A stretch of 64,000 nt of DNA from Sphingobacterium sp. SGR-19 (GTDB taxonomy: Bacteria > Bacteroidota > Bacteroidia > Sphingobacteriales > Sphingobacteriaceae), in NCBI RefSeq assembly GCF_011043555.1, contig NZ_JAAKGS010000001.1:186001-250000 (forward strand), in the 5' to 3' direction. The position numbers and the translations under genes were made by a program. How positions within the stretch are numbered: position 1 is the stretch's first letter; each line of letters starts with the position of its first letter. The notes under the pieces are model-generated. The model had not been told where the DNA came from. It did no database searches and saw only the letters and a program-made list of their open reading frames with translations. This document shows positions 1 to 64,000 of this stretch, piece after piece.

Positions 1-318
1 TATTTGTACGGACCGGTCCTCTGTGCTGAATTCGATTTTTCCGCTTAACACCTGTACACTGATCGTACCATTTGTTTTATGTGGTTTCAATTCCGCATTT
101 TCATGTAGTCCGATCAGCACAATCGTTATCGTCTCCGACTTAAAAATCGTAATAGAATTCCGTTCGCTATCAGCCCAAGTCGGCTCATTTTTTATTTGCT
201 CAATGAAGCCAAACAAGTCCATTTCTACAAGAGGGGCGTTTAAGATACGTTCGCCCTCGGGACGTTGTGGAGTCGCATCATTTGATTTTTCTTTTTCGTT
301 TAAATTGTTGTTCTCCAT
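1..318 (-). CDS. Cupin-domain protein, partial (C-terminus beyond left edge)
   Basis: The reading frame is open from an ATG to the window edge, giving the first 106 residues. After a polar, disordered N-terminus (MENNNLNEKEKS...), the segment ERNSITIFKSETITIVLIGLHENAELKPHKT, written here only as landmarks ITIFKSE, LHENAELKPH and ISVQVLSGKIEF, has the beta-strand pattern and the His-containing first half of a cupin barrel. Small stand-alone cupins of this kind are common in Bacteroidota and their substrates are mostly unknown. The gene is divergent from engB, with 159 bp between the two starts. The second cupin motif would lie outside the window, so metal binding cannot be judged. Confidence 0.7.
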   Translation of the reverse strand, partial: MENNNLNEKEKSNDATPQRPEGERILNAPLVEMDLFGFIEQIKNEPTWADSERNSITIFKSETITIVLIGLHENAELKPHKTNGTISVQVLSGKIEFSTEDRSVQI

Positions 319-465
319 CTCTAAAAGATTTATACGCATATAATATGCTAACGATTCACGTATCGATAATGTTTTGTATTCGTGTAATTACGTCCGTAAT
401 CGCTGTGCAGGTCGTCGCGCCAATAGTAGCTCTTGAACGAATATCAGACAAACGGGAAAAAACAT

Positions 466-473
466 TACCTTTG
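466..473 (+). promoter_or_regulatory. -7 promoter box of engB
   Basis: TACCTTTG matches the Bacteroidota -7 consensus TAnnTTTG exactly. It ends only four bases before the engB ATG, so a start site at the usual distance would give an mRNA with almost no leader. No clear -33 TTTG is seen at the right spacing. Confidence 0.5.
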
Positions 474-477
474 CTGT

Positions 478-1098
478 ATGCTTGTAAAAACTGCTGAATT
501 TGTCATGAGCAATACCGAGGTACGGAAACTTCCGGAACCATCGTTGCCAGAATACGCCTTTATAGGCCGTTCAAACGTGGGTAAATCGTCGTTGATCAAT
601 GCCATGGTCAATAAAAAGGATCTAGCAAAAACATCGCAAAAACCAGGGAAGACACAACTTATCAATCATTTTATAATTAATAAAGAATGGTACCTTGTCG
701 ACCTTCCGGGTTATGGTTTCGCGCAGACATCCAAGAAGAACCGAGCAGAATGGGAGCGTTTTATTCGAAGATATCTAACGAAACGTGAGAATTTACAATG
801 TATTTTTGTGCTTATTGACAGCCGGCACGAGCCACAAAAAATCGATTTAGAATTTTGTTGTTGGCTAGGAGAGCAGGGGTTGCCTTTTTTGCTTGTATTT
901 ACAAAAGCAGACAAGCAATCCAGTTTGAAGTCCGACCAAAATATCGCTCAATTCAAAAAGTCACTCCTAACCTGGTTTGAAGAGGTTCCCCCGGTTTTTT
1001 TGACGTCCGCCGAGAAGAAGCAAGGTATGGAGGAGATTTTAGCGACGATAGACGACATCAATAAGAATTTCGTTTCGCCTATTGTTGAGCAGGAATAA
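478..1098 (+). CDS. engB: Ribosome biogenesis GTP-binding protein EngB (YihA/YsxC)
   Basis: A 206-residue TRAFAC-class GTPase needed for assembly of the large ribosomal subunit. The G1 P-loop GRSNVGKSS is at residues 30-38, followed by a threonine-containing switch region ([11 protein letters not shown]), the G3 motif DLPGYG, the G4 motif TKAD and a G5-like SAEK. Length is normal for the family. An in-frame ATG 45 bp upstream exists, but the N-terminus [15 protein letters not shown] aligns in kind with other Bacteroidota EngB proteins, which start close to the AEF segment, so this ATG is chosen. A UbiA-type prenyltransferase follows after 2 bp and is probably co-transcribed. Confidence 0.95.
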
Positions 1099-1100
1099 CC

Positions 1101-1955
1101 ATGAAGAAGTACATGTCTCTCGTGCTGTTTGCACACAGCATCTTTGCATTGCCCTTTGCCATTATCGGTTTCTTTTTAGCTATACAAACTACAGCGCACG
1201 GCTTTGATTGGAAAAAGCTATTGCTGATGCTGGTGTGCATGGTAACCGCCCGGAACGCAGCGATGGCATTTAATCGTTTTTTAGACCGTGATATTGATGC
1301 CATAAATCCCCGTACGGCCATGCGCGATATTCCGGCCGGAAAAATTTCCGCCAATAGCGCCTTGACATTTACCATTGTCAATTGCTTGATTTTTATAGCA
1401 GCAACCTATTTCATCAATACACTGTGTTTCTATTTATCGCCTGTTGCTTTGTTTGTCGTATTGTTTTATAGCTATACAAAACGATTCACACCTTTGTGCC
1501 ATATTGTATTGGGAGTTGGGTTGGGCTTGTCACCCATAGGAGCGTATTTGGTCGTAACCAACCAATTCGATATCGTACCGATATTCTACGGCATCGCCGT
1601 CATGTGCTGGTCCGGCGGATTTGATATTATCTATGCCTTGCAAGATGAGGAATTCGATAAAGCAAATGGCCTGAACTCTATTCCCGCCTATTTCGGTGCA
1701 AAAAAAGCATTGCGCATTTCGGAAATGCTGCATGTTCTCTCCTTCGTATTTGTACTACTTCCAGCATTCTATATGCCTGTGGGTTGGCTTTATTATTTTG
1801 GGGTTGCATTTTATGGATTTCTATTGGTATATCAACACCGTATTGTTAGCCCCACGGATCTAAGCCGTGTAAATAGAGCGTTTATGACGACCAATGGCGT
1901 AGCTTCCGTGATATTTGCAGCGTTTTATTTATTGGATATTGTTTTCCTGCGTTAG
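1101..1955 (+). CDS. ubiA: UbiA-family polyprenyltransferase
   Basis: A 284-residue integral membrane prenyltransferase with about eight hydrophobic segments. Both Asp-rich motifs that bind Mg-prenyl diphosphate are present: NRFLDRDID (N58, D62, D66) and a second one in the segment FDIIYALQDEEFD near residues 172-184. Members attach an isoprenoid chain to an aromatic acceptor. The sequence resembles the 4-hydroxybenzoate-type UbiA/MqnP branch more than MenA. Bacteroidota use menaquinone, so the real acceptor is uncertain, and the symbol reflects the family rather than a proven reaction. It starts 2 bp after engB. Confidence 0.85.
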   Translation: MKKYMSLVLFAHSIFALPFAIIGFFLAIQTTAHGFDWKKLLLMLVCMVTARNAAMAFNRFLDRDIDAINPRTAMRDIPAGKISANSALTFTIVNCLIFIAATYFINTLCFYLSPVALFVVLFYSYTKRFTPLCHIVLGVGLGLSPIGAYLVVTNQFDIVPIFYGIAVMCWSGGFDIIYALQDEEFDKANGLNSIPAYFGAKKALRISEMLHVLSFVFVLLPAFYMPVGWLYYFGVAFYGFLLVYQHRIVSPTDLSRVNRAFMTTNGVASVIFAAFYLLDIVFLR

Positions 1956-1996
1956 GAGACACTGCACAAATCGAAGAACAAACTACGAATTATTAT

Positions 1997-2004
1997 TATC
2001 TTTG
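1997..2004 (+). promoter_or_regulatory. -7 promoter box of the LacI-type regulator gene
   Basis: TATCTTTG fits TAnnTTTG and lies 19 bp before the ATG, giving a predicted leader of about 17 nt. No convincing -33 element is visible. Confidence 0.45.
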
Positions 2005-2023
2005 AAATCATCATCATAAAGAT

Positions 2024-3037
2024 ATGTCACAGATAACGATAGTTGATTTAGCAGAGACGTTAGGGCTGTCCAAATCCACAGTATCCCGGGCATTTCGGGA
2101 TAGTAGCGATATTAGCCCCAAAACAAAAGAGCGCATTTTGGCGAAAGCGGAAGAGCTCGGTTTTTCTCCAAACTTGTATGCGAGTAGCTTACGGGGGAAC
2201 CGCAGCCAAACGATTGCGATCATTATCCCCGAATTTGGAAACAAGTTTTTCAGTCAGGCGATAAAAGGCATTGAACTGGTTGCCCGTTCAAAAAAATACC
2301 ATACCTTAATATACGTAACGGATAATAATGTACAGAATGAAGCATCTATTGTACGTTCGTTGGGAAATGGCCGTGTAGATGGCGTATTGATTTCTGCCTC
2401 TGGAGAGGGAAAAGACCATAGTCATTTGCAAACGTTGATTGACCATGATATCCCCATTGTATTCTTTGATAGGAGTTATGATGACTTTCATGGACATTTC
2501 GTAACCGGTAATGACTTTGAATCCAGTAGACTCGCCACGCAGCATCTTATTGATAACGGATGTAAAAACATAGCCTATCTCGTTATTAACCAAAAAGTGT
2601 CCATTGGCAAGATTCGAATGGATGGTTATAGAAAAGCATTGGAAGATAATGGTATACCATTTCGGGAAGAGCTGATACTGGACACAGAAAACGACGAAAC
2701 GAAAAACAGGGCGGCCATTAGAAATCTCATTAAACAACATAAACCTGACGGGATTTTTGCTTCCGTGGAAAGACTGGCGATATCTACCATTCGTGTTGCT
2801 GGGGAAGAAGGGGTACAGATTCCGGAAGACCTGAAACTGATATGCTTTTCCTGTTTAGACATCGCAGATCTATTAAATCCCGCGCTTAGTGTCGTGAAGC
2901 AACCGGCCTTCGCGATGGGAAAGGAAGCTGCTAATTTTCTTTTCCAGATTTTGGATAAACCGATAGAGCTTCGCCAACAGGAGACCACATTATTACAATC
3001 CAGCCTTATTTTTCAAGATTCCAGCCGGAAATTTTGA
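2024..3037 (+). CDS. LacI/GalR-family transcriptional regulator of the maltose locus
   Basis: A 337-residue regulator. The N-terminal helix-turn-helix (ITIVDLAETLGLSKSTVSRA, residues 4-23) and hinge helix (NLYASSLRG) are typical of LacI/GalR. A periplasmic-binding-protein-like sensor follows from about residue 60, with landmarks IAIIIPEFGNKFFSQ, RVDGVLISASGE, DIPIVFFDR and PDGIFASVERLA. It stands directly upstream of, and co-directional with, the amylase/SusCDE/maltose phosphorylase genes. The intervening region carries near-perfect palindromes of LacI-operator type. It is therefore inferred to repress the locus until a maltose-related ligand binds. The ligand itself cannot be read from sequence. 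Confidence 0.9.
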   Translation: MSQITIVDLAETLGLSKSTVSRAFRDSSDISPKTKERILAKAEELGFSPNLYASSLRGNRSQTIAIIIPEFGNKFFSQAIKGIELVARSKKYHTLIYVTDNNVQNEASIVRSLGNGRVDGVLISASGEGKDHSHLQTLIDHDIPIVFFDRSYDDFHGHFVTGNDFESSRLATQHLIDNGCKNIAYLVINQKVSIGKIRMDGYRKALEDNGIPFREELILDTENDETKNRAAIRNLIKQHKPDGIFASVERLAISTIRVAGEEGVQIPEDLKLICFSCLDIADLLNPALSVVKQPAFAMGKEAANFLFQILDKPIELRQQETTLLQSSLIFQDSSRKF

Positions 3038-3063
3038 GTTTCCATAAAAAAATCATTTTTTAC

Positions 3064-3095
3064 TTTGTATTATTCCCGAAACATTTTTACCTTTG
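3064..3095 (+). promoter_or_regulatory. Promoter of the starch/maltose locus
   Basis: TTTG (3064-3067), 20 nt, then TACCTTTG (3088-3095): both match the Bacteroidota housekeeping promoter consensus. The predicted start site falls around 3098-3102, at or just before the edge of the main palindromic operator. The leader to the amylase ATG would be about 145 nt. Confidence 0.7.
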
Positions 3096-3100
3096 ATATG

Positions 3101-3120
3101 TTTCGGGAACATTCCCGAAA
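3101..3120. promoter_or_regulatory. Palindromic operator O1, probable LacI-type binding site
   Basis: TTTCGGGAACATTCCCGAAA has perfect 9-bp arms (TTTCGGGAA / TTCCCGAAA) around a 2-bp centre. It sits immediately downstream of the -7 box, so a bound repressor would block initiation or early elongation. A lone half-site TTCCCGAAA occurs at 3073-3081, between the -33 and -7 boxes. Assignment to the adjacent regulator is inference. Confidence 0.75.
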
Positions 3121-3200
3121 TGCTAACAATTATAGAGGGATCACAAGAGTAGGCTATTACAATACACTTCGTTCTTCCATAATTAAGTTAAGTGGAGTTA

Positions 3201-3220
3201 TTTCGGGAACATTCCCAGTA
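3201..3220. promoter_or_regulatory. Second operator-like site O2
   Basis: TTTCGGGAACATTCCCAGTA repeats the first 16 bases of O1 exactly, 100 bp downstream, with a degraded end of the right arm. It lies 24 bp before the amylase ATG. It could serve as an auxiliary operator or roadblock site. Confidence 0.6.
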
Positions 3221-3243
3221 GGTTTTGGCTAACCGCATTGTAA

Positions 3244-5826
3244 ATGAAAACGAATAAAAATTTAGGGTATTTGCTCGTCATGGTACTTTGGATCATTGCC
3301 TGTAAAAAGGATGTGAAACCGGATGTAGACCCCATCGGCGAGGAGATAGCGCAAGGGCTGGTAACCTTATCCAATGATTTTATTTATTGGGACGAGACCA
3401 CTACGTTGACTTTTGATCTCACGAAAGGTAATAAAGAGCTTGCTAACCATTCGGGCGATCTATTTCTCCATGCAGGCTTACTACTGACAAGCAGCACATC
3501 GGAAAAAGAATGGAAAGAGGTCGCTACAGCGTGGGACAAGAATCTCGATACCTATAAATTAAAACGGGAAGCGGACGGTAGATATAGTATTGCTATTCAT
3601 CCCGCGAGCTTTTTCAAACGTACACAAACAAATGACGTAACGCATATTGCCTTTTTAGTACGGAATGCAGATGGAAGTAAAGTGTTGCGTAATGTAGATG
3701 GGTCGGATATGTATTGGGCGATTTCATCGAAACAAAAACCGCATATAACTTTTAAAGCGCCTACGGTTCAACCCACGTTTGTTTTACAATCGGAAAAGCA
3801 ATCATTTGCAGTGGGAGAGGAACTCCCTATTCGCCTACACGCCTCCCAGTCAGGTACATTAAAGCTTTCCATAAATGGACAGGAAGTTGCGACCAGCCAA
3901 GGAAATGAGCTTGAGCACAAATTACAGCTGAATGGTACCGGGTTGCAGCATATCGAAGCGCGTATTGAAGCGAACGGGCAACATGCTGTTAGGGTGCTTA
4001 CTGTGTTTGTGGAAGGTGATGTGGAAGTCGCTGAATTACCTGCGGGGATAAATAAAAACGGGGTTACAATTAATCGTGATAAGCACGAAGTGTCTTTTGC
4101 ACTTACTGCGCCCGATAAGTCTTCTGCATTCTTATTAGGTAATTTCAACGATTTTCAAGCGACACAAGACTATGCGATGAAACGGACACCAGACGGTAAT
4201 ACTTGGTGGATCACATTAAAACAGCTGGATTTTCAAAAGAATTATACATACCAATTTCTGATAGACGGACAGCTAAAGATAGCTGATCCGTATGCGAGAT
4301 TAGTGCTGGATCCAAATCATGATGGGGAAGTAGCACAGAACCCACAATTGCCAAGTTATCCTCAAGGCGCAACACAGGGCATCGTTTCGGTATTATCGTT
4401 AAACAACACAGCATATGCTTGGCAAACCACGACATTTAATCGTCCCGACGCGTTCGATTTGGTCATCTATGAATTGCATGTACGGGATTTCTTGGATCAA
4501 CGCAACTATAAAACACTACGGGATTCTATTTCTTACCTGAAACGATTGGGCGTGAATGCTGTCGAGCTGATGCCAGTACAGGAATTTGAGGCAAACTCCA
4601 GTTGGGGTTATAATCCATCGTTTCATTTTGCATTGGATAAATATTACGGTACCACAAATGAATTGAAAGCGTTTATCGATGCATGTCACCAAGAGGGCAT
4701 TGCCGTGATATTGGATATGGTGTTGAACCATGCGTTCGGACAGTCACCTATGGTGCGTTTATACCAACAATCCGGTGTGCTAACGAATAATCCTTGGTTT
4801 AATATTACGCCTACCCATCCATTTAACGTAGGCTACGATTTTAATCACGAAAGTCTGCTTACGCAGCAATTTACCAAAGATGTTATCGCGTTCTGGATGG
4901 AAGAGTTTAAGGTAGATGGTTTCCGTTTTGACCTCTCCAAAGGTTTTACACAGAAAAATTCGGGTACGGACGAAAGTGACGGCGCAGTACAGCAATGGTC
5001 AGCCTATGATGCGAGCCGTATCGCGATATGGAAAAACTATAACCATTTTATCCGTGAACGGGATCAGGACTTCTACGTCATTTTAGAGCATTTTGCGGAA
5101 GATCGGGAAGAAAAGGAACTGGCAAGCGAGGGTATGTTTTTGTGGAATAACCTAAACCATGCATTCAATGAAGCCACCATGGGGTGGAATGATAACTCCG
5201 ATCTTAAACGCCTTTTCGCCGATGCGCATGGTTTCGAAAAACCGTATTTCGTGTCGTATATGGAATCCCATGACGAAGAACGCTTGATGTACAAAAACTT
5301 ACAATATGGTAATACAAATGGCAATTATTCAACCAAAGAACTAACGACGGCATTGGAACGTATGAAACAAGCTGCGGCATTTCTCCTTTGTGCGCCTGGC
5401 CCCAAGATGATATGGCAATTCGGAGAACTAGGGTATGATATGTCGATTGATGAAAACGGCAGAACAGGAGAAAAACCATTAAAATGGGATTATTTGAAGG
5501 ATTCGCAACGTTATAGCCTTTTTGCACACTATGCAAGGTTAATTGACTGGAAACGTCAGAACGCTATTTTTAGAAATGGAGCGATCAATCACAACGTAAA
5601 TGGTGCCCTAAAATATTATGTGTTGAAAGAAGGAGGGCAGGAGGTACTTGTGGTCGGGAACTTTGACGTGGTTGCCCATGATTTCACTATTCCGGAAAAC
5701 TTACAAAAAAGTTGGTACGATAACTTGACAGGGATAACACGCGATTGGCGTTCGACAAGTTCGATTCCATTGACAGCAGGACAATATTACATATTAAGTA
5801 TAAATAAACTGAACAATAAACAATAA
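3244..5826 (+). CDS. Surface GH13 alpha-amylase-family lipoprotein
   Basis: An 860-residue lipoprotein: signal peptide with lipobox IIAC (C20) followed by KKD. Residues about 25-270 form N-terminal beta-rich domains that probably bind glucan. A CBM48/isoamylase-like segment (FLLGNFNDFQ...YTYQFLIDG) lies near residues 290-350. The GH13 barrel follows with DMVLNHAF, GFRFDLSK (nucleophile D563), VILEHF (acid/base E615) and MESHDEER (D677). The C-terminal beta-domain ends near ITAG-like AGQYYILS. All three catalytic acids are present. It is first in the operon and 12 bp before susC, so a SusG-like role in cutting starch or maltodextrin at the cell surface is inferred. Pullulanase-type specificity is possible. 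Confidence 0.88.
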   Translation: MKTNKNLGYLLVMVLWIIACKKDVKPDVDPIGEEIAQGLVTLSNDFIYWDETTTLTFDLTKGNKELANHSGDLFLHAGLLLTSSTSEKEWKEVATAWDKNLDTYKLKREADGRYSIAIHPASFFKRTQTNDVTHIAFLVRNADGSKVLRNVDGSDMYWAISSKQKPHITFKAPTVQPTFVLQSEKQSFAVGEELPIRLHASQSGTLKLSINGQEVATSQGNELEHKLQLNGTGLQHIEARIEANGQHAVRVLTVFVEGDVEVAELPAGINKNGVTINRDKHEVSFALTAPDKSSAFLLGNFNDFQATQDYAMKRTPDGNTWWITLKQLDFQKNYTYQFLIDGQLKIADPYARLVLDPNHDGEVAQNPQLPSYPQGATQGIVSVLSLNNTAYAWQTTTFNRPDAFDLVIYELHVRDFLDQRNYKTLRDSISYLKRLGVNAVELMPVQEFEANSSWGYNPSFHFALDKYYGTTNELKAFIDACHQEGIAVILDMVLNHAFGQSPMVRLYQQSGVLTNNPWFNITPTHPFNVGYDFNHESLLTQQFTKDVIAFWMEEFKVDGFRFDLSKGFTQKNSGTDESDGAVQQWSAYDASRIAIWKNYNHFIRERDQDFYVILEHFAEDREEKELASEGMFLWNNLNHAFNEATMGWNDNSDLKRLFADAHGFEKPYFVSYMESHDEERLMYKNLQYGNTNGNYSTKELTTALERMKQAAAFLLCAPGPKMIWQFGELGYDMSIDENGRTGEKPLKWDYLKDSQRYSLFAHYARLIDWKRQNAIFRNGAINHNVNGALKYYVLKEGGQEVLVVGNFDVVAHDFTIPENLQKSWYDNLTGITRDWRSTSSIPLTAGQYYILSINKLNNKQ

Positions 5827-5838
5827 TAAACTAATCAC

Positions 5839-8826
5839 ATGATGAACAAATTCACATTACGCAGCGTAATGGCCATGAGTTTTTTAATGTTGCTTAGTAC
5901 ACTTGGTTTCGCGCAGACGGCACGGCTACAAGGTCGGGTTTTGGATAGCGAAGGAGTAGGTGTACCGGGGGCAACTATACAAATTCTTGGTCAACAGATT
6001 TCTACATCCTCAGGAGCAAACGGGGAGTATAGTCTCGGTAATATCTCAGCCGGCTCCCACAGGGTTGTGGTCAATATGATGGGGTATGAAACCGCCGAAC
6101 AAAACGTTGCCTTAACAGTCGGTGACAACACATTAAACTTTACACTGGAAACGACTTCCAGTAGCCTTGATGAGGTGGTGGTCATCGGTTATGGTACAGC
6201 AAGGAAAAAACAGATCACGGGTTCGGTGTCTAGTGTCGCACCAGAAGAATTTAACAAAGGTGTCGTGATTTCGCCCGACCAGCTTTTGGCTGGTAAGGTT
6301 GCCGGATTGACGGTCAATCGGTCGGGAGGAGATCCTACATCAGGTTCCAACATCCAACTTCGGGGGCCATCTTCATTAACAGCAAGTTCGTCGCCGTTAT
6401 ATGTAATTGATGGGATTGTCGGAGCAAGTATTGAATTGGTTGCGCCTGACGATATCGTGTCGATGGACGTGATGAAGGATGCGTCATCCACCGCAATATA
6501 CGGTTCTCGTGCAGCAAACGGGGTTATCTTCGTGACCACCAAACGAGGCAAAGCAGGAGCTCCGGTGTTAACATACAGCGGATGGGCAGCAAGCGAATCT
6601 GTAGCCAATCGGGTAAATGTATTGAATGCCACCGAACATAGCCAGTTTTTACAAGACCATGGTCTGTCCGTAGCTGCAAGTGAAACAGGTCATGATACGG
6701 ATTGGCAAGAAGAAATTACACGATCAGGTTTCTCACATAACCATAACCTATCCTTAACTGGTGGAAGCGAAGGTACACGTTATAATGCTTCGGTAAACTA
6801 TTTTAACAATCAAGGTATTGTAAAACGTAACGGTGTAGAGCGCATCATAGCACGTGCTGGAGTCGATCAAAATGCGTTCGATGACAGACTTAAATTGGCG
6901 TTTAACCTGTCGAATAGTATTAACAATTCGGATCATGTTGATTACAATATTTTCAATGGTGCTGCACGCTATTTACCGACGTCACCGATCATGTCCGATG
7001 ATCCGTCGTATGAACAATACGGTGGTTATTTTCAAGTACCCGGCCGGACAAATTACTTTAACCCCGTGGCGATACTAAATCAGCGGGATGAGTCCAGAAG
7101 CAACAATGTGCTTATGGGTAACTTCAAAGCGGATTTGACAATAATAGATGGCTTGATTTGGTCGAACGTGCTTTCCTACCAACGTACGCACTACGACAAA
7201 AAATATTATATGCACCGTACGGATTTCGACTCGAAAGCATTAGGTAGAGGATATGCTGACCGTACGAATCTAAAACATATTGACCAGATTTTGGAATCTT
7301 ACCTCAACTACTCTTTAACCAAAGACAAACATACGTTTGATGCCATGGCAGGATATTCCTATCAACGCACCAAAAACGATGATGGCATATGGGCGTCTTC
7401 CGTAGGGTTTCTTTCGGATGATTTGGGATCAAACAATCTCAACCTAGGTATGCTTCCAGAAGGATATAATCCGTTTACGGATTCGCCGACCTTAAAGGAA
7501 TCTGTTTTGATTTCGTTCTTCGGCCGGGTGGGGTACAATTTTGACGACAAGTATTTGGTAAGTGCTTCCTTAAGACAGGATGGATCCTCAAAATTCGGTA
7601 TTAACAATCGCTGGGCAACATTCCCTTCTGTTTCAGCAGCGTGGCGATTGAGTAGTGAATCCTTTATGGAAGATCAAAACCTATTCTCGGATTTGAAATT
7701 GAGAGCAGGATATGGTGTTTCCGGTAACCAGAATATTGACCCTTATCGATCTATTGTGGTGTTTGGACCGCAAAGCGGACAGTTTCTCTATAATGGTACC
7801 TGGATGTCGGCTTATGGTGTGAACCAAAATGAAAATCCAGACTTAAAATGGGAAACAACCTCGATGTTTAACGTGGGTTTGGATTTTGAATTGCTCAGAG
7901 GACGGTTCAGCGGTACAGTCGAATATTACGACAAACGCACAAGAGATTTATTATATGAATATGATGTGCCATCGCCACCTTATCAACATAATCGTTTATT
8001 AGCGAATGGTGCCAGCATGAATAACAAAGGAGTGGAAGTCGTGCTGAACGCCAATGTGTACAGTAACGCGGATTTCTCCTATAGTACAACTGTAAACTTT
8101 GCGAGAAATGTTAACGAAGTGGGTTCATTGGAATCTAATATCGAGAATATCGGTGTGTCACAGCGTTATGAAGGGAGCATTGGCTTAGAGGGATGGACCG
8201 GACAAACGGCATCTATTGTACTTCCTGGACAACCCATCGGTACATTTTACGTAGCAAAATATATCGGTTACGATGAAAACGCAGGACGTACCATCTATCA
8301 AAAGCCATCCGGTGAACTAGTAACACAAGATCAAATTTCAGCACCCGACGACTATCAGATCATGGGACACGCGTTACCAAAATTCACTTATGGCTGGAAC
8401 AATAATTTCAGATATAAAAGCTGGGACTTGAATTTCTTCTTGCGCGGTATGTACGGGAACCAGATATTTAACGCTACCAGAGCAGATTTATCCCGCTTGC
8501 AACAGGCTAGTGTAACCAATATTTCCAAGGACGCCGTGGCAGAAGGAATTTTTGAGACTCCGCTTATTGCATCCAGTCGTTTTATTGAGGACGCGTCATT
8601 CCTACGTTTGGATAACGCAACATTAGGTTATCGGTTCAATACGAGCAACACCCGCTATTTCAAACAAGCACGTTTATATGTAACCGGTCAAAATTTATTT
8701 GTATTGACCAATTACAGTGGCGTAGATCCTGAAGTTAACCTTGGTGGACTAGACCCGGGGATTGATAACCGGAACTATTACCCCAGAACAAGATCGTTTG
8801 TTGTGGGCGTGAACTTAACATTTTAA
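5839..8826 (+). CDS. SusC/RagA-family TonB-dependent receptor
   Basis: A 995-residue outer-membrane transporter. Signal peptide (cleavage after GFAQ), then a carboxypeptidase-D regulatory-like domain (residues about 28-110; RLQGRVLDSEGVGVPGATI), a TonB-box-like DEVVVIGYGT, a plug (PDQLLAGKVAGLTV, SPLYVIDGI, KDASSTAIYGSRAANGVI) and a 22-stranded-type barrel ending in the aromatic FVVGVNLTF. It imports oligosaccharides together with the SusD-like lipoprotein encoded 6 bp downstream. The context of amylases and maltose phosphorylase points to maltodextrin as cargo. The length matches SusC proteins. A second ATG follows the first immediately, so the start is uncertain by one codon. Confidence 0.95.
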   Translation: MMNKFTLRSVMAMSFLMLLSTLGFAQTARLQGRVLDSEGVGVPGATIQILGQQISTSSGANGEYSLGNISAGSHRVVVNMMGYETAEQNVALTVGDNTLNFTLETTSSSLDEVVVIGYGTARKKQITGSVSSVAPEEFNKGVVISPDQLLAGKVAGLTVNRSGGDPTSGSNIQLRGPSSLTASSSPLYVIDGIVGASIELVAPDDIVSMDVMKDASSTAIYGSRAANGVIFVTTKRGKAGAPVLTYSGWAASESVANRVNVLNATEHSQFLQDHGLSVAASETGHDTDWQEEITRSGFSHNHNLSLTGGSEGTRYNASVNYFNNQGIVKRNGVERIIARAGVDQNAFDDRLKLAFNLSNSINNSDHVDYNIFNGAARYLPTSPIMSDDPSYEQYGGYFQVPGRTNYFNPVAILNQRDESRSNNVLMGNFKADLTIIDGLIWSNVLSYQRTHYDKKYYMHRTDFDSKALGRGYADRTNLKHIDQILESYLNYSLTKDKHTFDAMAGYSYQRTKNDDGIWASSVGFLSDDLGSNNLNLGMLPEGYNPFTDSPTLKESVLISFFGRVGYNFDDKYLVSASLRQDGSSKFGINNRWATFPSVSAAWRLSSESFMEDQNLFSDLKLRAGYGVSGNQNIDPYRSIVVFGPQSGQFLYNGTWMSAYGVNQNENPDLKWETTSMFNVGLDFELLRGRFSGTVEYYDKRTRDLLYEYDVPSPPYQHNRLLANGASMNNKGVEVVLNANVYSNADFSYSTTVNFARNVNEVGSLESNIENIGVSQRYEGSIGLEGWTGQTASIVLPGQPIGTFYVAKYIGYDENAGRTIYQKPSGELVTQDQISAPDDYQIMGHALPKFTYGWNNNFRYKSWDLNFFLRGMYGNQIFNATRADLSRLQQASVTNISKDAVAEGIFETPLIASSRFIEDASFLRLDNATLGYRFNTSNTRYFKQARLYVTGQNLFVLTNYSGVDPEVNLGGLDPGIDNRNYYPRTRSFVVGVNLTF

Positions 8827-8832
8827 CACTAA

Positions 8833-10404
8833 ATGGCTATGAAAATGAAATTCAATAAACTTTATATGTTGCTGTTTGCCGGAGCGTTATGTACAGGCAC
8901 ATCCTGTACAAAACTAGATGTAGACATGCACTCGGCTTATTCAGAAGATACGTTTCCGAAAACTCCGGAACAATTTGTGGCACTCACAGGGCCTGTTTAT
9001 ACGGCTGCACGTGACTACTTCCGGGATTATTTTGATTTGCAAACTGCCGGATCGGATGAAGTGGTTATCCCGACACGTGGTGGGGACTGGTTTGATGGCG
9101 GAAAGTGGCGGGATATGCACATGCATACTTGGTCACCATCGCATGAAGTGGTACGAAACGCTTGGAATTGGGGATACAATGCGATAGGAACTTGTAATCG
9201 TGTGCTTGGGGTACTGGAAAATGCACCGGAATCGGATACCAAAGGGCAAACAATTGCCGAAATCAAAACGATGCGCGCCTGGTATTATTATTTAATGATG
9301 GATGCCTATGGAAATATTCCATTGCAAACCACTTTCGACACCGGCGGTGAACTTCCATCAACGACGCCAAGAGCGCAGGTTTTTGATTTTATCGTAAAGG
9401 AACTGGAAGATAATCTTTCGCTTTTGAGCGAAGAGAAGTCGGAGCTTACCTACGGAAGGCCGACGAAATGGTTTGCCCATACGCTGTTGGCAAAAATATA
9501 TTTAAATGCGCAGATATATACGGGTACGCCAAACTGGAATAAAGTGGTGGAACATACCAATATCGTGCTTACCGAGGGAACTGCGTATTCCTTGCAAAGT
9601 GATATGTTGGCACAATTCCGTCCGGATAATGGTGCACAGGATTCGGAACCTATTTTCTCTATCCCCTTTCACGCAGCACGCGCAACAGGCAATGAGCTGT
9701 TCAATAAAGTGTTGCATTACTCTCATCGCGAAACGTTCAGTTTGAATACAAATCCGTGGAATGGGTGGAGCGCCCAACCGGAATATTTCGATCTGTTTGA
9801 TGATGATGACATCCGCAAACAACAGTGGTTATACGGCCAGCAATACACGGCTACTGGAGCGCCGTTGGTGTACAACGGTATTAATATCGTGCTTGATCCT
9901 TACGGTTATAACTTGCTGCCGGGTTCAGATTTTGATATCGGCGGTGCAGATGACGGTGGTCGTTTGGCGGGAGCACGTTGTGTGAAATACTTTCCGGATA
10001 AAGACCACATCGGTACAAATGCAAACAACGACGTGGTGGTGTACCGCTTAGCCGATGTATTACTGATGAAGGCCGAAGCTATATTACGTGGAGCGACAAA
10101 CGGCACGATGATCGAAGCATTGGAATCCGCCAATCAGGTCCGTGGAAGGGCATTTCCTTTAAATCCAGAAAAGCACTTCACAGCAGCGACGTTAACGTTG
10201 GATGCCATTTACAAAGAGCGTGCATTGGAATTCACTTTTGAAGTGACACGCCGAACAGATATGATCCGCTTTGGCAAATGGGAAAACGCCATGTTGTTCA
10301 AGCCTGCTAATGCGGGAGAAACTTATAAGCGCATCTTCCCGATCCCGGCAACCGTGTTGGCCAATAATGGAAACTTGACACCAAATCCTGGTTACACAAA
10401 TTAA
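8833..10404 (+). CDS. SusD/RagB-family glycan-binding lipoprotein
   Basis: A 523-residue lipoprotein with lipobox GTSC (C25). The TPR-rich SusD fold is recognised from RAWYYYLMMDAYGNIPLQ, PTKWFAHTLLAKIYLNA, YRLADVLLMKAEAILRGA and the C-terminal ERALEFTFEVTRRTDMIRFGKW, with the ending FPIPATVLANNGNLTPNPGY typical of the family. It caps the SusC-like transporter and binds incoming oligosaccharide at the cell surface. Genes for the transporter and this protein are 6 bp apart. In-frame ATGs at codons 3 and 5 make the exact start uncertain by a few residues. Confidence 0.95.
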   Translation: MAMKMKFNKLYMLLFAGALCTGTSCTKLDVDMHSAYSEDTFPKTPEQFVALTGPVYTAARDYFRDYFDLQTAGSDEVVIPTRGGDWFDGGKWRDMHMHTWSPSHEVVRNAWNWGYNAIGTCNRVLGVLENAPESDTKGQTIAEIKTMRAWYYYLMMDAYGNIPLQTTFDTGGELPSTTPRAQVFDFIVKELEDNLSLLSEEKSELTYGRPTKWFAHTLLAKIYLNAQIYTGTPNWNKVVEHTNIVLTEGTAYSLQSDMLAQFRPDNGAQDSEPIFSIPFHAARATGNELFNKVLHYSHRETFSLNTNPWNGWSAQPEYFDLFDDDDIRKQQWLYGQQYTATGAPLVYNGINIVLDPYGYNLLPGSDFDIGGADDGGRLAGARCVKYFPDKDHIGTNANNDVVVYRLADVLLMKAEAILRGATNGTMIEALESANQVRGRAFPLNPEKHFTAATLTLDAIYKERALEFTFEVTRRTDMIRFGKWENAMLFKPANAGETYKRIFPIPATVLANNGNLTPNPGYTN

Positions 10405-10417
10405 ACGATACAGAAAA

Positions 10418-11404
10418 ATGAAGACCCATAAAATATATATTTCCCTGATGACAGTAATGGTACTGGCGATGGGATGGTTTACGTCCTGTAAAAAGGTTGT
10501 GCATGAAATAGATGACGCTATTGTTTCGATTAATGAAAACACGCCTAATAGTGTGCAGTTGGGACAAAAGTTACGTGTAGGTTTTATTTCCAATCGGGTA
10601 AATGCTTTTGAATTTAGCATTGTAAAAGATGGCGACGCGTTAATGACAGAGCAAATCACGTTGGAAGGCGATGAAAAAATACTATCTCGTGAATTTGATA
10701 TTCCAAATGACGGATCATGGATGGGCGATGTATTACTTCAAGTGAGTTATGATGCCGGCGGACAACGGATAGAGAAAACCCGGGCGCTGACCATTTTGGA
10801 AAGCAGTCCGGAAATGTTCCTTGTGGGTGGATCAACAGGCGCGGGCTGGGAACCGCCCTTGGCAACGCCGATGTTCTTGTATAATAGTGAGAGCAAAGAC
10901 AAATTTGAAATTTTTGAGTATATCACCGCAGACGGAGGCGGATTTAAGTTCTTGCCGGACAAGACCTGGGATAATGCTTATGGGTTAGGTGCGTCGGCAG
11001 GTACGTTGTTGCAGGCTGGAGATGCCGGAAATATTACAGTCGAAGAAAATGGGTTCTACCGCGTGCGTATGGACGCGGAAGCGCTAACTTATGATCTGCT
11101 AAAAGTGACTTGGGGTATCGTTGGTGATGCTACAGCGGGTGGCTGGGATCAAAGTACAGACATGATGTTTGAGGGTGGAAAAGGTACCTACACCTGGAAA
11201 ATTACAGCCAACCTATCCGAGGGAGGTTTGAAATTTAGATACAACAATGCTTGGGATTTCGATGATATTCCTGCCAATTTGGGGGGGGATGAGTCGAACT
11301 TGACATGGGGTGGTAGCAATATCGATATCACATCTGCCGGGACGTACAACATTGAGCTTAATCTAAGTCCAGCGGGCTATACGGCGAAGATCGAAAAGCA
11401 GTAA
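10418..11404 (+). CDS. SusE/SusF-like starch-binding outer-membrane lipoprotein
   Basis: A 328-residue lipoprotein with lipobox FTSC (C24). An N-terminal Ig-like region (residues 30-130, SVQLGQKLRVGFISN) is followed by two related beta-domains: MFLVGGSTGAGWEPPLATPM...FKFLPD near 133-180, and WGIVGDATAGGWDQSTDMMF...LKFRYNNAWD near 225-290. The repeated pattern of GDAT-GW then KFR/KFL is what SusE/SusF modules show. Each such module can hold a starch-binding site with aromatic residues, consistent with the Trp content. It lies 13 bp after the SusD-like gene and completes a SusCDE unit. Confidence 0.85.
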   Translation: MKTHKIYISLMTVMVLAMGWFTSCKKVVHEIDDAIVSINENTPNSVQLGQKLRVGFISNRVNAFEFSIVKDGDALMTEQITLEGDEKILSREFDIPNDGSWMGDVLLQVSYDAGGQRIEKTRALTILESSPEMFLVGGSTGAGWEPPLATPMFLYNSESKDKFEIFEYITADGGGFKFLPDKTWDNAYGLGASAGTLLQAGDAGNITVEENGFYRVRMDAEALTYDLLKVTWGIVGDATAGGWDQSTDMMFEGGKGTYTWKITANLSEGGLKFRYNNAWDFDDIPANLGGDESNLTWGGSNIDITSAGTYNIELNLSPAGYTAKIEKQ

Positions 11405-11427
11405 TAATTACTAAACAACAATAATCG

Positions 11428-11460
11428 AGGGTGTCTGCATAGTGATACGCAGCATCCTTA
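11428..11460 (+). terminator. Weak stem-loop after the SusE-like gene
   Basis: AGGGTGTCTGC and GCAGCATCCTT pair with a three-base internal loop; a short TTAATTT follows. It could be a partial terminator or an RNA-processing element separating the surface genes from the enzyme genes. The support is modest. Confidence 0.35.
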
Positions 11461-11500
11461 ATTTATAGCTGAAAATACACGTTTCTTCAACCCTTTTTTG

Positions 11501-11533
11501 TTGAAGCAGAGATTTTTTATTCTTATACTTTTG
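11501..11533 (+). promoter_or_regulatory. Possible internal promoter before the periplasmic GH13 gene
   Basis: TTG (11501-11503), 22 nt, TACTTTTG (11526-11533, exact TAnnTTTG). The box ends three bases before the ATG, which predicts a nearly leaderless transcript, as for engB. It would let the intracellular and periplasmic enzymes be made independently of the SusCDE mRNA. Confidence 0.45.
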
Positions 11534-11536
11534 AAA

Positions 11537-13378
11537 ATGAACCACATCAAGATAGCGATCACGCTATTATGTTCGACGCTATGGATTGCCTTTGCACAAG
11601 GGCAATCCATACAACGGGCGGAACCCCTGCATTGGTGGGTAGGTATGCACAATCCGGAACTGCAAATCGTATTACATGGTTCCGATATCGGAGATTGTGA
11701 AGTGAAATTGCCTAGAACGGGCATGCATTTAAAAAAAGTCCATCAGGTGGAAAATAGGAATTACCTTTTTCTGGATGTCGAAATTCTGGATAATGCAAAA
11801 GCAGGAACCTACCCTATAGAGCTATACAAAAACGGGAAGAAGGTATCGACCCGCGACTATACATTGAAAAATCGTGACAAAGATTTGGTTAAAGCACAAG
11901 GTGTACATGCGGCAGATCTTATCTACTTGATTATGCCCGATCGGTTTTCCAACGGCGATCCCAGTAATGATTCAGTAAAGGGTATGCGCGAAACAGCTGT
12001 AAACCGGGATTCCATGTATTACCGACACGGTGGTGATCTTCAAGGTATTATCAATAACTTGGATTACCTCGAGAATTTAGGTGTAACGGCTCTTTGGATG
12101 ACTCCGGTCTTGACGAACGACATGCCGCAGGCTTCTTATCACGGTTATGCCAATACGGAAAATTACCAAATAGATCCCCGATTTGGCTCCATCGATACCT
12201 ACCGTGAACTAGGAAAAGAATTACATAAACGCAACATGAAACTTGTTCATGATGTAGTGCCTAATCACGTAGGACTATATCACTGGACAGTTATAGATCG
12301 TCCTTCTTCTGATTGGCTACATGAGTGGGATACATTTACACAAACAACCTATAAAGACCAGACGATGTTTGATCCCTATGGAACGCAGGCAGACAAGGAT
12401 CTGATGGAAAAAGGGTGGTTTGTGAAGACAATGCCGGATTTGAACCATCAAAATGAACAGATCCAGAAATACATCACGCAGAGTCATATCTGGTGGATTG
12501 AAGAAGCGGGCGTGGACGGTTTTCGTATCGATACATATCCCTACAATGATCTGGCTTTCATGGGGAAATGGACAGATGCCATTCGTGCGGAATTTCCCGA
12601 TTTCTCCTTCTTTGGGGAAACATGGGTACACTCGGTTCCTAACCAAGCGTATTTCTTAGGCGGTCAAAAAGTAGGGCAGAATGTGGATACGAAATTGGAA
12701 GGTGTAACGGATTTTCAGTTAAACTACGCTATCGGAGATGCACTTAATCTGGAAAAAGATGGTGCAAACAAATTATATAGCACCGTAAGTGGCGACTACC
12801 TGTATCCAAACCCTTTGGCAAATGTGATCTTCCTCGATAACCATGATAAGGACCGTTTCTTTTCAACAGTGGGTGAAGATATCGAAAAATATAAAAGTGC
12901 TTTTAGTTGGTTGTTAACCTACCGAGGTATCCCGCAAATGTACTATGGTGCAGAGATATTAATGAAAAATTTCAGCAGGCCGGATGGCTTGGTACGGGAT
13001 GATTTTAAAGGTGGTTTTCCGGGAGATGAAGTGAATAAGTTTACCGCTGAGGGACGCACAGAAGCTGAAAATGACATGTTTAACCATGTGCGTACATTGG
13101 CGCAATATAGAAAACAGACAGCTGCCTTACAGGATGGCAAGCTGTTGCACTATGCGCCGCAAAATGATGTATATGTGTATTTCCGGTATAACAAAAAGGA
13201 AAAAGTAATGGTGCTTATGAACTGTGGTGATGAACAACAGGATGTAGCATTAGCTCGTTTTGACGAGGGTATCGGCCAGTCTAGTCAGCTCAAAAATATT
13301 TTAACGGGTCAATCTTCGGATTTACCAAAAAGCATTGTAGTGAAGGGGAAACAAACGTTGGTTTTTGAACTAAAATAA
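11537..13378 (+). CDS. Periplasmic GH13 neopullulanase/cyclomaltodextrinase (SusA-like)
   Basis: A 613-residue enzyme with a Sec signal peptide (cleavage near AQGQS). The N-terminal Ig-like domain (residues about 22-115; PLHWWVGMHNPELQIVLHG) matches the cyclomaltodextrinase N-domain. The barrel carries HDVVPNHVG, GFRIDTYPY (nucleophile D332), FFGETW (acid/base E361) and FLDNHDKDRF (D437). A short C-terminal beta-domain follows. It should hydrolyse imported maltodextrins or pullulan to maltose-size products. A TTG upstream is in frame, but the ATG directly before the signal peptide is preferred. The gene is followed 3 bp later by pgmB. Confidence 0.92.
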   Translation: MNHIKIAITLLCSTLWIAFAQGQSIQRAEPLHWWVGMHNPELQIVLHGSDIGDCEVKLPRTGMHLKKVHQVENRNYLFLDVEILDNAKAGTYPIELYKNGKKVSTRDYTLKNRDKDLVKAQGVHAADLIYLIMPDRFSNGDPSNDSVKGMRETAVNRDSMYYRHGGDLQGIINNLDYLENLGVTALWMTPVLTNDMPQASYHGYANTENYQIDPRFGSIDTYRELGKELHKRNMKLVHDVVPNHVGLYHWTVIDRPSSDWLHEWDTFTQTTYKDQTMFDPYGTQADKDLMEKGWFVKTMPDLNHQNEQIQKYITQSHIWWIEEAGVDGFRIDTYPYNDLAFMGKWTDAIRAEFPDFSFFGETWVHSVPNQAYFLGGQKVGQNVDTKLEGVTDFQLNYAIGDALNLEKDGANKLYSTVSGDYLYPNPLANVIFLDNHDKDRFFSTVGEDIEKYKSAFSWLLTYRGIPQMYYGAEILMKNFSRPDGLVRDDFKGGFPGDEVNKFTAEGRTEAENDMFNHVRTLAQYRKQTAALQDGKLLHYAPQNDVYVYFRYNKKEKVMVLMNCGDEQQDVALARFDEGIGQSSQLKNILTGQSSDLPKSIVVKGKQTLVFELK

Positions 13379-13381
13379 CGA

Positions 13382-14041
13382 ATGAAGGCAAGAGAAATAG
13401 TAGACGGAGTAGCTGCTGTCATATTTGATTTAGATGGGGTTTTGGTGGACACGGCTGTGTTTCATTATCAGGCTTGGAAGCGACTGGCAAAACAATTTTG
13501 TTTTGATTTTACAGAGATAGAAAATGAACAATTAAAGGGAGTGAGTCGTGTGGACTCCCTGAATCTTATTTTAAAGTGGGCAAATAAGGAAGTGTCTGCG
13601 CCGGAGAAGGAACAATTGGCGTCGTTGAAAAATACGTGGTATCTGGAGTTGGTAGAGAACATGAAGGAAGGCGATGTGTTGCCGGGCACGATAGATTTAT
13701 TGACCTATTTGAAAGCAACTGATAAAAAGATCGCATTGGGCTCGGCGAGTAAAAATGCGTTACGAATTTTAGAGAAAACCGGTATTCGACATTATTTTGA
13801 TGCGATCATCGACGGGAATGCTGTCAAAAATTCTAAACCTGATCCGGAAGTTTTCTTGAAAGCCGCTACGGCGGTTGGTGTAGCGCCTTCGGGGTGTGTT
13901 GTGCTGGAAGATGCGCAGGCAGGAATTGATGCGGCAAGGGCCGCCAATATGCAGGTGATAGCCGTAGACAAGTCTTATTCGCTGTCTAACTACAATGTAC
14001 GTGTCGACGATTTGTCGGAAATATTGATAAGTGACTATTAA
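13382..14041 (+). CDS. pgmB: Beta-phosphoglucomutase
   Basis: A 219-residue HAD-superfamily enzyme that converts beta-D-glucose 1-phosphate to glucose 6-phosphate. Motif I is FDLDGVLVDT (nucleophile D16, acid/base D18). The helical cap follows, with GVSRVDSL as expected for the beta-PGM branch, then motif II GSASKNA, the Lys of motif III in NSKPDPEVFL, and motif IV VLEDAQAGIDAA. Its neighbour downstream, maltose phosphorylase, produces exactly its substrate, which fixes the assignment. The gene starts 3 bp after the GH13 gene and ends 8 bp before the GH65 gene. Confidence 0.95.
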   Translation: MKAREIVDGVAAVIFDLDGVLVDTAVFHYQAWKRLAKQFCFDFTEIENEQLKGVSRVDSLNLILKWANKEVSAPEKEQLASLKNTWYLELVENMKEGDVLPGTIDLLTYLKATDKKIALGSASKNALRILEKTGIRHYFDAIIDGNAVKNSKPDPEVFLKAATAVGVAPSGCVVLEDAQAGIDAARAANMQVIAVDKSYSLSNYNVRVDDLSEILISDY

Positions 14042-14049
14042 CGAAGAAC

Positions 14050-16338
14050 ATGAAGAATTATATCATACACGATCCTTGGCATATTATTGAAGATCAGTTT
14101 AGAGCAGAGCACAATGAGTTTTCGGAAAGTATTTTTTCCATTGGTAATGGCCGGATGGGACAGCGGGCGAATTTTGAGGAAGCGTATTCTGGAAAAACGA
14201 TGCAAGGTTCTTATCTAGCCGGTGTGTATTATCCTGATAAAACAAGAGTGGGCTGGTGGAAGAATGGCTATCCCGAATATTTTGCTAAAGTAATCAATGC
14301 CGTGCAATGGATTGGGTTGGACGTTCAAATTGACGGTACGGTACTGGATTTGGCAAAATGTGAAATCACCAGTTTTGAGCGCCGTTTGGATATGAAAGGG
14401 GGGGTCCTTTATCGTACGTTTAAGGCAAAAATGCCTAATGGTACGGAAGTGGAAGTGACCGCTAAGCGGATGTATCATCTGTTTCAATCAGATACAACCT
14501 CCTTGCAGTATACGCTACGTGTCTTAAATTCGGATGCAAACGTATCTATTCGTTCTTATTTAAATGGTGATGTTCTTAATCGGGACAGCAATTACGATGA
14601 AGGCTTTTGGGTACCTATTGTGGAAGACATTCAGGATGACCTGGTACTGGTAACGGAAACCAAGAAGACGCAGTTTCGTGTAGAAGCGCGTTTGCAAAAC
14701 GTGTTTTATGTTGGTGGAGCGGTACTGTCGTCGGACAGAAAGAGAAAAGAACAATTCTACGTGGGCGAGGAGTTGCATACGCATTTGAAAGCTGGCGAGT
14801 CCGTTCGTGTGGAGAAATATGTCGCGATGGTCACCTCGCTCAATCATCCTCTGGATAAGTTGACGGAAGCAGCAAAAACCAGTTTGAAAAAAATAGCTTC
14901 CAAAAGCTACAGCGAATTAATGCAATTACAAACAGACGCTTGGGCGCACATCTGGCAAGAAAGTGATATACAAATCGAGGGAGATGTTGCTGCACAACAA
15001 GCTATCCGGTTTAATATTTTCCAGCTAAACCAAACGTATACAGGCGAAGACGTTAGATTGAATATCGGACCGAAAGGTTTTACCGGGGAGAAATATGGCG
15101 GGGTAACTTATTGGGATACCGAAGCATATTGTTTGCCTTTTTATCTGGCGACACAAGAGCCTCGGATAGCCCGTAATCTGTTACTTTACCGTTATCAGCA
15201 TTTGGAAAAAGCTATTGAAAATGCGGGCAAATTAGGGTTTAGTGATGGAGCGGCTTTATATCCGATGGTCACTATCAACGGAGAAGAATGCCACAATGAA
15301 TGGGAAATTACGTTTGAAGAAATCCATCGGAACGGCGCCATTGCTTTTGCTATTTACAACTATGTCCGCTATACAGACGATCGTGAATATCTACTTGCAC
15401 ACGGTTTGGAGATCCTGATCGGTATCAGCCGTTTTTGGGCGCAACGTGTCAATTGGAGTGAGCAAAAACAGCAATATGTGATGCTGGGTGTAACCGGCCC
15501 GAATGAATATGAGAATAATGTAAACAACAACTGGTATACGAACAAAATTGCTGTATGGTGTTTGCATTATACATTGGAAATCATTCAGCAGGAGCAGACA
15601 CATCACGAGGATCGCTTATACGAGTTGTTGTCGAGACTGGATTTTAAAGCAAAAGAAGGTGCACAATGGCAACACATCATAGATAATATGTACCTACCCG
15701 AAGATAGTGACCGCGGTGTATTTCTACAACAAGATGGTTTTTTGGATAAGGAATTGATCCCTGTTGCGGAGCTTCCAGCGGAAGTACGTCCTTTGAATCA
15801 ACACTGGAGTTGGGATCGGATACTACGTTCTTGTTATATCAAACAGGCAGATGTGCTGCAAGGCATATATTTCTTCGAAGATGAATTTGATACGGACACT
15901 ATTCGTCGTAACTATGATTTCTACGAACCGTTAACTGTTCATGAAAGTTCCCTTTCGCCTTGTGTACATGCGATTATCGCTGCCAAATTGGGTAAAGAAG
16001 AGAAGGCATATGAGTTCTATCTCCGCACCGCTCGGCTTGATTTGGATGATTATAACAACGATACCGAAGATGGGCTGCACATCACATCGATGGCGGGCAC
16101 CTGGCTGGCTATTGTAGAGGGATTTGCCGGTATGCGCGTACGCGACGGTCAATTACATTTTCAAACTTTTATCCCTAAAAACTGGCAAAGCTATGCTTTT
16201 CACGTGCAGTATAGAGGAACGAAGTTGTATATTAATGTAAGTCAGGATGATTTTGAAGTCAAAAACCTGTCTGATACCGAAATTAGTATTATATTTAACG
16301 GTGAACAGCTTTTGATAGAACCTGAATGGAAATCTTAA
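14050..16338 (+). CDS. GH65 maltose phosphorylase
   Basis: A 762-residue GH65 enzyme that cleaves maltose with phosphate to glucose and beta-glucose 1-phosphate in the cytoplasm. It has an N-terminal beta-sandwich (residues about 1-270), the linker, the (alpha/alpha)6 barrel and a C-terminal beta-domain. Landmarks are SIGNGRMGQRANFEE near residue 31, YWDTEAYCLPFY near 356, and HNEWEITFEEIHRNGA near 415-430, which contains the general-acid Glu. VTGPNEYENNVNNNWYTN is also typical. No signal peptide is present. The pgmB neighbour and MFS transporter support maltose rather than trehalose or kojibiose, though GH65 specificity cannot be settled from motifs alone. Confidence 0.92.
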   Translation: MKNYIIHDPWHIIEDQFRAEHNEFSESIFSIGNGRMGQRANFEEAYSGKTMQGSYLAGVYYPDKTRVGWWKNGYPEYFAKVINAVQWIGLDVQIDGTVLDLAKCEITSFERRLDMKGGVLYRTFKAKMPNGTEVEVTAKRMYHLFQSDTTSLQYTLRVLNSDANVSIRSYLNGDVLNRDSNYDEGFWVPIVEDIQDDLVLVTETKKTQFRVEARLQNVFYVGGAVLSSDRKRKEQFYVGEELHTHLKAGESVRVEKYVAMVTSLNHPLDKLTEAAKTSLKKIASKSYSELMQLQTDAWAHIWQESDIQIEGDVAAQQAIRFNIFQLNQTYTGEDVRLNIGPKGFTGEKYGGVTYWDTEAYCLPFYLATQEPRIARNLLLYRYQHLEKAIENAGKLGFSDGAALYPMVTINGEECHNEWEITFEEIHRNGAIAFAIYNYVRYTDDREYLLAHGLEILIGISRFWAQRVNWSEQKQQYVMLGVTGPNEYENNVNNNWYTNKIAVWCLHYTLEIIQQEQTHHEDRLYELLSRLDFKAKEGAQWQHIIDNMYLPEDSDRGVFLQQDGFLDKELIPVAELPAEVRPLNQHWSWDRILRSCYIKQADVLQGIYFFEDEFDTDTIRRNYDFYEPLTVHESSLSPCVHAIIAAKLGKEEKAYEFYLRTARLDLDDYNNDTEDGLHITSMAGTWLAIVEGFAGMRVRDGQLHFQTFIPKNWQSYAFHVQYRGTKLYINVSQDDFEVKNLSDTEISIIFNGEQLLIEPEWKS

Positions 16339-16347
16339 AACCTTTTC

Positions 16348-17691
16348 ATGAACAATATACGACGCGTTAAACCCACTTTGACTGTAGCTCAGATCTTCAA
16401 TATGAGTATGGGCTTTTTGGGTATCCAAATGGGGTTCGCTTTGCAGAATAGCAATGCCTCCCGTATTCTGCAAACATTCGGTGCTGATGTGGAGCATTTG
16501 TCTTTATTTTGGCTCGCCGCACCGATTACCGGGATGATTGTGCAGCCGATTATAGGCCACTATAGTGATCGCACCTGGACAAAGATGGGCCGGCGGCGGC
16601 CTTTCTTTCTGGTGGGGGCCTTGTTAACGGCAATTGCATTGGTCTTGATGCCTAATATAGCCCTGTTTACGGCAATACTGCCGCCATTGTTGATCGGTGC
16701 TGGTATGCTCATGCTGATGGATGCGTCGATCAATGTAACCATGGAACCTTTTCGAGCACTTGTAGGGGATAACCTTCCCAGTGCTCAACGAAGTTTGGGC
16801 TTTTCGGTTCAGACTATTTTAATAGGTGTGGGGGCTGTAGTCGGTTCTTGGTTACCTTATGTGTTTGCAGAATATTTACTTATCCCTGCGGATGGAGGCG
16901 ACGGTATTGTTCCTCAGAATGTAATTTATTCGTTTTACTTTGGAGCATTCGTATTGATCGCTACCATTCTGTGGACTGTTTTCACTACGAAGGAATATTC
17001 GCCGCAAGAACTGCAGTCTTTTGTAGGGGAGGAAGAAGCTGAACCGGAAGTTCAATCTTCAACCAACCATAATTTGGGAGCGATCTTTCAAGATTTCAAA
17101 CAGATGCCGCTAACCATGAAAAAACTCGGATGGGTACAGTTTTTCTCCTGGTTTGCACTTTTCATGATGTGGGTATACATGACACCCGCTATTGCGGAAC
17201 ATGTATTTTATAAGATGGATGGAGAGCGCAATCGTCTGTATGCGGAAGCTGGCAATTGGGTCGGTGTACTTTTTGGTGTATACAATGGTATATCTGCGAT
17301 ATACGCTATTTTCTTACCTCGGCTTGCGAATCGTTTTGGGCGAACGAAAATACATGCGTTCGGATTGGTAATAGGTGGAGTCTCGTTGATCTCCATACTC
17401 TTTATTTCTTCTCCGAATATCTTATTGTTAACGATGTTGGGTGTTGGTATAGCGTGGGGAAGCATTCTCTCCATGCCTTATGCTATTCTGAGCGACAGCC
17501 TGCCGGTACGTAAGATGGGGGTATATATGGGGATTTTTAATTTTTTTATCACCTTTCCGCAAATTATATGTGGCTTTTTTGGCGGGATGATTATTAAATA
17601 TGTTTTCGATAGCCAACCGATATATGGAATAATGCTAGGAGGAATATTTATGCTGTTAGGTGCTATTTCCGTATGGCGGATTAAAGAATAA
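16348..17691 (+). CDS. MFS sugar transporter (maltose uptake candidate)
   Basis: A 447-residue inner-membrane protein with about twelve hydrophobic segments. The MFS A-motif-like GHYSDRTWTKMGRRRPFFLVGA (split here as GHYSDRTW and GRRRPFFLVGA) lies near residues 70-91, and a second half-motif LANRFGRTK near 325. RRRPF with DRTW is characteristic of the SLC45/GPH-like sucrose/maltose symporter branch. It closes the maltose locus, 9 bp after the maltose phosphorylase gene, so import of intact maltose from the periplasm is inferred. A terminator follows at once. Confidence 0.88.
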   Translation: MNNIRRVKPTLTVAQIFNMSMGFLGIQMGFALQNSNASRILQTFGADVEHLSLFWLAAPITGMIVQPIIGHYSDRTWTKMGRRRPFFLVGALLTAIALVLMPNIALFTAILPPLLIGAGMLMLMDASINVTMEPFRALVGDNLPSAQRSLGFSVQTILIGVGAVVGSWLPYVFAEYLLIPADGGDGIVPQNVIYSFYFGAFVLIATILWTVFTTKEYSPQELQSFVGEEEAEPEVQSSTNHNLGAIFQDFKQMPLTMKKLGWVQFFSWFALFMMWVYMTPAIAEHVFYKMDGERNRLYAEAGNWVGVLFGVYNGISAIYAIFLPRLANRFGRTKIHAFGLVIGGVSLISILFISSPNILLLTMLGVGIAWGSILSMPYAILSDSLPVRKMGVYMGIFNFFITFPQIICGFFGGMIIKYVFDSQPIYGIMLGGIFMLLGAISVWRIKE

Positions 17692-17722
17692 AAGACAGGG
17701 ATTATAGATCCCCGTCTTTTTT
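17692..17722. terminator. Bidirectional terminator between the MFS gene and clpB
   Basis: AAGACAGGG and CCCCGTCTT form a stem with one bulged A; T-runs flank it on both strands (TCTTTTTT on the plus strand). It serves the convergent maltose operon and clpB, overlapping the end of the clpB coding region. Confidence 0.75.
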
Positions 17723-20308
17723 ATTCATAAACACAAATTTACCATCGAATACATCCAGTTGGATAACGGAATCCCTGATTACCTTACCCGAAAGGATCTC
17801 TTTAGAGAGTTCATTGAGTACCCGCTTTTGTATAACCCGTTTCAATGGTCTTGCACCGTATACCGGATCATAGCCCAATTGACCTAACCAGTCAAGTGCG
17901 TCTTCACTGGCAGATAAGAATATATTCTGTTCCGCGAGTTGTTTCTGTATCTTCTGAAACTGCATGCGCACAATATCGCCAATTTCATCCCGGCTCAACG
18001 GCGTAAACATGATCACTTCATCAATACGGTTCAGAAACTCCGGTCTGATCGATTTCTGTAAGAGTTCAAATACATCATCCTTGGTTTTTGCAATCACTTC
18101 ATCGCGGTTGCTATCATCCAATTTGGAGAAATTCTCCTGGATAATGTGCGATCCGGTGTTCGACGTCATGATAATAATCGTATTCTTAAAGTTGACCACG
18201 CGTCCTTTGTTATCTGTCAAATGTCCATCATCCAAAACTTGTAATAAAATATTGAATACGTCCGGATGGGCTTTCTCGATCTCATCCAACAACACGACCG
18301 AGTAAGGTCGACGACGAACGGCTTCCGTCAATTGTCCGCCTTCTTCGTAACCCACGTATCCCGGAGGCGCACCGATTAATCTGGATACCGCATGACGTTC
18401 TTGATATTCCGACATGTCTATCCGTACCATAGCTTGTTCATCATCAAACAGGAACTCGGCCAATGCTTTAGCAAGCTCTGTTTTACCTACTCCGGTTGTA
18501 CCGAGGAAGATGAACGAACCGATCGGACGTTTCGCATCACTCAGTCCGGCTCTGGAACGGCGGATAGCATCAGCAATTGCTTCAATCGCTTCTTCCTGTC
18601 CAGCCACGCGCTTGTGTAACTCTTCTTCTAGGTTAAGCAGTTTTTCGCGTTCAGACTGCACCATCTTGCTGACCGGAATACCAGTCCAGCGGGATACGAC
18701 ATCGGCGATATCTTCCGAGGTGACTTCTTCTTTCAGCATACGACTGTCTTGTTGCTTCTCCGCAAGTTCGGCTTTCAGTTTTTCAACATTATCCTGTGCT
18801 TCTTTAATTTTTCCATACCGCAATTCGGCTACCTTACCGTAATCGCCAGCACGTTCTGCTTGATCTGCTTCCAGTTTGTAATCTTCGATATGCTGGATTT
18901 CCTGGTTGACTTTATCGACCAAACCTTTCTCAGATTGCCAAGCTGCTTTCAGGGAGTCGCGCTCGTTAGAAAGGTTCGCTATCGTTTCCGAGAGCTCGCT
19001 TACTTTTTTCTTGTCATGCTCGCGCTTAATCGCTTCCCGCTCAATTTCCAGTTGCATGATGCGTCTTTCTAATTCATCAACTGCTTCTGGCACGGAGTCC
19101 ATTTCCAACCGTAGTTTAGAGGCCGCTTCATCTATTAAGTCAATTGCTTTATCTGGTAAGAATCTATCCGTGATATAGCGTTGTGATAACTCTACTGCGG
19201 CGATAATAGATTCGTCCAGGATACGTACCTTATGGTGGGTTTCATATCTTTCTTTAAGACCGCGGAGGATTGAAATCGCATCCTGTGTGTCCGGTTCGTC
19301 GACCATGACCTTTTGGAATCGGCGCTCTAACGCTTTATCTTTTTCAAAGTATTTTTGATATTCATTTAAAGTTGTGGCGCCGATTGCACGAAGCTCACCA
19401 CGTGCTAAAGCAGGTTTTAGGATGTTGGCCGCATCCATAGCACCTTCACCGCCACCAGCCCCCACCAAGGTGTGGATTTCATCGATAAACAGGATGATTT
19501 CGCCGGCACTATCCGATACTTCTTTTACCACAGCTTTCAAACGCTCTTCAAATTCGCCTTTGTATTTCGCTCCGGCAATAAGTGCGCCCATATCGAGCGA
19601 AAATACGGTTTTGGATTTAAGGTTTTCCGGAGCGTCACCTTTAATAATACGATGTGCAATACCTTCCGCAATAGCTGTTTTACCCACACCCGGCTCACCA
19701 ACCAAAATAGGATTATTCTTCGTACGACGGGAGAGGATTTGCATTACGCGACGGATTTCTTCGTCACGACCGATAACGGGATCCAATTTACCCGATTCTG
19801 CAAATTCATTGAGGTTCCGCGCGTATTTTCCTAATGCATTATAAGTTGCTTCTGCATTTTGATCGATAACACGGTTATTCCCTCTAAGTTCTTTGATGGC
19901 TAGCTTGAGATCCTTTTCATTCACGCCCTGATCTTTCAGTAGAGAAGCGGTTCTATCGCCTGTGGAAAGAAGTCCCAGAAGAATGTGTTCAATGGATACA
20001 AACTCATCGTTGAACTCCTTGAGATAGCTTTGTGCTTTTTGCAGAGTAGAAGTACTCGTGTTACTTAGGTATACGCTGCTGCCGCTTACCTTGGGGAGCG
20101 AAGCGATTTGCTTGTCGACTTCGGTATCCAAATAGTTCGTGTTAACGTTGAGCTTCTTTAATAGATGTCCGATAACGTGTTCGTCTACGGTTAGGAGTGC
20201 TTTCAATATATGCGCAGGTTCAATCGCTTGTTGCTGATTGCCCGTCGCCATTTCGGAAGCTTTTTGTATAGCTTCCTGCGCTTTGATTGTATAGTTGTTA
20301 AAGTTCAT
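17702..20308 (-). CDS. clpB: ATP-dependent disaggregase ClpB
   Basis: An 868-residue Hsp100 chaperone that, with DnaK, pulls proteins out of aggregates. It has the double Clp N-domain (residues 1-150), AAA1 with Walker [10 protein letters not shown] near 205 and Walker [10 protein letters not shown], the long coiled-coil middle domain (about 400-530; [16 protein letters not shown] and following), and AAA2 with GTTGVGKTE near 605, [12 protein letters not shown] and the C-terminal domain. Length and order are normal for ClpB rather than ClpA/ClpC. It is monocistronic. I see no clear CIRCE or other heat-shock operator upstream. Confidence 0.97.
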
Positions 20309-20539
20309 ATAATAATATCTCTTTTAATCTATGTAAATGCGTTAATTGATATCGTTTTATTGATAAACAATTTAAGTGCCTTTTTGATTGCGGTGAATAA
20401 ATCAGAAATTTTGTCACATAAAAATATATTTAGATGACAAAATGACCTATTTGTTGATTCTAGCTTGTTTGTTTTTAAAAATTTCATAGTTTGTGTTTAT
20501 GTTCTTTGCATTCTATACAATGAGTTTTTTTAAAAAGTA

Positions 20540-20571
20540 TTTGCATAATAAAAATAGAACTATGATATTTG
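20540..20571 (+). promoter_or_regulatory. Promoter of tRNA-Thr
   Basis: TTTG (20540-20543), 20 nt, GATATTTG (20564-20571; one mismatch to TAnnTTTG). The sequence ATATTTGCATCAC is shared exactly with the tRNA-Arg promoter at 22448-22460. Confidence 0.6.
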
Positions 20572-20597
20572 CATCACTGAATCAGAAACAATTTAAA

Positions 20598-20670
<73 letters not shown>

Positions 20671-20675
20671 CAAAA

Positions 20676-20704
20676 AAAAGCTCAACGAAAGTTGAGCTTT
20701 TTTT
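20676..20704 (+). terminator. Terminator of tRNA-Thr
   Basis: AAAAGCTCAAC, GAAA tetraloop, GTTGAGCTTTT followed by further T residues: a perfect 11-bp stem. The A-run on the other side also lets it stop the convergent ECF sigma gene. Confidence 0.9.
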
Positions 20705-20730
20705 ATCAGGTGAGCTGGTGGAGGATAAAC

Positions 20731-21975
20731 TTAGCTAAATTTTCTGAGGCGCTCAATTTTCCTTTTTAAGGTTTGCTTTTCTATTTTGGACTTGGTTAGT
20801 TGAATTGCTTGTTCGTAATGTTCAACAGCTTTCGTAATATTGATGTCTGAATACAGATAGCCTAACAATCCGTGATAATAATCGCTATCAACAAGATTGA
20901 GTGTTTCGGCCGCGGAAATAGCTTTTTTATTTCCATAAACTTTGGCAAAAGCAAATATTCTGTTTAATGCTGTGACAGGCGAATACTCAATTAAAATAAG
21001 TTGATTGTAAAGTTGTAAAATATGTTTCCATTTATTTTCGCCTGTCGGTGTAATGTGCCAATAAGCAATACCTGCCTCTAAATGATATCTTGAGATTTCG
21101 TTGCCATTTGTGGCATTTATCAAATAATAATTCCCCCTTTCAATAAGCGACTTATCCCACAAACTTTTATCTTGTTCATCAAACAAAATTGCTTCGCCTT
21201 TATCATTGGTTCTTGCTTCCAATCGTGAACTTTGAAAGCACATTAAAGCTAACAACGCGTTGGTTTGAGATTGGTTTGTCAATGGGTTTTCTGTCAAGAT
21301 TAAAGTTAGTCTTATAGCTTCTGAACAAAGGTCTTTTCTAATGAGCTGATTATTTGTTTTGGAAAAATAGCCCTCGTTGAAAAGCAAATATAATGTCTTT
21401 AAAACGGTATCTAGTCTAGACTTTATTTCTTCCCTACTTACGTTTTTAATTTGAAATTTATCGTTGCGAAGATTGGTTCTTGCTCTTTGGAGACGTTTTT
21501 TTATCGTTTCAGGTTTACTCAAAAAAGAATTTGCAATTTCTTCTATACTGAAACCACAAAGAACTTGGAGTGCTAAGCAAATCTGTGCTTCGGTCGGGTT
21601 TACAGGATTACAAACCACGAAAATCATCGCTAATTGGCTGTCTGAGATATTTTGATTGCTAAATTCAAAATCCTTTTCGTCTTCGGTTTCACTTGATTTT
21701 ATAGAATTTTTGATTTGTGTTTCAAAAATAGCAAGACGTTTAAAATAATCTTTGGTTTTATTTTTCGCAACTGCATAAAGCCAACCTGTAGGATTTTCCG
21801 GAACTCCGTTGATTGCCCAATACTCGGAGGCTTTTAAAAACGTATCACTTGCAATATCTTCGGCAATTTCCATATGCTCTAAACCAAAATGACGGCACAG
21901 AACAGCCGTCATTTTAACATATTCCTGTCGGAATAAGTGAGGTAAAAGTTCATTATGTGTCTTTTTACTAGTCAC
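20731..21975 (-). CDS. ECF-type RNA polymerase sigma factor with C-terminal TPR-like extension (ECF42-like)
   Basis: A 414-residue sigma factor. Region 2 (residues about 15-80; IAEDIASDTFLKASEYW, PTGWLYAVAKNKTKDYFKR) and region 4 (about 115-175; FSIEEIANSFLSKPETIKKRLQRAR) are clear. A long helical C-terminal domain of about 230 residues follows (SRYHLEAGIAYWHITP, LLGYLYSDINITKAVEHYEQAI). That architecture and the adjacent YCII/DGPF gene define the ECF42 type, which has no classical anti-sigma factor. The start is GTG, overlapping the YCII gene by 8 bp; no in-frame ATG gives a complete region 2. The gene looks more AT-rich than neighbouring housekeeping genes by eye. Confidence 0.88.
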   Translation of the reverse strand: MTSKKTHNELLPHLFRQEYVKMTAVLCRHFGLEHMEIAEDIASDTFLKASEYWAINGVPENPTGWLYAVAKNKTKDYFKRLAIFETQIKNSIKSSETEDEKDFEFSNQNISDSQLAMIFVVCNPVNPTEAQICLALQVLCGFSIEEIANSFLSKPETIKKRLQRARTNLRNDKFQIKNVSREEIKSRLDTVLKTLYLLFNEGYFSKTNNQLIRKDLCSEAIRLTLILTENPLTNQSQTNALLALMCFQSSRLEARTNDKGEAILFDEQDKSLWDKSLIERGNYYLINATNGNEISRYHLEAGIAYWHITPTGENKWKHILQLYNQLILIEYSPVTALNRIFAFAKVYGNKKAISAAETLNLVDSDYYHGLLGYLYSDINITKAVEHYEQAIQLTKSKIEKQTLKRKIERLRKFS

Positions 21976-22312
21976 GTTTTAAAACTTCTCTTACTTCAAT
22001 ACTCCCACCCACTTGATCAAAAATCGGATTTGCTTTTGCCATTTCTACCGCTTCATCAATAGTTTCAGCTTTCACAACAATGTAACCACTGATAAATTCT
22101 TTTATTTCGGTGTAAGCTCCATCTGTTACTACGTTGTTCCGTTTTACAGTTTTAGCACTTCCTGTATTTGGTAAAAGTGTATTGCCTTTGTCTGCTAATT
22201 TGTTCTGTGAAGCGATTCCTGCTAACCAATTCATACGTTCCTGCATTTGTTCAGGGGATGGCCTGAAGTCGGAGATGTCTTTTAATCTAAAAATTAATGC
22301 AAATTCTTTCAT
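21968..22312 (-). CDS. YCII/DGPF-domain protein, partner of ECF42-type sigma factor
   Basis: A 114-residue protein of the YCII-related fold: FALIFRLKD at the N-terminus, QMQERMNWLAGIA, then EFISGYIVVKAETIDEAVEMAKANPIF, ending in GGSIEVREV. The family has a ferredoxin-like dimer fold and often occurs with ECF42-type sigma factors, as here, with an 8-bp overlap. The enzymatic or sensory role is unknown. It is first in the two-gene unit. Confidence 0.85.
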   Translation of the reverse strand: MKEFALIFRLKDISDFRPSPEQMQERMNWLAGIASQNKLADKGNTLLPNTGSAKTVKRNNVVTDGAYTEIKEFISGYIVVKAETIDEAVEMAKANPIFDQVGGSIEVREVLKRD

Positions 22313-22423
22313 CTTTTAAAAATTTTATTGTTCACCTTAGTGACGATTGAGATTCAGGAATGGGGACAAACTTCAATGAACAAAAATACCACCTTTCTCC
22401 GCAACAAAAAAAAGAAAAAAAAG

Positions 22424-22454
22424 TTTGTATAGCCGTTCCATTTCCCTATATTTG
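22424..22454 (+). promoter_or_regulatory. Promoter of tRNA-Arg
   Basis: TTTG (22424-22427), 19 nt, TATATTTG (22447-22454): exact matches to the Bacteroidota -33 and -7 boxes. The downstream bases GCATCAC repeat those of the tRNA-Thr promoter. Confidence 0.75.
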
Positions 22455-22501
22455 CATCACCAAAAACAAGACGGGCTATATGTCAAGATGTGATGGTTAC
22501 C

Positions 22502-22575
22502 GCGCTCATAGCTTAACTGGATAGAGCACCTGACTACGGATCAGGAGGTTAGGGGTTCGACTCCCTTTGAGCGCA
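22502..22575 (+). tRNA. tRNA-Arg (anticodon ACG)
   Basis: A 74-nt cloverleaf: acceptor GCGCTCA / TGAGCGC with discriminator A, D-arm TAGCTTAACTGGATAGAGCA, anticodon stem CCTGA / TCAGG with loop CTACGGA, T-loop TTCGACT. The 3' CCA is not encoded. The first anticodon base is expected to be deaminated to inosine by TadA, so that it reads CGU, CGC and CGA. Confidence 0.95.
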
Positions 22576-22580
22576 CAAGC

Positions 22581-22617
22581 AAAGCCTAATTCTTTATCGG
22601 GGATTAGGCTTTTTTTT
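22581..22617 (+). terminator. Terminator of tRNA-Arg
   Basis: AAGCCTAAT and ATTAGGCTT form a 9-bp stem with an 11-nt loop, followed by a run of T. The adk ATG lies about 20 bp beyond, so adk either depends on read-through or on a promoter inside this short gap. Confidence 0.8.
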
Positions 22618-22636
22618 GAACATAAAATAACAACTT

Positions 22637-23206
22637 ATGCTAAACCTCGTCTTATTTGGTCCTCCCGGTGCAGGGAAAGGTACCCAATCAGAAAAACTCA
22701 TTGAAAAATACCAATTAGTTCATATCTCCACAGGCGATATTTTTCGTGCTCATATCAAAGATCAAACAGCGCTGGGTCGGCAAGTGAGTCAAATCATTGC
22801 CGATGGTAATCTCGTCCCGGATTCCATCACCATTGCGATGTTGGAAGAGGAAATCAATAAAAATCCACAAGCGAAAGGATTTATTTTTGATGGATTTCCG
22901 CGCACAGTAGCGCAGGCCGAAGCTTTGGACAAATTTATGGAATCGATTAATGAAAGCATCACAGGTGTGTTGGCATTAAACGTAACTGAAGAAGAGTTGA
23001 AGCAGCGTATTGCAAAACGCCAGGAAATCTCTGGTCGCGCTGATGATGCTGCCGATAAGTTGAACAAACGTATCGAAGAGTATTTTAATAAGACCATACA
23101 CGTATTGCCCTATTATGAGACACAGGGTAAATTGTCTAAAGTGAACGGTATCGGTGATATTGACACGATTTTCCAGTCATTGACGGAGATTATTGACAAA
23201 TATTAA
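22637..23206 (+). CDS. adk: Adenylate kinase
   Basis: A 189-residue enzyme that interconverts ATP + AMP and 2 ADP. P-loop GPPGAGKGTQ is at residues 8-17; the AMP-binding HISTGDIFRAHI and FDGFPRTVAQAEAL follow, and ISGRADDAADKLNKRIEEYF covers the region after the lid. It is the short-lid form without zinc cysteines, usual in this phylum. obg follows after 30 bp. Confidence 0.97.
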   Translation: MLNLVLFGPPGAGKGTQSEKLIEKYQLVHISTGDIFRAHIKDQTALGRQVSQIIADGNLVPDSITIAMLEEEINKNPQAKGFIFDGFPRTVAQAEALDKFMESINESITGVLALNVTEEELKQRIAKRQEISGRADDAADKLNKRIEEYFNKTIHVLPYYETQGKLSKVNGIGDIDTIFQSLTEIIDKY

Positions 23207-23236
23207 TTCTCCACAGTAAAAGTATTATTGTATAAT

Positions 23237-24235
23237 ATGGCTCAGGGCTCAAATTTTGTAGATTATGTGAAGGTGTGTTGTCGCTCTGGCCATGGAGGAG
23301 CCGGCTCGGCCCACCTACATCGGGATAAATTTACCGCCAAAGGCGGACCAGATGGAGGTGACGGTGGTCGCGGTGGCCATATCATCCTAAAAGGTTCTTC
23401 ACAGCACTGGACATTACTTCATTTAAAATATCGTAAGCATATTATTGCAGAAAATGGCGGGCAAGGATTAAGCGCGTTGCGTACGGGGGCAAACGGAAAA
23501 GACGAAATATTGGAAGTCCCCCTAGGAACGGTTGCTAAGGATGCCGACACTGGTGAAGTCCTATTTGATATTACAGAAGACGGAGAAACCAAGATATTGA
23601 CCCCAGGAGGGAAAGGTGGATTGGGTAATTGGCACTTTAAATCTGCTACACAACAAACGCCACGTTTTGCGCAAGGGGGGACACCGGGACAAGAACAATG
23701 GATTATACTTGAACTGAAAGTATTGGCAGATGTTGGGTTGGTCGGTTTTCCAAATGCTGGAAAATCCACGCTGCTATCTGTCGTGTCTGCCGCAAAACCC
23801 GAAATCGCGGATTATCCATTTACCACGCTGGTACCCAACCTCGGAATTGTAAGTTATCGTGACAACAGGTCATTTGTGATGGCAGATATTCCGGGAATTA
23901 TCGAAGGTGCTTCACAGGGTAAGGGATTAGGTCACCGGTTTTTACGCCATATTGAGCGTAATGCTGTCCTTTTATTTATGATTCCGGCGGATACCGACCG
24001 CAGCATTGCAGATGAATACGAGATTTTATTAAATGAGTTGACCGCCTATAACCCGGAGCTCATGGATAAGCCACGCCTATTAGCGGTTACAAAATCGGAT
24101 ATGCTCGATGATGAGCTTGAAACGGAGATGGCGGAAACATTACCGAAAGGAATACCTTCGATATTCATTTCTTCCGTAACGGGTAAAAACATCCAGCAGT
24201 TAAAAGATATTATCTGGCGGGCGATTAATGATTGA
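23237..24235 (+). CDS. obg: GTPase Obg/CgtA
   Basis: A 332-residue GTPase acting on the large ribosomal subunit and on growth control. The glycine-rich Obg fold is at the N-terminus (residues 1-158; [30 protein letters not shown]), and the G domain follows with [11 protein letters not shown], the G3 motif DIPGI and TKSD. The C-terminal extension of some Obg proteins is absent, as common in Bacteroidota. The ATG giving [11 protein letters not shown] is chosen over a TTG 9 bp upstream. The stop lies 5 bp from the end of a convergent gene. Confidence 0.96.
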
Positions 24236-24240
24236 TCGCT

Positions 24241-24852
24241 TTAGATGATAGGAAATAATCTACTTTCTATCTCGATTTTAAAATTTTCATTGAGGTAAGT
24301 AAAAAAGAGCTTATTCACTCTGTTGTCGTTTTGTTCGACTAAATAGGGAATAACAACAGCGCCTTGCTTTAAACGGAGTTTGTAGTAACCAAATAGTGTA
24401 TCCCGGTTTTTTTGAACGGATTTTATTTCGGATACGCTCATGACATCTCGCATTAAATTAAAAGACAAAGGTTGGTCTTTAATATAATCAACCAAGACTT
24501 CATATGTTTCAAGGTTAAAGTAAATGCGCTGATCTTTAGTGGACTTAATGTGATTTGTGTATACAAAAAATTGACCTATGAGGTAAAGACTTAGCGGTAT
24601 GAGTATCCAAAGGATTTTTATTTTCATTCCCAAAACTAGCGTAATCATAAGTAGTAAAAAGCCTATTCCAACCGTACGTAAGGTGCTTTTCGTCACGCGT
24701 CTGATAAGTTGAGGTGAAGTATCTATCAAGACGAAATGTTGACGCTGACTCGCTTTTACAATTGATGTATTGCCTACACTTGTCAACATAAATCTCCTGG
24801 CAATAAGATATACCAAAAGTCCTACTAAAGCGACAATAATAAATATTTTCAT
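24241..24852 (-). CDS. Membrane protein of unknown function
   Basis: A 203-residue protein that I do not recognise. A hydrophobic helix spans residues 3-20 (IFIIVALVGLLVYLIARR), and two adjacent ones cover about 61-98 (VGIGFLLLMITLVLG, LWILIPLSLYLIGQFFVY). The C-terminal 100 residues are polar with alternating strands (YKLRLKQGAVVIPYLVEQ) and could form a small cytoplasmic beta-domain. It is convergent with obg and upstream of panB on the same strand in transcription order panB, then this gene, so the two may share an mRNA. Confidence 0.7.
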   Translation of the reverse strand: MKIFIIVALVGLLVYLIARRFMLTSVGNTSIVKASQRQHFVLIDTSPQLIRRVTKSTLRTVGIGFLLLMITLVLGMKIKILWILIPLSLYLIGQFFVYTNHIKSTKDQRIYFNLETYEVLVDYIKDQPLSFNLMRDVMSVSEIKSVQKNRDTLFGYYKLRLKQGAVVIPYLVEQNDNRVNKLFFTYLNENFKIEIESRLFPII

Positions 24853-24909
24853 CGGTAATCCATGATTAGTTGTCTGTGACTCGTAATAGCGCCTCTATCC
24901 TTCGTTCGC

Positions 24910-25725
24910 TTAATATTGTTCGGTTTCATTGGGATAGTCCCCGGATTTCACGTTTTCGGCGTATTTTGTCGCCGCTTCCACAATACCATTGTACATTTCC
25001 ATATAACGTCTCAAGAACTTTGGTTTGAAATCTTTTGTGAACCCAAGCATATCATTAACGACTAATACCTGTCCGTCACATCCGTTCCCCGCACCGATAC
25101 CAATAGTAGGGATCGAAAGTGATTCGCTAACTTCTGTAGCAAGTTTTGCCGGTATTTTTTCCAGAACAATAGCGAAGCAACCTACTTCTTGAAGTGCCAA
25201 CGCGTCCGATTTCAGTTTTTCCGCTTCGGTCTCCTCTTGTGCGCGAACGCCGAATGTACCGAATTTATTAATAGACTGCGGTGTAAGGCCTAGATGTCCA
25301 CAGACAGGAATACCCGCATCAATAATCTTTTTAATATTATCCAAAATCTCAGCACCGCCTTCCAATTTCAATGCGTGGGAACCTGATTCCTTCATCATCC
25401 GAACAGCCGATTTGAAAGCATCTTCGGGTGTGCCTTGATATTCACCGAAAGGAAGGTCAACTAATACCAAAGCTCGTTTTGCCCCTCTCGCTACCGCGCT
25501 GGCATGGTATATCATGTTATCCAATGTGATAGGCAAAGTGGTTTCATATCCTGCAAAGACATTCGCTGCCGAATCTCCTACCAATAAAACATCGATACCG
25601 GCTTCGTCCAATGCGCGTGCAGTAGAGTAATCATAGGCCGTGAGCATACTAACTTTTTCACCGTTTGCTTTCATGGCCAAAATGGTGTTCGTGGTTACTC
25701 GTTTGATTATTTTGTTTACTGACAT
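24910..25725 (-). CDS. panB: 3-methyl-2-oxobutanoate hydroxymethyltransferase (ketopantoate synthase)
   Basis: A 271-residue TIM-barrel enzyme making ketopantoate from alpha-ketoisovalerate and 5,10-methylene-tetrahydrofolate, the first committed step of pantothenate and CoA synthesis. Landmarks: MLTAYDYSTARALDEAGID, VLLVGDSAANVFAGYETT (metal-binding Asp), VDLPFGEYQ, ALKLEGG, VCGHLGLTPQSI, and IGIGAGNGCDGQVLVVNDMLG. Length and all motifs are normal. A -7 box TAGCTTTG (25745-25752, minus strand) lies 20 bp upstream. Confidence 0.97.
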   Translation of the reverse strand: MSVNKIIKRVTTNTILAMKANGEKVSMLTAYDYSTARALDEAGIDVLLVGDSAANVFAGYETTLPITLDNMIYHASAVARGAKRALVLVDLPFGEYQGTPEDAFKSAVRMMKESGSHALKLEGGAEILDNIKKIIDAGIPVCGHLGLTPQSINKFGTFGVRAQEETEAEKLKSDALALQEVGCFAIVLEKIPAKLATEVSESLSIPTIGIGAGNGCDGQVLVVNDMLGFTKDFKPKFLRRYMEMYNGIVEAATKYAENVKSGDYPNETEQY

Positions 25726-25793
25726 TGCTTGTAGTTTGAAGAGACAAAGCTAATAAAAAGTTATAGAAGTCGAGGATCTTAAAGGTATTTCTG

Positions 25794-25801
25794 TATTTTT
25801 G
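25794..25801 (+). promoter_or_regulatory. -7 promoter box of the RluA-type gene
   Basis: TATTTTTG fits TAnnTTTG and ends five bases before the ATG, a third case in this window where the box nearly abuts the start codon. No -33 element is seen. Confidence 0.4.
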
Positions 25802-25806
25802 CGTTT

Positions 25807-26550
25807 ATGCAAAAAAGCGACAATCGTTTATTTAAATTTCCGAAATTTCAAGATCTGATCATTTTTGAAGATGATGACCTTATCGTCATTAATAAGCCGC
25901 CGTTTGTAGCGTCGTTAGACAATAGGAGCGGAGATGAGGTCAATATCTTACGTCTGGCCAAAAAATATCACCCAGATGCTCAGGTGTGTCACCGCTTGGA
26001 CAAAGATACCTCTGGTCTACTTTTGTTAGCGAAAAATCCAGAGACATATCGTTTAGTTTCTATGGAATTCGAACGTAGACGCGTAGATAAAATATATCAC
26101 GCGATTATCAGCGGTACGCATACATTTACAAATCTATTGGTGAATTTGCCTATTTTGAATCAGGGAAATAAAAATGTTTCCATCGATCGTGCCAATGGAA
26201 AACCCGCCGAAACTGTTTTTAATTCCATACAGTACTTTAGACATTTTACACTTGTTGAATGTAAACCAATTACTGGACGTATGCACCAGATCCGTATCCA
26301 TTTGGCTACTCAGCGGGCGGCTATTGTGGGCGATGAGATGTATCGTGGTAAACCTGTTTATTTGTCTCAGATTAAAAAAAGAGGTTTTACGATGGCCAAG
26401 GGAGAAGAGGAGCAACCGATTATGAAACGATTTGCTTTGCATGCGCATCAAATCCGCTTTTCCATTGAGGGAAAGGAATACAATTTTGAAGCGCCATATC
26501 CGAAAGATTTTGCTACCTTGTTAAAATTACTGGAGAAGTTTGATTCATAA
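25807..26550 (+). CDS. RluA-family pseudouridine synthase
   Basis: A 247-residue enzyme that isomerises uridine in rRNA or tRNA. The catalytic motif HRLDKDTSGLLLLAK gives D65. Also present are DDLIVINKPPFV near residue 23 and GRMHQIRIHLA near 160. No S4 domain precedes the catalytic domain, as in RluA itself and unlike RluC or RluD, so the target site is uncertain. It is the first gene of a run continuing with the TlpA-type gene and pyrF. Confidence 0.92.
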   Translation: MQKSDNRLFKFPKFQDLIIFEDDDLIVINKPPFVASLDNRSGDEVNILRLAKKYHPDAQVCHRLDKDTSGLLLLAKNPETYRLVSMEFERRRVDKIYHAIISGTHTFTNLLVNLPILNQGNKNVSIDRANGKPAETVFNSIQYFRHFTLVECKPITGRMHQIRIHLATQRAAIVGDEMYRGKPVYLSQIKKRGFTMAKGEEEQPIMKRFALHAHQIRFSIEGKEYNFEAPYPKDFATLLKLLEKFDS

Positions 26551-26552
26551 TA

Positions 26553-27149
26553 ATGGATAAAAAGAAAATTTGGAAAATAGTTAGCAACGTCATATTCGCG
26601 GGATTGATCGTTTTATTGATCCTGCCAAGTGGTCGTGCCTGGGTACAACAGGGATTGATGAAGATCGGCTTATTTAAGCCTAAATTGGAGGTGCCACCTA
26701 CGCAGACTTCGGAAGTTGAGGTGGCGCCGAGCAGCAACTACGCGGGGATTGCCTTTTCAGATGATAAGGGAGAGGTCGTGAACATACCGGATTTAAAGGG
26801 AAAGGTTGTCTTCTTGAATTTTTGGGCGACTTGGTGTCCTCCTTGTAAAGCGGAAATGCCCTCTATTCAAGTATTGAAAGATAAATTTAAAGGCAATGAT
26901 CAAGTGGCTTTCCTCATCGTTGAAATTGAAGGTGAAAAGGAGAAGGCACGTGATTTTATGCGGCAGGGCGATATGGACTTACCTGTTTATTATCCGGAGA
27001 GTCAGATTCCGAGCGAATGGTTGGGAGGAGCTATTCCAACGACAGTCATTTTAGATAAAACAGGAAAAATTGCTGCACAACATGAAGGTATGGCGGATTA
27101 TTCTCGCGCAGAGGTATCCGACTTTATTACAGAATTAATCCATCAATAA
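26553..27149 (+). CDS. TlpA-like membrane-anchored thioredoxin
   Basis: A 198-residue protein. One N-terminal membrane helix (residues 8-26; [17 protein letters not shown]) anchors a periplasmic thioredoxin fold. The active site is [13 protein letters not shown] (C95, C98); the cis-proline segment is [15 protein letters not shown]. Such proteins reduce or protect periplasmic thiols or serve cytochrome c maturation; the partner is not indicated by neighbours. The gene starts 2 bp after the pseudouridine synthase gene and ends 2 bp before pyrF. Confidence 0.9.
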
Positions 27150-27151
27150 AC

Positions 27152-27994
27152 ATGACCAGAGCAGCGTTAGTTAACCAAATTAAAACAAAAAAAAGCTTTT
27201 TGTGCGTAGGATTGGATACAGATTTAGCGAAGATACCTACGCATCTGCTAGACGATGAAGATCCTATATTTTCTTTTAATAAAGCGATTATTGAAGCGAC
27301 GGAGGATCTGTGTGTAGCCTATAAGCCTAATATCGCCTTTTACGAATGCTACGGTGAAAAGGGATGGCGATCGTTACAAAAAACATGGGAAACCTTGCCC
27401 AAAAACTGTCTGAGTATTGCAGATGCTAAGCGAGGTGATATTGGCAATACTTCTACTAGATATGCCAAGGCGTTCTTTGATCAAGAAGTATCGGGTTTAG
27501 GATTTGACGCGATTACGATAGCACCGTATATGGGACATGATTCTGTGATTCCGTTTTTAGATATTCCCGATAAATGGTCTATTGTTTTAGCACTGACATC
27601 GAATCCGGGGAGCAAGGATTTTCAGAACTTTACCAACCCATCGGGCACAGAACTGTTTGAATACGTATTAAAAAAGGTAAAAGTATGGGGCACACCGGAA
27701 AATACGATGTTTGTGGTGGGAGCGACCCGTGGAGAAGGATTCTTGAAGGTCCGGCAACACGTTCCGGATCATTTTCTTCTGGTACCCGGTGTGGGCGCGC
27801 AGGGCGGTTCTCTGCAGGAAGTTTGTCAATACGGTATGAATAAAGAATGTGGTTTGTTGGTAAATAGCACCCGCGGTATTATATATGCATCTGATGGAAA
27901 GGACTTTGCGGAACGTGCACGAGAGGAAGCTTCAAAACTACAAAAGGAGATGCAAACGGAATTAGAAAAGGCTGAAATAATTTTGGCACAATAA
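27152..27994 (+). CDS. pyrF: Orotidine 5'-phosphate decarboxylase (type 2)
   Basis: A 280-residue enzyme that forms UMP from OMP. The active-site motif is [11 protein letters not shown], near residue 90; [20 protein letters not shown], and [10 protein letters not shown] with [11 protein letters not shown] complete the phosphate site. The length and insertion pattern are of the longer, mycobacterial-type PyrF common in Bacteroidota. It is the last gene of a three-gene run. Confidence 0.95.
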
Positions 27995-28026
27995 TTACTT
28001 ATTGCTAGAACGTAAGAACAACACTT

Positions 28027-28788
28027 ATGTACATTAGATTTGTATACATCATTATCTTGCCTCTAGCATTATTTTTCGCTTCGTGTAGCTCAATGTATAT
28101 GCCCAATGTGCCTGCAACACCAATGTTTCAAGGGAAAGGAGAGGTGCATGCGGCTGCCCATGCTAATATTAAAGGGAACTTAAGTGGAAATGTAGGTGTC
28201 GCTGTAGGTAACCATATAGCCATTATAGCAAATGGATCCTACGTTGATCAAGGTGGTAACAACAATAAAAATGAGTTATTTAAGCAACATCTGATAGAGG
28301 GTGGTCTTGGTTATTTTACCCGAATCGGTAAGCAAAAAAGACAGGTACTCGAAATATATGCGGGTTACGGTATCGGGTCTTCAACAGAAGTTGACCGTCG
28401 GGCTTCTACAACAGGCATGATGCCCGTAGAAACAAGAGTGATGGATTTTGATAAAATTTTTGTTCAAGTAAATTACTCCTCCACACGGAGACAGAAACTA
28501 AATCTATTTGGCAAACCACGCGAGTTAAATTATGGCACGGCTATCCGCGCCAGTAGGGTGGCTATGCAAGATTTTACAATTAACGGTTTAGCCAGTCCAA
28601 CAGAAGAAGCATTATTTATCGAACCTCTTTTTTATACACGCATGGAGTTGAATAGAGGTTTTCAGATACAGTATACAAATGGCTTTAACTTTAATGTGGT
28701 GGACAACACTTATTTAAAAGCGGGAAATGCTGTATTTACTTTAGGATTGACATATAATTTTGGTGGAAAAAGGAATAAGGGAAAATAA
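28027..28788 (+). CDS. Lipoprotein of unknown function, beta-barrel-like
   Basis: A 253-residue protein with lipobox FASC (C20). The mature part is rich in alternating short strands with glycine (GNVGVAVGNHIAIIANGSYVDQ, split as two strands; IYAGYGIGSS; FTLGLTYNFGG) and ends with an aromatic outer-membrane-type strand, which suggests a small beta-barrel or beta-sandwich at the outer membrane. I do not recognise a family. The following lipoprotein gene starts 10 bp downstream and is probably co-transcribed. Confidence 0.7.
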   Translation: MYIRFVYIIILPLALFFASCSSMYMPNVPATPMFQGKGEVHAAAHANIKGNLSGNVGVAVGNHIAIIANGSYVDQGGNNNKNELFKQHLIEGGLGYFTRIGKQKRQVLEIYAGYGIGSSTEVDRRASTTGMMPVETRVMDFDKIFVQVNYSSTRRQKLNLFGKPRELNYGTAIRASRVAMQDFTINGLASPTEEALFIEPLFYTRMELNRGFQIQYTNGFNFNVVDNTYLKAGNAVFTLGLTYNFGGKRNKGK

Positions 28789-28798
28789 TAAATTAGAT

Positions 28799-29398
28799 AT
28801 GAAAAGAAGAAATATCAATATCCTATGCGTGATGTTCATAGGATTATTATTGAGTGGTTGTGCTATTAATAAACAACAGATAGATGCACTTGCCAAATTC
28901 AATTACACAGTGGAATCGATGCAAGATATTCGTTTAGCAGGCAGAGACATGGATAGCTATACAGGGAAGGACGGAGTGAATTTAGGCTCCCTGCCGGTGA
29001 TAGCCATGGCTATGTTACGTCAAGATTTGCCTCTAGAAGCGCAAATAAATATGAAAGTTAGTAATCCCACGACAACGACAACAAAAATCAATTCCTTTAA
29101 ATATTTAATTGAAATTCAAGGGAAACCGCTTTTTGAAGGGACAGTGAACGAAAATCTTAATTTGGCAACCGGCGAGAGCACAGTCGTTCCTTTAACCTTT
29201 AAAGCGAACATCTTTGGTACCGCAAAAGAAAAAGGAGTGGAAAATGTGTTAAATGAGCTTTTCACGAGGAAAGGAGAAGGTTTTCTCGTCCTAAAAATAA
29301 AACCTTCTATTAAAATCGGTAACAGTAATATTTACTATCCCGGATATATTACGGTAGACAGAAATCTGGCGAAAAGTATCGGAAAATTAGTTATGTAA
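28799..29398 (+). CDS. Lipoprotein, LEA/WHy-like fold candidate
   Basis: A 199-residue lipoprotein with lipobox LSGC (C21). The middle part alternates strands in the manner of the LEA type 2/WHy beta-sandwich: LEAQINMKVSNPTTTTTKINSF, split as AQINMKVSNP and INSFKYLIEI, then LFEGTVNENLNL and VVPLTFKAN. The match is by pattern only. Homologues of such folds sit in outer-membrane or stress contexts in Bacteroidota. An in-frame start 39 bp upstream would overlap the previous gene and lack a signal peptide at the N-terminus, so the ATG before MKRRNIN is used. Confidence 0.65.
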   Translation: MKRRNINILCVMFIGLLLSGCAINKQQIDALAKFNYTVESMQDIRLAGRDMDSYTGKDGVNLGSLPVIAMAMLRQDLPLEAQINMKVSNPTTTTTKINSFKYLIEIQGKPLFEGTVNENLNLATGESTVVPLTFKANIFGTAKEKGVENVLNELFTRKGEGFLVLKIKPSIKIGNSNIYYPGYITVDRNLAKSIGKLVM

Positions 29399-29444
29399 AT
29401 TGTTTTTCTGTTCTTTTTTTTAAATAAAACGAACCAAAAAGCTG

Positions 29445-29517
29445 GTCGCTTCGAATATTTGAAACAATGGTCCGTGCAAGGGAGGATTTCTACAAACTTC
29501 AAATATTCGGATGCGAC
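29445..29517. repeat. 20-bp imperfect inverted repeat between convergent genes
   Basis: Left arm GTCGCTTCGAATATTTGAA (29445-29463) and right arm TTCAAATATTCGGATGCGAC (29498-29517) are complementary over about 18 positions, with 34 nt between. No T-run follows, so it is not a standard terminator. It may be a transcript-end structure or a small mobile-element-like relic. Confidence 0.6.
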
Positions 29518-29525
29518 ATTAAAAG

Positions 29526-30662
29526 TTAATCCCTATTAAACGTATACCCAACTGTCCACTCGATAAAATCAGCCTTTCCTTTATGGGCTTTGATAGAAAT
29601 GCCAGCGTTAAAATCTTTATAAACGTAATATCGCGCGCCTGCTCTTAAGAAAATCCGATTTATTTCTCCGTTGAAATATCGTTTGTGGATATAATATCCG
29701 ACGTTGCCATTCAATACAAGGTTGCGATTTAATACATGTACTAAATAAAAAGATGGGCCACCTGATAATTTAGCGCTTAATTTGCCGCTATCTTCGCCTG
29801 CAATTTCATCATAGTTGCCTGAAGCAGAATAGAATAAATCGAGACCGCCGCCCATCCGCCATTTATACGAAACGTGTTTACTAGCATAGAGGCTTAATGT
29901 GGTCTTTAGAAAACGCTCATCTTTGTCTTTGTCTAATTGTTTCCAGCCAGCGCCGTAGTTAATATGGTATAATATTTTGTCGCTATAAGGTGCTATGTCA
30001 CTTTTGTCGGGAAGGACAGAATGACCATTTGGTTGATATGTAATGGATGCTGTCAGTGGAACCAAATTGACGCCTTTGTTTGGCAACCGAAGAGCACCGT
30101 TCGAAAAATGGTGATAGGCCAAGCCTAGTCCAATACGCCAATTTGGATTAATTTTATATTGACTTCGTATACCGAGATCGATAAATACATTATTCTTTGC
30201 GCCAATGACGACATTCAGCGGATTATTTTCTGGATCATAAGGGGTAAAATTACCGGAAATACCAAGTCCTATGCGGTAATCGAACCCCCAGCGCCTGTTC
30301 GTTAAATTTCCAAAAGGAGATTGTACAAATCCGTAGATGGCGTAAGGACTTCCTATAATATCAGTGTTAAATGTACTACTGTAAAACCCTACTCCGTATG
30401 TGGGATTGTTATATAATGTAAAATATTGATCGTCTGATTTTTGTATTTTCCAACCGATTTTTAAATTAATTCCGTTATAATAAGCACTTTCAAAAGTGGT
30501 TCGTCGTATATCCTTTGCTGCCAATATCCCTCCATTTTCGATCTCCAACTCGATAATGAGCGGATTCTTTATAGATTGTTCAAATGAGGAGATAGAATCC
30601 TTTTGGGCGCAAAGATGTAAAGTAGCTATCGTTAAAACTGAGGTAAAAAATACTTTATCCAA
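29526..30662 (-). CDS. PagL-like acyloxyacyl hydrolase (lipid A deacylase family)
   Basis: A 378-residue outer-membrane beta-barrel protein with a signal peptide (cleavage near LCAQ). The PagL signature HFSNG with His185 and Ser187 is followed by LRLPNKGVNL, as in lipid A 3-O-deacylases; the C-terminal strand ends in WTVGYTFN. It is longer than PagL (about 170 residues), with a second half that looks like another set of barrel strands. The start is TTG: no ATG is in frame before the signal peptide and a stop codon lies four codons upstream. A -7 box TATCTTTG (30696-30703, minus strand) precedes it. Confidence 0.8.
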   Translation of the reverse strand: MDKVFFTSVLTIATLHLCAQKDSISSFEQSIKNPLIIELEIENGGILAAKDIRRTTFESAYYNGINLKIGWKIQKSDDQYFTLYNNPTYGVGFYSSTFNTDIIGSPYAIYGFVQSPFGNLTNRRWGFDYRIGLGISGNFTPYDPENNPLNVVIGAKNNVFIDLGIRSQYKINPNWRIGLGLAYHHFSNGALRLPNKGVNLVPLTASITYQPNGHSVLPDKSDIAPYSDKILYHINYGAGWKQLDKDKDERFLKTTLSLYASKHVSYKWRMGGGLDLFYSASGNYDEIAGEDSGKLSAKLSGGPSFYLVHVLNRNLVLNGNVGYYIHKRYFNGEINRIFLRAGARYYVYKDFNAGISIKAHKGKADFIEWTVGYTFNRD

Positions 30663-30880
30663 TACTGTTTTTTAAAAACTAATAAAATTTGCTGCCAAAG
30701 ATATTATTTTTTTTGGTGTTAAGAGGCATGCGTTATTACTGAAATAGAGATATTTTAGGCCTGTTAGGAGAACCTGCACAAGCCATATTTTTTTGTAACT
30801 TGATTGTTGGAAAAAGGACTTAGTGTATTTTTTACAATATTATTCCTATATTTAATTCCGATTTATAAAAATCTAGATTA

Positions 30881-31864
30881 ATGACAATGCAAATTGTAAA
30901 GAACGGTGTGTTTATTTTTACGTTCATGGTGGCTAACCTCCTTTCAAAAGCACAGGAAAAGCACGAACGTTACATACAGAAAATAGAGGGAACAAACTTG
31001 GAGTTTTCCATGGAGGCAATTCCTGGTGGAACTTTTCTTATGGGGAGTGATAAATCTGATAAAGAGGATGAAAAGCCTGTCCATCAAGTGGAACTTGATC
31101 CGTTTTGGATGGGAACTTATGAAGTCACTTGGGATTTATATGAGCCTTTTGTATACAAGGATTTAGAGCAAACTATTACGATAGACGGTAAAGTTTCATC
31201 TGAAGTAGATGCCGTTACGCGGCCCACAAAACCTTATTTGGATATGACTTTCGGTATGGGTAAAGAAGGTCATCCTGCGCTAGCCATGACGCACTATAAT
31301 GCTATTCAGTTTTGTAAATGGCTTTATACGCGCACGGGCATGTTTTACCGCTTACCGACAGAAGCGGAATGGGAGTATGCATGTCGTGCGGGATCTACAA
31401 GTGAGTATTTCTTTGGTGACGATTCTGTTCAATTAGATGAATATGCTTGGTATGCAGCAAATAGTGGCGAAAAAACTGCTTCAGTAGGGACGAAGAAACC
31501 GAACGCTTGGGGTCTATACGATATGGCCGGAAACGTAGCTGAATGGACTTTTGACCAATATATACCTGATTATTACAAACGGTTTGAGAATAAAACTGCT
31601 AAAAATCCAGTTGCCGTACCCACGGAGCTTTATCCGCACAGCGTAAGAGGAGGATCTTTCGATAGCGGCGCTGGTCAGCTTAGGTCGGCTGCTCGTATGG
31701 CGTCGGATCCTATATGGAAGCAGTTGGATCCACAAATACCAAAATCTAATTGGTGGTTTCCCGAAGCGCCATTTGTTGGGCTACGTCTTGTTCGTCCAGT
31801 AAATCAACCGTCCCCAGAGGAAATTACAGCCTATTACAATCAGGAGCCTATAAAAGACTTTTAA
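30881..31864 (+). CDS. Exported SUMF1/FGE-fold protein lacking the active cysteines
   Basis: A 327-residue protein with a signal peptide (cleavage near SKAQ). The formylglycine-generating-enzyme fold is clear: AIPGGTFLMGSDKSDKEDEKPVHQVELDPFWMG, seen as GGTFLMGSD and PVHQVELDPFWMGTYEVT; RLPTEAEWEYACRAGS; NAWGLYDMAGNVAEW; and SVRGGSFDSGAG. In true FGE the last motif continues with two copper-binding cysteines (RGGSWxCxxxxC). Here those places are Ser and Gln/Leu, so oxidase activity is not expected. It opens an eight-gene operon. Confidence 0.85.
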   Translation: MTMQIVKNGVFIFTFMVANLLSKAQEKHERYIQKIEGTNLEFSMEAIPGGTFLMGSDKSDKEDEKPVHQVELDPFWMGTYEVTWDLYEPFVYKDLEQTITIDGKVSSEVDAVTRPTKPYLDMTFGMGKEGHPALAMTHYNAIQFCKWLYTRTGMFYRLPTEAEWEYACRAGSTSEYFFGDDSVQLDEYAWYAANSGEKTASVGTKKPNAWGLYDMAGNVAEWTFDQYIPDYYKRFENKTAKNPVAVPTELYPHSVRGGSFDSGAGQLRSAARMASDPIWKQLDPQIPKSNWWFPEAPFVGLRLVRPVNQPSPEEITAYYNQEPIKDF

Positions 31865-31889
31865 TAAATAAATTATAATACCTAAACTA

Positions 31890-33203
31890 ATGCAACATTT
31901 TAAAAGGAGAGATTTTATTAAGACAGGTTCAGTTCTATCAGGTGCGGCGATGTTATCCTCTATGCCAGTGTCCAATGTGTTTGCTGCGGGAAGCGATGTT
32001 ATCAAGATTGCGTTGATTGGATGTGGGGGACGTGGTACCGGCGCTACTTTTGACGCTTTTGCCTCAGGGCAAAATATTAAATTGGTCGCGATGGCAGATG
32101 CCTTTCAAGATAATTTGGAAAAGACCTACCAAACTATAAAAGAAAAGTTTGGCGATAAAGTGGACGTGCCGGACAGTCGTAAATATGTTGGGTTTGACGC
32201 TTATAAATCAGCCATTAAGGACGCCGATGTGGTATTGCTGACCACACCTCCGGGATTTCGACCCATACACTTTGAAGAAGCAGTAAAGGCAGGTAAGCAT
32301 GTCTTTATGGAGAAGCCCGTAGCAGTGGATATCCCGGGTATAAGAAAGGTGCTTGCGGCAGCCGAAGAAGCCAAAAGGAAGAAATTAAATGTAGTCGTCG
32401 GTTTACAACGGCGCTATCAGACAAATTATCGAGAAGCTATCAAACGTATACAGGATGGCGCGATCGGTGATGTTGTATCTGGACAGGTTTACTGGAATAG
32501 TGGAGGAGTATGGGTTCGCCCACGCAAACCGGAGCAAACCGAAATGGAGTACCAAATGCGAAATTGGTTTTATTTTAATTGGCTTTGTGGCGACCATATT
32601 GTCGAACAACATGTACATAACATTGATATCGCCAATTGGGTAAAAGGAAAGTATCCTGTTTCTATTCAAGGTACAGGAAGTAGGGCTCATCGTACAGGCA
32701 AAGATTATGGCGAAATTTATGACAACTTTGCCATTGAGCTCACATATGATGATGGTTCGGTGGTATATAGTCAGTGTAGACATTTTGAAGGTGTATCCAA
32801 TCGCGTGGACGAAACTTTTCAGGCGACAAACGGTCGTGCTTACCTTTCGGCGGGTAACCAAGCGGTATTATGGGATGCAAAGGGGAACGAAATATACCGT
32901 CATGATCCTAAAGGGAATCCAAATGCTTACCGACAGGAACATAAAGAGCTTTTTGCGGCGATAGCAAAAAACGAATACGCTTTTGACGATACGCAGCACG
33001 GGGCTTATAGCACACTCACAGGTATCATTGGTCGTATAGCTTGTTACACAGGCAAGGTAATCAAATGGGATGAAGCTATAACTTCAACGGTCGATTTATC
33101 CCCTAACGTTTACGCCTGGGATGCATTGCCTAATATCATTCCGAATGAAAATGGAGAATACCCTTATGCTATTCCGGGAAAAAACACGGAACTTTATATT
33201 TAA
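31890..33203 (+). CDS. Exported Gfo/Idh/MocA-family oxidoreductase (first of operon)
   Basis: A 437-residue protein with a Tat-like signal (KRRDFIKTGSVLSGAAML). The Rossmann motif is IALIGCGGRGTG near residues 40-51, HVFMEKPVAVD carries the family EKP motif near 135, and the C-terminal alpha/beta domain includes CGDHIVEQHVHNIDIANW near 230, with a His pair typical of the metal-free glycoside-processing group. NAD-dependent reversible oxidation at a sugar ring carbon is likely, either as a dehydrogenase or, with retained cofactor, as a glycosidase of the GH109 kind. apbE follows after 3 bp. Confidence 0.88.
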   Translation: MQHFKRRDFIKTGSVLSGAAMLSSMPVSNVFAAGSDVIKIALIGCGGRGTGATFDAFASGQNIKLVAMADAFQDNLEKTYQTIKEKFGDKVDVPDSRKYVGFDAYKSAIKDADVVLLTTPPGFRPIHFEEAVKAGKHVFMEKPVAVDIPGIRKVLAAAEEAKRKKLNVVVGLQRRYQTNYREAIKRIQDGAIGDVVSGQVYWNSGGVWVRPRKPEQTEMEYQMRNWFYFNWLCGDHIVEQHVHNIDIANWVKGKYPVSIQGTGSRAHRTGKDYGEIYDNFAIELTYDDGSVVYSQCRHFEGVSNRVDETFQATNGRAYLSAGNQAVLWDAKGNEIYRHDPKGNPNAYRQEHKELFAAIAKNEYAFDDTQHGAYSTLTGIIGRIACYTGKVIKWDEAITSTVDLSPNVYAWDALPNIIPNENGEYPYAIPGKNTELYI

Positions 33204-33206
33204 AAC

Positions 33207-34193
33207 GTGTTAAGGAATGTGTTCATATTATCTTTAATAACCTTAGGTTGTTTTGCTTATGGCCAACAACCTAAATTTATTATTAATGGACAGGCGCAGG
33301 GTACGTCTTACAGGATTCAATACTATGCACCAAATTCTATCGTTTCTAAAATAGAGATAGATAGTGTGCTGAACGTTATTGACCGGTCAATGTCGCTGTA
33401 TGACAAACAATCTCTCATATCGGCTTTTAATGGGGGGGATAAAAGTATAGTGTTGGATGACCACATGACGAATGTGGTCAAACGTTCGTTTGATTTGAAT
33501 CGTATCTCAAATGGGTTTTTTGACATCACCGTAATGCCTCTTGTAAGCTTGTGGGGATTTGGTCCGGATCGTATCAATACCTTTCCTCAACCGCAGACAA
33601 TCGATAGCATATTGCAGTTTGTAGGGATGGATAAACTTGTCTTAGATGGCAATATACTAATTAAGAAAGATAAAAGAGTGCAAGTAGATTTAAATGGGAT
33701 AGCACAGGGGTATTCTGTGGATGTTATTTCTCAGTTCATGGATAGTAGAGGTATTGGAAGCTATTTAGTTGAGTTAGGTGGAGAAATAAAAGTAAAAGGA
33801 TATAAGGATGTTAACATTCCTTTTGAAATTGCCATCGAAAGTCCGCGGAATGGAAAGTATTCGAATGTTATCCTGCAGTTGACGGATAAGGGGGTAACTA
33901 CATCCGGGAATTATAGACGAGCATTTGACTTGGAAGGACGTCGTATCCATCATCATATCAATCCACATGACGGTTATCCAGTACAGAATAATGTCGCCAG
34001 TGTAACGGTTATAGCACCCACAGCGATGGATGCTGATGGTTATGACAATGTATTTATGGCGATGACGCCAGAAGAAGGTGTAAATTTAGCAAATAGACTA
34101 AACGATATCGAAGTCTATATTATTTATAAGGATAACGACCGGTTTAAAGAAGCTTTTTCGACAGGTTTTTACCGGTATGTAAAGAATAATTAA
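33207..34193 (+). CDS. apbE: FAD:protein FMN transferase ApbE
   Basis: A 328-residue exported enzyme that attaches FMN covalently to Thr or Ser of target flavoproteins. A signal peptide ends near AYGQQ. Landmarks: GQAQGTSYRIQYYA, MSLYDKQSLIS, FFDITVMPLVSLWGFG, VQVDLNGIAQGYSVDVI, YLVELGGEIKVKG, and HHINPHDGYPV with metal-binding DGYDNVFM. The start is GTG, 3 bp after the previous stop. No protein in this window carries an obvious flavinylation motif, so its target is unidentified. Confidence 0.92.
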   Translation: MLRNVFILSLITLGCFAYGQQPKFIINGQAQGTSYRIQYYAPNSIVSKIEIDSVLNVIDRSMSLYDKQSLISAFNGGDKSIVLDDHMTNVVKRSFDLNRISNGFFDITVMPLVSLWGFGPDRINTFPQPQTIDSILQFVGMDKLVLDGNILIKKDKRVQVDLNGIAQGYSVDVISQFMDSRGIGSYLVELGGEIKVKGYKDVNIPFEIAIESPRNGKYSNVILQLTDKGVTTSGNYRRAFDLEGRRIHHHINPHDGYPVQNNVASVTVIAPTAMDADGYDNVFMAMTPEEGVNLANRLNDIEVYIIYKDNDRFKEAFSTGFYRYVKNN

Positions 34194-34211
34194 CCGATTA
34201 AATTTAATGTA

Positions 34212-35123
34212 ATGAAACGAGCAGATTTTATAAAAAGTGGTGCAGCGTTTATTGGAAGTACAGCTATTTTAGGTGATGAAATTATGGCAGCAACAAAACA
34301 AAATAAAGAAGGGGCAACCTTCCAATTAGATTATGCCCCGCATCAAGGTATGTTTTCAGCAACGGCAGGTAAAAACTTTGTGGACGAAATCAAATACATG
34401 CACGAATTGGGTTTTCGTAGTATCGAAGACAATGGTTTGCCAACCCGACCGGTCGAAGAGCAAGTGAAAGTGGGAGAGACCTTGGCAAAATTAGGTATGC
34501 GCATGGGCGTGTTTGTTGTACCAAAAGGTGGAAACGGAGCCAACACCCTGGCCGCGGGCAAACAGGAACATATTGATGTTTTCTTAAACGGATGTAAGCA
34601 ATCTGTGGAAGTCGCAAAACGTGTCAATGCCAAATGGGTGACCGTTGTTCCGGGAAATTATCAACGTAATCTACCTATAGGTGTGCAAACGGCTAACGTG
34701 ATTGAAGGGTTAAAACGTGGTGCCGAAATTTTTGAACCACATGGTATCACGATGGTATTGGAACCATTGAGCGATACGCCGGACTTATTTCTTCGTTACA
34801 CGGATCAAACATACGAGATCTGTAAGGCGGTAGGAAGTCCATCTTGTAAAATCTTATATGATGCATATCACCAACAAAAAAATGAAGGTAATCTCATCAA
34901 CCTTATGAATATGTGTTGGAGTGAAATTGCTTATATCCAAGTAGGAGATAACCCTGGAAGAAAAGAACCCACGACGGGAGAGATAAACTATAAAAATGTA
35001 TTTAAGTGGCTGAAAGAAAAGGGATATACAGGTGTTGTGGGGATGGAGCATGGCATGTCAAAATCGGGAGTAGAAGGCGAAAAGGCATTAGTAAACGCCT
35101 ATCGAGAAGTCGACAATTTTTAA
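34212..35123 (+). CDS. Exported hydroxypyruvate isomerase-like TIM-barrel protein
   Basis: A 303-residue AP-endonuclease-2/xylose-isomerase-like TIM barrel with a Tat-like N-terminus (MKRADFIKSGAAFIGSTAIL). Landmarks: YAPHQGMFSATAGKNF, LGFRSIEDNGL, KWVTVVPGNYQRNL, ITMVLEPL (metal Glu), KILYDAYHQQKNEGNL, IAYIQVGDNPGRKEP and GYTGVVGMEHGMS. The family isomerises or epimerises keto sugars, often with a divalent metal. Placement beside GMC and Gfo/Idh/MocA oxidoreductases supports action on a keto-sugar intermediate. Confidence 0.88.
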   Translation: MKRADFIKSGAAFIGSTAILGDEIMAATKQNKEGATFQLDYAPHQGMFSATAGKNFVDEIKYMHELGFRSIEDNGLPTRPVEEQVKVGETLAKLGMRMGVFVVPKGGNGANTLAAGKQEHIDVFLNGCKQSVEVAKRVNAKWVTVVPGNYQRNLPIGVQTANVIEGLKRGAEIFEPHGITMVLEPLSDTPDLFLRYTDQTYEICKAVGSPSCKILYDAYHQQKNEGNLINLMNMCWSEIAYIQVGDNPGRKEPTTGEINYKNVFKWLKEKGYTGVVGMEHGMSKSGVEGEKALVNAYREVDNF

Positions 35124-35181
35124 GCGTATTATATAATATAAAGGAGAAGTAATATATTTACATAAATAAACCTATTATCAG

Positions 35182-36423
35182 ATGTCAACATCCATAAGAT
35201 TTAAACTATCATTTATGATGTTCCTTGAATTCTTTATTTGGGGAGCGTGGTTCGTAACGTTAGGGAATTTTCTTCCTAATAATTTATCTGCAAATGAGAA
35301 TGAAATCTCAAATGTTTTCTCTACCCAATCGTTGGGTGCAATCATTGCGCCATTCATTATAGGGATGATTGCGGACAAATACTTCAATGCAGAGCGGATA
35401 TTGGGAATATTGCATCTAATCGGTGCGGTTTTGATGTTCCAGATGTATAATGCTACGGATATTGCCGTTTTTTATCCATATGTTTTGGTATATATGATCC
35501 TATATATGCCTACTTTGGCCCTGGTCAATTCGGTCTCTTTTCGTCAAATGTCAAACCCGGAGAAACAGTTTTCCAGTATTAGAGTTTGGGGAACGATAGG
35601 ATGGATATTAGCAGGTTTTGCGATTAGCTTCTTGGCTTGGGACTCCAAAGAGGGCATTGCCGAAGGACTGTTAAAAAATACATTTCTAATGGCTTCTATC
35701 GGTTCCCTAATTTTAGGATTATTCAGCTTTATTTTGCCTAAAACACCTCCTGTACAAAAAGATGGCGAGAAGAAGGGCAATGTTTCTGAAATATTAGGAT
35801 TAGACGCAATAAAGTTGCTCGGCAATAAGAACTTTTTAGTATTTTTCATCTCCTCTATCTTAATCTGTATCCCTTTAGGGTTTTACTATCAATTGACAAA
35901 TCGTTTTCTATCAGAAATAGGGATGGAGAATGTAACTGGAAAGATGGCAATCGGACAGGTTTCCGAAGCATTTTTCTTGCTATTACTTCCAGTCTTTTTT
36001 GTGCGTTTCGGATTTAAGAAAACCATTTTATTTGGGATGTTGGCTTGGGTCGTTCGCTATCTATTGTTTGCATATGGAGACGCCGGATCGGGCACATGGA
36101 TGTTATTGGTAGGAATTGCATTGCATGGTATCTGCTATGATTTCTTTTTCGTATCCGGACAGATTTATACCGATAGTAAGGCTGGGGCAAAATATAAAAG
36201 TTCTGCTCAAGGATTGATTACATTAGCAACTTACGGTGTCGGGCAGCTGATTGGCTTTCAGGTCGCTGGGATTGTCGCCAACTACTATTCAGATGCGAAT
36301 TCGGGAAACGTTGAACAGTTTTGGCAACAGGTCTGGCTAGTTCCTGCGGGAATCGCTTTACTAGTGATGATTTTGTTCATGTTGTTCTTTAAGAATGAAA
36401 AAATAGAAAATACAACTGCATAG
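35182..36423 (+). CDS. NHS/nucleoside-permease-type MFS transporter
   Basis: A 413-residue inner-membrane protein with about twelve hydrophobic segments. The N-terminus LSFMMFLEFFIWGAWFVTLG, seen as MFLEFFIWGAWFVTL, and IGMIADKYFNAERILGILHL are hallmarks of the nucleoside:H+ symporter (NupG/YegT) group; SFRQMSNPEKQFSSIRVWGTIGWI is the second landmark. In Bacteroidota such carriers often sit in sugar-oxidation operons and may carry sugars or keto sugars rather than nucleosides. The operon context suggests uptake of the product made in the periplasm. Confidence 0.85.
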   Translation: MSTSIRFKLSFMMFLEFFIWGAWFVTLGNFLPNNLSANENEISNVFSTQSLGAIIAPFIIGMIADKYFNAERILGILHLIGAVLMFQMYNATDIAVFYPYVLVYMILYMPTLALVNSVSFRQMSNPEKQFSSIRVWGTIGWILAGFAISFLAWDSKEGIAEGLLKNTFLMASIGSLILGLFSFILPKTPPVQKDGEKKGNVSEILGLDAIKLLGNKNFLVFFISSILICIPLGFYYQLTNRFLSEIGMENVTGKMAIGQVSEAFFLLLLPVFFVRFGFKKTILFGMLAWVVRYLLFAYGDAGSGTWMLLVGIALHGICYDFFFVSGQIYTDSKAGAKYKSSAQGLITLATYGVGQLIGFQVAGIVANYYSDANSGNVEQFWQQVWLVPAGIALLVMILFMLFFKNEKIENTTA

Positions 36424-36484
36424 GAAAACAAGAAAGATAGAGAGTAAAACAATATAAAAAACAAACAAAAAAAATAGAAAAGGT

Positions 36485-38167
36485 ATGGCAGATAATGTTT
36501 ATGATGCAATTGTCATCGGATCAGGCATCAGTGGTGGTTGGGCTGCAAAAGAACTTACGGAGAAGGGGCTGAAAACCATCATGCTGGAACGCGGAAGAAA
36601 CGTTGAGCATATAAAAGACTACCACGCGAATAAAAATACTTGGGAATATCCACATAGAGGAGGGCGTACCAAGCAAATGGAAGAAGATTATCCCGTATTG
36701 AAACGAGATTATCCATTGAATGAAAAAAATCTTGACTTTTGGGTAAACGAAAAAGAGAGTCCCTATACGGAAGTTAAGCGGTTTGACTGGTATCGTGGTT
36801 ATCATGTAGGAGGACGTTCTCTTATGTGGGGACGTCAAAGCTATCGTTTTTCTGATCTAGATTTTGAGGCAAATGTAAAAGACGGGCATGGTACAGATTG
36901 GCCTATTCGGTATGCTGATATCGCGCCATGGTATAGCTATGCGGAGAAATGGGCAGGTATTTCCGGTAACCGCGACGGTTTAGATGTATTGCCAGATGGT
37001 GATTTCCTGCCTCCCATGGATTTTAATGTTGTTGAGAAAGACCTAGCTGCTCGTTTACAAAAGGAATATGGTGGTAAACGCCATTTTATTATGGGACGTA
37101 CGGCTAATATCACCAAACCTCATACCGGTCGTGTTAATTGCCAATATCAAAATCAGTGTTGGTTAGGATGTAATTTCGGCGCTTATTTCAGTACACAATC
37201 TTCTACATTGCCACCGGCTATGGCAACGGGTAACTTAACACTTCGTCCGTTCTCTATCGTAACACGTATTCTATATGATAAGGATACTCAAAAGGCGACG
37301 GGAGTAGAGATTGTTGATGCCGAGACTAATAAAACGTATGAATTCCATGCAAAAGTGATCTTCGTATGTGCTTCGGCATTTAATTCAACGTGGGTATTGA
37401 TGAATTCAGCTACCGACGTTTGGGAAGGCGGTTTAGGCAGTAGCTCAGGCGAACTTGGCCACAACGCAATGGATCACCATTTCCGCTGTGGAGCTAGCGG
37501 AACTGTGGAAGGCTATGAGGACAAATATATTTTTGGACGACGTCCGACGGGATTATACGTACCTCGTTTTGTGAATGTACCTGGTGATGATAAAAAACGG
37601 GATTATGTTCGTGGATTCGGTTATCAAGGAGCTGCTAGCCGAGGAAGATGGTCCGGTGAGATTGCCGAAATGAGTGTTGGTGGCGATTGGAAAGATGCGA
37701 TGCTGGAACCAGGTAACTGGAGTATTGGCTTCGGTGCGTTTGGAGAGATATTGCCGTATCACGAGAATAGAATCTTCCTGGATAAGGATAAGAAAGATAA
37801 GTGGGGATTACCGGTATTGGCAATGGATATGGAAATCAAGGAAAACGAGTTAAAAATGCGTCCGGATATGATGGAGGAGATGAAAGAGATGCTGGAGAAA
37901 GTCGGTGTTAAAAATGTTAGGACTTATGATAACACCTATGGCTTTGGTCAAGGAATTCACGAAATGGGAACGGCCCGTATGGGAACAGACCCTAAAAATT
38001 CTGTGTTAAACAAGCATAATCAGGTTTGGGATGCGAAGAATGTATTCGTAACGGACGGTGCGGCAATGACATCAGGTGCTTGTGTGAACCCATCATTGAC
38101 TTATATGGCTTTAACGGCGCGTGCTGTGGATTTTGCCGTTAACGAGCTTAAAAAAGGAAATCTATAA
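36485..38167 (+). CDS. GMC-family FAD-dependent oxidoreductase
   Basis: A 560-residue enzyme. The FAD-binding motif VIGSGISGGWAAKEL is at residues 10-24, followed by TIMLERGR. GGRSLMWGRQSYR, CQYQNQCWLGCNFGAY and the C-terminal HEMGTARMGTDPKNSVLNKH with DGAAMTSGACVNPSLT are typical of the gluconate-2-dehydrogenase/glucoside-3-dehydrogenase branch. No signal peptide is seen, so export would be with its partner: the subunit-3-type gene in this operon has a twin-arginine leader. Oxidation of a sugar hydroxyl, possibly at C3, is the inferred reaction. Confidence 0.9.
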   Translation: MADNVYDAIVIGSGISGGWAAKELTEKGLKTIMLERGRNVEHIKDYHANKNTWEYPHRGGRTKQMEEDYPVLKRDYPLNEKNLDFWVNEKESPYTEVKRFDWYRGYHVGGRSLMWGRQSYRFSDLDFEANVKDGHGTDWPIRYADIAPWYSYAEKWAGISGNRDGLDVLPDGDFLPPMDFNVVEKDLAARLQKEYGGKRHFIMGRTANITKPHTGRVNCQYQNQCWLGCNFGAYFSTQSSTLPPAMATGNLTLRPFSIVTRILYDKDTQKATGVEIVDAETNKTYEFHAKVIFVCASAFNSTWVLMNSATDVWEGGLGSSSGELGHNAMDHHFRCGASGTVEGYEDKYIFGRRPTGLYVPRFVNVPGDDKKRDYVRGFGYQGAASRGRWSGEIAEMSVGGDWKDAMLEPGNWSIGFGAFGEILPYHENRIFLDKDKKDKWGLPVLAMDMEIKENELKMRPDMMEEMKEMLEKVGVKNVRTYDNTYGFGQGIHEMGTARMGTDPKNSVLNKHNQVWDAKNVFVTDGAAMTSGACVNPSLTYMALTARAVDFAVNELKKGNL

Positions 38168-38187
38168 CAGGCTTAATGTAATAAATT

Positions 38188-39615
38188 ATGATAGCAACAA
38201 ATAGTTCAAGGAGGAATTTTATAAAGAACGCTGCCTTAGCTGCAGCGGGCTTTATGATCGTTCCCCGTCATGTACTCGGCGGAAAAGGATTTGTAGCCCC
38301 AAGCGATAAATTATCTATCGCTGGAATAGGTGTCGGAGGCAAAGGTTACGGTGACATTATGTCTTTTCACAAAAGTGGGAAAGCAGAGATCGCTTTTTTA
38401 TGTGATGTAGACGACCGTCGTGCGGCCGGAGCGGTGAAAAACTTCCCGAAAGCGAAATATTATAGAGATTATCGGGAGATGTTGGACAACGAACACAAAC
38501 ATATAGATGCTGTTTCTATTTCTTCTCCAGACCATAATCATGCTATACAGACTTTAGCTGCAATGCAATTGGGGAAGCATGTATATGTACAAAAGCCCTT
38601 GACACATGATGTTTGGGAAGCGCGTGTGTTAACAGATGCTGCAAAGAAATATAAGGTCGTGACACAAATGGGAAACCAAGGAGCTTCCAACGATGGCCCT
38701 CGGGAAATCAGGGAATGGTATGAGGCAGGTCTGATAGGCGATGTGCATACCATTTACTGTTGGACCGACAGACCGGTATGGCCTTCAGGGATTCCATGGC
38801 CAACCCAAACTGCACCTGTGCCAAACGAGCTGGATTGGGATCTTTGGTTAGGAACGGCTCCGTATAAAGATTATATCGAAAAACTGGTGCCATTCAATTG
38901 GCGTGGTTGGTGGGATTACGGAACGGGCGCATTAGGCGATATGGGATGCCATCTTTTGGAAGTACCTTTTAGTACGTTAAATCTTCAATACGTACAGGAT
39001 GTACAGGCTACCGTAGGTACAATTTATGTGGACGAATTTAAACGGGGTTATTTCCCTGAAAGCTGCCCGCCGTCGAGCCACGTTACGATGACTTTCCCCA
39101 AAACCGAAAAAACAAGTGGACCAGTTACCTTGCATTGGATGGATGGCGGTATACAACCCGCTCGTCCAGACGAATTGGAACCTAATGAAGTTTTCGGTGA
39201 TGGCGGTAATGGTATTTTATTTGTCGGCACAAAAGGAAAATTATTGGCTGATACCTATGGCGATAACGCTCGATTGCTTCCTACTACCCGTAAAGAAAGT
39301 GTAGAACAGAAATACGCACGTGTTCCGGGTAAAGCAAGTGGTCACTATGCACAGTGGGTAGAAGCTTGTATCGCCGGATATGGAAATATGGAAGTCAGCG
39401 CACCGTTTGAGATTTCAGGTCCGCTTACCGAGGCTATTCTCATGGCGAATTTAGCAATCCGTGGTGCGGATCTCCAGGTAGATAATAAGTTCCCGGGCAG
39501 GAACCTCAAGTTATTATGGGACAAGGACGAAATGAAGGTAACCAACTTTGACATCGTAAATCAGTTTGTGAAACGGGAATATCGTCAAGGATGGGATATA
39601 AATTATAGTATTTAA
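38188..39615 (+). CDS. Exported Gfo/Idh/MocA-family oxidoreductase (second of operon)
   Basis: A 475-residue protein with a clear Tat signal (SSRRNFIKNAALAAAGFMIVP). Cofactor motif IAGIGVGGKGYGD near residues 44-56; VQKPLTHDVWEA replaces the usual EKP with QKP; QMGNQGASNDGPREIREWYEAG and DWDLWLGTAPYKDY are typical of the large Bacteroidota/Planctomycete branch; GALGDMGCHLLEVPFSTL follows. It is only distantly similar to the first Gfo/Idh/MocA protein of the operon. A role on a glycoside or keto-glycoside in the periplasm is inferred. Confidence 0.88.
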   Translation: MIATNSSRRNFIKNAALAAAGFMIVPRHVLGGKGFVAPSDKLSIAGIGVGGKGYGDIMSFHKSGKAEIAFLCDVDDRRAAGAVKNFPKAKYYRDYREMLDNEHKHIDAVSISSPDHNHAIQTLAAMQLGKHVYVQKPLTHDVWEARVLTDAAKKYKVVTQMGNQGASNDGPREIREWYEAGLIGDVHTIYCWTDRPVWPSGIPWPTQTAPVPNELDWDLWLGTAPYKDYIEKLVPFNWRGWWDYGTGALGDMGCHLLEVPFSTLNLQYVQDVQATVGTIYVDEFKRGYFPESCPPSSHVTMTFPKTEKTSGPVTLHWMDGGIQPARPDELEPNEVFGDGGNGILFVGTKGKLLADTYGDNARLLPTTRKESVEQKYARVPGKASGHYAQWVEACIAGYGNMEVSAPFEISGPLTEAILMANLAIRGADLQVDNKFPGRNLKLLWDKDEMKVTNFDIVNQFVKREYRQGWDINYSI

Positions 39616-39625
39616 TCTTAAGAAA

Positions 39626-40255
39626 ATGAATAGAAGAGAAGCGATTCAACGTGTAGCGATGCTTATCGGTGGCTCTGTTATAGGAGCTAACTTATTCTTA
39701 GAAGGATGTACAAGACCCGCCTCTAAGGATGTCGCGGTATTGTTCGAAAAAGATAAGATGAATTTTTTAGGTGATCTTGCTGAAGCAATTTTACCTAAAA
39801 CGTCAACACCCGGTGCCAAGGAAGCTGGTGTGGGCGAATTTATTCCAGTAATGATCCGTGACTGTTACGATCCACAAGATCAGAAAGCGTTCCTAGAAGG
39901 TTTAGATGGTGTAGACGATAGAGCGAAAAAGGAATTTGGTAAAAAATTCCAAGAGCTATCAAAAGAGGAACAATTGCAGTATGTCAATATGTTTGATAAA
40001 GAAGCCAAAGAATTTCAAAAAGAAAGAGGCGATAAGCAAAAGAAATTGAACGAAGACGCTGAAAAAAGTGGAAAGAATGCAAACGAAGTTGAACAGCTTC
40101 CAAACCATTTCTTTCACATGTTAAAACAATTAACATTGACGGGATTCTTTACTTCAGAAGTCGGCATGACGAAGGCACTACGTTACGTTAAAATTCCAGG
40201 AAAATACGATGGCAACTTTCCTTACAAAAAAGGGGACAGAGCATTTGCGTCATAA
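39626..40255 (+). CDS. Gluconate 2-dehydrogenase subunit 3-family protein
   Basis: A 209-residue small subunit. The N-terminus has a twin-arginine-like start (MNRREAIQRVAMLIGG) and a possible lipobox LEGC (C28). The core FLGDLAEAILPKTSTPGAKEAGVGEFIPVMIRDCY, seen as DLAEAILPKTSTPGAKEAG and FIPVMIRDCY, is the family signature. Between residues 90 and 155 there is a charged, Lys/Glu-rich insert. It should form the escort and membrane-targeting partner of the GMC subunit encoded two genes upstream. No cytochrome c subunit gene is present nearby. The operon ends here. Confidence 0.9.
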   Translation: MNRREAIQRVAMLIGGSVIGANLFLEGCTRPASKDVAVLFEKDKMNFLGDLAEAILPKTSTPGAKEAGVGEFIPVMIRDCYDPQDQKAFLEGLDGVDDRAKKEFGKKFQELSKEEQLQYVNMFDKEAKEFQKERGDKQKKLNEDAEKSGKNANEVEQLPNHFFHMLKQLTLTGFFTSEVGMTKALRYVKIPGKYDGNFPYKKGDRAFAS

Positions 40256-40293
40256 CAAAGTGTATTATCTATACAACTGTGGATTTACAAAGT

Positions 40294-40330
40294 ATCCAAA
40301 CAGGGTTAAACCTTGTTTGGATGTTTTTTT
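40294..40330 (+). terminator. Terminator of the GMC/Gfo operon
   Basis: ATCCAAACAGGG, loop TTAAA, CCTTGTTTGGAT: a 12-bp stem with one G-T pair, followed by a seven-T run. Confidence 0.9.
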
Positions 40331-40485
40331 ATAAATAGATGACTGTTGTTACAAATAAATGTTAAAATCAAGCAATAATGTAAAGAATTTGTTGTTATGT
40401 ATAAAACGTCAAAGTCAATATTTATATTTAATAATACGTTAAAAGTTTATTTGACTGGATTATACAAAACAAAAATTATTGATAT

Positions 40486-40752
40486 ATGAGTGTAGAAATT
40501 ATAGAAAAAGAGCGTATTGGTGAATATAAGATTGTTCCAGCTGAGGTCGATAATACGGCTGTATTGTATGACAAGTTACGCTCGGCACAGCGTTTGGGAA
40601 ATGAATTTAAGTCTAAAACAACCATTGTATTTCAAACAGAGGATGGTTCAAAGCGTGTCGAGACGACAGTTTGGTCATTGACCGAACGATATATCCAAAT
40701 AAAAAATGGGATCCTTATCCCTTTAAAATCAATTATCAAGGTCGACTTTTAG
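40486..40752 (+). CDS. Small conserved-type protein of unknown function
   Basis: An 88-residue soluble protein that I recognise only as the sort of short single-domain protein common in Sphingobacteria. It has a beta-rich C-terminal half (TTIVFQTEDGSKRVETTVWSL, then ITERYIQIKNG-like YIQIKNGILIPLKSIIKVDF), which suggests a small barrel. It has no signal peptide. It stands alone, with its own terminator 10 bp after the stop. The 155 bp upstream are AT-rich without a clear promoter box. Confidence 0.7.
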   Translation: MSVEIIEKERIGEYKIVPAEVDNTAVLYDKLRSAQRLGNEFKSKTTIVFQTEDGSKRVETTVWSLTERYIQIKNGILIPLKSIIKVDF

Positions 40753-40762
40753 AAAAAATAAA

Positions 40763-40806
40763 CGATCGGCAGAAACCTACGATCTGCCGATCGATATTTT
40801 TATTTT
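40763..40806 (+). terminator. Terminator of the 88-residue protein gene
   Basis: CGATCGGCAGA and TCTGCCGATCG form a perfect 11-bp stem around a 9-nt loop, followed by ATATTTTTATTTT. The 240 bp after it, up to the next gene, hold nothing I can assign. Confidence 0.85.
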
Positions 40807-41045
40807 AACCTCGTTTTCTTTCTAATACAATATTTTGCCCTACTTTTTCGCCAAATATTATTTCGTAAAATGATTAATTCGTTTGTAGTCAATATATTGT
40901 GTATTTTATATGAACCTAATGTTTAGGAAATGATGAAGGGATATTGAAAAGGAAACCCTCTAATGCCAAATTTTATTTTGTTTTTAATCTATAAATAATA
41001 TATGATCTTGTTTATCAATATTGTACATATGTTTATAGAAATAAA

Positions 41046-41291
41046 TCATTCATATCTTTCATAGGCACCGACAAAGGCTTTACGCATCTGTTTAAATTGT
41101 GTAATTACTTGATTGATAAATTCCTCGTCTAAAAGTTCAAATACGCCATTGACACCGCCGATAACATCCGTTTCCGCTAATTTATAAGATTGCTCAAGAA
41201 CACCCTGTTCGAACTTGATAATGAACTTCTGGTTCATTGAAAAAATCGTTATTTTGCAATCAGGATGGGGGAGTTCTGCAACTGTTCTCAT
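41046..41291 (-). CDS. Small conserved-type protein of unknown function
   Basis: An 81-residue protein, MRTVAELPHPDCKITIFSMN..., with a beta-strand-rich N-terminus and a helical C-terminus ending FKQMRKAFVGAYERYE. I do not recognise a family beyond its general resemblance to short Bacteroidota proteins of unknown role. A longer reading frame begins 33 bp upstream, but that start would fall inside the gdhA terminator hairpin, so the ATG at codon 12 of that frame is chosen. It may be expressed by read-through from gdhA. Confidence 0.65.
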   Translation of the reverse strand: MRTVAELPHPDCKITIFSMNQKFIIKFEQGVLEQSYKLAETDVIGGVNGVFELLDEEFINQVITQFKQMRKAFVGAYERYE

Positions 41292-41314
41292 ATAATAAAA
41301 AATTAGATAAAAAT

Positions 41315-41344
41315 AAAGCTCCACAATCTATATTGTGGAGCTTT
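41315..41344 (-). terminator. Terminator of gdhA
   Basis: A perfect 13-bp stem (AAAGCTCCACAAT / ATTGTGGAGCTTT) with a 4-nt loop. On the minus strand it is followed by TTATTTTTATC. It lies 22 bp after the gdhA stop. Confidence 0.85.
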
Positions 41345-41366
41345 CGAATTTACGCGAAATTGAGGA

Positions 41367-42943
<1,577 letters not shown>

Positions 42944-42992
42944 TATAAGTAAAAACGGCTTTTGAGACAATCAAAAGCCGTTTTTACTTATA
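42944..42992 (-). terminator. Terminator of the cys operon
   Basis: An unusually long perfect stem: 22 bp (from TATAAGTAAAAACGG to CTTTTGA and its complement) with a GACAA loop. Either strand gives a T-run within the stem. It lies 15 bp after the cysN stop. Confidence 0.9.
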
Positions 42993-43006
42993 ATATTTAT
43001 TTTAAA

Positions 43007-44251
43007 TTATGCCACATTTTCAATCATAACAGCACCTACTGTCAAATTCGTTCTAGGATCAATTAATATGGCTTGCGAATTTTCGGGGAAATCCTGATGG
43101 AGATCAAATACAACTTCGTCAGCGGCTTTGATTCCAATTTTACCAATATCATTTAACCGAATATCTTCATCATATTGTTTTTCCTGCGTATTGACATCAT
43201 ATTTATACAAAATCTCCGTCACCTTAACTTTGGTAAGTGTACTATGATTTTGTAGTAAATACACCTGATTCGTATCCAATGATTTATTATCGAACCAACA
43301 AATATTAGCCTCAAAATTTCTTTCTGCTAATGCTGGATGGCTAGCTGACACCAGAATATCGCCTCGTGAAATATCGATATCATCTGTTAGATGAACAATA
43401 ACGGATTGTCCGTTTGGTGCATGATCTAACTGTTGTTCGGCCAGTTCAATACTTTCTACCGCACTTCTTACACCACTTGGCAATACAATAACCTCCTCTC
43501 CCTTCTGTAAGCCATCACCTAAGACACGTCCAGCATACCCTCTATAGTCGTGCAAATCCTCTGTCTGTGGACGTACCACCCACTGTACTGAAAGACGCCA
43601 CGGCTGTAGCTTTTTATCCTCTATGTTGACTGTTTCCAGATAATCTAATAATGAAGATCCAGTATACCAAGGTGTTCTTTCTGAGCGATGTACTATATTA
43701 TCCCCCTTTAAAGCAGAAACAGGAATAAAGTCAATATTTTCAAGTCCCAATCGTTCTGCCAAAGCCAAATAATCAGCTTTGATCTTTTCATAAACAAATG
43801 GATCAAATCCAACCATGTCCATTTTATTGACACAAACAAGCACTTTCTTCAATGACAATAATTTTGCTAAAAATGAGTGACGTTTAGTTTGCTCAATAAC
43901 CCCTTTGCGTGCATCAATTAAAATGATAATCAATTCCGAATTTGACGCGCCAGTCACCATATTACGTGTATACTGGATGTGTCCGGGGGCATCTGCGATA
44001 ATGAATTTCCTCTTTTCTGTTTGAAAGTATTTATATGCTACATCAATGGTAATACCTTGTTCCCGCTCGGCTTTTAGACCATCGGTCAATATAGCTAGGT
44101 CAACGGTTCCATCGTTGTTTTTACGATTAGCCTTTGTTATCGCTTCTAATTGATCGTCTAAAATTGAGTTTGTATCATATAGTAAGCGTCCGATTAGGGT
44201 GCTTTTACCGTCATCTACAGAGCCTGCTGTTATAAATTTCAGTATGTTCAT
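43007..44251 (-). CDS. cysN: Sulfate adenylyltransferase subunit 1 (GTPase)
   Basis: A 414-residue EF-Tu-like GTPase that drives APS formation with CysD. The G domain carries GSVDDGKSTLIGRLLYD at residues 10-26, DAPGHIQY and NKMD; two beta-barrel domains follow from about residue 220. There is no C-terminal APS kinase domain and no cysC in the operon, which agrees with the direct APS-reductase route encoded upstream. It is last in the operon. Confidence 0.95.
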   Translation of the reverse strand: MNILKFITAGSVDDGKSTLIGRLLYDTNSILDDQLEAITKANRKNNDGTVDLAILTDGLKAEREQGITIDVAYKYFQTEKRKFIIADAPGHIQYTRNMVTGASNSELIIILIDARKGVIEQTKRHSFLAKLLSLKKVLVCVNKMDMVGFDPFVYEKIKADYLALAERLGLENIDFIPVSALKGDNIVHRSERTPWYTGSSLLDYLETVNIEDKKLQPWRLSVQWVVRPQTEDLHDYRGYAGRVLGDGLQKGEEVIVLPSGVRSAVESIELAEQQLDHAPNGQSVIVHLTDDIDISRGDILVSASHPALAERNFEANICWFDNKSLDTNQVYLLQNHSTLTKVKVTEILYKYDVNTQEKQYDEDIRLNDIGKIGIKAADEVVFDLHQDFPENSQAILIDPRTNLTVGAVMIENVA

Positions 44252-44286
44252 TTTTCAATATTCTTTATTCCTTATTCCCTTATCGG

Positions 44287-45177
44287 TTAAAAATATCCTT
44301 GTTTTTTACGCTCTTCCATCGCGGCTTCAGAAACTTTGTCGTCCATCCGCGCTCCTCTTTCGCTGACGGTCGAAGCTTTAATTTCTGCGATGATGTCGTC
44401 AAGTTCAATCGCAACCGAATCTACTGCTGCTGTACAGGTCATGTCGCCTACGGTTCTGAAACGCACCGATTTATGCTCAACGATATCTTCTCCGTCGATA
44501 TGTAAAAATGGTGCTGCCGCCATCCATTGTCCGTTTCGTAACACCACATCACGTTCATGGCTGAAGTATATCGAAGGCAACGCTATATTCTCCCGTTTGA
44601 TATAGTTCCAAACATCCAGTTCTGTCCAATTCGAGATAGGAAATACCCTTACATTTTCACCCTTATGGATTTTTCCATTTAAGATGTTCCAAAGTTCCGG
44701 ACGTTGGCGTTTTGGATCCCATTGACCAAACTCATCACGTACGGAAAAAATACGTTCTTTTGCCCTAGCTTTTTCCTCGTCTCTCCGAGCCCCTCCTATA
44801 CAGGCGTCAAAGCCGTACTTTTCGATGGTATCCAAAAGTGTCACAGTTTGCAATGCATTACGGCTGGCATTTTTTCCTTTTTGTTCGACTGCTTTTCCTT
44901 GATCGATGCTTTCCTGTACTAATCCAACAATGAGTTTCTCTCCTAGCTGCTCGACCAACCAATCTCTAAATTCAATCGTCTCTGGAAAATTGTGTCCAGT
45001 GTCGATATGCACCAATGGAAAAGGAAATTTGCCCGGGCGAAATGCTTTCTTCGCTAAATGCACCAACGTTATCGAATCTTTGCCTCCTGAAAACAAAAGC
45101 GCAGGATTCTCGAATTGGCCCGCTACCTCACGCAGGATATATATCGCCTCCGCTTCTAAATGATCTAAATAATCCAT
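44287..45177 (-). CDS. cysD: Sulfate adenylyltransferase subunit 2
   Basis: A 296-residue ATP-pyrophosphatase-type enzyme forming APS from sulfate and ATP. The PP-loop is LLFSGGKDSITL; LVHIDTGHNFPET, GARRDEEKARAKERIFSVRD and DVWNYIKRENIALPSIYFSHERDV follow. The ATG giving MDYLDHLEAEAIYILREVA matches where CysD proteins usually begin. An in-frame ATG at 45219 and a GTG at 45228 would add 14 to 17 residues and overlap the cysH stop; they cannot be excluded. Confidence 0.94.
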   Translation of the reverse strand: MDYLDHLEAEAIYILREVAGQFENPALLFSGGKDSITLVHLAKKAFRPGKFPFPLVHIDTGHNFPETIEFRDWLVEQLGEKLIVGLVQESIDQGKAVEQKGKNASRNALQTVTLLDTIEKYGFDACIGGARRDEEKARAKERIFSVRDEFGQWDPKRQRPELWNILNGKIHKGENVRVFPISNWTELDVWNYIKRENIALPSIYFSHERDVVLRNGQWMAAAPFLHIDGEDIVEHKSVRFRTVGDMTCTAAVDSVAIELDDIIAEIKASTVSERGARMDDKVSEAAMEERKKQGYF

Positions 45178-45205
45178 CTTCTGTTTATAATCTATTGTCT
45201 CTTCT

Positions 45206-45901
45206 TTATTGTGTAACATGTAGACCACATTCTTTTTTACTTTTATCTTCCCACCACCATCTGCCGGCGCGGAAGTCCTCTCCTTCGCGTATCGCCCGCG
45301 TACAAGGTTGGCAGCCTATACTCGGAAAACCTTTGTCATGTAATGGATTATAAGGTATCCCATTTTTTTTCAAAAAAAGCTCTACTTCTTCTAATGTCCA
45401 GTGAAACAAAGGGTGTATTTTAATAATATTGTTTGCGGCATCCAACTCTATATTTTCCATATCTTCTCGATTAGCCGACTGTTCGGCTCGGATGCCTGTA
45501 ATCCAAATCTGAAATCCTTGTATCGCACGGCGTAAAGGCTCTATTTTACGGATATAGCAACATTCCTTCCTATTTTCCACCGATTCGTAGAAGCTTGATG
45601 GTCCTTTTTTTGTAACCATTTGCTCCAGTGCTTCCGTATTCGGGTAGTAGGCTTTGATAGGAAGTTTATATTTTTCTAGGGTCCTGTTCCATACATAGTA
45701 TGTTTCTGGGAAAAGGCGTCCTGTTTCCAACGTGAAAAGAGAAATTTCTTTTCCGGATTGCGCAATCAAATGGGTTATAACTTGATCTTCTATACCAAAT
45801 GAAGTCGAAAAAACAGTTTTAGGACCATATTTTCGCTGCACATATTCAATAATTTCTGCAGCATTCAAGCCTTGTATTTCTTGCTTAATTTGTGCTATCA
45901 T
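45206..45901 (-). CDS. cysH: APS reductase (CysH, iron-sulfur type)
   Basis: A 231-residue enzyme reducing adenylyl sulfate to sulfite with thioredoxin. PP-loop-like FSTSFGIEDQVI; LFTLETGRLFPETY; then the four iron-sulfur cysteines as KECCYIRK and GCQPCTRA, and the catalytic Cys in the C-terminal KKECGLH. The CC...CxxC set marks the APS-using rather than PAPS-using type, consistent with the lack of an APS kinase. The gene overlaps the siroheme synthase gene by 17 bp. Confidence 0.94.
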   Translation of the reverse strand: MIAQIKQEIQGLNAAEIIEYVQRKYGPKTVFSTSFGIEDQVITHLIAQSGKEISLFTLETGRLFPETYYVWNRTLEKYKLPIKAYYPNTEALEQMVTKKGPSSFYESVENRKECCYIRKIEPLRRAIQGFQIWITGIRAEQSANREDMENIELDAANNIIKIHPLFHWTLEEVELFLKKNGIPYNPLHDKGFPSIGCQPCTRAIREGEDFRAGRWWWEDKSKKECGLHVTQ

Positions 45902-46478
45902 ACGATTTCTTAACTAAAACATCTTTTGTATGTGCATTTAAAGCACGTATCTTTTCTTGAAAATCACCTTTTAAATTATCCCTTAACTGACCCATTAATT
46001 CGAGTGTCTCGTCGATTTCTTCAGGAAGCAATTCGTTGAGAAACTCCTTAATCCGTTTTGCTATAGTAGGCGATTTCCCGTTAGTTGATATTCCGATTTT
46101 AAGATTACCCTTACAAACGACCGAACCCAAGTAAAAGTCGCAAAGAGAGGGTTTATCTGCCACATTCAATAAAATGTGGTGCTTGCTGGCCAGCTGACGA
46201 ATATTAGCGTTTAATACTGTATTGTTCGTTGCAAGGATAATTAAATCCACATTTTCAATATCACTTTCGTCAAATTCCCGTGCTGAAACTTCTATATTTC
46301 CCTTCCCTTGGATCAATTCGTGAACCTCGGTACTAACTTCTGCCGCGACGACATGTACTTTTGCTTGTGGCGAATTGGTTAAAATTGCCTGCAATTTTTC
46401 CAACCCTACATTGCCAGCTCCTACCAGTAAGGTCTGAATTTGGTGAAGTTTCACATATATAGGAAACAGTTCGTTCAT
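45885..46478 (-). CDS. Siroheme synthase, precorrin-2 dehydrogenase/ferrochelatase part
   Basis: A 197-residue protein equivalent to the N-terminal part of CysG (Met8p/SirC type). It oxidises precorrin-2 to sirohydrochlorin with NAD and may insert iron. NAD-binding start TLLVGAGNVGLEKLQAIL near residues 16-33; LIILATNNTVLNANIRQLA; LLNVADKPSLCDFYLGSVV; and GISTNGKSPTIAKRIKEFL. It supplies siroheme for the sulfite reductase of the same operon, with the methyltransferase gene 1 bp upstream. Confidence 0.93.
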   Translation of the reverse strand: MNELFPIYVKLHQIQTLLVGAGNVGLEKLQAILTNSPQAKVHVVAAEVSTEVHELIQGKGNIEVSAREFDESDIENVDLIILATNNTVLNANIRQLASKHHILLNVADKPSLCDFYLGSVVCKGNLKIGISTNGKSPTIAKRIKEFLNELLPEEIDETLELMGQLRDNLKGDFQEKIRALNAHTKDVLVKKSYDSTN

Positions 46479-46479
46479 T

Positions 46480-47244
46480 TTACACCGTAATTGATTGAAG
46501 CTCTTTCTTTATATTTTCAAACGCCTGATGTTTGGCAACGACTTCGCCCAAAACGATAATAGCAGGAACACCCACAAGGTTTCGCTCAGCTTCCGCTAAG
46601 ATATTATCTATCCGCCCTAGCGCAACACGTTCGTTGGGCAATGAGCCATTTTGAATAAGTGCTATAGGCAACTGGCCCTTGCCATGCTGTTGGTAAAAAT
46701 CTACGATTTGGGCCAATTTAGCATATCCCATAAGTACAATAACCGTAGCACTCGTATACACTGCCGATTTTAAATCATCCGAAAGTCGACCATCAGATGT
46801 GGAGCCAGTAATAACCCAAAAACTCTCACTTATTCCACGATATGTTAATGGAATCTGTTGCAAACCTGTTAAACCAACGGATGAAGATATCCCAGGTATA
46901 ACAGCGGTTGGGATATCGAACTGTCTAGCGTAATCTATCTCTTCTCCTCCTCGTCCAAATACAAATGGATCTCCTCCTTTTAAACGTACGACATGACCGT
47001 GGGTCAATGCGTAATCAACGAGAAGTTTATTGATATAATCTTGTGAAGTCGATATGCGTTCCGCCCGTTTACCTACATAAATCAATGTGCAAGATGGCTT
47101 GGCATAAGACAATAGTTCTTCATTCACCAAAGCATCATAGAGAATAACATCCGCGTCACGAATAGCTTTTATACCTTTTAGCGTAATCAGATCGGGATCC
47201 CCCGGTCCAGCTCCTACCAAAGTAATAAATGGTTTAATCTGCAT
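46480..47244 (-). CDS. cobA: Uroporphyrinogen-III C-methyltransferase
   Basis: A 254-residue SUMT that makes precorrin-2 by two SAM-dependent methylations. Landmarks: LVGAGPGDPDLITLKGIKAI, ADVILYDALV, VGKRA, RLKGGDPFVFGRGGEEI, VIPGISSSVGLTGLQQIPLTYRG, seen as PGISSSVG and IPLTYRG, and VLMGYAKL. Together with the downstream dehydrogenase/ferrochelatase it completes siroheme synthesis inside the sulfate assimilation operon. Confidence 0.95.
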   Translation of the reverse strand: MQIKPFITLVGAGPGDPDLITLKGIKAIRDADVILYDALVNEELLSYAKPSCTLIYVGKRAERISTSQDYINKLLVDYALTHGHVVRLKGGDPFVFGRGGEEIDYARQFDIPTAVIPGISSSVGLTGLQQIPLTYRGISESFWVITGSTSDGRLSDDLKSAVYTSATVIVLMGYAKLAQIVDFYQQHGKGQLPIALIQNGSLPNERVALGRIDNILAEAERNLVGVPAIIVLGEVVAKHQAFENIKKELQSITV

Positions 47245-47270
47245 TCCTTATTTCCCTCCTATTATATAAA

Positions 47271-49382
47271 CTAAACAGTTGTTGTCGCCGCCCGTAACTC
47301 CTCTCTCCTAGCTGCAGCATCGACATAAAATGCCGTAGACTGTGTTAAATATGTTTCTGCAAATTCTTGAGAAGGCTCGTATTTATTAATTTGTAATACG
47401 CGTTCTTTAAACGAAGTCGGGAAAGTGAATATTTCCGTTTGTACATATTGTACATCAAATTCGTCAATAACGGCCACTTGTGTGCTGGCATTTATTCCTT
47501 TGTCCAAAAGCAACGCTTTGGCTGTCCACACAAAGGCACTATATGCATGATATATACTATCTGCATATTGTCCCTTTTCTAACATTTTTTTTGCTAGATC
47601 TAGTTTTTCTTCTGCTTCGAACAATAGTGTAGCCACTAAATCAATGACTACCCCTGCACATTCTCCCACGCCGATAGCTGTATTGTATACATCGTCACGC
47701 CCCCAATCTACGAATTCATCATCTATTAGATTGGTTAAATCCGCAAGAGGCTTCAGCAGACGGTAGAAATAATCTTTTGTTTGCCTGTCGTAGTAATCAT
47801 GGAAATTCTCGTTTTCCAACTTATTTAATTTATAGTCATTTAATACGACGTCTACAACTTGTGTAACCCGTTTGGTCGGTACTTTGGTGATTCTATCGGA
47901 TACACGACCAATACCGTCACCAACAGTTCCACCGCCCATCATGATTTGTGCTGCAGGCAATACTTTGCCGTTAGCTTTGAGCGACGCACCATGAAATCCT
48001 ATATGTGCTAGACCATGCTGACCGCAAGAGTTCATACAACCGGAAATTTTGATTTTCAGATTTGTTTCATAGACGAAATCTGTATGAAATTCTTCTATAT
48101 ATTGCTCCAACACACGTGCCATTTCTGTTGAATTGGAAATCCCTAAATTACAGGTGTCTGTTCCAGGACAGGTTGTTACATCCAATGTACTGTTAAATCC
48201 GAATCTTGCGTAACCTAATTGGTGCAATACATTATATATATGCGGAAGCGACTCTTTCCGAACATATTTTAACAATAAATTTTGATCTTGGGTGATCCGC
48301 ATGTCATCAGCGACATGGTCACGGATTCCAGCTATCAACAACCGAGCGTTTGCGGTCGAAATATCTCCGGTGGGTACTTTAACATATACGCCGTAGAATC
48401 CATTTTGCTTCTGTTCAAAAACGTTCGTTTTCGACCACATGGCATAAGCGTTTGCATCGAGTGGTTCCACTATACCCGAAAATACTGGCGGAGGTTCGGG
48501 TTGTGTGATTTTATCTTTTTTGAACACAAACTGTTTACTTTTATTCGCTTTGCGCTCAATCTCAACGAGCCTTAATACTTCCTCTAACCCTAACTTTTGT
48601 ACCACATATTTAAAGCGTGCCTTGTTTCTATTGTTTCGTTCACCATGCCGATCGAACACACGTATAGTCGCCTCCATCAATGGAATAATTTCATTTTCAG
48701 GCAAGAAATCATGTATTTTATGTGCTAAAATCGGTTGTGCGCCCAGGCCGCCTCCGAACATCACAGTGAAACCACGGACTTCCTGACCATCTACGGTTTT
48801 CACTTTAGGGATAAAGCCAAAATCGTGTATATAGGAAAAAGCCGTATCTTTTATACTCGATGAAAATGCAATCTTAAACTTTCGTCCCATTTCAGCACAA
48901 ATGGGGTTCCTAACGAAATATTCGAATGTTGTTTGCGCATAAGGAGAAACGTCAAAAGGTTCGTCCGGATCTACTCCGGCTGTTGGAGAAGCAGTTACAT
49001 TCCGGACCGTATTACCACAGGCCTCACGAAGAGTCATGTCGTCCGCCGCTAATTTTGCCCATAGCTCGGGGGTACGGTCCAGACTAACAAAATGTATTTG
49101 TATATCCTGTCTTGTCGTAAAATGGATATTACTGCTCGCATATTCATCTGAGATATCTGCAATCTTTAATAACTGTTTAAAAGTTATCTTACCAAATGGT
49201 AATTTGATACGTATCATCTGGACTCCTGGTTGACGTTGTCCATAAATACCACGAGCTAAGCGTAAGGATTTAAATCTGTCCTCTACGATATTTCCCTCGC
49301 GATAAGCTCTTATCTTTTTCTCTAATTCAATTATCTCCTGCTCTACTATTGGATTCTCTAATTCTGTGCGAAAGCTTTGCAT
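47271..49382 (-). CDS. Assimilatory sulfite reductase with C-terminal HEPN-like domain
   Basis: A 703-residue protein. Residues 1 to about 560 are a ferredoxin-type nitrite/sulfite reductase: two half-domains (SNIHFTTRQDIQIHFV near 85, LLLKYVRKESL near 370) and the siroheme/4Fe-4S cysteines in TCPGTDTCNLG and GCMNSCGQH. From about residue 571 an extra helical domain of some 130 residues follows (FEAEEKLDLAKKMLEKGQYADSIYHAYSAFVWTAKALL, seen as KGQYADSIYHAYSAF), which has the HEPN pattern but no R-x4-6-H nuclease motif. Context (siroheme genes, cysHDN) makes sulfite the substrate. It is the first gene of the operon. Confidence 0.9.
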   Translation of the reverse strand: MQSFRTELENPIVEQEIIELEKKIRAYREGNIVEDRFKSLRLARGIYGQRQPGVQMIRIKLPFGKITFKQLLKIADISDEYASSNIHFTTRQDIQIHFVSLDRTPELWAKLAADDMTLREACGNTVRNVTASPTAGVDPDEPFDVSPYAQTTFEYFVRNPICAEMGRKFKIAFSSSIKDTAFSYIHDFGFIPKVKTVDGQEVRGFTVMFGGGLGAQPILAHKIHDFLPENEIIPLMEATIRVFDRHGERNNRNKARFKYVVQKLGLEEVLRLVEIERKANKSKQFVFKKDKITQPEPPPVFSGIVEPLDANAYAMWSKTNVFEQKQNGFYGVYVKVPTGDISTANARLLIAGIRDHVADDMRITQDQNLLLKYVRKESLPHIYNVLHQLGYARFGFNSTLDVTTCPGTDTCNLGISNSTEMARVLEQYIEEFHTDFVYETNLKIKISGCMNSCGQHGLAHIGFHGASLKANGKVLPAAQIMMGGGTVGDGIGRVSDRITKVPTKRVTQVVDVVLNDYKLNKLENENFHDYYDRQTKDYFYRLLKPLADLTNLIDDEFVDWGRDDVYNTAIGVGECAGVVIDLVATLLFEAEEKLDLAKKMLEKGQYADSIYHAYSAFVWTAKALLLDKGINASTQVAVIDEFDVQYVQTEIFTFPTSFKERVLQINKYEPSQEFAETYLTQSTAFYVDAAARREELRAATTTV

Positions 49383-49455
49383 GATCTCTTCTCTCTATTT
49401 TTTAATTTGCTAATTATCCCTGCCATCCGATGGCTTCTTTTCAACAACTTGAAGA

Positions 49456-49515
49456 CAAAGTTATAAAATTTTTATATACTAAACACATAAAATCTACCAA
49501 TTTAGTATATATTTG
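49456..49515. promoter_or_regulatory. Divergent promoters and inverted repeat between the cys operon and Pst-like operon
   Basis: An 11-bp perfect inverted repeat, TATATACTAAA (49473-49483) and TTTAGTATATA (49501-49511), has a 17-nt spacer. The minus-strand -7 box TAACTTTG (49456-49463) for the cys operon lies so that the left arm occupies its -33 region. The plus-strand -7 box TATATTTG (49508-49515) for the Pst-like operon overlaps the right arm. This geometry suits one regulator acting on both units. The regulator is not encoded in the window as far as I can tell. Confidence 0.6.
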
Positions 49516-49554
49516 TAAAATAATTTTTCGAAGCAATTCAAATAACAAAATTAG

Positions 49555-50526
49555 GTGAAAGAACATAATTATTTAATATATAGCTTTTTACTCTTATTTT
49601 TAGTAACTTCTTGCGCCCCGAAAGTTAAAGAGGGATATGATGAAAAAAACGGTTACACCGGAAATATCTCCATTTCTGGTGCGTTTGCTTTATATCCTAT
49701 TGTTGTATTATGGAGTGAAGATTTTAAAAAGGAACATCCACATGTTCGATTTAACATTTCAGCTGGGGGTGCGGGAAAGGGTATTGCCGACGTCCTATCC
49801 AACATGGTGGATATCGGCTTAGTATCCCGTGACCTCCATAAACAAGAGATCACTAAGGGCGCTTATCCCGTACATGTCGCAAAAGATGCAGTGGTTGGGT
49901 CTTTTAATCGCCATCATCCCAATTATACACTGATAAAAGAACGCGGTCTTACACAAGAAGAATTAGAAGGTATTTTTGTACATCAGAAATATAAACTATG
50001 GAGCGACATTGATTCGCGCTTTGTAAATAAGCCGATCGAGGTATATGTACGTTCAGACGCTGCAGGCGCAGCTGAAACGTGGGCGAAGTTTTTAGGCGTA
50101 CACCAAGAAGGATTAAAAGGCGTGGGTATATTCGGAGATCCTGGTCTGGTACAGGCTATCAAAGACAAGCCACTTTCTATTGGTTTCAGCAATATTAATT
50201 TTGTTTATAATCTGAAAACGAAACAGACAGTAGAAAATATCGGTATCCTTCCGTTGGATCTTAATAACAATGGCCATATCGATGAAGAAGAAAATTTCTA
50301 TAGCCATATTGATTCTTTAACAAATGCTGTTGCCACCAATCGCTACCCCTCTCCTCCCTCCCGTGACCTGACATTTGTCATTCGCTCCGACAAAAAAACA
50401 AAATTACTGACAGCGTTTATACAATTTGTTCTGGAAAAGGAGCAGCAAGGTTATCTGCTTGAAAATGGATACGTTCCTTTGAACGATGCGATAAAAACCA
50501 TTGAACTTAATAAATTATCATTATAA
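49555..50526 (+). CDS. PstS-like oxyanion-binding lipoprotein
   Basis: A 323-residue lipoprotein with lipobox VTSC (C20) and a periplasmic-binding-protein type II fold. It resembles PstS (ISISGAFALYPIV near 38-50, SAGGAGKGIADVLSNMVDIG near 69-88, YVRSDAAGAAETWAKFLG near 164-181). Yet the usual phosphate-contacting S/T residues are replaced: SGSTT-type becomes SGAFA, and the GSGT of the second motif becomes AAGA. The start is GTG; no in-frame ATG precedes the signal peptide. Standing head-to-head with the sulfate assimilation operon, it may bind sulfate or another oxyanion. A phosphate role remains possible. Confidence 0.82.
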   Translation: MKEHNYLIYSFLLLFLVTSCAPKVKEGYDEKNGYTGNISISGAFALYPIVVLWSEDFKKEHPHVRFNISAGGAGKGIADVLSNMVDIGLVSRDLHKQEITKGAYPVHVAKDAVVGSFNRHHPNYTLIKERGLTQEELEGIFVHQKYKLWSDIDSRFVNKPIEVYVRSDAAGAAETWAKFLGVHQEGLKGVGIFGDPGLVQAIKDKPLSIGFSNINFVYNLKTKQTVENIGILPLDLNNNGHIDEEENFYSHIDSLTNAVATNRYPSPPSRDLTFVIRSDKKTKLLTAFIQFVLEKEQQGYLLENGYVPLNDAIKTIELNKLSL

Positions 50527-50527
50527 A

Positions 50528-51415
50528 GTGAACTGGAGATTAATAAAAGACAAGCTTATACAACGTAGTTTTGCCGCCATGTTGGCATTATCCCTTGTTG
50601 TTATCATCCTTATACTTACGGGGCTTAGTTTCAAATCTATTCCTTTGCTTCGTGCAGAGAGTTTGGGTGCTATCCTTACGGAAAGTGTGTGGTCTCCTCT
50701 CAACGGAAGTTTTGGATTCCTTCCTTTCATCATGGGAACTGTTTGGGTAACGTTTATATCCCTTATCATTGCCGCTCCACTTTGTATTTTGGCTTCTGCC
50801 TATTTAGTAGAATACGCCAGCGAAGCGCTGCGTAGAATGGTTTTGCCTTTAGTGAATGTATTAGCTGCAATTCCTCCCGTACTCTACGGTGTTTGGGGAG
50901 TATTATTTGTCGTTCCTTTTTTGAGCCAATACGTTGCGCCTATTGTGGGAGCGGAAACTACGGGTTACACGGTATTTGCCGGGGGAATTGTGTTAGCAGT
51001 GATGATTTTTCCGATTATGATGAGCATCATGGTAGAAGTACTACAAACGATTCCTTATGAATTGAAAGCCGCTTCACTTTCATTGGGCGCCACAAAATGG
51101 GAAACCATTGTCAAAGTTATATTAGTGAAAACCAAGCCGGGATTGATAGCAGCTGTTGTTTTAGGTATTTCTCGTGCCTTTGGCGAGACGATAGCTGTAC
51201 TGATGGTCTGTGGAAATATTCCGCAGATTCCGAAGTCGTTCTTTGACGCAGGGTATCCCCTGCCGGCATTGATTGCCAATAATTTTGGTGAGATGATGTC
51301 GATACCGTTGTACGATTCTGCTTTGATGTTTGCAGCTTTACTGTTATTTGTACTCATTTTCGGATTTAATTTAATATCGCGGTTAATACTCAACAGATTG
51401 GAGGCGAAATCATAA
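50528..51415 (+). CDS. pstC: PstC-like ABC transporter permease
   Basis: A 295-residue permease with about six membrane helices. The family features are FGFLPFIMGTVWVTFISLIIA, split as FGFLPFIMGT and VWVTFISLI; LVEYASEALRR; AIPPVLYGVWG; and the cytoplasmic EAA loop AASLSLGATKWETIVKVILVKTKPG, seen as SLGATKWETI, which contacts the ATPase. The GTG directly after the pstS-like stop is chosen; a TTG 27 bp earlier would overlap it. The symbol follows the family; substrate is as uncertain as for the binding protein. Confidence 0.88.
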   Translation: MNWRLIKDKLIQRSFAAMLALSLVVIILILTGLSFKSIPLLRAESLGAILTESVWSPLNGSFGFLPFIMGTVWVTFISLIIAAPLCILASAYLVEYASEALRRMVLPLVNVLAAIPPVLYGVWGVLFVVPFLSQYVAPIVGAETTGYTVFAGGIVLAVMIFPIMMSIMVEVLQTIPYELKAASLSLGATKWETIVKVILVKTKPGLIAAVVLGISRAFGETIAVLMVCGNIPQIPKSFFDAGYPLPALIANNFGEMMSIPLYDSALMFAALLLFVLIFGFNLISRLILNRLEAKS

Positions 51416-52269
51416 TGAGTAATATAAAGAAACGACTACTAAAAGAAAAAATTGCCAAGGTGGCTATGCAGCTTTCGGGAATAACGATCACGGGTTCCCT
51501 CTTCTTTATTATTGGTACCATTCTTTACCAGGGGCTCCCATATTTATCTTGGGAAATGATTAGTCAAGCTCCAAAAGGTGGTTTTTATATTGGAAAGGAA
51601 GGTGGTATCCTGAATGCTATTTTAGGTTCGATGTATTTAGCAACGTTTTCTACTTTGCTTGCCACGCTCATTGGAATTCCTATTTCCATCTTTCTCAACG
51701 TTTACGTAAAGAGCGGATCTTTTTTGGAGCGCTCCTGCAAACTGTTGTTTGACGTCCTTTTTGGTATTCCTTCCATTGTATACGGTGCTATTGCTTTCAG
51801 CATCATGATTTGGATGGGTATTCGGGCATCCTTATTGGGTGGTATCATTACGATTACCTTATTAACGATTCCTATCGTCGTGCGGACTATAGATGAATTA
51901 TTAAAAACGATTCCTGTCGATTTGAAGCATGTAACCTTTTCACTGGGAGCGACAAGATGGGAATTGGCGAAAATTCTATTAAAATATATTAAACCGGGTA
52001 TTTTTACCGCTATTCTATTGGCATTTGGCCGGGCAATCGGAGACGTAGCTGGCGTTTTGTTAACAACGGGTTTTAGCGATAATCTTCCAAAATATGTAGA
52101 TGAACCTGCGGCCACATTGCCATTGGCTATTTTCTTCCAGTTGAGTAGTCCGATTCCGGAGGTACAAGGACGTGCCTATGCTTCTGCATTAGTTTTGACA
52201 TTTATTATTTTAATAATCGTTATATGTACACATCTTCTAGCCTCCAAACAGCAGAAACACAAGATTTAG
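51415..52269 (+). CDS. pstA: PstA-like ABC transporter permease
   Basis: A 284-residue permease with about six membrane helices, homologous in plan to its PstC-like partner: ILGSMYLATFSTLLATLIGIPISIFL, seen as GSMYLATFSTLLATLIG; DVLFGIPSIVYGAIAF; and the EAA loop VTFSLGATRWELAKILLKYIKPG, seen as SLGATRWELA. RAIGDVAGVLLTTG is also typical of PstA. Its ATG overlaps the stop of pstC by one base, and its 3' end overlaps the ATPase gene by 46 bp, which indicates translational coupling. Confidence 0.88.
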   Translation: MSNIKKRLLKEKIAKVAMQLSGITITGSLFFIIGTILYQGLPYLSWEMISQAPKGGFYIGKEGGILNAILGSMYLATFSTLLATLIGIPISIFLNVYVKSGSFLERSCKLLFDVLFGIPSIVYGAIAFSIMIWMGIRASLLGGIITITLLTIPIVVRTIDELLKTIPVDLKHVTFSLGATRWELAKILLKYIKPGIFTAILLAFGRAIGDVAGVLLTTGFSDNLPKYVDEPAATLPLAIFFQLSSPIPEVQGRAYASALVLTFIILIIVICTHLLASKQQKHKI

Positions 52270-53033
52270 TGAATACTTCTATACCACATATACAAATTAA
52301 AGATCTGAATGTTACCATTGAGGGTAAGCGTATTTTAAAGAATATAAACCTGTCAATTCCCAATAATTCGGTAACTTCCATTATCGGACCCTCGGGCGGA
52401 GGGAAAACGACGCTGCTCAAGACCTTAAATCGTCTGGTAGACGACGCCAAAGGTGTGAATATTACAGGGTCAGTTTTGGTGAATGGCGAAGATCTTTATG
52501 CTAAAGATGCAGAGGTTACCCATATCCGTAAAAAAATGGGATTACTTTCACAAAAACCTTTCCCTTTACCAATGTCCATTTTTGACAACGTAGCGTATGG
52601 ACCGCGTATACACGGCGAGAAAAACAAAAAAGTATTGACGGAAATAGTGGAAACTCAGCTCCGGAATGTTGGGTTATGGGACGAGGTAAAAGACCGCTTG
52701 GAAGGATCGGCGACCAAGCTTTCTATAGGACAGCAACAGCGTCTTTGCTTAGCTCGCGGGCTCGCCGTAAAGCCAGAAATTATTTTGGGAGACGAGTCCA
52801 CGTCCGCGCTAGACCCTATTTCAACTCAAACGATAGAAAACCTACTGATAGCGCTAAAACAGGATTACACAATAGTACTTGTTACACATATCCTTCGGCA
52901 AGCGCGTCGTGTATCTGATTATATCATATTTGTGTATAACGGCGAGATCATTGAATTTGGCAAAACAGATGATGTACTGTTAAATCCACAGCATGAGATC
53001 ACACAGCAATATGTGAAAGGTTTTATTAGTTGA
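52224..53033 (+). CDS. pstB: PstB-like ABC transporter ATPase with variant signature motif
   Basis: A 269-residue ABC ATPase. Walker A GPSGGGKTT (residues 55-63), Q-loop GLLSQKPFPLPMSIFDNVAYGPRI, seen as SQKPFPLPMSI, Walker B IILGDES with D190 and E191, and the switch His in LVTHILRQARRVSD. The signature is LSIGQQQRL rather than LSGGQ, and DEPTSALDP reads DESTSALDP. Catalytic residues are kept, so it is probably active. It overlaps the pstA-like gene by 46 bp. No phoU gene follows, unlike many phosphate operons. Confidence 0.88.
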   Translation: MYTSSSLQTAETQDLVNTSIPHIQIKDLNVTIEGKRILKNINLSIPNNSVTSIIGPSGGGKTTLLKTLNRLVDDAKGVNITGSVLVNGEDLYAKDAEVTHIRKKMGLLSQKPFPLPMSIFDNVAYGPRIHGEKNKKVLTEIVETQLRNVGLWDEVKDRLEGSATKLSIGQQQRLCLARGLAVKPEIILGDESTSALDPISTQTIENLLIALKQDYTIVLVTHILRQARRVSDYIIFVYNGEIIEFGKTDDVLLNPQHEITQQYVKGFIS

Positions 53034-53042
53034 TAAAAAAGA

Positions 53043-53067
53043 CTGAACCATCACAAGGATGGTTCAG
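53043..53067 (-). terminator. Terminator between pstB-like and DUF2892 genes
   Basis: CTGAACCATC / GATGGTTCAG, 10-bp stem, 5-nt loop. The T-run (GTCTTTTTTATC) is on the minus strand, so it mainly stops the DUF2892 gene; the stem may also protect the end of the Pst-like mRNA. Confidence 0.75.
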
Positions 53068-53095
53068 CCAGAATTAGTATATAACAAACCTCGAT

Positions 53096-53395
53096 TTATT
53101 TCTCGAAATAGCGGCGTTCGATTAGTGTAAGATTCCGTTCCTGTTGTTCTGCATCCTCAATTGCTCCCACAATAGGGCATTTTCCGCTTACACCCCTGGC
53201 GACCAATGCACCTCCCAACGTAAGACCGGAAATAGCGGCTAATGGTTTTTTTAGTAATTTTTTGGCGCTATATCCTAAGATAAAACCACCCGCTATGACA
53301 GATAGCATACGCTCTGAACTTCCTATCGTGCCATGTTCGCAAGCATCGTCTAGTTTAGTTTTCATTTTGTCTACTGCTTGATCTATAATTCCCAT
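53096..53395 (-). CDS. DUF2892-type small membrane protein
   Basis: A 99-residue protein. A short helical N-terminus (MGIIDQAVDKMKTKLDDACEHG) precedes SSERMLSVIAGGFILGYSAKK and LAAISGLTLGGALVARGVSGKCPI, the two hydrophobic segments of the DUF2892/YgaP-like membrane domain with its final Cys. In larger proteins the domain anchors rhodanese modules; the function of stand-alone copies is not known. The ATG giving MGIID is used instead of a TTG two codons upstream. Monocistronic. Confidence 0.78.
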   Translation of the reverse strand: MGIIDQAVDKMKTKLDDACEHGTIGSSERMLSVIAGGFILGYSAKKLLKKPLAAISGLTLGGALVARGVSGKCPIVGAIEDAEQQERNLTLIERRYFEK

Positions 53396-53487
53396 AACCA
53401 ATTTTTTTAATAGAACAATCTATTTATTCAAAATGTTTTGCTGTTTATATAAAAAATAGTACCTTTTTGGTACCCAAACAGATTACA

Positions 53488-54339
53488 ATGAAAATATATG
53501 TAAAAAAACACTCGGGGGAGCTGGTTCCCTTTGAACCTAACAAATTAAGACACTCGCTGACTAAATCAGAAGCTTCGGAAGACGAAGTTGATACGGTTTT
53601 CCAACGCATACAACCGCGTCTCTACGATGGTATAACTACACGCGAACTGTATGAACTTGCTTTCGATTTGTTAAAAAATCATCGTGATTCCTATGCAGCC
53701 AGGTATTCATTGAAGAAGGCACTTCGGGATTTAGGACCAGAGGGCTTCTACTTTGAGAAATGGATAGGTAAATTGTTTGCTAACGCCGGTTATAAAACTG
53801 TTACCGGAAAAACAGTACAAGGCCATGCGGTTACACATGAAATTGATGTTATAGCAACAAAAGGTGATTCTATGTTGGCTATAGAATGTAAATTCCGAAA
53901 TGACGTGGATGCGAAAATTTCTGTAACTACCCCCATGTATTTTCTGTCAAGAGTAAAAGATATCAAAGGTCTTTCCTTTTCTTTTTTTGAAACGCCTCAA
54001 CAATTTACAGATGGTTGGCTGGTGACGAATGCCTACCTCACTTCTGACTCCATCAGTTTTGGAGAATATTATAAATTAAATATGTTAGCTTGGGACTACC
54101 CTGCCCACAATAGCATTAAAAATCAAGTAGATAATTTAGACTTGTATCCAGTAACCTGTTTAACCAATTTAAATGCTATAGAAACATCGTTGTTACTCAA
54201 AAATGGCTGCATACTCGTCCGTGACTTGCTTGAAAATCCTAATTACCTCGAATTTCTGCGAACTGCCAAACATCAAAAAAAACGAATCTTACTCGAAGCG
54301 CAAGAATTGATACACAGTCCGGTTCCGGAAGAAATGTAA
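53488..54339 (+). CDS. ATP-cone domain fused to a PD-(D/E)XK restriction-endonuclease-like domain
   Basis: A 283-residue protein. Residues 1 to about 88 match the ATP-cone (KIYVKKHSGELVPFEPNKLRHSL, seen as VKKHSGELVPFEPNKL; TTRELYELAFDLL; AARYSLKKALRDLGPEG), a dATP/ATP-sensing module of ribonucleotide reductases and NrdR. Residues about 88-200 form an Mrr-like nuclease core: E90, D120 in HEIDVIA, E133 and K135 in AIECKF. The C-terminal third is unassigned. The ATG giving MKIYVKK is used; a TTG lies 21 bp upstream. It is monocistronic, and the role is unknown; a nucleotide-gated nuclease is the obvious guess. Confidence 0.85.
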   Translation: MKIYVKKHSGELVPFEPNKLRHSLTKSEASEDEVDTVFQRIQPRLYDGITTRELYELAFDLLKNHRDSYAARYSLKKALRDLGPEGFYFEKWIGKLFANAGYKTVTGKTVQGHAVTHEIDVIATKGDSMLAIECKFRNDVDAKISVTTPMYFLSRVKDIKGLSFSFFETPQQFTDGWLVTNAYLTSDSISFGEYYKLNMLAWDYPAHNSIKNQVDNLDLYPVTCLTNLNAIETSLLLKNGCILVRDLLENPNYLEFLRTAKHQKKRILLEAQELIHSPVPEEM

Positions 54340-54406
54340 ATCTTCTTTGTTGCAACTACTGTTTGTAAAAAAAGTGAAAAAGAGCTTTATGGTTGTTTAA
54401 CATTTC

Positions 54407-54457
54407 TTAACACAAAATACTACATCTTTGTGTTAAAAAAGTTTGTTATTTAACACA
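54407..54457. promoter_or_regulatory. TTAACACA inverted repeat plus third copy, probable operator
   Basis: TTAACACAAA (54407-54416) and its exact complement TTTGTGTTAA (54427-54436) are 10 nt apart. A further TTAACACA stands at 54450-54457. The group lies 47-97 bp upstream of the small membrane protein gene. TTTG inside the right arm could belong to a promoter with -7 box CATCTTTG (54423-54430, one mismatch). The binding protein is unknown. Confidence 0.5.
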
Positions 54458-54503
54458 GAAAACGTTACATTATATCCATTATGGTTTTTTAAATATTTAA
54501 GTT

Positions 54504-54686
54504 ATGAGAAAGGTGGGGTTTATTATTTTATTTAGCTATTTCGCGTTACTTGCAAGAGCAAGCCAACATATAAATACGGAGGGAGAAGAAACATCGCCTA
54601 CAGCGGCGATTATTGTGGGAGCGATTATACTCTTACTTATTATTGTTGTGCTTTACAGGAGGCAGAAACGAAAATTCAATGAGTAG
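54504..54686 (+). CDS. Small single-pass membrane protein of unknown function
   Basis: A 60-residue protein. A signal peptide (residues 1-19, cleavage near ARASQ) is followed by a short polar, acidic stretch (HINTEGEETSP), one membrane helix (AAIIVGAIILLLIIVVLY) and a basic tail RRQKRKFNE. The layout predicts an outward N-terminus and a cytoplasmic tail. I do not recognise a family. It has its own regulatory-looking upstream region and terminator, which argues for a real gene despite its size. Confidence 0.65.
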   Translation: MRKVGFIILFSYFALLARASQHINTEGEETSPTAAIIVGAIILLLIIVVLYRRQKRKFNE

Positions 54687-54687
54687 C

Positions 54688-54718
54688 AAAAAGCGGTGGA
54701 AATTTCCACCGCTTTTTT
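54688..54718. terminator. Bidirectional terminator
   Basis: AAAGCGGTGGAAATTTCCACCGCTTT is a perfect palindrome of 13-bp arms; T-runs occur on both strands. It separates the small membrane protein gene from the convergent NtrC-type regulator. Confidence 0.9.
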
Positions 54719-54724
54719 TCCATC

Positions 54725-56110
54725 CTATTCCGTACGTTTTAATCCAAATTTTTCGATTTTATGATATAAATGGCTGCGTTGTATTCCGATATCATCGGCG
54801 GTTTTTGAAACATTCCAACCATTCTTATCCAATTTAAAATTAATAAATTCCTTTTCCGCGTAATCCTTATAATCCTGAAAAGATTCAAATTTATCAAAAT
54901 CGAGGGTTTGTCCTGTTTTCAAACCTCCGTTATTCTCCGTAGTTATGTTCGTGTTCGACGGGTTCGCATACAATGCCACTTCTTTTTCCGTAATTCTCTT
55001 ATCACTAAGGATAATCAATCGTTCAATCATATTCCGCAATTCACGAATATTTCCTGTCCAGGGCAACGCTTGTAATGCTTGCATAGCTCCCTCGGTAATC
55101 TCTTTAGTAGGCGTGTTGTATCCACCACATATTTCTTCACAGAAACTTGATGCAATAATAGGAATATCGGTAGCACGTTCTTTAAGAGAAGGTACATGAA
55201 TTAAGATAACACTCAGCCGATGGTAAAGATCCATACGGAAATTGCCATCTTCTATCTCTTTTAACAAATCTTTATTTGTTGCCGCGATTACACGGACATT
55301 CACATCTATCTCTTTTTCACCTCCTACACGTGTTATTTTATTTTCTTGAAGTGCACGTAGTACTTTCGCTTGGGCAGAAAGACTCATATCACCGATCTCA
55401 TCCAAAAACAATGTTCCACCATTAGCTTGCTCAAACTTTCCGATACGCTGCTTTACTGCCGATGTAAACGAACCCTTTTCATGTCCAAATAATTCAGACT
55501 CTATCAGCTCAGATGGGATTGCGGCACAGTTGACCTCTATTAAAGGCGAACCTGCACGAGTAGATTTTTCATGAAGCCAATGCGCTACCAATTCTTTTCC
55601 TGAGCCGTTTTCCCCTGTTATTAAGACACGTGCTTCCGTAGGAGCCACACGATCTATCGTTTCTTTTATAAGACTAATCGTTGGGGATTCGCCTAGTATT
55701 TCCTTGGTTTTGGAAACTTTTTTCTTTAAAACTTTAGTTTCCTTGACCAACCCTCCTTTTTCAAGGGCATTTCGCACGGTAATTAACAATCTATTTAGAT
55801 CGAGTGGTTTTTCCAGAAAGTCGAAAGCACCTTTCCGCGCTGCCTCCACAGCGGTCTCGATAGTACCATGGCCGGAAATCATGATAAAAGGCGTATCGCA
55901 GATACTTTGTGCCTCCGTCAGAACTTCCATACCGTCCATTTTGTTCATCTTGATATCACATAGAACGAGGTCTATTTTTTCCTTTTTTAAGAGATCCAAG
56001 CCATCAAATCCATTATCGACATCCAGAACTTTGTAATCTTCATATTCCAAAATATCGCGGAGCGAGCTCCTTATTGGTCGTTCGTCGTCGATGATTAAGA
56101 TTGTCGTCAT
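54725..56110 (-). CDS. NtrC-type response regulator (receiver, AAA+, Fis HTH)
   Basis: A 461-residue regulator. Receiver domain residues 1-120 (ILIIDDE, phospho-acceptor D52 in CDIKM, K101). AAA+ domain about 138-370: Walker A GENGSGKE (166-173), GGTLFLDEIGD and VIAATNKDL. A Fis-type helix-turn-helix closes it (GWNVSKTADDIGIQRSHLYHKIEKFG, seen as VSKTADDIGIQRSHLYHKI). The sigma-54 contact loop GAFTGA reads GSFTSA (213-218). No sensor kinase gene is adjacent, so the input signal is unknown. Confidence 0.93.
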   Translation of the reverse strand: MTTILIIDDERPIRSSLRDILEYEDYKVLDVDNGFDGLDLLKKEKIDLVLCDIKMNKMDGMEVLTEAQSICDTPFIMISGHGTIETAVEAARKGAFDFLEKPLDLNRLLITVRNALEKGGLVKETKVLKKKVSKTKEILGESPTISLIKETIDRVAPTEARVLITGENGSGKELVAHWLHEKSTRAGSPLIEVNCAAIPSELIESELFGHEKGSFTSAVKQRIGKFEQANGGTLFLDEIGDMSLSAQAKVLRALQENKITRVGGEKEIDVNVRVIAATNKDLLKEIEDGNFRMDLYHRLSVILIHVPSLKERATDIPIIASSFCEEICGGYNTPTKEITEGAMQALQALPWTGNIRELRNMIERLIILSDKRITEKEVALYANPSNTNITTENNGGLKTGQTLDFDKFESFQDYKDYAEKEFINFKLDKNGWNVSKTADDIGIQRSHLYHKIEKFGLKRTE

Positions 56111-56146
56111 ATTTATTTATCCTATTAACTTATTAACTCTTAAAAA

Positions 56147-56541
56147 GAAGCAAACCTTGTAAGCCGGGTTCTGTATCCTCAACGTCTAAACGAGCGGATT
56201 TCTATCATTTATCTAGGCTTGCATTCACACGCAAGCTCGATCAACCTACCCATTACGAATCCCGATAAATCGGAAAAAGACGAGCAACCTCTGAATTTCG
56301 TAACCTATTTGGTCTTTCAACACACGAGGTTTACCGTAATGCATGTCACCATGCAAGACTGTGAGCTCTTACCTCACATTTTCACCCTTACCCCGACGTG
56401 TCGGAGCGGTATATTTTCTGTGGCACTTTCTGTCTCTTATTTACACAAGAGCCTTCCCGTTAGGAAGCGTGTTGCTCTATGTTGCCCGGACTTTCCTCTC
56501 TCCCATCCGTAGATGCGACAGCGATAGAACCAGTTTGCTTC
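56147..56541 (-). ncRNA. rnpB: RNase P RNA (bacterial type A)
   Basis: About 395 nt. The 5' and 3' ends pair as P1 (GAAGCAAAC / GTTTGCTTC). Conserved core elements are present on the minus strand: GAGAGGAAAGTCCGGGC (CR-I), ACGGTAAACC (within CR-II/III), and GATAGAAATCCG to ACAGAACCCGGCTTA (CR-V). This RNA with RnpA protein trims the 5' leaders of tRNA precursors. Reading frames across it on the plus strand are spurious. Ends are set from the P1 pairing and may be off by a few bases. Confidence 0.95.
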
Positions 56542-56545
56542 GGTG

Positions 56546-56577
56546 CAAAGTTAAGAAAATACCGATTGCCCTACAAA
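56546..56577 (-). promoter_or_regulatory. Promoter of rnpB
   Basis: On the minus strand TTTG (56577-56574), 20 nt, TAACTTTG (56553-56546): a full consensus promoter. The start site would fall at about 56541-56543, which agrees with the 5' end set by P1 pairing. It overlaps the last codons of the upstream flavoprotein gene. Confidence 0.8.
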
Positions 56578-57764
56578 TCTTGCGCAATCAAATAGCCTGA
56601 AGCCCAAGCCCATTGAAAGTTATAGCCTCCGAGCCAACCCGTAATATCTACAGCTTCGCCGCCAAAATAAAGCCCCTGATGCTTCTTGGCTTCCAGCGTG
56701 CGAGGATTGAGCTCGTCGGTCGAGATCCCTCCCCGCATTACCTCCGCTTTATCATATCCCTTGTCACCGGCAGGTTTGACCGTAAACTTATGTATCGTAT
56801 CGCATACACGCTTTGCGTTTGTCTTACTGATTGATGCAATCTTAAGCTCGATTGGAAGATATGTCCCCAACGCTTCCACCATTCTCTTTGTAAAATAATC
56901 GTTCAGCATTTGCCCTACTGTACGCTTCCCTCCGGCAGCTCGTTCACTTTTGATCAGTTCATCGAGACGGAATTTTGGGAGAAGATCTATCGTGAAGGTT
57001 TCACCGGCGCGCCAATAAGATGATATCTGCAATATAGCCGGGCCGCTCAATCCCCAATGGGTAAAAAGTATGTTCTCTTCAAAACTGATTCTGTTGTTGT
57101 AAACACGGGCAAAGACGCTGTTCCCAGCTAAAGACGCATACCATGGTGCGTCCTTTCCTGTTATCGTCAGCGGAACAAGTGCTGGTGCAGTGTCGACGAT
57201 GGATAAACCAAATTGACGAGCCGATCTCACGGCAAAATCCGAAGCGCCCAGTTTGGTCACCGGTAAACCTCCCGAAGCAAAAACTACTTTCCTACAAAAG
57301 AGCTGTTGATCGTTTCCCTGTCGTACCAAGGACACTAGATACCCTTCTTCTCGTTTCTCGACAGATTTAACGTCGGTTTGCAACCAAATGTCTTGCCCGG
57401 TATCATACATCAATTTCGTGAATACAGCGACAATATCTTTTGCTTTATTCGACTTTGGAAAAAGTTGACCGAGTGTTTTTTCCTGTCCTTGAATTTTACC
57501 GAAATTCTCAAAAAAAGAAATCGTATCCTCCACCGTCCATTGCGAAAAAGCAGTGTGCAAAAAGTGTGGGTTTTCCGTAATGAAATTTTCCGGTGCGGTA
57601 TATAAATTGGTGAAATTACAGCGTCCGCCTCCTGAGATTAGTATTTTAGCGCCAGGCTTGTCGTTTCTTTCTAAAACTAGTGTACGTTTTCCTAACAATC
57701 CTGCTTGCGCAGCACACATCAGTCCACATGCTCCTCCACCGATTATAATTGCGTCATAATCCAT
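56571..57764 (-). CDS. BaiN/HI0933-family FAD-dependent oxidoreductase
   Basis: A 397-residue flavoprotein. Dinucleotide-binding start DAIIIGGGACGLMCAAQAG (residues 4-22), then KPGAKILISGGGRCNFTN, the family hallmark, VFASGGLP, and the C-terminal VMRGGISTDELNPRTLEAK with GLYFGGEAVDITGWLGGYNFQWAWASG, seen as GLYFGGEAVDITGWLGGYN. Reactions of the family are poorly defined; oxidation or reduction of amino-ketones or bile-acid-type substrates has been proposed. The ATG overlaps the stop of the upstream Gfo/Idh/MocA gene by one base; a start 30 bp earlier would lie inside that gene. Confidence 0.9.
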   Translation of the reverse strand: MDYDAIIIGGGACGLMCAAQAGLLGKRTLVLERNDKPGAKILISGGGRCNFTNLYTAPENFITENPHFLHTAFSQWTVEDTISFFENFGKIQGQEKTLGQLFPKSNKAKDIVAVFTKLMYDTGQDIWLQTDVKSVEKREEGYLVSLVRQGNDQQLFCRKVVFASGGLPVTKLGASDFAVRSARQFGLSIVDTAPALVPLTITGKDAPWYASLAGNSVFARVYNNRISFEENILFTHWGLSGPAILQISSYWRAGETFTIDLLPKFRLDELIKSERAAGGKRTVGQMLNDYFTKRMVEALGTYLPIELKIASISKTNAKRVCDTIHKFTVKPAGDKGYDKAEVMRGGISTDELNPRTLEAKKHQGLYFGGEAVDITGWLGGYNFQWAWASGYLIAQDL

Positions 57765-58843
57765 TAATATGCTATCAATTGATCTTTGAGGCAAATAACC
57801 CGTTGTTCCTTCCAGGATTGTTCAGCTGCTTCTAGAGTACGGATAACATCACGCGCCTGTTTCGGTGTAATAATTAACTCACTTTTATTATGTAATACCT
57901 CTACCAAATTTTGATAAAAATCCTGACCTGTTCCGATTTCACTAGGAATGGTTTCCCTTATATCCTGCCTGTTTTCCAATATATTCAACACCCCATAATT
58001 ATACGTAGGTTCTTTCCCCCAGTTCGGGTCTTCGTGCGGTAATGCACCGTTGCGTAATAAAGCTTCCTGAGGGTCTATGCCTGGTTTTACGAAGGAACCT
58101 TTCAGGCCATATAATGCAAACCGAGGAGTTGGTTCTTTTGCTAGCATCTGCCCAAATAGGGACACTTTGCGCGTTGGATAACTTAATATAAATTCAAAAT
58201 CATCAACCGCCTTGGCGTGTTCACGCTGCTTTCGCAGATCGGCAAACACGGCATCGGGTTTGCCGAAAAGTTGCAGTGCTTGGTCTATTAGATGCGCACC
58301 CAAATCATAATGGATACCAGAACCCGGCAAATCTTGTTCCCGCCATGCACCCTCTCGCAGAAAGTTTCTAAAACGGTCAAAACGTGCTTGATAATTGACC
58401 ACCGATCCTAACCTTTTGCTTTCGACAATCTTTTTAACCGTCTTAAAATCAGAATGAAATCTGGCATTATGGTGAACAGTTAGTATCCGTCCTTTCTGTT
58501 TCGCCAACGCAATCAATTCATCCGCCTCTGCGGTTGTGTTGGTGAATGGTTTTTCCACGACTACATGTTTCTCCGCTTCCAGCGCTCCTTTAGCTAATGA
58601 ATAATGTACGTCGTTAGAAGTCGCGATTACGACGATATCCACTAGGGGATCATTGATGATTTCATCCACAGTCTGTACCGCAATAGCCGACGGGTATTTA
58701 TTCGATAAAACTTGCTGCTGTTCAGGTTTTCTAGCCGTTACTTTATAGAGTTGAAGAGACGGGTTTCCTACAATAAACGGCGCATGGAATACCTGTCCAC
58801 CTATTGAAAAGCCTATTAATCCAATTTTGTATTTTTTTTGCAT
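57764..58843 (-). CDS. Gfo/Idh/MocA-family oxidoreductase, cytoplasmic
   Basis: A 359-residue NAD(P)-dependent dehydrogenase-type enzyme without signal peptide, unlike the two exported relatives at 31.9 and 38.2 kb. Cofactor motif IGLIGFSIGGQVFHAPF near residues 7-23; HVVVEKPFTNTTAEADELI with the catalytic-site Lys; GSGIHYDLGAHLIDQALQLFG with the active-site His region near 170-190. Such enzymes oxidise sugars, inositols or related alcohols. It is translationally coupled to the flavoprotein gene downstream, which gives no further clue to the substrate. Confidence 0.9.
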   Translation of the reverse strand: MQKKYKIGLIGFSIGGQVFHAPFIVGNPSLQLYKVTARKPEQQQVLSNKYPSAIAVQTVDEIINDPLVDIVVIATSNDVHYSLAKGALEAEKHVVVEKPFTNTTAEADELIALAKQKGRILTVHHNARFHSDFKTVKKIVESKRLGSVVNYQARFDRFRNFLREGAWREQDLPGSGIHYDLGAHLIDQALQLFGKPDAVFADLRKQREHAKAVDDFEFILSYPTRKVSLFGQMLAKEPTPRFALYGLKGSFVKPGIDPQEALLRNGALPHEDPNWGKEPTYNYGVLNILENRQDIRETIPSEIGTGQDFYQNLVEVLHNKSELIITPKQARDVIRTLEAAEQSWKEQRVICLKDQLIAY

Positions 58844-59056
58844 AAGTTTTTTCTTTTCTTAATGAGTATTAATCTGCGAAATCACTATGCGATAAAAAAC
58901 GCTTTAGTTACGCATTTGCATTATCCCTAATTAACCCCAAATGCCGCCTTGGAAACTTTGCATCTGTACAAACTTGCCTTTGCACCTCACCCTTACGCAA
59001 AGATTCCCAGCGGCGAGCTTTTTGTTTCTTTTTCGCGGAGAAAAAGAAAAGAAAAC

Positions 59057-60841
59057 CTACATCCTCTCCGGTACCTCAATCCCCAATAGCCGCATACTTT
59101 TCGAAATCATCCGCGCAGCTATCGCCGATAGGTGTAAACGGAAATTTTTGACCGTATCATCCTCGGCCTTTATAATGCTTTCTTCATGGTAGAACTTATT
59201 ATAAAGCTTAGCGAGCTCATAAGCATAATTGGCCAACTGGGCCGGTGAAAATTCTTTCGCCGAAGCTTCCAATACCTCCGGAAATTTGCTTAAAGCTTGT
59301 ATTAAATCTTGTTCATAAACAGAGAGATCCGCAGGATATCCTAACGCTAGTGACTTATCATAAGATGCTTTGCGTAAGACTGATTTGATACGTGCATGTG
59401 TGTATTGAATAAACGGTCCGGTATGCCCTTGAAAATCGACCGATTCATTGGGGTCAAACAAGAGTCGTTTTTTGGGATCCACTTTCAGTAAGAAATATTT
59501 TAGCGCGCCCATCCCAACGGTACAGTACAATGACGCTTTTTCATCCTCTTCCAATCCTTCGGTTTTTCCCAATTCTTCCGTGCGCGTTTTGGCCGTTTCC
59601 AACATTTCCGCCATTAAATCGTCAGCATCGACTACTGTGCCTTCTCTGGATTTCATCTTGCCCGACGGCAGATCGACCATACCATACGATAAATGGAATA
59701 GCCCTTCTGCCCACGGTTTTCCCAATTTCTTTAGAATCAAGAACAATACCTTAAAATGATAATCCTGCTCATTGCCCACCACGTAAATAGACTCGTCCAT
59801 CTCAAACTCGTCGTATTTCAGTTGGGCTGTACCTAAATCCTGCGTAATGTATACCGATGTACCATCACCTCGTAGCACCAGTTTCTCATCTAGTCCTTCA
59901 TTCGTTAAATCAATCCACACTGAATTGTCCGCTTTTCGAAAGAAGACGCCGCTGTCCAGTCCTTCCTGAATGATATCCTTTCCTAGCAGATACGTGTTCG
60001 ATTCATAATAAAACTTGTCAAAATCTACGCCCAGCCGCTTATACGTTTTCTCAAACCCGTCGTACACCCATCCGTTCATGGTTTTCCATAACTCGATAAC
60101 CTCTTCCTCACCAGCTTCCCACTTTTGGAGCATCGCTTGCGCTTCTTTTATCAAGGGTGCGTTTTTCTTTGCTGCCTCCTCGGTCTGTCCCTGCGCTTTC
60201 AGTGTGTCGATTTCCTTTTTATACTCTTTATCGAAGACAACATAGTATTTACCTACCAAGTGATCACCTTTTATTCCCGACGAGGCCGGTGTTTCTCCAT
60301 TTCCGTATTTCTGCCAGGCAAGCATCGACTTACAGATGTGGATACCACGGTCGTTGACAAGATTAGCTTTCACGACATCATAACCATAAGCCTTTAAAAT
60401 CTCAGAGACGGAGTATCCTAATAAGTTGTTTCGAATATGCCCTAAGTGAAGCGGTTTATTGGTATTCGGCGAACTATATTCCACCATCAACTTCTTTCCA
60501 TTCGGCGGGAATACACCAAAAGACGTGTCTATCAACTTCGTGTTAACCAATTCTACCCAATACTGATCGGTAAAGCTGATATTCAGGAAGCCTTTGATTA
60601 CATTAAAGGCGGAGATAGCCGGCACAGTACGTTGAAGGAATCTTCCAATATCGTTCCCGGTTTGTTCCGGAGATTTTTTGGAGAAACGTGTCACAGGAAA
60701 AACGACTACGGTGATATGCCCTTCAAACTCTTTTCTGGTTTCCTGCAAAGTCACCTGTGATTCAGGAATATCCGTACTATAAAGTTCCTTCACAGCGCGA
60801 ATTGTCTGTGTAATTAATGTCTGTTGAATAGAATTAACCAT
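59057..60841 (-). CDS. argS: Arginyl-tRNA synthetase
   Basis: A 594-residue class I synthetase. The N-terminal tRNA-recognition domain (residues 1-110) precedes the HIGH-type motif in NTNKPLHLGHIRNNLLG. GMVDLPSGKMKSREGTVVDADDL, seen as LPSGKMKSREGT, is near residue 393 and FIQYTHARIKSVLRKA near 485; the DALR anticodon-binding domain ends in LLGIEVPERM. Length is normal. It is divergent from the arginine decarboxylase gene with 109 bp between the starts. The 213 bp downstream, before the Gfo/Idh/MocA gene start, hold no assigned feature. Confidence 0.97.
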   Translation of the reverse strand: MVNSIQQTLITQTIRAVKELYSTDIPESQVTLQETRKEFEGHITVVVFPVTRFSKKSPEQTGNDIGRFLQRTVPAISAFNVIKGFLNISFTDQYWVELVNTKLIDTSFGVFPPNGKKLMVEYSSPNTNKPLHLGHIRNNLLGYSVSEILKAYGYDVVKANLVNDRGIHICKSMLAWQKYGNGETPASSGIKGDHLVGKYYVVFDKEYKKEIDTLKAQGQTEEAAKKNAPLIKEAQAMLQKWEAGEEEVIELWKTMNGWVYDGFEKTYKRLGVDFDKFYYESNTYLLGKDIIQEGLDSGVFFRKADNSVWIDLTNEGLDEKLVLRGDGTSVYITQDLGTAQLKYDEFEMDESIYVVGNEQDYHFKVLFLILKKLGKPWAEGLFHLSYGMVDLPSGKMKSREGTVVDADDLMAEMLETAKTRTEELGKTEGLEEDEKASLYCTVGMGALKYFLLKVDPKKRLLFDPNESVDFQGHTGPFIQYTHARIKSVLRKASYDKSLALGYPADLSVYEQDLIQALSKFPEVLEASAKEFSPAQLANYAYELAKLYNKFYHEESIIKAEDDTVKNFRLHLSAIAARMISKSMRLLGIEVPERM

Positions 60842-60926
60842 GTAATTATTTCGTAATTTTTATAACTTTCTGATAATGAATTAGAAAAACATAAGCTCAT
60901 ATAGTAAGGTATTCATCATGAAAGTA

Positions 60927-60934
60927 TATCTTTG
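60927..60934 (+). promoter_or_regulatory. -7 promoter box of the arginine decarboxylase gene
   Basis: TATCTTTG fits TAnnTTTG and lies 16 bp before the ATG. No -33 match at normal spacing. Confidence 0.45.
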
Positions 60935-60950
60935 CCAAAAATAATAAAAA

Positions 60951-62342
60951 ATGCAAAGCTATCAGGAATTTCTTGACTTAAGTGTTGGTTTTCCGCAAGA
61001 CGGATTCGAGGTTATCGACGACGAATTGTATTTCCACGATCTGAATTTGATGGAGATGATAGAGACGTATGGCACACCACTGCGTTTTACCTACTTACCT
61101 ATCGTCAGCAAAAAAATTCAGCAAGCAAAAATTTTGTTCCAAACCGCCATTTTGAAAAATGATTACAGAGGAACATATAAATACTGCTATTGTACTAAAT
61201 CTTCACATTTCAAACATATCGTTGAAGAAGCGCTGAAAAATGACATCCATTTAGAGACGTCATCCGCTTTTGATATGCCGATGATCGACGCTTTAGAGCG
61301 AGCAGGAACGGTAACAAAAGATATTACCGTAATTTGTAACGGCTTCAAAACGTATCAATATAAGCAATACATCATTGATATGATCCACGACGGGTTTAAA
61401 AATATTATTCCCGTACTAGATAATAAAGAAGAATTTAATCTGTATGACGACGAGATTGAGCTGGACGAGCCTTGTGCATTGGGCATCCGTATCGCATCGG
61501 AAGAACAGCCGGATTCGCAGTTCTATACTTCACGTTTAGGTATTCGCTCAGAAGATGTTATTGATTTTTATAACAATAAAATAGTCGACAATCCGAATTT
61601 CAAGGTCAAGTTATTACATTTCTTTATCAACTCGGGTATTTCCGATACACCATACTATTGGAACGAGCTGGAGAAATATGTTACGCTCTACTGTAAATTT
61701 AAAAAGGTAAATCCTGATTTAGATACCTTAGATATCGGTGGCGGTATGCCGTTTAAGGATTCGTTGGTGCATGATTTCGATTACGAGTATATGGTGAACG
61801 AGATCATCAATCGTATCAAACAGATCTGTGCACACCATGAGGTAATGGAACCAGATATTATTACCGAATTTGGCAAGTACACCGTGGCGGAGGCTTCCGG
61901 TATCTTGTATAAGGTATTAGGTCGCAAGCAACAAAACGATCGCGAAAAATGGTTCATGATCGATGGTTCTTTTATCACGAATCTGCCCGATGTGTGGGCA
62001 CTGAACCAAAAATATATCCTCTTGCCGATAAACAACTGGGATTCCGAGTATGAACGTGTTACGCTGGGGGGTATTACCTGCGATGGGCAGGATTACTACA
62101 ATCAGGAAGCACATATGGACTCTATTTTTATGCCGAAAACCCGTAAGGTACAGTATGTCGGGTTCTTCCATACAGGTGCGTACCAAGATGTATTAAGTGG
62201 TTATGGGGGTATCCATCATTGCCTGCTCCCGTCCCCGAAACATGTGTTGATTCGCAGAAACCGGGACGAAACGTTCAATTTCGAAGTGTTTGGTGAAGAG
62301 CAGAATTCTAAACAGGTAATGAAATTGCTAGGATATCAGTAA
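60951..62342 (+). CDS. speA: Arginine decarboxylase (PLP, alanine-racemase fold type)
   Basis: A 463-residue fold-type III PLP decarboxylase. TYKYCYCTKSSHFKHIVEEAL carries the Schiff-base Lys in TKSS, in place of the usual AVKAN; LETSSAFDMPMIDALERAG, ITVICNGFKTYQYKQYI, LDIGGGMP, and TEFGKYTVAEA with the phosphate-site Gly follow; CDGQDYYN near the C-terminus matches the CxxxD dimer-contact region. It is shorter than the roughly 630-residue SpeA of enteric bacteria, lacking the extra helical insert, as seen in related phyla. It should start agmatine and polyamine synthesis; carboxynorspermidine-type substrates are the alternative. Confidence 0.82.
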   Translation: MQSYQEFLDLSVGFPQDGFEVIDDELYFHDLNLMEMIETYGTPLRFTYLPIVSKKIQQAKILFQTAILKNDYRGTYKYCYCTKSSHFKHIVEEALKNDIHLETSSAFDMPMIDALERAGTVTKDITVICNGFKTYQYKQYIIDMIHDGFKNIIPVLDNKEEFNLYDDEIELDEPCALGIRIASEEQPDSQFYTSRLGIRSEDVIDFYNNKIVDNPNFKVKLLHFFINSGISDTPYYWNELEKYVTLYCKFKKVNPDLDTLDIGGGMPFKDSLVHDFDYEYMVNEIINRIKQICAHHEVMEPDIITEFGKYTVAEASGILYKVLGRKQQNDREKWFMIDGSFITNLPDVWALNQKYILLPINNWDSEYERVTLGGITCDGQDYYNQEAHMDSIFMPKTRKVQYVGFFHTGAYQDVLSGYGGIHHCLLPSPKHVLIRRNRDETFNFEVFGEEQNSKQVMKLLGYQ

Positions 62343-62350
62343 AGAATTAA

Positions 62351-62381
62351 AAAAGCATCGGTCGCCCGATGCTTTTCTTTT
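62351..62381 (+). terminator. Terminator of the arginine decarboxylase gene
   Basis: AAAAGCATCGG, loop TCGC, CCGATGCTTTT then CTTTTTG. An 11-bp stem, shared with the convergent Fn3-domain gene. Confidence 0.85.
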
Positions 62382-62397
62382 TGTGTCGTCCTCCTAT

Positions 62398-63039
62398 TTA
62401 TCGAACGATGTGTTTAATTGCTGGCGTCCACTCGCTTACGCCATTGGCGTTTACCGCACGCACTCGAATGTGCAGGACTGTTCTCGGAACTAATCCATCA
62501 ATGATGTTTTTTCTGGTCGTCCGGGTATGGACAATATTACCCCATTCTGGTACACCATCCAAATCATCTGTCACAGCATAACAATATTCATAAGCTACAT
62601 TATTGCCATCCACTTTTTGAAAATCCACATTCACCGAAACGCTGAGGTGGCCATCTCCACCTTTTATCCACGAAGGCGAATATGGAACTTGTCCTTTAAC
62701 CACCGGCGAGGTAATTCGGAATCCGGATGCATAAAGCGTCGGTAAATGGCCATCCGCTACAGTGTTGACATAGAAGGCCAGTTTTTGCAAGGTATAGGCT
62801 AACGCGGCCTTTGCTTCATTTTTTAAACTGATATCCTGTAAACCCCGCGTTTTGCTTGAGACCGCCAGTCTCGATTCGTAGGTATCCTTAGCTGCCTGTA
62901 ACACTTCCAAGGAAGGCAACGGACCCGGAAAGGTTTCTTCATTGACTATCATTGCCTCCAGAACAGCTCCAGCTCTTCTTAAAATTTCAGTGTCGCCCGT
63001 CCCTTTGGGCGTTTCACCTAATGCTCTTGTGTATTTCAT
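62398..63039 (-). CDS. Fibronectin type III-like domain protein of unknown function
   Basis: A 213-residue protein. The N-terminal half is helical (ILRRAGAVLEAMIVNEETFPGP, SSKTRGLQDISLKNEAKAALAYTLQKLAFYVNTVADGH, seen as LKNEAKAALAYTLQKLAFYVN). The C-terminal half, residues about 115-213, reads as an Fn3 fold (SWIKGGDGHLSVSVNVDF, YEYCYAVTDD, VPRTVLHIRVRAVNANGVSEWT). No signal peptide. Proteins of this plan recur in Bacteroidota genomes, often near repeat-rich non-coding DNA, as here. The role is unknown. Confidence 0.75.
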   Translation of the reverse strand: MKYTRALGETPKGTGDTEILRRAGAVLEAMIVNEETFPGPLPSLEVLQAAKDTYESRLAVSSKTRGLQDISLKNEAKAALAYTLQKLAFYVNTVADGHLPTLYASGFRITSPVVKGQVPYSPSWIKGGDGHLSVSVNVDFQKVDGNNVAYEYCYAVTDDLDGVPEWGNIVHTRTTRKNIIDGLVPRTVLHIRVRAVNANGVSEWTPAIKHIVR

Positions 63040-63235
63040 TCCTACTTATTTTAAATTTGATAATATTAATTTTTTCTACTAATGTTTCCCTTGGCTCCAT
63101 CTTGTGCCATTGTCTCATTCCTACGGTGGTTTCAGTATCCTCATTTTTATTTTTATTACATCCTACAATTTGTTATTTACAGCACATCCGCGGCTGTATG
63201 GTTCAAATGTAAAAAGCAAAAAAAAAGGCCTGTCC

Positions 63236-63328
63236 GATTTGTCCGTTTATGACCCATTTGGTCACATTTGTCCGGATTTGACCGTATTTGGCATATATCG
63301 GCCGATTTGCGTGCTTTTGGTCTATTTG
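63236..63328. repeat. Helically phased ATTTG array (degenerate 10-bp repeat)
   Basis: ATTTG occurs at 63237, 63256, 63266, 63276, 63286, 63305 and 63324: spacings 19, 10, 10, 10, 19, 19. Around it a weak unit ATTTGnCCGn can be read. The spacing equals one or about two helical turns, which places the motifs on one face of DNA and excludes a coding cause. Confidence 0.7.
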
Positions 63329-63356
63329 TTTATTCTTTCGTATTGATAACCGCGTC

Positions 63357-63455
63357 ATTCGTGTTGAAGAAAGGACTATTCATCTTGACGAATGTGTCGT
63401 TCGTGTTGAGAAAAGGACTATTCATGCTGACGAATGCGCCATTCGTGTTGAACAA
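63357..63455. repeat. 42-bp tandem repeat, about 2.3 copies
   Basis: Copies begin at 63357, 63399 and 63441 with ATTCGTGTTGA (first base A/G). The first two are about 83 percent identical; the third fades after some 14 bases. Each full copy starts with a CATTCGT-like arm and ends with ACGAATG, so it can fold on itself, and CGAATG-CGC-CATTCG at 63431-63445 forms a tight hairpin across a junction. Confidence 0.75.
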
Positions 63456-63474
63456 TGGAGAGTTAGTCATTGCG

Positions 63475-63508
63475 AAAAAAACCGCGACAACTATCTGTTA
63501 TCGCGGTT
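63475..63508 (-). terminator. Terminator of the 64-residue protein gene
   Basis: AACCGCGA / TCGCGGTT with three more inner pairs after a mismatch. On the minus strand the stem is followed by six T residues. It lies about 53 bp after the stop of the minus-strand gene to its right. Confidence 0.65.
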
Positions 63509-63523
63509 GCGGTCTTTCTCTGC

Positions 63524-63549
63524 ACCGGCCAGCCTAGGGTCGGTTTTTT
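63524..63549 (+). terminator. Terminator-like hairpin on the plus strand
   Basis: ACCGGCC / GGGTCGGT pair over seven positions (one G-T), followed by TTTTTT. No plus-strand gene is known to need it, which leaves a non-coding transcript through the repeats as one possibility. Confidence 0.4.
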
Positions 63550-63561
63550 GTGGCTTTTAAG

Positions 63562-63756
63562 CTATTTCATGAAACGAATCATGTCCGCTACCGGCATCCC
63601 CGTATATTCTGAGGCTTGATAGATTGTTACATATTGTCGCTTTTCCAGTCCGAATAAATCACGGATTTTGTTGAGCAGTCTTCGGCAATTGCGTTCGCTT
63701 TGCCCGGTCATGCGTTGTAAATCCGAAACATAAACAGCTAATCTCGAAGGCTTCAT
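63562..63756 (-). CDS. Small DNA-binding-like protein of unknown function
   Basis: A 64-residue protein: MKPSRLAVYVSDLQRMTGQ, SERNCRRLLNKIRDLFGLEK, YVTIYQASEYTGMPVADMIRFM. The last part looks like a short helix-turn-helix of the excisionase/MerR kind (TIYQASEYTGM). Similar single-domain proteins are widespread in Bacteroidota without known function. The 244 bp from its start to the window edge are AT-rich and hold no feature I can assign. Confidence 0.65.
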   Translation of the reverse strand: MKPSRLAVYVSDLQRMTGQSERNCRRLLNKIRDLFGLEKRQYVTIYQASEYTGMPVADMIRFMK

Positions 63757-64000
63757 GAATCAAATTCACCTTTATAACAAAACGAATATCTCGAAAAATG
63801 ATTGTTAGACAACAAAAAAAAGAAGAATTTAACAATAATTAAGATTGGGCCACTAGGGGAACGAAAACAGTTTCAGACCTATTTGTCATAATTCGAATTT
63901 CTATTTCGCGAAACCAGAAACTGAAGAGAACGTTAAAAAATTTTTAAATAATTAACGGATCGGTAAAGCAATATTTAGATGATATATTATAGCGTGTTAA

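Follow-up and report, generated by a model that had tools for sequence, protein, structure and literature searches.

Eight open reading frames, all on the forward strand, span exactly positions 30881-40255 of the window, the whole 64,000-nt stretch of DNA that was analysed. In a Pfam profile search each of the eight products, A to H, exceeds its family cut-off. Together with a leader and a terminator the genes are arranged as follows:

30789..30880, + strand: leader/promoter region, conserved; contains TTGTAACTTGATTGTTG at 30793, of the form TGTAAC-N6-GTT(A/G)
30881..31864, + strand: A, FGE-fold (SUMF1-like) protein with a signal-like start, 327 aa (PF03781, 150 bits)
31890..33203, + strand: B, Gfo/Idh/MocA oxidoreductase, predicted Tat-exported, 437 aa (PF01408/PF22725)
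33207..34193, + strand: C, ApbE-type FAD:protein FMN transferase, GTG start, 328 aa (PF02424, 260.6 bits)
34212..35123, + strand: D, xylose-isomerase-like TIM barrel, probably exported, 303 aa (PF01261)
35182..36423, + strand: E, nucleoside:H+ symporter-type MFS permease, 413 aa (PF03825, Nuc_H_symport, 389 bits)
36485..38167, + strand: F, GMC dehydrogenase catalytic subunit, no evident signal peptide, 560 aa (PF05199/PF00732)
38188..39615, + strand: G, Gfo/Idh/MocA enzyme, predicted Tat-exported, near the BT_2158 glycoside 3-dehydrogenases, 475 aa (NF058561, 487 bits)
39626..40255, + strand: H, gluconate 2-dehydrogenase subunit-3-like protein (Gluconate_2-dh3) with a Tat signal and a lipobox-like LEGC, 209 aa (PF13618, 135 bits)
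about 40290..40332, + strand: intrinsic terminator, hairpin and T run (sequence and RNA fold)

The intergenic gaps from A to H measure 25, 3, 18, 58, 61, 20 and 10 bp. The terminator consists of a hairpin of at most 17 pairs, of which the outer ones involve the tail, and seven T, with a folding energy of -25.2 kcal/mol for 75 nt folded; the automatic terminator scan did not list this 40290-40332 hairpin. All 14 loci folded, that of the window among them, have a strong hairpin 3' of H; in L017, L019 and L023 the T run that follows is weak or absent. At the other end, the leader is strongly conserved among ten genomes, while the DNA farther upstream diverges. By eye, the TGTAAC-N6-GTT(A/G) core was found 5' of A in L026, L029, L031, L034 and L039, and 5' of D in L032, L033 and L035; the exact core was not found by eye in L037, L046 and L048. 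The TTGTAACTTGATTGTTG-type core may serve as an operator. The original prediction had described eight close genes on one strand, read as one operon ending at a strong terminator; the gaps of 3 to 61 bp, the leader and the hairpin agree with this, and the anatomy is that of a single transcription unit. The gene identities given at that time (FGE fold, ApbE, NHS-type carrier) are borne out by the Pfam scores.

The operon is present in 37 of the 79 loci collected, nearly all from Sphingobacterium; S. multivorum and S. siyangense hold it too (L129, L130). The full set of eight genes, in unchanged order, is present in 32 of the 37 operon loci (28 by ORF calling and four by tblastn, which recovered one missing gene each in L025, L030, L042 and L049), and because the operon recurs in this complete form, the gene order is not due to chance. 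The exceptions are without C (L026), without C and G (L057), or without A-B-C in cis (L032, L033 and L035). In L129 gene A is broken, and the adjoining 511-aa ORF is taken for a transposase. E is kept in all 37 operon loci, and C shows the lowest identity among the eight genes in most loci. The A-B-C genes can form a separate unit: when split off, they stay together, beside a Gfo and a DUF1080 gene, in three of three species. A plasmid search with positions 42000-44300 of the window gave no match.

F and H are a GMC catalytic subunit encoded with a Tat subunit 3, G being located between them, and the assignment of a GMC dehydrogenase with its subunit-3 partner stands (PF05199/PF00732 for F, PF13618 for H). 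H492 and N535 of F are kept in 38 of 38 sequences, and its nearest solved relatives are large subunits of FAD fructose and glucose dehydrogenases. H possesses RR in 38 of 38 sequences and a conserved LEGC, and is likely the export partner of F. GMC enzymes 69-73% identical to F are encoded on plasmid relatives from Xanthomonas, Hymenobacter and Ketogulonicigenium (three opened). In all three the gene adjoins those for subunit 3, Gfo/Idh/MocA and TIM-barrel isomerase proteins, and the Xanthomonas and Hymenobacter clusters add DUF1080, cytochrome c and a nucleoside permease. Three further F/H-type pairs are present in the genome, so that F/H may have another substrate.

According to Pfam, the eight genes include no cytochrome c gene, as originally predicted, and no DUF1080 (PF06439) gene. 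Seven matches to PF13442, the cytochrome c family searched for, occur elsewhere in the genome, and none of them is an evident orthologue of the cytochromes c from three canonical clusters; the best match of a cluster cytochrome to them has an E value of 3e-7 (33% over 103 aa). Since no cytochrome c is encoded with F/H, the pair is filed as related to the LacABC type, not as a member. PF06439 gives nine matches in seven ORFs elsewhere in the genome, and all 36 operon genomes searched contain DUF1080. The earlier claim that a DUF1080 lyase is missing therefore holds in cis and fails for the genome, and of the two alternatives offered, a different route or parts located elsewhere, the second is correct for the DUF1080 part. 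DUF1080 proteins have been proposed as 3-keto hydrolases (PMC9007349, partial text).

The two Gfo/Idh/MocA enzymes, described earlier as dissimilar and Tat-exported, both carry RR throughout (35/35 for B, 37/37 for G). B has E-K of EKP in 35 of 35 sequences, and its closest solved structures are aldose-aldose oxidoreductase 5a02 and also GFOR; its structure model (pLDDT 53.6) was not used. G scores 487.4 bits with NF058561 (BT_2158), below the curated cut-off of 750, and 322 and 313 bits with PDB 8tdf and 8tdh. The predicted link to glucoside 3-dehydrogenase and keto-sugar sets is sustained by family, with G near the BT_2158 model and relatives of F in DUF1080 clusters. E reaches 372.8 bits with TIGR00889, under the cut-off of 446.1, and A reached no NCBIfam cut-off. 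The formylglycine-generating enzyme has a catalytic Cys pair near a C-terminal RGGS segment; the only Cys residues of A are 145 and 168, with none near its RGGS at 256, and A is therefore not assigned to this enzyme.

C scores 260.6 bits against the PF02424 cut-off of 25.6, matches the solved ApbE 6nxi with 199 bits, and is the only ApbE found in the genome. The ApbE active site contains a conserved Ser-His-Asp (PMC12052999, partial text). Among 31 C orthologues, His250 and Asp277 are kept in all and Ser233 in 23, with Ala in the remaining eight; the window copy has all three. The genome holds no match for four known ApbE target families, FMN_bind, NqrB/RnfD, DUF2271 and DUF3570. The motif D-x-x-[S/T]-G-A-[S/T] has no conserved match in A to H, and the idea that an operon protein is flavinylated at such a canonical site was accordingly rejected; G has a conserved Q-G-A-S, without the upstream Asp and S/T. 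A genome scan for the motif, with Ser/Thr codons limited to TCN/ACN (AGY serines are missed), gave 15 matches. Six of them lie in ORFs at least 149 aa long, and one of these six is an exported Gfo. The other five are an alkaline phosphatase, a TonB receptor, a LiaF-like membrane protein, a glutamate synthase and a 149-aa ORF with a signal-like start and no Pfam family; by Pfam, none is an exported oxidoreductase. In the alkaline phosphatase the motif may be that enzyme's own active-site segment.

The Gfo/Idh/MocA enzyme in question, predicted to be Tat-exported and encoded on another contig (C27, about 333025-334245), carries DGVTGAT, an exact match to the acceptor motif. Of the 16 members of this protein's subfamily, itself included, 15 have the motif in strict form, and it occurs in none of 134 other Gfo-like ORFs compared; the 7-column window of the motif stands third of 400 in the conservation ranking. 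In three loci an ApbE of the C clade is encoded within 20 bp of the motif-bearing Gfo, and a fourth locus has one at a distance of 3.4 kb (4/16 in all); C forms one clade with these ApbEs (FastTree support 0.93). DUF1080 and a second exported Gfo accompany the motif-bearing enzyme in 8 of 16. Among six plasmid relatives opened, the motif is present in one, from Spirosoma; in those from Parabacteroides and Granulicella the motif is lacking and no ApbE is in view. Because C is the only ApbE found, the four known target families gave no match, the motif lies in an exported Gfo and C-clade ApbEs are found nearby in other loci, we infer that C may flavinylate an exported Gfo. The genes that C moves with are A and B; the motif-bearing Gfo, which lies outside the operon, is not one of them. 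Two other same-genus genomes listed have no such Gfo at E<=1e-50, although 32 of the 37 operon loci retain C; C may therefore have another target.

Gene order, families, conservation, the motif and the single ApbE found were seen directly, and the explanation proposed for them is an envelope module for keto-glycoside chemistry with C flavinylating an exported redox protein, which has in our estimate about an even chance of being right. F, exported via the Tat signal of H, would oxidise a glycoside, probably at C3, and hand electrons on; G, and probably B, would be exported nicotinamide enzymes shuttling hydride between glycosides and keto-sugars. D would perform metal-dependent isomerisation or epimerisation of the keto-sugar, DUF1080 enzymes encoded elsewhere would cleave the keto-glycoside, and E would import the product. 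C would transfer FMN onto an exported redox protein, for which the C27 Gfo with DGVTGAT is the best candidate in the genome, and in a Gfo with NAD and FMN the bound NADH could be reoxidised outside the cytosol. We infer the C3 regiochemistry, every reaction, the flavinylation and the electron path of this scheme. Points against it are the location of the motif-bearing Gfo outside the operon and its absence from the two same-genus genomes, the movement of C with A and B, the lack of the motif loop in B, the C-clade ApbE in only 4/16 of the motif-bearing Gfo loci, the Ser to Ala exchange in 8/31 C sequences, the restriction of the motif scan to TCN/ACN codons, the 149-aa motif ORF without a family, the score of G below the BT_2158 cut-off, the missing cytochrome c gene and the three further F/H-type pairs.

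LacABC clusters (Caulobacter; putative in Pedobacter; PMC9007349, partial text) share with the operon GMC and subunit-3, epimerase, reductase and transporter genes. In contrast to them, the operon has no cytochrome c or DUF1080 in cis, and its ApbE, its FGE-fold protein and the second of its exported Gfo enzymes are additions. It is rather unlikely that the locus is an ordinary operon of this glycoside 3-dehydrogenase kind, with F/H oxidising disaccharides, DUF1080 in trans hydrolysing the 3-keto product, D, G and B recycling the 3-keto-hexose, and C and A as co-transcribed housekeeping passengers. Relatives of F and H sit in such clusters, DUF1080 accompanies the operon in every genome searched, and the low identity of C would suit a passenger; in Pedobacter fitness data, a putative LacABC-type lactose dehydrogenase matters for growth on glycosides, lactose and salicin among them (PMC9007349, partial text). 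However, A-B-C remain together when split off and C is kept in 32 of 37 loci, and a housekeeping C would need targets, whereas the four known families have no match.

It is improbable that the target of C is B or A, modified at a non-canonical site. The two genes C and B are at most 16 bp apart in the operon loci listed, and Bacteroides, two Persicobacter and one more genome encode a short ApbE type next to exported Gfo enzymes or not far from them; these Gfo enzymes lack the canonical motif and have in common an (A/G)-G-x-S-W loop at the motif place. This loop is, however, wholly missing from B, and the sole [S/T]GA[S/T] of B is the TGAT of its nucleotide-binding loop, the final Thr of which is present in only 22 of 35 sequences.

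The family of D (PF01261) was correctly predicted; its Tat export is only likely, since D starts with KR (within 25 residues in 33 of 37) and RR was found in 0 of 37. Compared by fold (VIA), the D model (pLDDT 79) gives Z 26.9 to 3ngf, 26.4 to 1k77 and 25.4 to YcjR (6wn6; 2.7 A over 248 residues), the last in a near-tie with isomerases and other epimerases, and ketose 3-epimerases are also matched. E184, D217 and E279 are invariant in 26 aligned sequences, and Q243 is kept in 37 of 37 near orthologues. Judged by its model, D appears to fold like metal-dependent ketose isomerases/epimerases, YcjR included. Envelope epimerisation resembling YcjQ/R/S could then be considered: one Gfo would oxidise C3, D would epimerise the 3-keto glycoside at C2 or C4 and the other Gfo would reduce it, with YcjQ and YcjS having these roles in the Ycj route, so that a new glycoside would arise without cleavage, F/H priming the system with keto-sugar. 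Two dissimilar exported Gfo around one metal-dependent TIM barrel, the resemblance to YcjR (a 3-keto-D-glucoside 4-epimerase) and ketose 3-epimerases, and the invariance of both Glu (184, 279) of the two-base enediol mechanism are consistent with it. We nevertheless consider it unlikely, as D matches the hydroxypyruvate-isomerase-like group (3ngf, 1k77) best, with YcjR no more than 1.5 Z behind, and relatives of F, D and G adjoin DUF1080, which points towards cleavage. Least credible is D as a beta-eliminase, releasing the aglycone from a 3-keto-glycoside made by F/G, with DUF1080 as hydratase or dispensable: AtOGE is such a TIM-barrel 'sugar phosphate isomerase', whose A. tumefaciens operon also encodes a flavin glycoside 3-dehydrogenase and a Gfo reductase, but it uses His132/Asp163/His189 and catalytic His134 (PMC10628242, partial text), whereas D has Glu/Asp/Gln/Glu, with Glu184 at the AtOGE ligand place and Leu two residues on (matched by motif, not superposition). 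These residues weaken D as the missing lyase; AtOGE is not among the 50 structure matches listed for D, by which a match is not excluded.

The proposed flavinylation concerns a family of which we know no member that carries flavin. Flavinylated Gfo was not found in the literature searched, which covers few subscription papers, and the word Gfo has no occurrence in PMC8238504, PMC11334425 and PMC12052999 (the last in partial text). Extracytosolic flavin transfer sets (ApbE with FMN_bind, DUF2271/PepSY or DUF3570; PMC8238504) share the exported ApbE and the D-x-x-[S/T]-G-A-[S/T] acceptor motif; in contrast to them, the candidate target here is a Gfo/Idh/MocA oxidoreductase. New here, at the level of sequence, is that the ApbE of a keto-sugar operon points to exported Gfo as a possible flavin target. 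In a broader form, exported Gfo/Idh/MocA enzymes would be a new ApbE substrate class, with tight NAD(P) and covalent FMN on a DGV(T/S)GA(T/S) loop and hydride passing from sugar to NAD, FMN and the respiratory chain, a second ApbE type, with an (A/G)-G-x-S-W loop, being an independent version; the chances for and against this are evenly balanced. If this holds, nicotinamide enzymes could serve outside the cytosol as genuine dehydrogenases, and the recurrence of ApbE with Gfo and DUF1080 genes in Bacteroidota, this operon included, would be accounted for.

To our knowledge, a nicotinamide enzyme that has no free NAD outside the cytosol has one known way to turn over, the redox-neutral use of two sugars. 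Both GFOR and aldose-aldose oxidoreductase are enzymes of this two-sugar, redox-neutral kind. Such use is also described for DgpA, with 3-oxo-glucose (PMC11239390, partial text). An FMN that ApbE has attached covalently would offer another way. Periplasmic GFOR and aldose-aldose oxidoreductase are Tat-exported Gfo and the closest solved relatives of B; in contrast to their two-sugar use, an FMN electron exit is proposed here for a further Gfo. The Bacteroides BT2156-BT2159 3-keto-glycoside route (BT_2158_fam, BT_2159_fam), reportedly the subject of a 2024 Nature paper, shares a BT_2158-like exported Gfo (G), a TIM barrel and DUF1080 in the genome, whereas G is under the model cut-off and the operon adds the flavin dehydrogenase F/H and ApbE. 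The Agrobacterium GlycDH-AtOGE-AtHYD-Gfo operon (PMC10628242, partial text) shares a flavin glycoside dehydrogenase, a TIM barrel and a Gfo reductase; in contrast to it, D is without the AtOGE His residues and A-D, G and H have export-like starts. Tat-signal Gfo/Idh/MocA enzymes recur in the Bacteroidota sugar loci examined.

The original prediction of eight same-strand open reading frames at 30881-40255 (+) was reproduced in its coordinates and, by Pfam, in its families: A (FGE-fold protein), B (Gfo/Idh/MocA enzyme), C (ApbE), D (xylose-isomerase-like TIM barrel), E (Nuc_H_symport permease), F (GMC dehydrogenase), G (BT_2158-like Gfo/Idh/MocA enzyme) and H (subunit-3-like protein). The intergenic gaps are 3 to 61 bp, and the expected terminator is seen in sequence and fold as a hairpin followed by seven T, 3' of H. 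With an operon locus defined by a D at least 55% or a B at least 60% identical, the operon is present in 37 of the 79 loci retrieved with H as query. By genus label 34 of these are Sphingobacterium, the rest being Parapedobacter, Rhinopithecimicrobium and a Bacteroidetes genome; the complete set in the same order is found in 32 of the 37 after tblastn correction. The operon also occurs in S. multivorum and S. siyangense. In one S. multivorum locus (L129, 5595-7643) A is broken, an adjoining 511-aa ORF resembles a transposase, and matches to B-H then follow in order. The leader at 30789-30880, the roughly 90 bp 5' of A, is highly conserved across ten genomes. It contains a TGTAAC-N6-GTT(A/G) core, which we take to resemble a CRP-family operator. 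Judged by eye, several more distant species repeat this core 5' of the operon, and it also stands 5' of D where the operon is split, with no exact copy in loci L037, L046 or L048.

H492 and N535 of F, the GMC His and Asn, are present in 38 of 38 sequences. A signal peptide is not evident in the F sequence and H carries a Tat signal with a lipobox-like LEGC; the natural reading is therefore that F would be exported by hitch-hiking on H. Homologues of F, 69-73% identical, are encoded on plasmids of Xanthomonas, Hymenobacter and Ketogulonicigenium. The Xanthomonas cluster comprises a TIM barrel, GMC, subunit 3, DUF1080, cytochrome c, isomerase, Gfo, nucleoside permease, a further isomerase and LacI; the Hymenobacter cluster is similar, with SusCD and GH65; that of Ketogulonicigenium holds GMC, subunit 3, isomerases and Gfo, with neither DUF1080 nor cytochrome c within the region viewed. 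In comparison with these clusters, the window operon thus represents a kept core (GMC, subunit 3, TIM barrel, permease and Gfo), minus cytochrome c and DUF1080 in cis, plus A, B and C. Three more GMC/subunit-3 pairs are located on contigs C27, C28 and C31 of the same genome, their GMC proteins being 32-47% identical to F.

Among the remaining enzymes, G reaches 487 of the 750 bits set as cut-off for the BT_2158 model, and the nearest solved structures to B are aldose-aldose oxidoreductase and GFOR. The predicted model of D (pLDDT 79) matches 3ngf (Z 26.9), 1k77 (Z 26.4), tagatose epimerases (25.7) and YcjR, a 3-keto-glucoside 4-epimerase (25.4). Since these matches are nearly tied, D is called a putative metal-dependent keto-sugar isomerase or epimerase, with no finer assignment; aligned with the TIM barrels of more distant clusters, it shows only 23-27% identity.

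The proposed absence of a DUF1080-type lyase and a cytochrome c gene holds for the operon itself; DUF1080 is encoded in trans in this genome (nine matches in seven ORFs). DUF1080 was found in all 36 operon genomes searched, with 5 to 18 matches apiece. One locus of the window genome (L095, 6607-12440) encodes a Gfo (426 aa), a double DUF1080 protein (463 aa), a BT_2158-like Gfo (471 aa) and a sulfatase. L032, L033 and L035, from three species, have no A-B-C in the operon; in these species the three genes form a separate unit elsewhere (L124-L126), oriented divergently to a DUF1080 gene and a 428-aa Gfo (broken in L126) and adjoining a SusC/SusD-like pair named by size and sequence. Even apart from D-H, this arrangement associates C and B with genes of keto-glycoside chemistry. 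Orthologues of this Gfo (70%) and DUF1080 (73%) lie on two other contigs of the window genome.

C is the one ApbE match in the window genome (99.7% complete), in which FMN_bind, NqrB/RnfD, DUF2271 and DUF3570 are each without a match. By match count alone, 13 of 36 operon genomes have a single ApbE match; in the genome of L057, an operon locus without C and G, that match belongs to a different type from C, adjoining proteins that resemble PepSY and DUF2271. The ApbE recognition motif is D-x-x-[S/T]-G-A-[S/T], as given in PMC12052999. A codon-degenerate scan of the window genome returned 15 matches, against 4 with the reversed pattern, and six of the 15 fall in ORFs of at least 149 aa.

Motif-bearing ORFs of at least 149 aa in the window genome
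Tat-exported Gfo/Idh/MocA protein, motif segment VVDGVTGATLLN
Alkaline phosphatase
TonB receptor
LiaF-like membrane protein
Glutamate synthase
149-aa ORF with a signal-like start, no family

The sole exported oxidoreductase among the six is the Gfo with VVDGVTGATLLN. As judged from sequence, the most likely role of C is in the same keto-glycoside chemistry, through flavinylation of an exported Gfo that is here encoded in trans. Two points weaken the case for Gfo flavinylation by C: B is without the motif loop, and the catalytic Ser is replaced by Ala in 8 of 31 C orthologues. It also counts against this reading that the remaining two genomes of the genus in the class-search list gave no motif-bearing Gfo at E<=1e-50. 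In the literature searched, ApbE was not found relevantly joined with Gfo or DUF1080, co-mentions being a seaweed expression study and an Enterococcus proteome study.

Across 395 genomes of the same class, the class search gave a match to the motif-Gfo at E<=1e-50 in 15, the window genome included. These matches, with L132 and L152 added and L186 removed (no motif, short ApbE), form a subfamily of 16, in which the motif is strict in 15 and reads DGVAGAT in one. Across the seven motif columns the most common residue accounts on average for 91% of sequences, compared with 60% protein-wide (rank 3 of 400 windows). Among 150 distinct Gfo-like ORFs in the retrieved loci, the motif occurs in 15, all of the subfamily, and in 0 of 134 others, which are not independent (37 B orthologues, 51 G orthologues at >=60% identity) because the loci were sampled around the window operon. 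DUF1080 and a second exported Gfo occur together with the motif-Gfo in 8 of 16 loci, on the same strand in seven.

In Mucilaginibacter, 12 bp separate a C-like ApbE gene from the downstream gene of an exported Gfo, which has TIDGVTGATRIVW. Of six plasmid relatives, the Spirosoma one has a motif-bearing Gfo and, 20 bp beyond it, an ApbE; no strict motif turned up among those Gfo ORFs of the other five that were scanned. The distance between the motif-Gfo and a C-clade ApbE is at most 20 bp in L132, L152 and L174; in L173 it is 3.4 kb. L132 was chosen for its C-clade ApbE and L152 for its likeness to L132, so the unbiased cases are L173 and L174, 2 of 14 non-own class-search loci. In a midpoint-rooted FastTree phylogeny, C and the ApbEs near motif-Gfo genes form one clade (support 0.93), apart from other types.

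In Bacteroides finegoldii and on two plasmids of Persicobacter, a second, short ApbE type shares its cluster with DUF1080 and a pair of exported Gfo genes, two of the three clusters being read by annotation and the third by Pfam for ApbE and by resemblance only for DUF1080. In L186, from one class genome, an ApbE lies directly 5' of a Gfo. The Gfo enzymes beside the short ApbE (L153, L154, L155 and L186) are without the motif and have an (A/G)-G-x-S-W loop at its place; DUF1080 accompanies ApbE and Gfo in L153 and L154.

At residue 281, in the metal-site segment, 30 of 31 C orthologues have Asn, and Thr is present in 6nxi and six aligned ApbEs of other types. In the C-clade ApbEs, GIAQGYSVD replaces the GIGKGYA-type segment.
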